Positions 1 through 12,481 of a stretch of 12,481 nt of DNA are shown piece by piece (position 1 is the stretch's first letter; every line of letters begins with the position of its first letter). A model generated the notes under the pieces. The model saw only the letters and a program-made list of their open reading frames with translations, was not told where the DNA came from and did not search any database. Origin of the DNA: Halanaerobiaceae bacterium (GTDB lineage: Bacteria; Bacillota_F; Halanaerobiia; Halanaerobiales; CSSED10-376). The stretch covers positions 1-12,481 of the forward strand of contig PWOK01000320.1 in NCBI GenBank assembly GCA_003557445.1. The letters are read 5' to 3'. The position numbers and the translations under genes were made by a program.

Positions 1-760
1 TAATTTGAGATACAAAGCTAACATAATTCTCTTCCTCTGGAATTTCCAGAATTATCAGGCTGGGACCATTGGCCCTGGCTATATTTTCACCCTCAAAATG
101 ATTATTTATGGCCTCAATTATTTGAAAAGCAGTATCAAAAGAAGGTTCTTTTAAAAGTATATTAAATTGATCCTCTGTACTCTCCATATAAAGACTTTTT
201 TCCACAATAGCACCATTGGGAATCAATCCAGCAGTTGCATGAGTTTGCTCATTTCCGCCCATGGTTATTGCTCCCTGGGCAACTGCATAGATTTCCCCAT
301 CAGCTGCCTGTAAAGGTGTCTGCAGTAAAGTACCCCCTCGTAAACTCTCAGCATCTCCAAATGAATTAACAGTAACATCTATTTGGTCCCCTGAATGAGA
401 ATAAGGGGGTAAAGTTGCTGTAACTATTACTACTGCAGTATTGACACTGCTAATATCGTCAGTACTAACATCAATACCAAAATAGTTTAACATGTTCTGT
501 TTGGTCTGAAGATTTTCCTGGCTTTGATTTGAATCTCCAGTTGCAGCCAATCCAATAACTATTCCATAACCAATTAACTGATTATTTCTTACCCCTTCCA
601 GCCTGGTTATATCACCAATTCTTACTTCAGGATCATTATAGCCTGAATTTATGTTATAATCTTCATCTATTATAATATTATCATTTATTTGTTGTGCTGT
701 CACATTTAAATTTAAACCTAAAACAATTATTATGGTTAAAGAAAATATTATTTTTCTCAT
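1..760 (-). CDS. flgI: Flagellar P-ring protein FlgI, N-terminal 253 residues (3' end off window)
   Basis: FlgI forms the P ring, the periplasmic bushing around the distal rod in the peptidoglycan layer. Reading down from an ATG at 760 gives an open frame that runs off the window edge after 253 complete codons; family members are usually about 350-370 residues, so roughly the last third is missing. Residues 1-22 form a signal peptide (MRKII, hydrophobic core, VTA before Gln). The family signature follows at about 47-77: VRIGDITRLEGVRNNQLIGY, then GIVIGLAATGDS. Further conserved blocks are GDQIDVTVNSFGDAESLRGG (124-143) and AVAQGAITMGG (159-169). An acidic stretch of about 24 residues between the signal peptide and the first motif looks longer than in the enterobacterial protein. 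The start is preceded by an AGGAAAGGAAAGGGG purine tract 5 nt upstream and lies 26 bp after flgH. It is the last gene of the LP-ring set flgA-flgH-flgI. Confidence 0.96.
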   Translation of the reverse strand, partial: MRKIIFSLTIIIVLGLNLNVTAQQINDNIIIDEDYNINSGYNDPEVRIGDITRLEGVRNNQLIGYGIVIGLAATGDSNQSQENLQTKQNMLNYFGIDVSTDDISSVNTAVVIVTATLPPYSHSGDQIDVTVNSFGDAESLRGGTLLQTPLQAADGEIYAVAQGAITMGGNEQTHATAGLIPNGAIVEKSLYMESTEDQFNILLKEPSFDTAFQIIEAINNHFEGENIARANGPSLIILEIPEEENYVSFVSQI

Positions 761-786
761 AACAACCCCTTTCCTTTCCTGATTTG

Positions 787-1374
787 TTAAAACAACCAGT
801 TAAATATTCTGCTAAATAAACCAGGTCTCTGTTTATCAGCAATTACCCCTTCCCCTTTATATTCAATAACTGCATTGGCAACCCTTTCTGAACTTATTTG
901 ATTATCCAGATCAATATCCTGTGGTCGAACAGTTCCTGACAGCTTTATTATCTGGTCTTCTTCATTTATTGTTAATCTTTTTTCACCTTCAATAATTAAA
1001 TTTCCGTTTTCTGTTATTTCAACAATCTCAGTTGTTATTTTTGCTTCAATCATTCCCTGTCTACCAGTTTCCCCATCAGCAAAATCTTCTTCAGAATAGC
1101 CAAACAGAAATGATCCCACCAGATTGAGGAATCCTATTCTTCCCTCTGCTTCAACACTACTGGATTGCACAGTATCTGTACTTGCACTCTGTATGGCACT
1201 GGCATTTTCTTCAATTACTACTGTAACAATTTCTCCTTCTATAAATTCACTTCTGTCAGTAAATAAATTCCTTGAATCTTCTGACCAGAGTGAATTTGCT
1301 GCTAAAGATATTCCACTAAAAAAGACTATAAAGATCATAAGCAAACAGAATATATAAATTTTTTTTGTTTCCAT
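787..1374 (-). CDS. flgH: Flagellar L-ring protein FlgH
   Basis: FlgH builds the L ring that carries the flagellar rod through the outer membrane, so its presence implies a diderm cell. From the ATG at 1374 the protein has 195 residues, somewhat shorter than the enterobacterial protein (about 230). Family motifs are clear: SLWS..SRNLFTDR (28-41), SASTDTVQSSSV (63-74), GNLIIEGEK (124-132), LSGTVRPQDID (145-155), EYKGEGVI (171-178). Residues 1-26 are a signal peptide ending SLAA before Asn. Unlike enterobacterial FlgH there is no lipobox: the only nearby Cys (C10) lies inside the hydrophobic core, so the mature protein is probably not lipidated. A GTG at 1389 would add five residues (MRYRQ), but that GTG sits inside the AAGGTGAG ribosome-binding sequence, so I prefer the ATG. 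It lies 41 bp after flgA and 26 bp before flgI. Confidence 0.95.
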   Translation of the reverse strand: METKKIYIFCLLMIFIVFFSGISLAANSLWSEDSRNLFTDRSEFIEGEIVTVVIEENASAIQSASTDTVQSSSVEAEGRIGFLNLVGSFLFGYSEEDFADGETGRQGMIEAKITTEIVEITENGNLIIEGEKRLTINEEDQIIKLSGTVRPQDIDLDNQISSERVANAVIEYKGEGVIADKQRPGLFSRIFNWLF

Positions 1375-1384
1375 TTGTCTGTAT

Positions 1385-1396
1385 CTCACCTTCCCT
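1385..1396 (-). promoter_or_regulatory. Ribosome binding site of flgH (decides the start)
   Basis: The minus strand reads AGGGAAGGTGAG here. AAGGTGAG matches the 3' end of 16S rRNA (complement of UCACCU) and lies 10-11 nt before the ATG at 1374. The GTG at 1389, which opens a slightly longer frame, is part of this motif and has no properly spaced motif of its own. The spacing to 1374 is a little long, so the choice is likely rather than certain. Confidence 0.6.
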
Positions 1397-1415
1397 GTGT
1401 TATGGAGATAAATAT

Positions 1416-2462
1416 TTAAATTTCAACTTCAACTCTCTTAGAACTTAAAACCAGGGCTGAAAACTGCTGTCCTGAATTAATATTTTCAACTGTTATTATT
1501 TCTCCTATTTGACCCGTTTCTCGGGCCTTAACCTTTACACTGATTTGTAGCTGACCAATAGAAACACTGGCAGTCAACACATCACCCCATCTAACAATTT
1601 CATTCTGATTGATACCAGTATTTGTATTATTATTGGAGAGACCAGTATTCTGTTTATTTAAATCTGTATCTATATAATAACTGGTTAATAAATCTCCTTT
1701 TCCCATGGAAACTTTTATTACACCTTCTTCAAATAAGGGGTCATCAGAATCCTGTATTAACTGTCCTCGGTATTGTGAGTCAATTTCTTTTGTTTCCTGA
1801 GAAAAATCATCTATATTAAGCTGATTACCTCTCATAATATTTCTATTGGCCACAAAAACATCTTTTGTAATTATTATTTCCATACCTGGCAAAAAACGTC
1901 TTTCCCAGATTTCTTCATTTATTATTATTTTTAAAATCAGGGTAACTGTACCGGGAATCTGATCCTGATTTAAAACATCAATTTCTATATCATAATCTGT
2001 TAGAGGTAGATATATATCTCTGTAATCATATAGATGATTAATTATTATTGATTCTCTGTCATAATCAAATTCCTCTGATACCTTATCTTTGATAATATCA
2101 ATTAATTGATCAATTTCCAGTTTCTGTGTTCTTAGAATAACTGAAATCCTTTGTGGTATATTTATTTCTATATTATCATCTGTAAAATCATATTTTTCTA
2201 ACTGATTAACTATTATATCCCGATATAAGATAACCCTGTTATTGGGACCGGGGGAATCTCCCAGATCAATCATCTCAATTTCCTGCAGGTGATCTCCTGA
2301 TAAACCCCTAATCTCTGCAATTTCTCCAAGAAGAATATTTATATCAGTAACTTCAACTTCAGCAGGAATTGTAATATTTATCACTTCAGCCTGAGTGCTG
2401 ACTGAAAAAACAAATATTAAAACCAAAATTAAAGTTACTGTCTTAATATAATTTTTTTTCAT
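1416..2462 (-). CDS. flgA: P-ring assembly chaperone FlgA
   Basis: FlgA is a periplasmic chaperone needed for polymerising FlgI into the P ring. The 348-residue protein starts with a Sec signal peptide (MKKNYIK, hydrophobic 8-20, TQA before Glu at 25/26). Residues about 26-195 are a long N-terminal region rich in beta strands (LLGEIAEI, LGDSPGPNNRVILYRD). A SAF-type domain follows (about 199-262: KDVFVANRNIMRGNQLNIDDF). The C-terminal FlgA module is conserved (about 287-348: NEIVRWGDVLTASVSIGQLQ, GQIGEIITVENINSGQQF, RVEVEI). It is longer than the enterobacterial protein (about 220), because of the extra N-terminal region, as in many non-proteobacterial homologues. Residues 268-288 form an Asn/Gln/Thr-rich low-complexity linker between SAF and C-terminal modules. 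The ATG at 2462 follows a weak GGGGTTA motif and comes 26 bp after flgG. Its position before flgH and flgI fits its role with the ring subunits. Confidence 0.93.
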   Translation of the reverse strand: MKKNYIKTVTLILVLIFVFSVSTQAEVINITIPAEVEVTDINILLGEIAEIRGLSGDHLQEIEMIDLGDSPGPNNRVILYRDIIVNQLEKYDFTDDNIEINIPQRISVILRTQKLEIDQLIDIIKDKVSEEFDYDRESIIINHLYDYRDIYLPLTDYDIEIDVLNQDQIPGTVTLILKIIINEEIWERRFLPGMEIIITKDVFVANRNIMRGNQLNIDDFSQETKEIDSQYRGQLIQDSDDPLFEEGVIKVSMGKGDLLTSYYIDTDLNKQNTGLSNNNTNTGINQNEIVRWGDVLTASVSIGQLQISVKVKARETGQIGEIITVENINSGQQFSALVLSSKRVEVEI

Positions 2463-2488
2463 AATTATCTAACCCCGTTCAGGTATTT

Positions 2489-3277
2489 TTAACGACGTAG
2501 TTGATTGGCAGTAGAAAGCATCTCATCTGCAGCCTGTATGCTCTTAGAATTAGTTTCATAGGCTCTCTGAGCGGCAATCATATTAACCATTTCTTCTACT
2601 ACTTTTACATTTGACATTTCCAGAAAACCCTGAGCAATAGTTCCAAATCCTTCTGTACCCGGACTTCCAACCATAGCTGAACCTGAAGCAACAGTTTCTT
2701 CAAATAGATTTCGTCCCATACTATTAAGTCCTGCAGGATTAGAAAACCTTGCCAGTGTTATCTGGCCTATTTGCTGTGGTTCATTTCTACCTGCAATCTG
2801 AACATTAACTGTACCATCTGAAGTAATAGTTATATCTGTTGCATCCTCCGGAATTTGCATTTGAGGCTGTATAGTATATCCTTCTGAAGTAACTATTGTA
2901 CCATTACTATCCTGTTTTAGTGAACCATCCCGTGTATAGGCAATTGAGCCATCAGGTAATTGAACCTGTAAAAAACCATCTCCTTCTATAACTATATCCA
3001 GGGGGTTTTCTGTGTTCTGTAAATTACCTTCAGTAAATATTTTTTGAGTTGAGGCCACCCTGGCACCATGTCCTTTTTCAATTCCCACCGGAATTTGTGC
3101 TCCTTGAGTATTGGGGCTTCCCGGTTGAGTTATGGTTTGATACATTAAATCCTGGAATCCCACTCTACTCTTTTTAAAGCCTGAAGAATTTACATTGGCA
3201 AGATTATTTGATGTTACATCAATATTTGTTTGTTGTGCATGCATACCTGTTGCAGCTGTCCATAAAGCACTTATCAT
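2489..3277 (-). CDS. flgG: Flagellar distal rod protein FlgG
   Basis: FlgG is the structural subunit of the distal rod, exported by the flagellar type III apparatus and surrounded by the P and L rings. The 262 residues match the usual FlgG length (about 260). The N-terminal rod signature is intact: [32 protein letters not shown] over residues 4-35. The central domain has [15 protein letters not shown] (91-105) and AYTRDGSL (113-120). A typical FlgG segment is [18 protein letters not shown] (175-192). The C-terminal helix is [30 protein letters not shown] (216-245). There is no signal peptide, as expected for a type III export substrate. It follows flgF after a 104-bp spacer holding a predicted folded RNA, and has the strongest Shine-Dalgarno in the window. 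I separate it from FlgF by the better match to FlgG-specific segments and by gene order. Confidence 0.97.
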
Positions 3278-3283
3278 TTTTTT

Positions 3284-3290
3284 CCCTCCT
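3284..3290 (-). promoter_or_regulatory. Strong ribosome binding site of flgG
   Basis: The minus strand reads AGGAGGG followed by six A and the ATG of flgG. This is the closest match to the consensus Shine-Dalgarno in the window. It lies 17 nt downstream of the closing stem of the predicted RNA fold in the same spacer, so it would remain single-stranded in that fold. Confidence 0.75.
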
Positions 3291-3309
3291 GTAAATTTTT
3301 TATTTTTGG

Positions 3310-3382
3310 GGAATAACCATATTGCTGTATCATTCGGTCAACAGCAAATCAGCTTCCTGTTAAGGTCCGGCTGAGTTATTCC
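3310..3382 (-). other. Predicted three-way-junction RNA element between flgF and flgG
   Basis: The minus-strand transcript of this 73-nt stretch contains three nested perfect inverted repeats. The closing stem P1 is GGAAUAAC (3382-3375) with GUUAUUCC (3317-3310), 8 bp. Hairpin P2 is UCAGC (3374-3370) with GCUGA (3353-3349), with a possible extra CCU/AGG pairing in its 16-nt loop. Hairpin P3 is UUGCUGU (3347-3341) with ACAGCAA (3328-3322), closing a 12-nt loop UGACCGAAUGAU. Junction linkers are 0, 1 and 4 nt. The first base of P1 is the last base of the flgF stop codon, and the flgG ribosome binding site lies just beyond the fold. There is no U-run after P1 as an intrinsic terminator needs. 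The fold is read by eye; function is unknown. It could be a cis-regulatory or RNA-processing element, or a stem uncoupling flgG translation from flgF. Confidence 0.5.
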
Positions 3383-4134
3383 TAACGTACCTGGCCAATT
3401 TCATTAACAGCCTGTCCCAGATTTTCATCCATAGCTGTAATCATTTTTTGATTGGCTTCATATAATCGATTTTTCTCAATCATTTTTACCATTTCTTCAA
3501 CAATATTAACATTAGATCCTTCAAGATAATACTGTCTAACCTGAAAATTTTCTGCTAACTCCTCTTCAGCCTCTCCAGTTTGATAAAGATTCTCTCCAAT
3601 TTTTTGTAATAAACTTTGATCATTAAAACTGGCAATACCAATTTGATCTGCACCCTGAAGGCCTGAATGAATCCTTCCTTCAGCATCAATATTAATATCT
3701 TCTCCTTCAACAACCTGAAGTTGTTGCTGGTTGTTCCCCAGAACATGATATCCCTGCTGGGTAACCAGATAACCTTCTGAATCAAGAGTGAAATCTCCAT
3801 TTTTAGTGTAAAAAACCTGGTCTGATCCCTGGATCATAAAAAAACCATCACCTTCAATTGCAAAATCAAGGCCCTTACCTGTATACTGAAATTCTCCTGA
3901 ACTGAAATCAGTATAGGTTTCTTCAAGAAAAACCCCTGTTCCCATTGAGCCAATTTCTTTAGTAGGTTTTTGTTTTTCAATTCTGGACATCATCATCTCC
4001 GGAAAAGATTGTCTTACTCCTTCTTTTCTTTTAAAACCAGTAGTATCAGCATTGGCCAGATTATTTGCCACAACATCCAGATTGCGTCTGGTGGCAACCA
4101 TACTTGAAGCCGCAGTAAATAAACCTTTAATCAT
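3382..4134 (-). CDS. flgF: Flagellar rod protein FlgF
   Basis: FlgF is a rod subunit of the hook-basal-body family, exported by the type III apparatus. It has 250 residues, normal for FlgF. The N-terminal rod motif is FTAASSMVATRRNLDVVANNLANADTTGFK (6-35), followed by the middle-domain pattern GKGLDFAIEGDGFFMIQ (86-102) and YTKNGDFTLDSEGYLV (109-124). The C-terminal helix is QYYLEGSNVNIVEEMVKMIEKNRLYEANQKMI (201-232). There is no signal peptide. It overlaps the preceding YceG-like gene by ATGA (4131-4134), suggesting translational coupling, and has a good GGGGGTGA ribosome-binding sequence. I call it FlgF rather than a second FlgG because it precedes flgG and is more divergent in the centre; in Bacillus the corresponding tandem pair is named FlhO/FlhP. 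Confidence 0.92.
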   Translation of the reverse strand: MIKGLFTAASSMVATRRNLDVVANNLANADTTGFKRKEGVRQSFPEMMMSRIEKQKPTKEIGSMGTGVFLEETYTDFSSGEFQYTGKGLDFAIEGDGFFMIQGSDQVFYTKNGDFTLDSEGYLVTQQGYHVLGNNQQQLQVVEGEDINIDAEGRIHSGLQGADQIGIASFNDQSLLQKIGENLYQTGEAEEELAENFQVRQYYLEGSNVNIVEEMVKMIEKNRLYEANQKMITAMDENLGQAVNEIGQVR

Positions 4135-4577
4135 TTTTTTTCACCCCCTTTGACTGGAATAATAATTTCATCAAGTATCTGACTTAATTTTGTATCCCGG
4201 GAAAATTGATAAGTCCCGGAAGCTATTCTTTTTTCCATATCAAATAAATTTATTATATATAATAGCTCATCTGCATCAACAATATTATTGTTTTCCAGTA
4301 TTCTTGCTGCCTCCAGTGTTGATATTCCGGAAGGTATTTCAATTGTTTTTGTTTCCAGGGTTTCCTGTTTGTTATCATTAATATCATCATATTCAAGTGA
4401 TATCTCATTTCCTGGTTTTTGATTAAAAAGACTATTACTGTTTTCCTGATTATATGCATAATCTGTATTATTTTCCTGGTTATCTGTTCTAAGCATAAAA
4501 ATTCCTGTCATTATTAGAATAATACTAAATATCATGATAATATCCAGACTAAAATATTTTAAAAATTTATCAGACAT
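4131..4577 (-). CDS. Membrane-anchored YceG-like (MltG N-terminal-like) small protein
   Basis: The 148-residue protein has a short cytoplasmic head, one membrane segment (about 11-29, SLDIIMIFSIILIMTGIFML) and an external part. A polar Asn/Gln/Glu-rich linker (31-75) leads to a small folded module (about 77-140): TIEIPSGISTLEAARILENN, YIINLFDMEKRIASGTYQFS, LSQILDEI. That pattern (pro-Gly-Ser/Thr loop, helix, 'G-Y-x-F', final helix) resembles the LysM-like N-terminal region of YceG/MltG transglycosylases. The catalytic part of MltG, which follows in enzymes of about 340 residues, is absent, so an enzymatic role is unlikely. It may bind peptidoglycan near the rod; that is inference. A longer frame starts at 4610, but the ATG at 4577 has AAAAGAGG 9 nt upstream and gives a normal membrane-anchor N-terminus. 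The gene overlaps its upstream neighbour by 8 bp and flgF by 4 bp. Confidence 0.75.
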   Translation of the reverse strand: MSDKFLKYFSLDIIMIFSIILIMTGIFMLRTDNQENNTDYAYNQENSNSLFNQKPGNEISLEYDDINDNKQETLETKTIEIPSGISTLEAARILENNNIVDADELLYIINLFDMEKRIASGTYQFSRDTKLSQILDEIIIPVKGGEKK

Positions 4578-4983
4578 GATTATCAGCCTCTTTTCGGTAT
4601 AATTTAGCAATCAATTCAGTTTCTCTTATACCCATTTTTAATTCACTGGCAATTTGCTGACAATTTTTACCCTTTTTTATCATTTCAAAAACTTCTCGAT
4701 ATTTTTGGGGAATATTCTGTTCCTGTTGATAATTTTTTAGAACATTTTTAAATGATTTATTCTCTTTTTTTTCTGTAGTATTCAATCTGTCAAACTTCTC
4801 TTTAATATCACCCAGTTCCTGGTTTATATTCTGCTGGCTACTGGCTATATTTGTAATAATATGATCCAACTTTTCTTCAATATCATTATTTTCATAACTG
4901 TTTGTTAAGTTATAAATTCTGATTTTTTTATAAATACTAAGAGATAATAAAATAATCCCGACTATAATTAATACATAAGCCAT
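4570..4983 (-). CDS. SwrB-like / DUF6115-type single-pass membrane protein
   Basis: The 137-residue protein has an N-terminal membrane segment (about 2-18, AYVLIIVGIILLSLSIY), a charged helical, probably coiled-coil region (about 35-90), and a small helix-turn-helix-like C-terminus (about 93-131: PQKYREVFEMIKKGKNCQQI, then ASELKMGIRETELIAKLY). This TM plus coiled coil plus 'KGKSxxEIAxxLxxGxxExELLxKL' arrangement matches the group that includes Bacillus SwrB, encoded right after sigD, where it helps activate flagellar export during basal-body assembly. Here the gene lies three genes after the sigma factor. The start ATG has a good GGGAGGG motif 6 nt upstream. The end overlaps the YceG-like gene by 8 bp. 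The SwrB link rests on architecture and position more than on strong sequence identity, so the functional equivalence is tentative. Confidence 0.72.
   Translation of the reverse strand: MAYVLIIVGIILLSLSIYKKIRIYNLTNSYENNDIEEKLDHIITNIASSQQNINQELGDIKEKFDRLNTTEKKENKSFKNVLKNYQQEQNIPQKYREVFEMIKKGKNCQQIASELKMGIRETELIAKLYRKEADNHV
4587..4594 (-). promoter_or_regulatory. Ribosome binding site of the YceG-like gene (decides the start)
   Basis: The minus strand reads AAAAGAGG, 9 nt before the ATG at 4577. It lies inside the end of the upstream SwrB-like gene. It supports 4577 rather than the in-frame start at 4610, which would give a 41-bp overlap and a polar extension in front of the membrane anchor. 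Confidence 0.6.
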
Positions 4984-5015
4984 TTATAACCCTCCCACCT
5001 GTTTGCTCCACTAAA

Positions 5016-5294
5016 TTAAATCTTGAAATCAATTAATGAACCTTTTGAATTTTTCTTTCCTGCCTTATTTTCTGCATTTTTAGTATTTTTATCTGTTGTA
5101 CCATCATCTCTAATTTTTGCTGATTCGGTTTCTTCTTTGGAATTAACTCTTCTCTGTTTTAATTGTTTTTTTTCTTTCATCTGTTGTATAAGATTGGCCT
5201 GTTGTTCTCCAGGTGCCTGAAACTGAATCTGGTTAATTCTATCAACTTCCAGAGACATAGGAAGAAGTGTGTTTGGATTTAGAGGTTGATTCAT
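5016..5294 (-). CDS. Small charged protein of unknown function in the flagellar operon
   Basis: I do not recognise this 92-residue protein. The first third is uncharged and mildly hydrophobic (NQPLNPNTLLPMSLEVDRIN), the middle (about 28-85) is very rich in Lys, Glu, Gln, Asn and Asp and probably disordered or helical, and the end is a short hydrophobic motif GSLIDFKI. There is no signal peptide or membrane segment. It is probably a real gene: the ATG at 5294 has GGGGG 6 nt upstream, it sits 12 bp after fapA and 32 bp before the SwrB-like gene, and all neighbours are on the same strand. Small proteins of this composition are common between the DUF342 gene and later genes of clostridial flagellar operons, but I cannot name a family. 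The amphipathic ends joined by a polar linker suggest an adaptor-type protein (inference). Confidence 0.7.
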   Translation of the reverse strand: MNQPLNPNTLLPMSLEVDRINQIQFQAPGEQQANLIQQMKEKKQLKQRRVNSKEETESAKIRDDGTTDKNTKNAENKAGKKNSKGSLIDFKI

Positions 5295-5306
5295 TTTAAT
5301 ACCCCC

Positions 5307-7136
5307 TTAGATACTCATTGTGCGAACTTCTCCTTTTTCCTCAATAAAGATTGATTTGGTAATTTCATCCTGAACATTATAACTGGCCTTACCAATTGTA
5401 AGTCTTACTCCCGGATAAATTTTTGTATTAATTACAATTCTACCTTCATCAATACGCCTCATTTTATCATTTAATTCTTCCATTTCCAGTTCATTATCTT
5501 CAATCTTTTTTTCCAGCCTTTTTTCTGTTTCCAGGAGTTTTTGGTACATTTTTTCTTTTTCAACAGGTAATTTCCCTATCTTTTTTTTCATTTTTTGTAA
5601 TAATTTTATAGCTCTTTTTGTTTTTAATAAATTTTTATTCATTTTTTTGGTGTCTTCTTTCAATTCCTTAGTTCTTTCCTTTACATCAGGATCATTTCCA
5701 GCTTCAATATGGGTTTCGGTTGCAAAGGCAGATCCAATAATATTGGCCGCAATTTCACGGGCAGCTCTGCTTTTTCCCCCTACTATTAATCCTTTATTTT
5801 TGGTAACATCTATTTTATTGCCGGATATTAATCTACTATGCATTACAGCATCAGTTACATATATATCACCCGATGTTTTTATGTTTCCATTTTCAACAAA
5901 CTTAATTTTCACATCTCCTTCAGCCTCGATTTTCCCTTTCTTTTTACCGATAAAACCTTTATGAACTACAACCTCTCCACCACTTTCAACTGTAGCTGCA
6001 TTTACATTTCCTTTTACCTCTACATTTCCTTCAGCTTTTATTTCAAAACCTTCAAGAACATCTCCCTGAACCTGAACATTTCCAACAAAGTCAATATTTC
6101 CCGTAGAAAGATCCACATTTCCCTTAACATGATGAACCGGAAGTACATCTATTTTATTTCTGCTTTTAACAACCTGACCCGAAATGGTAGCAACCAGTGT
6201 TCTTTCATCTCTAGCTTCAACATTTTTGCCTCCTGGCAGTGATTTATCAACAGGCTTTTTAGGGGGTATTTCTTTACCATCAACCCCTATTCCTGGTTCA
6301 CCTGGTACCGGTTTTTTTATACTTACCAGTGCATCACCGGGCTGTACATTATTGATTAAACCCAGATTGAAAAAATCAATACTGCCATCTTCTCTCTCTG
6401 TACCAATAGAGTCTTCCTTCTGTTCAAAATGGTAAATATATTCTGCATCTTTGCCAGCAACAGGGGCTTTACCCTCTGCAATCAAAACTTTTTCTACAGG
6501 TTCTCTTTTATCAACACTTAATTTTATTTTTTCATCTTTTAAACCGTAAACAACACCTTTTTCTTTTATCTTTTTTTTGAGAGCAGAAAAAGTCAATTTC
6601 TTACCACCGAGTGCAGGTCGATAATCTAAAAAGGCTTTTAGTCTATCCTTACTTATTTCTACATTTACCTCTGCTTCCCGGTCAAGTTCAGGTTTTCTGG
6701 GGGCTATCTTTATCCATTCATCTTCAGCTTCATTAACAGCTTCCTGTAATATTCTCCAGTCAATCTCAACTATTTCTTTTTTATCCAGCTCCTTTTTTAC
6801 AAGTTGATACTGAACTTTTTCTCCCTGACCCTGAGGTGGAATTACTTTAACAAAGACACCATCATCTGCAATTTTAATTTTAAATTCACCATCTATATTA
6901 ATATCATCCAGAAACTCAGCAGGGGATACCTCCTGTTCTTTTTCCTGTTTTTTATTTAATTCAATTTGATATAGATTATTCTTTTTTCCAAAACCTAGAA
7001 AACCCTTATTTTCTTCAATTAATTTAACAATAAGGTCTTCTCTGGTAGCATCAATGTTCTTTTCTTGCAGCTTTATTAATCCCTTTTTTAGAGCATCTTC
7101 TTTGTTTTTAGCTTCAACCCTGATATTCTCCTTCAA
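5307..7136 (-). CDS. fapA: FapA/DUF342 protein with N-terminal Jag-N-like domain
   Basis: The 609-residue protein belongs to the DUF342 (FapA, 'flagellar assembly protein A') family, often encoded next to sigma-28 genes in Firmicutes; its biochemical role is poorly defined. Residues about 3-58 resemble the Jag-N domain (KNKEDALKKGLIKLQ ... VKLIEENKGFLGFGKKN). Residues about 80-485 are the DUF342 region: an N-terminal part ending in PVPGEPGIGVDGKEIPPKKP (276-295), then repeated short beta strands with regularly spaced Gly (KGNVDL, VGNVQVQGDV, EIKAEGNVEVKGNV, GKIEAEGDVKI, NIKTSGDIYV), typical of a right-handed beta-helix. Residues about 485-565 form a long Lys/Glu-rich coiled coil, followed by GRIVINTKIYPGVRLTIG (565-582). 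It starts at TTG 7136, with GGGGGG 6 nt upstream and no in-frame ATG before the Jag-like domain. It begins 17 bp after the sigma gene. Confidence 0.93.
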   Translation of the reverse strand: MKENIRVEAKNKEDALKKGLIKLQEKNIDATREDLIVKLIEENKGFLGFGKKNNLYQIELNKKQEKEQEVSPAEFLDDINIDGEFKIKIADDGVFVKVIPPQGQGEKVQYQLVKKELDKKEIVEIDWRILQEAVNEAEDEWIKIAPRKPELDREAEVNVEISKDRLKAFLDYRPALGGKKLTFSALKKKIKEKGVVYGLKDEKIKLSVDKREPVEKVLIAEGKAPVAGKDAEYIYHFEQKEDSIGTEREDGSIDFFNLGLINNVQPGDALVSIKKPVPGEPGIGVDGKEIPPKKPVDKSLPGGKNVEARDERTLVATISGQVVKSRNKIDVLPVHHVKGNVDLSTGNIDFVGNVQVQGDVLEGFEIKAEGNVEVKGNVNAATVESGGEVVVHKGFIGKKKGKIEAEGDVKIKFVENGNIKTSGDIYVTDAVMHSRLISGNKIDVTKNKGLIVGGKSRAAREIAANIIGSAFATETHIEAGNDPDVKERTKELKEDTKKMNKNLLKTKRAIKLLQKMKKKIGKLPVEKEKMYQKLLETEKRLEKKIEDNELEMEELNDKMRRIDEGRIVINTKIYPGVRLTIGKASYNVQDEITKSIFIEEKGEVRTMSI

Positions 7137-7142
7137 TTTTAT

Positions 7143-7151
7143 CCCCCCACT
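7143..7151 (-). promoter_or_regulatory. Ribosome binding site supporting the TTG start of fapA
   Basis: The minus strand reads AGTGGGGGG followed by ATAAAA and the TTG at 7136. The G-run is well spaced for that TTG. No in-frame ATG occurs within the Jag-like domain, so the rare start codon is probably genuine and may lower FapA output. Confidence 0.6.
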
Positions 7152-7153
7152 TG

Positions 7154-7921
7154 CTATACACCTGCTAATTGCTGTTTTTTGCTACTCAGATGGCCGCGTA
7201 AGCGGTAAATAGCTTTTTTATGTAATTGAGAAACTCTGGCAGCACTTAATTCCAGTGTTTTAGCTATTTCTTCCTGAGTCATATCTTCATAATAATACAG
7301 ACTAATTACCAAAAATTCTTTTCGGGGTAGTTTATCAATTGCTTGAGCTAAAATCTTTTCTTTTTCCTTTCTATCCAATATTTTTTCCGGCTCCTGGTTT
7401 TTGTTTCCTTCAATAAAATCAAATAATTTACCTTCACCCATATCCTGTTGCAGTGATAACCATTGTGCTGAATATAATTTGTTATATATCTTATCAAGTT
7501 TATCTTCAGAAATATCAAGATGTTCCAGTAATTCTTTTTTTGTTGGCTTTCTACCAAGTTCATCTGATAACCTGGAAAATGTTTTTTTTATTTCCTTTCC
7601 TTTACGCCTTAATGAACTGGATAGCCAGTCAAGATTACGAAGATGATCTATAATTGCTCCTCTAATTCTTCTGGTAGCATAAGTAGAAAACTTAATACCC
7701 CTTTTATAATCAAACCTCTCAATTGCATGTATTAAACCAATTATACCAAAGCTTTCCAGATCTTCTTTTTCTATAAAACCAGGTACCAGCATTTTAACTC
7801 TTCCAGCCTGATATTTCACAAGAGAAAGATAGGATAAAATTAATTCCTGTCTTGCCTGTTGATTATTATTTTCTTTAAATTCTTCCCACAGAGAATAATT
7901 ATCAATTTTTTCATTCATCAT
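7154..7921 (-). CDS. fliA: Flagellar sigma factor of the sigma-28 (FliA/SigD/WhiG) family
   Basis: This 255-residue protein directs RNA polymerase to late flagellar and motility promoters. Region 2 is complete (about 28-100): LSYLSLVKYQAGRV, EDLESFGIIGLIHAIERFD, GIKFSTYATRRIRGAIIDHL, then the sigma-28 hallmark RNLDWLSSSLRRKGKEI at 95-111. Region 3 (about 105-160) includes LGRKPTKKELLEHLDIS. Region 4 (about 190-243) holds the -35-binding helix-turn-helix MTQEEIAKTLELSAARVSQL followed by HKKAIYRLR. The length is typical for the family (about 240-260). Two adjacent ATG codons (7921 and 7918) can start it; AAGGAGAAAAA precedes the first. It follows the two-TM gene by 15 bp. In Bacillus the chemotaxis genes lie between flhG and sigD; here they do not. 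I saw no FlgM anti-sigma gene in the window. Confidence 0.95.
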   Translation of the reverse strand: MMNEKIDNYSLWEEFKENNNQQARQELILSYLSLVKYQAGRVKMLVPGFIEKEDLESFGIIGLIHAIERFDYKRGIKFSTYATRRIRGAIIDHLRNLDWLSSSLRRKGKEIKKTFSRLSDELGRKPTKKELLEHLDISEDKLDKIYNKLYSAQWLSLQQDMGEGKLFDFIEGNKNQEPEKILDRKEKEKILAQAIDKLPRKEFLVISLYYYEDMTQEEIAKTLELSAARVSQLHKKAIYRLRGHLSSKKQQLAGV

Positions 7922-7936
7922 TTTTTCTCCTTAATT

Positions 7937-8251
7937 TTAATCATTTTCTTCCCTGTCAAGAACAGGTGGCTCCAGGGGTGAAAATTGATCCTCATTATCT
8001 TCTGTTTTCTCTTTTTTATCATTATCAGGCTTAACTTCTGCTTCAAAATTATTTTCCTGCTGATAGTTAAGCTGTTTGATTATCTCGGGAATAATCGAAA
8101 AAATCAGTGCGATTAAAAAAAATATTATTAATGATTTTAAGCCCCTTTTAAAAACTACTTCCAATTCATTTGCCCTTAATATCCCCGTCAAAACAGTTAT
8201 TATATAGGCAAGGCCTCCACAAATCAAAGATATATATATATTAATCTTCAT
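7937..8251 (-). CDS. Small two-TM membrane protein with acidic C-terminal tail, unknown function
   Basis: I cannot assign a function to this 104-residue protein. It has two predicted membrane helices (about 5-25, IYISLICGGLAYIITVLTGIL, and 39-58, KSLIIFFLIALIFSIIPEII) joined by a short loop containing ANELEVVFKRGLK. A polar, strongly acidic tail (about 60-104) ends with QFSPLEPPVLDREEND. By the positive-inside rule (Lys/Arg at 35-39 in the loop) the loop would be cytoplasmic, placing the tail outside; this is a weak prediction. It begins with TAATG overlap at the stop of the PilZ gene, with AAAGG upstream, so it is translationally coupled to the c-di-GMP receptor, and it precedes the sigma-28 gene by 15 bp. 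Comparable small membrane proteins occur at this position in other Firmicutes flagellar operons. The Pro-rich terminal motif may be a docking peptide (inference). Confidence 0.75.
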   Translation of the reverse strand: MKINIYISLICGGLAYIITVLTGILRANELEVVFKRGLKSLIIFFLIALIFSIIPEIIKQLNYQQENNFEAEVKPDNDKKEKTEDNEDQFSPLEPPVLDREEND

Positions 8252-8898
8252 TATAATAAGCCTTTCTTTCTCAATTCTCTCTGACGATCAAAAATCCAGC
8301 CGATTATATAGTCTCTGGTTCTTGTATCCAGATCTACAAACTCAACCCCTGCAGCCTTACCATTTGCCAATTTATATAATTGCACTACCTTTCCTTTTAT
8401 GGGGATATCCTCAATTTCAGATATATCCAGATACATTTTAATTAATGTATCCAGATTTAAAGTATTATTAAGTATAATTTTTACCCCTCCACCACTTATA
8501 TCAGAGGTAGTTGTTTCCTTATATGTATCAATTTCTTCTCCTTTTTGATTAATACGACAGTATTTTACCTTACGGATAATATCCAATCTGAAAAAATCTC
8601 TTCTCTGAATACGTTTAACTTTTACAGGATGTTTAATTACCAGTAAAGGAATGGGTTCTTTTATCCTGTCAATAATGGTGGATTTAAATTTATATACCGC
8701 AGTATCACCGGTAGTATATATTATCAGTTTTAAATCCTTTCTCAGGGGTAATATTTCCCCTTTATTATAAGGTATAAGTACTTTTATATTTTTTTTATTA
8801 ATTTCAGATATTTTACTCTGGTGTGTGCCCTGATAGGGTCCACTATTTATTTCTATTTCAATTTTCTGATTTACTTTTAGTATTTTTTGAATATCCAT
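8251..8898 (-). CDS. YcgR-like flagellar brake / PilZ c-di-GMP receptor
   Basis: The 215-residue protein combines a YcgR-type N-terminal beta domain (about 5-90) and a C-terminal PilZ domain (about 95-210). YcgR-like proteins bind cyclic di-GMP and slow or bias the flagellar motor by contacting rotor or stator proteins. Both c-di-GMP motifs are intact: RxxxR as RDFFR (100-104, in IQRRDFFRLD) and DxSxxG as DISGGG (133-138, in TSDISGGGVKI). The end of the PilZ barrel, KAAGVEFVDLD (181-191), is also typical. These residues suggest the protein can really bind the dinucleotide. The ATG at 8898 has GGAGGG 6 nt upstream. It lies 13 bp after flhG and overlaps the two-TM gene by one base (TAATG). No diguanylate cyclase or phosphodiesterase gene is in the window. 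Confidence 0.92.
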   Translation of the reverse strand: MDIQKILKVNQKIEIEINSGPYQGTHQSKISEINKKNIKVLIPYNKGEILPLRKDLKLIIYTTGDTAVYKFKSTIIDRIKEPIPLLVIKHPVKVKRIQRRDFFRLDIIRKVKYCRINQKGEEIDTYKETTTSDISGGGVKIILNNTLNLDTLIKMYLDISEIEDIPIKGKVVQLYKLANGKAAGVEFVDLDTRTRDYIIGWIFDRQRELRKKGLL

Positions 8899-8911
8899 TT
8901 AAAGCCCTCCA

Positions 8912-9802
8912 TTAATCACGATTAAAAAGCCCTATTATACGATACATAAAACCTTTTGCTCCTTTAACTGGATTTTTTTCTTTTTTATTTAATAAATTTT
9001 GAGCCAGTTTTGTTAAAGCTTGAGCTGATTTGCTTTCAGGATAAAGTGTTATTAAAGGGTGTTGTTTTTTGACGGCTTCTTTTAACAGATGATCATAGGG
9101 TATATATCCCAATAAAGATATGTCCTGAATCAAATACTGATTAATAACTTTAAACATTCTATCAGCTATTTTGGCTGCTTCTTTTTTAGATTCTACTTTA
9201 TTGACCAGTAATCCCAGCTCTTTTTCTGTTTTATATCTGGAAAAGACTTTAATTAAACTGTAAGCATCCATTACTGATGTTGGTTCAGGTGTAATAACTA
9301 TAATAGTTTCATCAGAACTGATTAAAAAATTAATTACACTCTGATGAATTCCAGCACCGATATCAAGTAAAATTATATCATAATTTAATTCCATATGTGA
9401 AGCAACATTTAGTAATCCTGATACTTCTTTTTTACCAATTTTCATGAAATCTTCTATTCCCGATGTACCCGGAAGTACTTTTAAGCCTTCAGGACCATTT
9501 ATTATAGCATCATTGAAGTTACATCTATCTTCCAGGATGTGTCCCAGATTATACTTTTGAGTCTTACCCATTAGAATATCAATATTAGCCATTCCCATAT
9601 CTGCATCAATTACCAGAACTCTTTCTCCAAGCCTTTGCAGGGCAATCCCCAGATTAATTGTTATATTGGATTTACCCACACCACCTTTTCCACTGGCAAT
9701 AGCAACAATCTGTGTGTTTTGAGTTTTTCCATAATAATTATTATCTATATTATCTTTTCTTTTTTCTACCATTTTCCTTAATTTTGCAGCCTGGTCATTC
9801 AT
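8912..9802 (-). CDS. flhG: MinD-like ATPase FlhG (YlxH), flagellar number regulator
   Basis: FlhG is a membrane-associated ParA/MinD-type ATPase that, with FlhF, controls where and how many flagella are built. From the ATG at 9802 the protein has 296 residues. It starts MNDQAAKLRKM, containing the DQAxxLR motif known in FlhG to stimulate the FlhF GTPase. The deviant Walker A motif is KGGVGKS (39-45, in IASGKGGVGKSNITINL), followed by VLVIDADMGMANIDILMG (62-79) and the Walker B region DIILLDIGAG. The C-terminus is basic and could form the membrane-targeting helix (GAKGFMYRIIGLF). A frame opening at TTG 9814 would add four residues, but the ATG has GGTGA five bases upstream and puts the DQAxxLR motif at the very N-terminus as usual. 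It overlaps the end of flhF by 8 bp. Confidence 0.96.
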   Translation of the reverse strand: MNDQAAKLRKMVEKRKDNIDNNYYGKTQNTQIVAIASGKGGVGKSNITINLGIALQRLGERVLVIDADMGMANIDILMGKTQKYNLGHILEDRCNFNDAIINGPEGLKVLPGTSGIEDFMKIGKKEVSGLLNVASHMELNYDIILLDIGAGIHQSVINFLISSDETIIVITPEPTSVMDAYSLIKVFSRYKTEKELGLLVNKVESKKEAAKIADRMFKVINQYLIQDISLLGYIPYDHLLKEAVKKQHPLITLYPESKSAQALTKLAQNLLNKKEKNPVKGAKGFMYRIIGLFNRD

Positions 9803-10850
9803 ATAAATCACCAAGTATATAATTTATTAATAAATCAGGACTGGCTTTTTTAATATCATCAGGTACATCCTGTCCGTCTGTAATATATGAAAAGGGAATA
9901 TCAAAATTATTTTTAATATTTATTATATCTCCAAATACTGTAGTCTCATCTATTTTTGTAATTAACAATCTATCAGGATTGATTATTGAAAATTTATTGA
10001 TTATTTCTTTTAAATCATCTGTTTTGGTATTCAGACTAATTAATAATTGTTTTTCATCAATAAAGTCCTGATTGCAAATTTCTTTTAGCCTTCCCAGCTG
10101 TATTTGATCATTCCAGCTGCTACCAGCTGTATCTATCAAAACAAGATCAAAATCTTTAAAATCCTCTTTTATGATTTTTTTCATTTCCCTGTTATTATAA
10201 AGAATTTTCAAAGGGATATTTACTATATCACTATATGTTTGCAACTGTTCTACAGCTGCTATTCTATAAGTATCTGCTGTCATCAAACCTACCTTTTTGT
10301 TTTTTTTCAGAGTAAAATCAGCTGCCAGTTTAGCAATTGTTGTTGTTTTACCAATTCCTGTTGGCCCTGCAAATAATACAGTTTTTCTTTTTTTGTTCAA
10401 TTTAATTGGTTGATTAGTACCAATTATTTCTTTAAATTTATTTTGTAAATAATTTATTATTTCTTTTTTGTTTTTAATTTCCTGTTCTTTTATTTCATTG
10501 ATTATTTGCTGATTTAATTCTTCTGCTATACCCTGTTTCTTTAATAAATTATAAACCGGAGTTAAATGTTCTGGTAATTGGTCTGCCTGTTTACTGGATT
10601 TGTTCTGCCAGGTATTATGTAAATTATTTAGCATTTTCTTCAAATCATTAATTTCTTTAAGGGTTTTTTGGGTTTCTCTGTTATCTTCAAGGGCTGCAAG
10701 AACTTCTACTTTGCTTTTTGTGAAAAAACCCATAAATCCACCATGTTTTATTTTTCTGGTATCCAGTATTATTGCATCTGAACCCAGATCTGCTTTTACT
10801 TTAAAAATAGTATCCTGTATTGTTTCTCCAACATATTTTTTTACCTTCAT
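9795..10850 (-). CDS. flhF: SRP-family GTPase FlhF
   Basis: FlhF is a GTPase related to Ffh and FtsY that recruits early flagellar components to the correct site in the membrane. The 351-residue protein has the family three-part build. The basic N-terminal B domain (1 to about 145) starts MKVKKYVGETIQDTIFKVKA and contains GSDAIILDTRKIKHGGFMGFF (23-43). The helical N domain follows (about 95-150). The G domain holds the P-loop GPTGIGKTT (162-170), G2 DTYRIAAVEQL (193-203), G3 DTAG (240-243), G4 TKID (298-301) and the closing motif DGQDVPDD (325-332). All nucleotide-binding motifs look complete. Its ATG directly follows the flhA stop (TAA then ATG), with GGTGA five bases upstream, and its end overlaps flhG by 8 bp, matching coupled production of FlhF and its activator. 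Confidence 0.97.
   Translation of the reverse strand: MKVKKYVGETIQDTIFKVKADLGSDAIILDTRKIKHGGFMGFFTKSKVEVLAALEDNRETQKTLKEINDLKKMLNNLHNTWQNKSSKQADQLPEHLTPVYNLLKKQGIAEELNQQIINEIKEQEIKNKKEIINYLQNKFKEIIGTNQPIKLNKKRKTVLFAGPTGIGKTTTIAKLAADFTLKKNKKVGLMTADTYRIAAVEQLQTYSDIVNIPLKILYNNREMKKIIKEDFKDFDLVLIDTAGSSWNDQIQLGRLKEICNQDFIDEKQLLISLNTKTDDLKEIINKFSIINPDRLLITKIDETTVFGDIINIKNNFDIPFSYITDGQDVPDDIKKASPDLLINYILGDLYE
9808..9812 (-). promoter_or_regulatory. Ribosome binding site of flhG within the end of flhF
   Basis: GGTGA followed by TTTAT and ATG (9802) lies inside the last codons of flhF. The spacing is right for this 5' part of the Shine-Dalgarno complement and supports 9802 over the TTG at 9814, which overlaps the motif. 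Confidence 0.6.
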
Positions 10851-12481
10851 TTATTTCACCGTCCCTATAACCTGTAAATTAATATTAGACTCAAGTTCAT
10901 TAAAACTCAAAACTATTAAATCTTCAAAGGATCGATATGTTAGTTCCTTAATAGGTCTCCTGATAACCGGTGAAGTAATTAAAATAGGTTTATGGCCCTT
11001 CTCCAGAAGATTTTGTACTTCTTTTATTATTTTATTTATTAATTCCCTTGCATTTTGGGGATCCAGAGCAAGATAATTACCCTGATCAGATTTATCAAGA
11101 GCCTGATTTAACTGATCTTCCAGTTCAGGATCCATTGTAACAGCATAAATAGTATTATCTTCTTCAGTAAAAATACTGGTGATCTGCCTTGATAAAGCCT
11201 GACGGACATATTCTGTCAAAACATTTATATCTTTGCTTTTTGCTGCATAATCAGCAAGTGCTTCCAGTATGGTAACCAGATTTTTTATTGGTATTCCTTC
11301 CCAGAGTAAGTTTTGTAAGACTTTCTGTATTTCACCCAGGCTCAATAGGTCTGGCAACAATTCTTCAACTACAGCAGGATATTTTTCTTTAATATTATTA
11401 ATTAAATCCTGTACTTCCTGTCTTCCCAGTAGTTCATGGGCATGGTCTTTTATTATCTCAGTTAAATGAGTTGCCATTACTGAAGGAGGATCAACTACTG
11501 TATAATTTGCCATTTCAGCCCTTTCCTTTTGGTCCTCTTTAATCCAGATAGCAGGGGTATCAAAAGCAGGTTCTTTAGTTTCTATACCTTCGATTTCCTC
11601 AGTTGTTATTTCTGATTTCATGGCCAGATATCGATCAGGGAATAATTTATAACGGGATAATTCCACTCCTTTAAGCTTTATTCTGTAAATATTTGGTTCA
11701 AGCTGTAAATTATCAAGAATACGTACCGGGGGTACTACTATACCCATTTCCATAGCTGTCTGTCTTCTGATCATAGCCACACGATCCAGAAAATCCCCTC
11801 CCTGTTCAGGTAAAACCAGTGATATCAAATTATAACCAACCTCTACCTCTATCTGATCCACTTTTATTAAATCAGTAAGTTCTTCTGTATCAGGAATACC
11901 TCTACCCTGATGTTCAACCTCTTTGCTTTTTTCAGCTTCAGCTGCTTCTTCAGCCACTCCCTGTTTATATAGTAAAAACCCAAGTAAGCCAATAAATAAT
12001 GAAAGTACAAAAAATGGTACCCTGGGCAATCCTGGAACTATAGCCAGTAAAGCAAGTACACCTGAAGCTATCCAGAGAGCTTTAGGCTGTCCGGTTAATT
12101 GCTCTGACATATCAACACCCATATTGCTTTCTGCGGTAGCTCTGGTTACTACCATTCCGGTAGCAGTTGAAATCAATAATGCCGGTATTTGACTGACAAG
12201 ACCATCTCCCACTGTTAAAAGAGTATATGTTTGAGCAGCTTCAGCTATAGCCATATTCTGCTGAGCCATTCCAATTATTAATCCACCTATTATATTTATA
12301 ATTGTAATTATTATTCCGGCTATAGCATCTCCTTTTACAAACTTACTGGCTCCATCCATTGCTCCATAAAAATCAGCCTCTCTCCGAATTTTTTCTCTCT
12401 GTTCTTTAGCCTCTTTTTCATTAATAATACCCGCATTTAAATCTGCATCAATACTCATCTGTTTTCCGGGCATAGCATCAA
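10851..12481 (-). CDS. flhA: Flagellar type III export gate protein FlhA, C-terminal 542 residues (5' end off window)
   Basis: FlhA is the large export-gate component of the flagellar type III system; its membrane part conducts protons and its cytoplasmic ring docks substrates and chaperones. The window opens within the FHIPEP signature, DAMPGKQMSIDADLNAG, so about 150 N-terminal residues of the usual 680-700 are missing. The open frame reaches the window edge; the methionine at 12473 is internal, not a start. Seen in order: the cytoplasmic loop between membrane helices (KIRREADFYGAMDGASKFVKGD), membrane segments around DAIAGIIITIINIIGGLIIG, TVGDGLVSQIPALLISTATG and two hydrophobic helices (about 133-169 counted from 12473), a Glu/Lys-rich linker, and the full soluble domain (from about 205, VEVGYNLISLVLPEQGGDFLDRV; VVPPVRILDN; NYTVVDPPSVMATHLTEI; SPVIRRPIKEL; VLSFNEL). 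The stop lies directly against the flhF start. Confidence 0.97.
   Translation of the reverse strand, partial: DAMPGKQMSIDADLNAGIINEKEAKEQREKIRREADFYGAMDGASKFVKGDAIAGIIITIINIIGGLIIGMAQQNMAIAEAAQTYTLLTVGDGLVSQIPALLISTATGMVVTRATAESNMGVDMSEQLTGQPKALWIASGVLALLAIVPGLPRVPFFVLSLFIGLLGFLLYKQGVAEEAAEAEKSKEVEHQGRGIPDTEELTDLIKVDQIEVEVGYNLISLVLPEQGGDFLDRVAMIRRQTAMEMGIVVPPVRILDNLQLEPNIYRIKLKGVELSRYKLFPDRYLAMKSEITTEEIEGIETKEPAFDTPAIWIKEDQKERAEMANYTVVDPPSVMATHLTEIIKDHAHELLGRQEVQDLINNIKEKYPAVVEELLPDLLSLGEIQKVLQNLLWEGIPIKNLVTILEALADYAAKSKDINVLTEYVRQALSRQITSIFTEEDNTIYAVTMDPELEDQLNQALDKSDQGNYLALDPQNARELINKIIKEVQNLLEKGHKPILITSPVIRRPIKELTYRSFEDLIVLSFNELESNINLQVIGTVK

Follow-up and report, generated by a model that had tools for sequence, protein, structure and literature searches.

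Ribosomal protein leaders are protein-binding mRNA leaders whose conserved hairpins lie a short way upstream of the ribosome binding site in the gene that they control. In flagellar operons of some clostridia, c-di-GMP riboswitches of classes I and II precede flagellar genes, and in B. subtilis the CsrA-FliW system controls flagellin mRNA; CsrA sites present the GGA motif in the apical loop of a hairpin. EAR-type processive antitermination RNA occurs in exopolysaccharide operons. How rod and hook proteins are made in the right amounts and order within one long operon is an open problem. Here, we describe a conserved leader RNA carried by exactly two genes, flgE and flgG, together with a specific candidate partner, which makes this problem directly testable.

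Results

The flgF-flgG spacer and its fold

The window, that is, the whole stretch of 12,481 nucleotides analysed, is a minus-strand flagellar operon. Pfam confirmed FlgF, FlgG, FapA and a PilZ/YcgR protein, and the names flhA, flhF, flhG, fliA, flgA, flgH and flgI come from reading the translations. The flgF-flgG gap is 104 nt and the remaining junctions are overlapping or short, in agreement with the first-pass annotation; a terminator or promoter was looked for in this spacer, and none was found. Directly upstream of flgF, two overlapping small genes (4131-4610 and 4570-4983, both minus strand) encode a DUF6115 protein and a short membrane protein that weakly resembles YceG/MltG. At its N terminus, FapA (5307-7136, minus strand; PF03961 and PF20250) scores 24.5 bits for Jag_N, a borderline match just short of the cut-off of 25. 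Because Jag_N occurs in RNA-binding KH proteins, FapA is possibly another RNA-linked protein of the operon.

The spacer transcript had been drawn as a three-way junction of helices P1 (8 bp), P2 (5 bp) and P3 (7 bp). All three are present as claimed (Table 1), P1 starts within the flgF stop codon (TAG), and the fold leaves the flgG ribosome binding site free. A 3-bp helix inside P2, behind the GGA bulge, had been overlooked: CCU (3365-3363) pairs with AGG (3358-3356) around the loop UAAC (3362-3359), and C3369 stands opposite A3354. Folding energy, proposed earlier as a check against dinucleotide shuffles, stood out for the 73-nt piece (-20.8 kcal/mol, z -2.96, 4 of 200 shuffles equally good) but gave a weak signal in 101 nt of context (z -1.10, 30 of 200 equally good). 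Since the longer context was no better than many shuffles, folding energy alone is insufficient for the claim.

Table 1. Features of the flgF-flgG spacer and its neighbours in the window
Feature	Position	Strand	Detail
flgF, gene upstream of the element	3382-4134	-	
Whole element as first drawn, P1 and two hairpins	3310..3382	-	
P1 5' strand	3375..3382	-	GGAAUAAC; 3382-3375 with 3317-3310; starts in the flgF stop codon; optional in relatives
P1 3' strand	3310..3317	-	GUUAUUCC; optional in relatives
Conserved core, hairpins A and B	3323..3374	-	46.7 bits (model R1) and 61.2 bits (model R2), the window itself being one of the seed sequences
Hairpin A	3349..3374	-	stem UCAGC (3374-3370) with GCUGA (3353-3349), the former P2
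GGA bulge of hairpin A	3366..3368	-	opposite a single A (3355)
Hairpin B	3322..3347	-	7-bp stem UUGCUGU / ACAGCAA (3347-3341 with 3328-3322), the former P3
12-nt loop of hairpin B	3329..3340	-	UGACCGAAUGAU; pattern N-GA-NN-GA-NN-GA-N
flgG ribosome binding site	3285..3290	-	AGGAGG; outside the fold
flgG, distal rod protein, gene behind the element	2489-3277	-	

Two hairpins are conserved as a sense RNA

A FlgG search yielded 80 loci, and their flgF-flgG spacers were compared. In many, a hairpin carrying a GGA bulge preceded a second hairpin with a loop of 12 nt; by reading, a regular expression and, for part of them, a model, the element was found in 23 of the 80. The seed alignment of 22 loci was registered by hand and was flgG-only. 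L011, with a second hairpin inserted, was kept out; what R1 and R2 match at this locus is a composite of the insert. Model R1 was built from this seed and gave 66 matches in 355 kb over 66 sources, which were chosen because they bear the element; model R2 was built from the R1 matches over these sources.

In the 22-locus alignment, 93.9% of cells were paired and 13 of 15 pairs had changes on both sides; in two alignments, 95.2% and 95.4% of helix cells were paired, and again 13 of 15 pairs varied on both sides. The compensatory changes that the first-pass annotation had proposed to seek in homologous spacers were thus found. None of 500 shuffles reached the covariation score, and slid partners scored far lower. 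Among the 12 interior pairs we counted 67 G.U cells against no A.C cells, so it is the sense transcript, rather than the opposite strand, that is under selection; the corresponding counts were 16 and 19 for the end pairs A1 and B1, and 47 and 28 for the tolerant pair A6 beside the bulge. This comparative evidence is decisive for the reality of the fold. We conclude that the fold is conserved, consists of two hairpins and is under selection as sense RNA.

The GGA bulge was present in all 186 distinct elements and its flanking C-G pairs were invariant, the inner one being missing in a single mis-registered row, L011. The loop of hairpin B was 12 nt long in 180 of the 186. In these 180 loops, G6, A7 and G10 were found without exception and A3 in 179; positions 2 and 11 were G.A in 168, A.C in 6 and A.A in 6, and positions 1 and 12 covaried. 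This loop sequence points to tandem sheared G.A pairs capped by a hexaloop. Length varies both in loop A (2 to 17 nt) and in the linker (0 to 8 nt), so the region is non-coding.

P1 fared differently. Its score was at least 14 in 21% of 174 loci, compared with 6% when flanks were swapped, and it was absent or weak in most; in the window, it beat 345 of 346 flank swaps. P1 is therefore real and enriched but optional, so that the three-way junction is not the conserved part, and P1 was rejected as the defining part of the element. In three flgE copies with strong P1 (L265, L229, L173), its 5' strand falls within the final codons of the preceding gene, so this helix would be opened by the translating ribosome.

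Some loci deviated from the common form. Three flgE copies of Halanaerobium-class genomes (L126 2531-2578, L128 2496-2543, L130 2488-2535) keep hairpin A, with loop B shortened and lacking the three GA steps. In L011 (3857-3939), hairpins A and B are separated by an additional hairpin whose loop is rich in GA, which looks like a duplicate of loop B.

The element precedes flgE and flgG

We classified the genes behind 192 aligned model matches, which are part of all matches and include a few rows that repeat one locus. A regular-expression classifier left 13 unassigned; tblastn placed 11 of them, and 2 remained at contig ends. By tblastn, 98 of the matches lay directly before flgE (hook) and 92 before flgG (distal rod), with none before flgF, so that all 190 classifiable matches precede one of these two genes. 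Forty-two contexts that were read, overlapping the 192, agreed with this placement. As the first seed was flgG-only and the models are blind to genes, the flgE copies emerged from the search itself. The element is accordingly not special to the flgF-flgG spacer, in which it was first noticed. At four loci (L219, L264, L266, L272) flgG does not lie behind flgF, yet the element is present as its leader, which shows that it goes with the downstream gene; by eye, we take the box preceding the element-led flgG at these loci to be a SigD-like -10 box.

The core started a median of 0 nt after the upstream stop codon at flgE and 14 nt at flgG, and ended 33 and 44 nt, respectively, before the start codon. 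Hairpin B ended a median of 19 nt before the SD-like motif (164 loci). The conserved fold adjoins the ribosome binding site of the same genes, as expected of a protein-bound leader RNA. At L022, a terminator-like hairpin and T run were seen by eye between the element (2146-2197) and flgG (2287), unlike the other loci read; attenuation is possible there.

With model R1, the element was found in 41 of the 59 genomes from the class to which G001 (Halanaerobium saccharolyticum, L001) belongs. With R2, it was found in 23 of the 26 genomes behind chosen loci, in 169 of the 249 genomes drawn from the phylum to which G077 (Sporomusa malonica, L037) belongs, a sample that includes genomes of the Halanaerobium class, in 17 of 39 Riflebacteria (the phylum of G085, titled Rifleibacterium) and in 12 of 101 Armatimonadota (the phylum of G084). 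Because stricter filters apply to searches of more than 40 genomes, the genome counts are lower bounds, and the E-values are approximate. Eight matches were examined in each of the latter two phyla: in Riflebacteria 7 preceded flgE and 1 lay at a contig end, and in Armatimonadota 4 preceded flgE and 4 flgG. G077 and G074 (a Selenomonadales MAG) each carried four copies, three before flgE-like genes and one before flgG. Spirochaetota (the phylum of G082) gave 2 matches in 120 genomes (E 5e-4 and 1e-3), neither near a flagellar gene, and these were judged false.

The element co-occurs with TIGR02530

The gene immediately upstream of flgE often encodes a protein of the TIGR02530 family. Within the 249-genome sample, this family was present in all 169 element genomes, and none of the 32 flagellated genomes lacking it had the element (p 6e-28, uncorrected for kinship); one inherited operon type could be the source of this link. 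Among Armatimonadota, 11 of the 12 element genomes had TIGR02530. Thirteen flagellated genomes had TIGR02530 with no model match (G090, G104, G129, G224, G232, G257, G258, G274, G282, G291, G297, G298 and G299), and flgE or flgG leaders of such genomes may hold diverged elements.

In a structural re-alignment of the TIGR02530 model, the first 19 rows were RelE/ParE-type toxin-antitoxin proteins or Cami1, a predicted resemblance. Weak matches to DUF4258 were found for 45 of 82 members (best E 0.007), and the domain has a pI of about 9.3. The family profile against solved structures returned only designed TIM barrels (E 0.026 and above), which were disregarded. TIGR02530 was absent from all 14 control genomes, a panel including flagellated E. 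coli, B. subtilis and T. maritima, and the usual model organisms could therefore not have shown this link. A text search of the literature found no functional paper for the family.

Comparison with RNA families

At family gathering thresholds, Rfam 15 gave no matches in the window, in 18 related loci or in 20 more loci, and E-values up to 10 added two chance matches, both outside the element; this agrees with the earlier statement that the c-di-GMP, purine, THF and hammerhead consensus do not fit it. Neither class of c-di-GMP riboswitch, both of which are in Rfam, had a covariance-model match in the window or related loci. SRP RNA was considered for hairpin A because FlhF is an SRP-type GTPase; the likeness was dropped, as the motif order differs and Rfam gave no match. 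By every comparison made, the element is a new RNA family, and its broad role, that of a cis-acting leader, is of a known kind. Text searches of the literature returned no description of it; one large motif survey (doi 10.1093/nar/gkx699) lay outside their coverage, and absence from print is unproven. Flagellar terms did not occur in word searches of the main texts of PMC11109978, PMC8632094, PMC8040213, PMC6429828 and PMC2864571.

Discussion

The explanation that we favour, with confidence divided about evenly for and against, is that the element belongs to an RNA family not represented in Rfam 15 and acts in cis as a protein-bound leader controlling flgE and flgG, with TIGR02530 as the leading candidate for the protein. 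Among the functions offered by the first-pass annotation, the protein-binding leader fits best, whereas the metabolite switch shows no general expression platform. The element probably helps a protein to control the amount of hook and distal rod made. The GGA bulge and GA loop would form the binding surface, and the bound protein would turn translation (or processing) of the two genes up or down, which would keep the supply of distal-rod and hook protein in step with assembly. TIGR02530, the leading candidate partner, would act in trans, since the element is also present at flgG and at additional flgE copies elsewhere. It is conceivable, although we would not count on it, that the RNA and TIGR02530 constitute a dedicated, previously undescribed post-transcriptional system for the flagellar shaft, spread over three phyla or more. 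In such a system, the product of the gene immediately upstream of flgE, a small protein with a RelE fold, would recognise the two-hairpin leader shared by flgE and flgG and, through translation or site-specific cleavage, would couple the synthesis of distal rod and hook to how far assembly or export has progressed. The link between TIGR02530 and the leader, if true, would give this family a role.

The element might instead be constitutive: by boosting translation, or by marking a site of processing or stabilisation, it would let flgE and flgG be expressed more strongly than the neighbouring genes of the operon. Among rod-hook proteins, hook and distal rod are the most abundant, and the restriction to flgE and flgG as well as the position after the preceding stop codon and ahead of the ribosome binding site would suit such a device; we nevertheless consider it unlikely, because the cross-phylum conservation of the GGA bulge and GA loop exceeds the need of a bare stem. 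A riboswitch, in which the two hairpins would bind a small molecule such as a nucleotide messenger and thereby set how strongly flgE and flgG are translated, is decidedly doubtful. The compact fold with conserved unpaired bases is consistent with it, as is P1 in a subset of loci, and in L011, L008 and L017 the P1 3' strand could by eye pair with the SD. Over 160 loci, however, pairing of the flank with the SD was near chance (mean z -0.01 at flgE and -0.21 at flgG), reaching the 5% level in 5% of flgE loci and, a mild excess, in 12% of flgG loci, and the anti-SD switching suggested by those three loci did not emerge as a general feature. The absence of a terminator in the window spacer, the lack of an Rfam match and the mid-operon position at single genes also argue against a riboswitch.

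A CsrA-binding leader, with GGA as the CsrA site, is very improbable. GGA is invariant, and CsrA was found in 143 of 169 element genomes and in 41 of the 59 genomes of the class of L001 (4 of 180 CsrA matches lie below the family cut-off); the 26 element genomes without CsrA look fragmentary by contig numbers, and this absence may thus be incompleteness. However, the presence of CsrA in flagellated genomes does not follow that of the element (143 of 169 with the element and 35 of 45 without it, p 0.27), and for this reason CsrA was set aside as the partner; moreover, GGA lies in the bulge of hairpin A rather than in an apical loop, and the GA loop is left unexplained. A chance fold without function, to which the 30 of 200 shuffles matching its energy in 101-nt context would point, is contradicted by covariation, sense-strand wobbles and gene association and hardly deserves consideration.

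The protein-bound leader that we favour shares features with several known systems. Like EAR RNA, it is a conserved RNA within a long operon; unlike EAR RNA, it is tied to particular downstream genes, also leads a first gene and has no Rfam match. With CsrA-FliW it has in common the GGA motif and, as proposed, post-transcriptional control in flagellar assembly, but its GGA is in a bulge, it does not track with CsrA, and its genes are flgE and flgG, not flagellin. Like the c-di-GMP riboswitches I and II, it is a structured RNA in a flagellar operon and has a P1-closed junction in a subset of elements, whereas it lacks an Rfam match and a general expression platform and, to our knowledge, its core has none of their conserved motifs. 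It differs from the ribosomal protein leaders in having no common sequence or Rfam match and in standing in two copies before two flagellar genes, and it shares with them conserved hairpins placed directly before the ribosome binding site.
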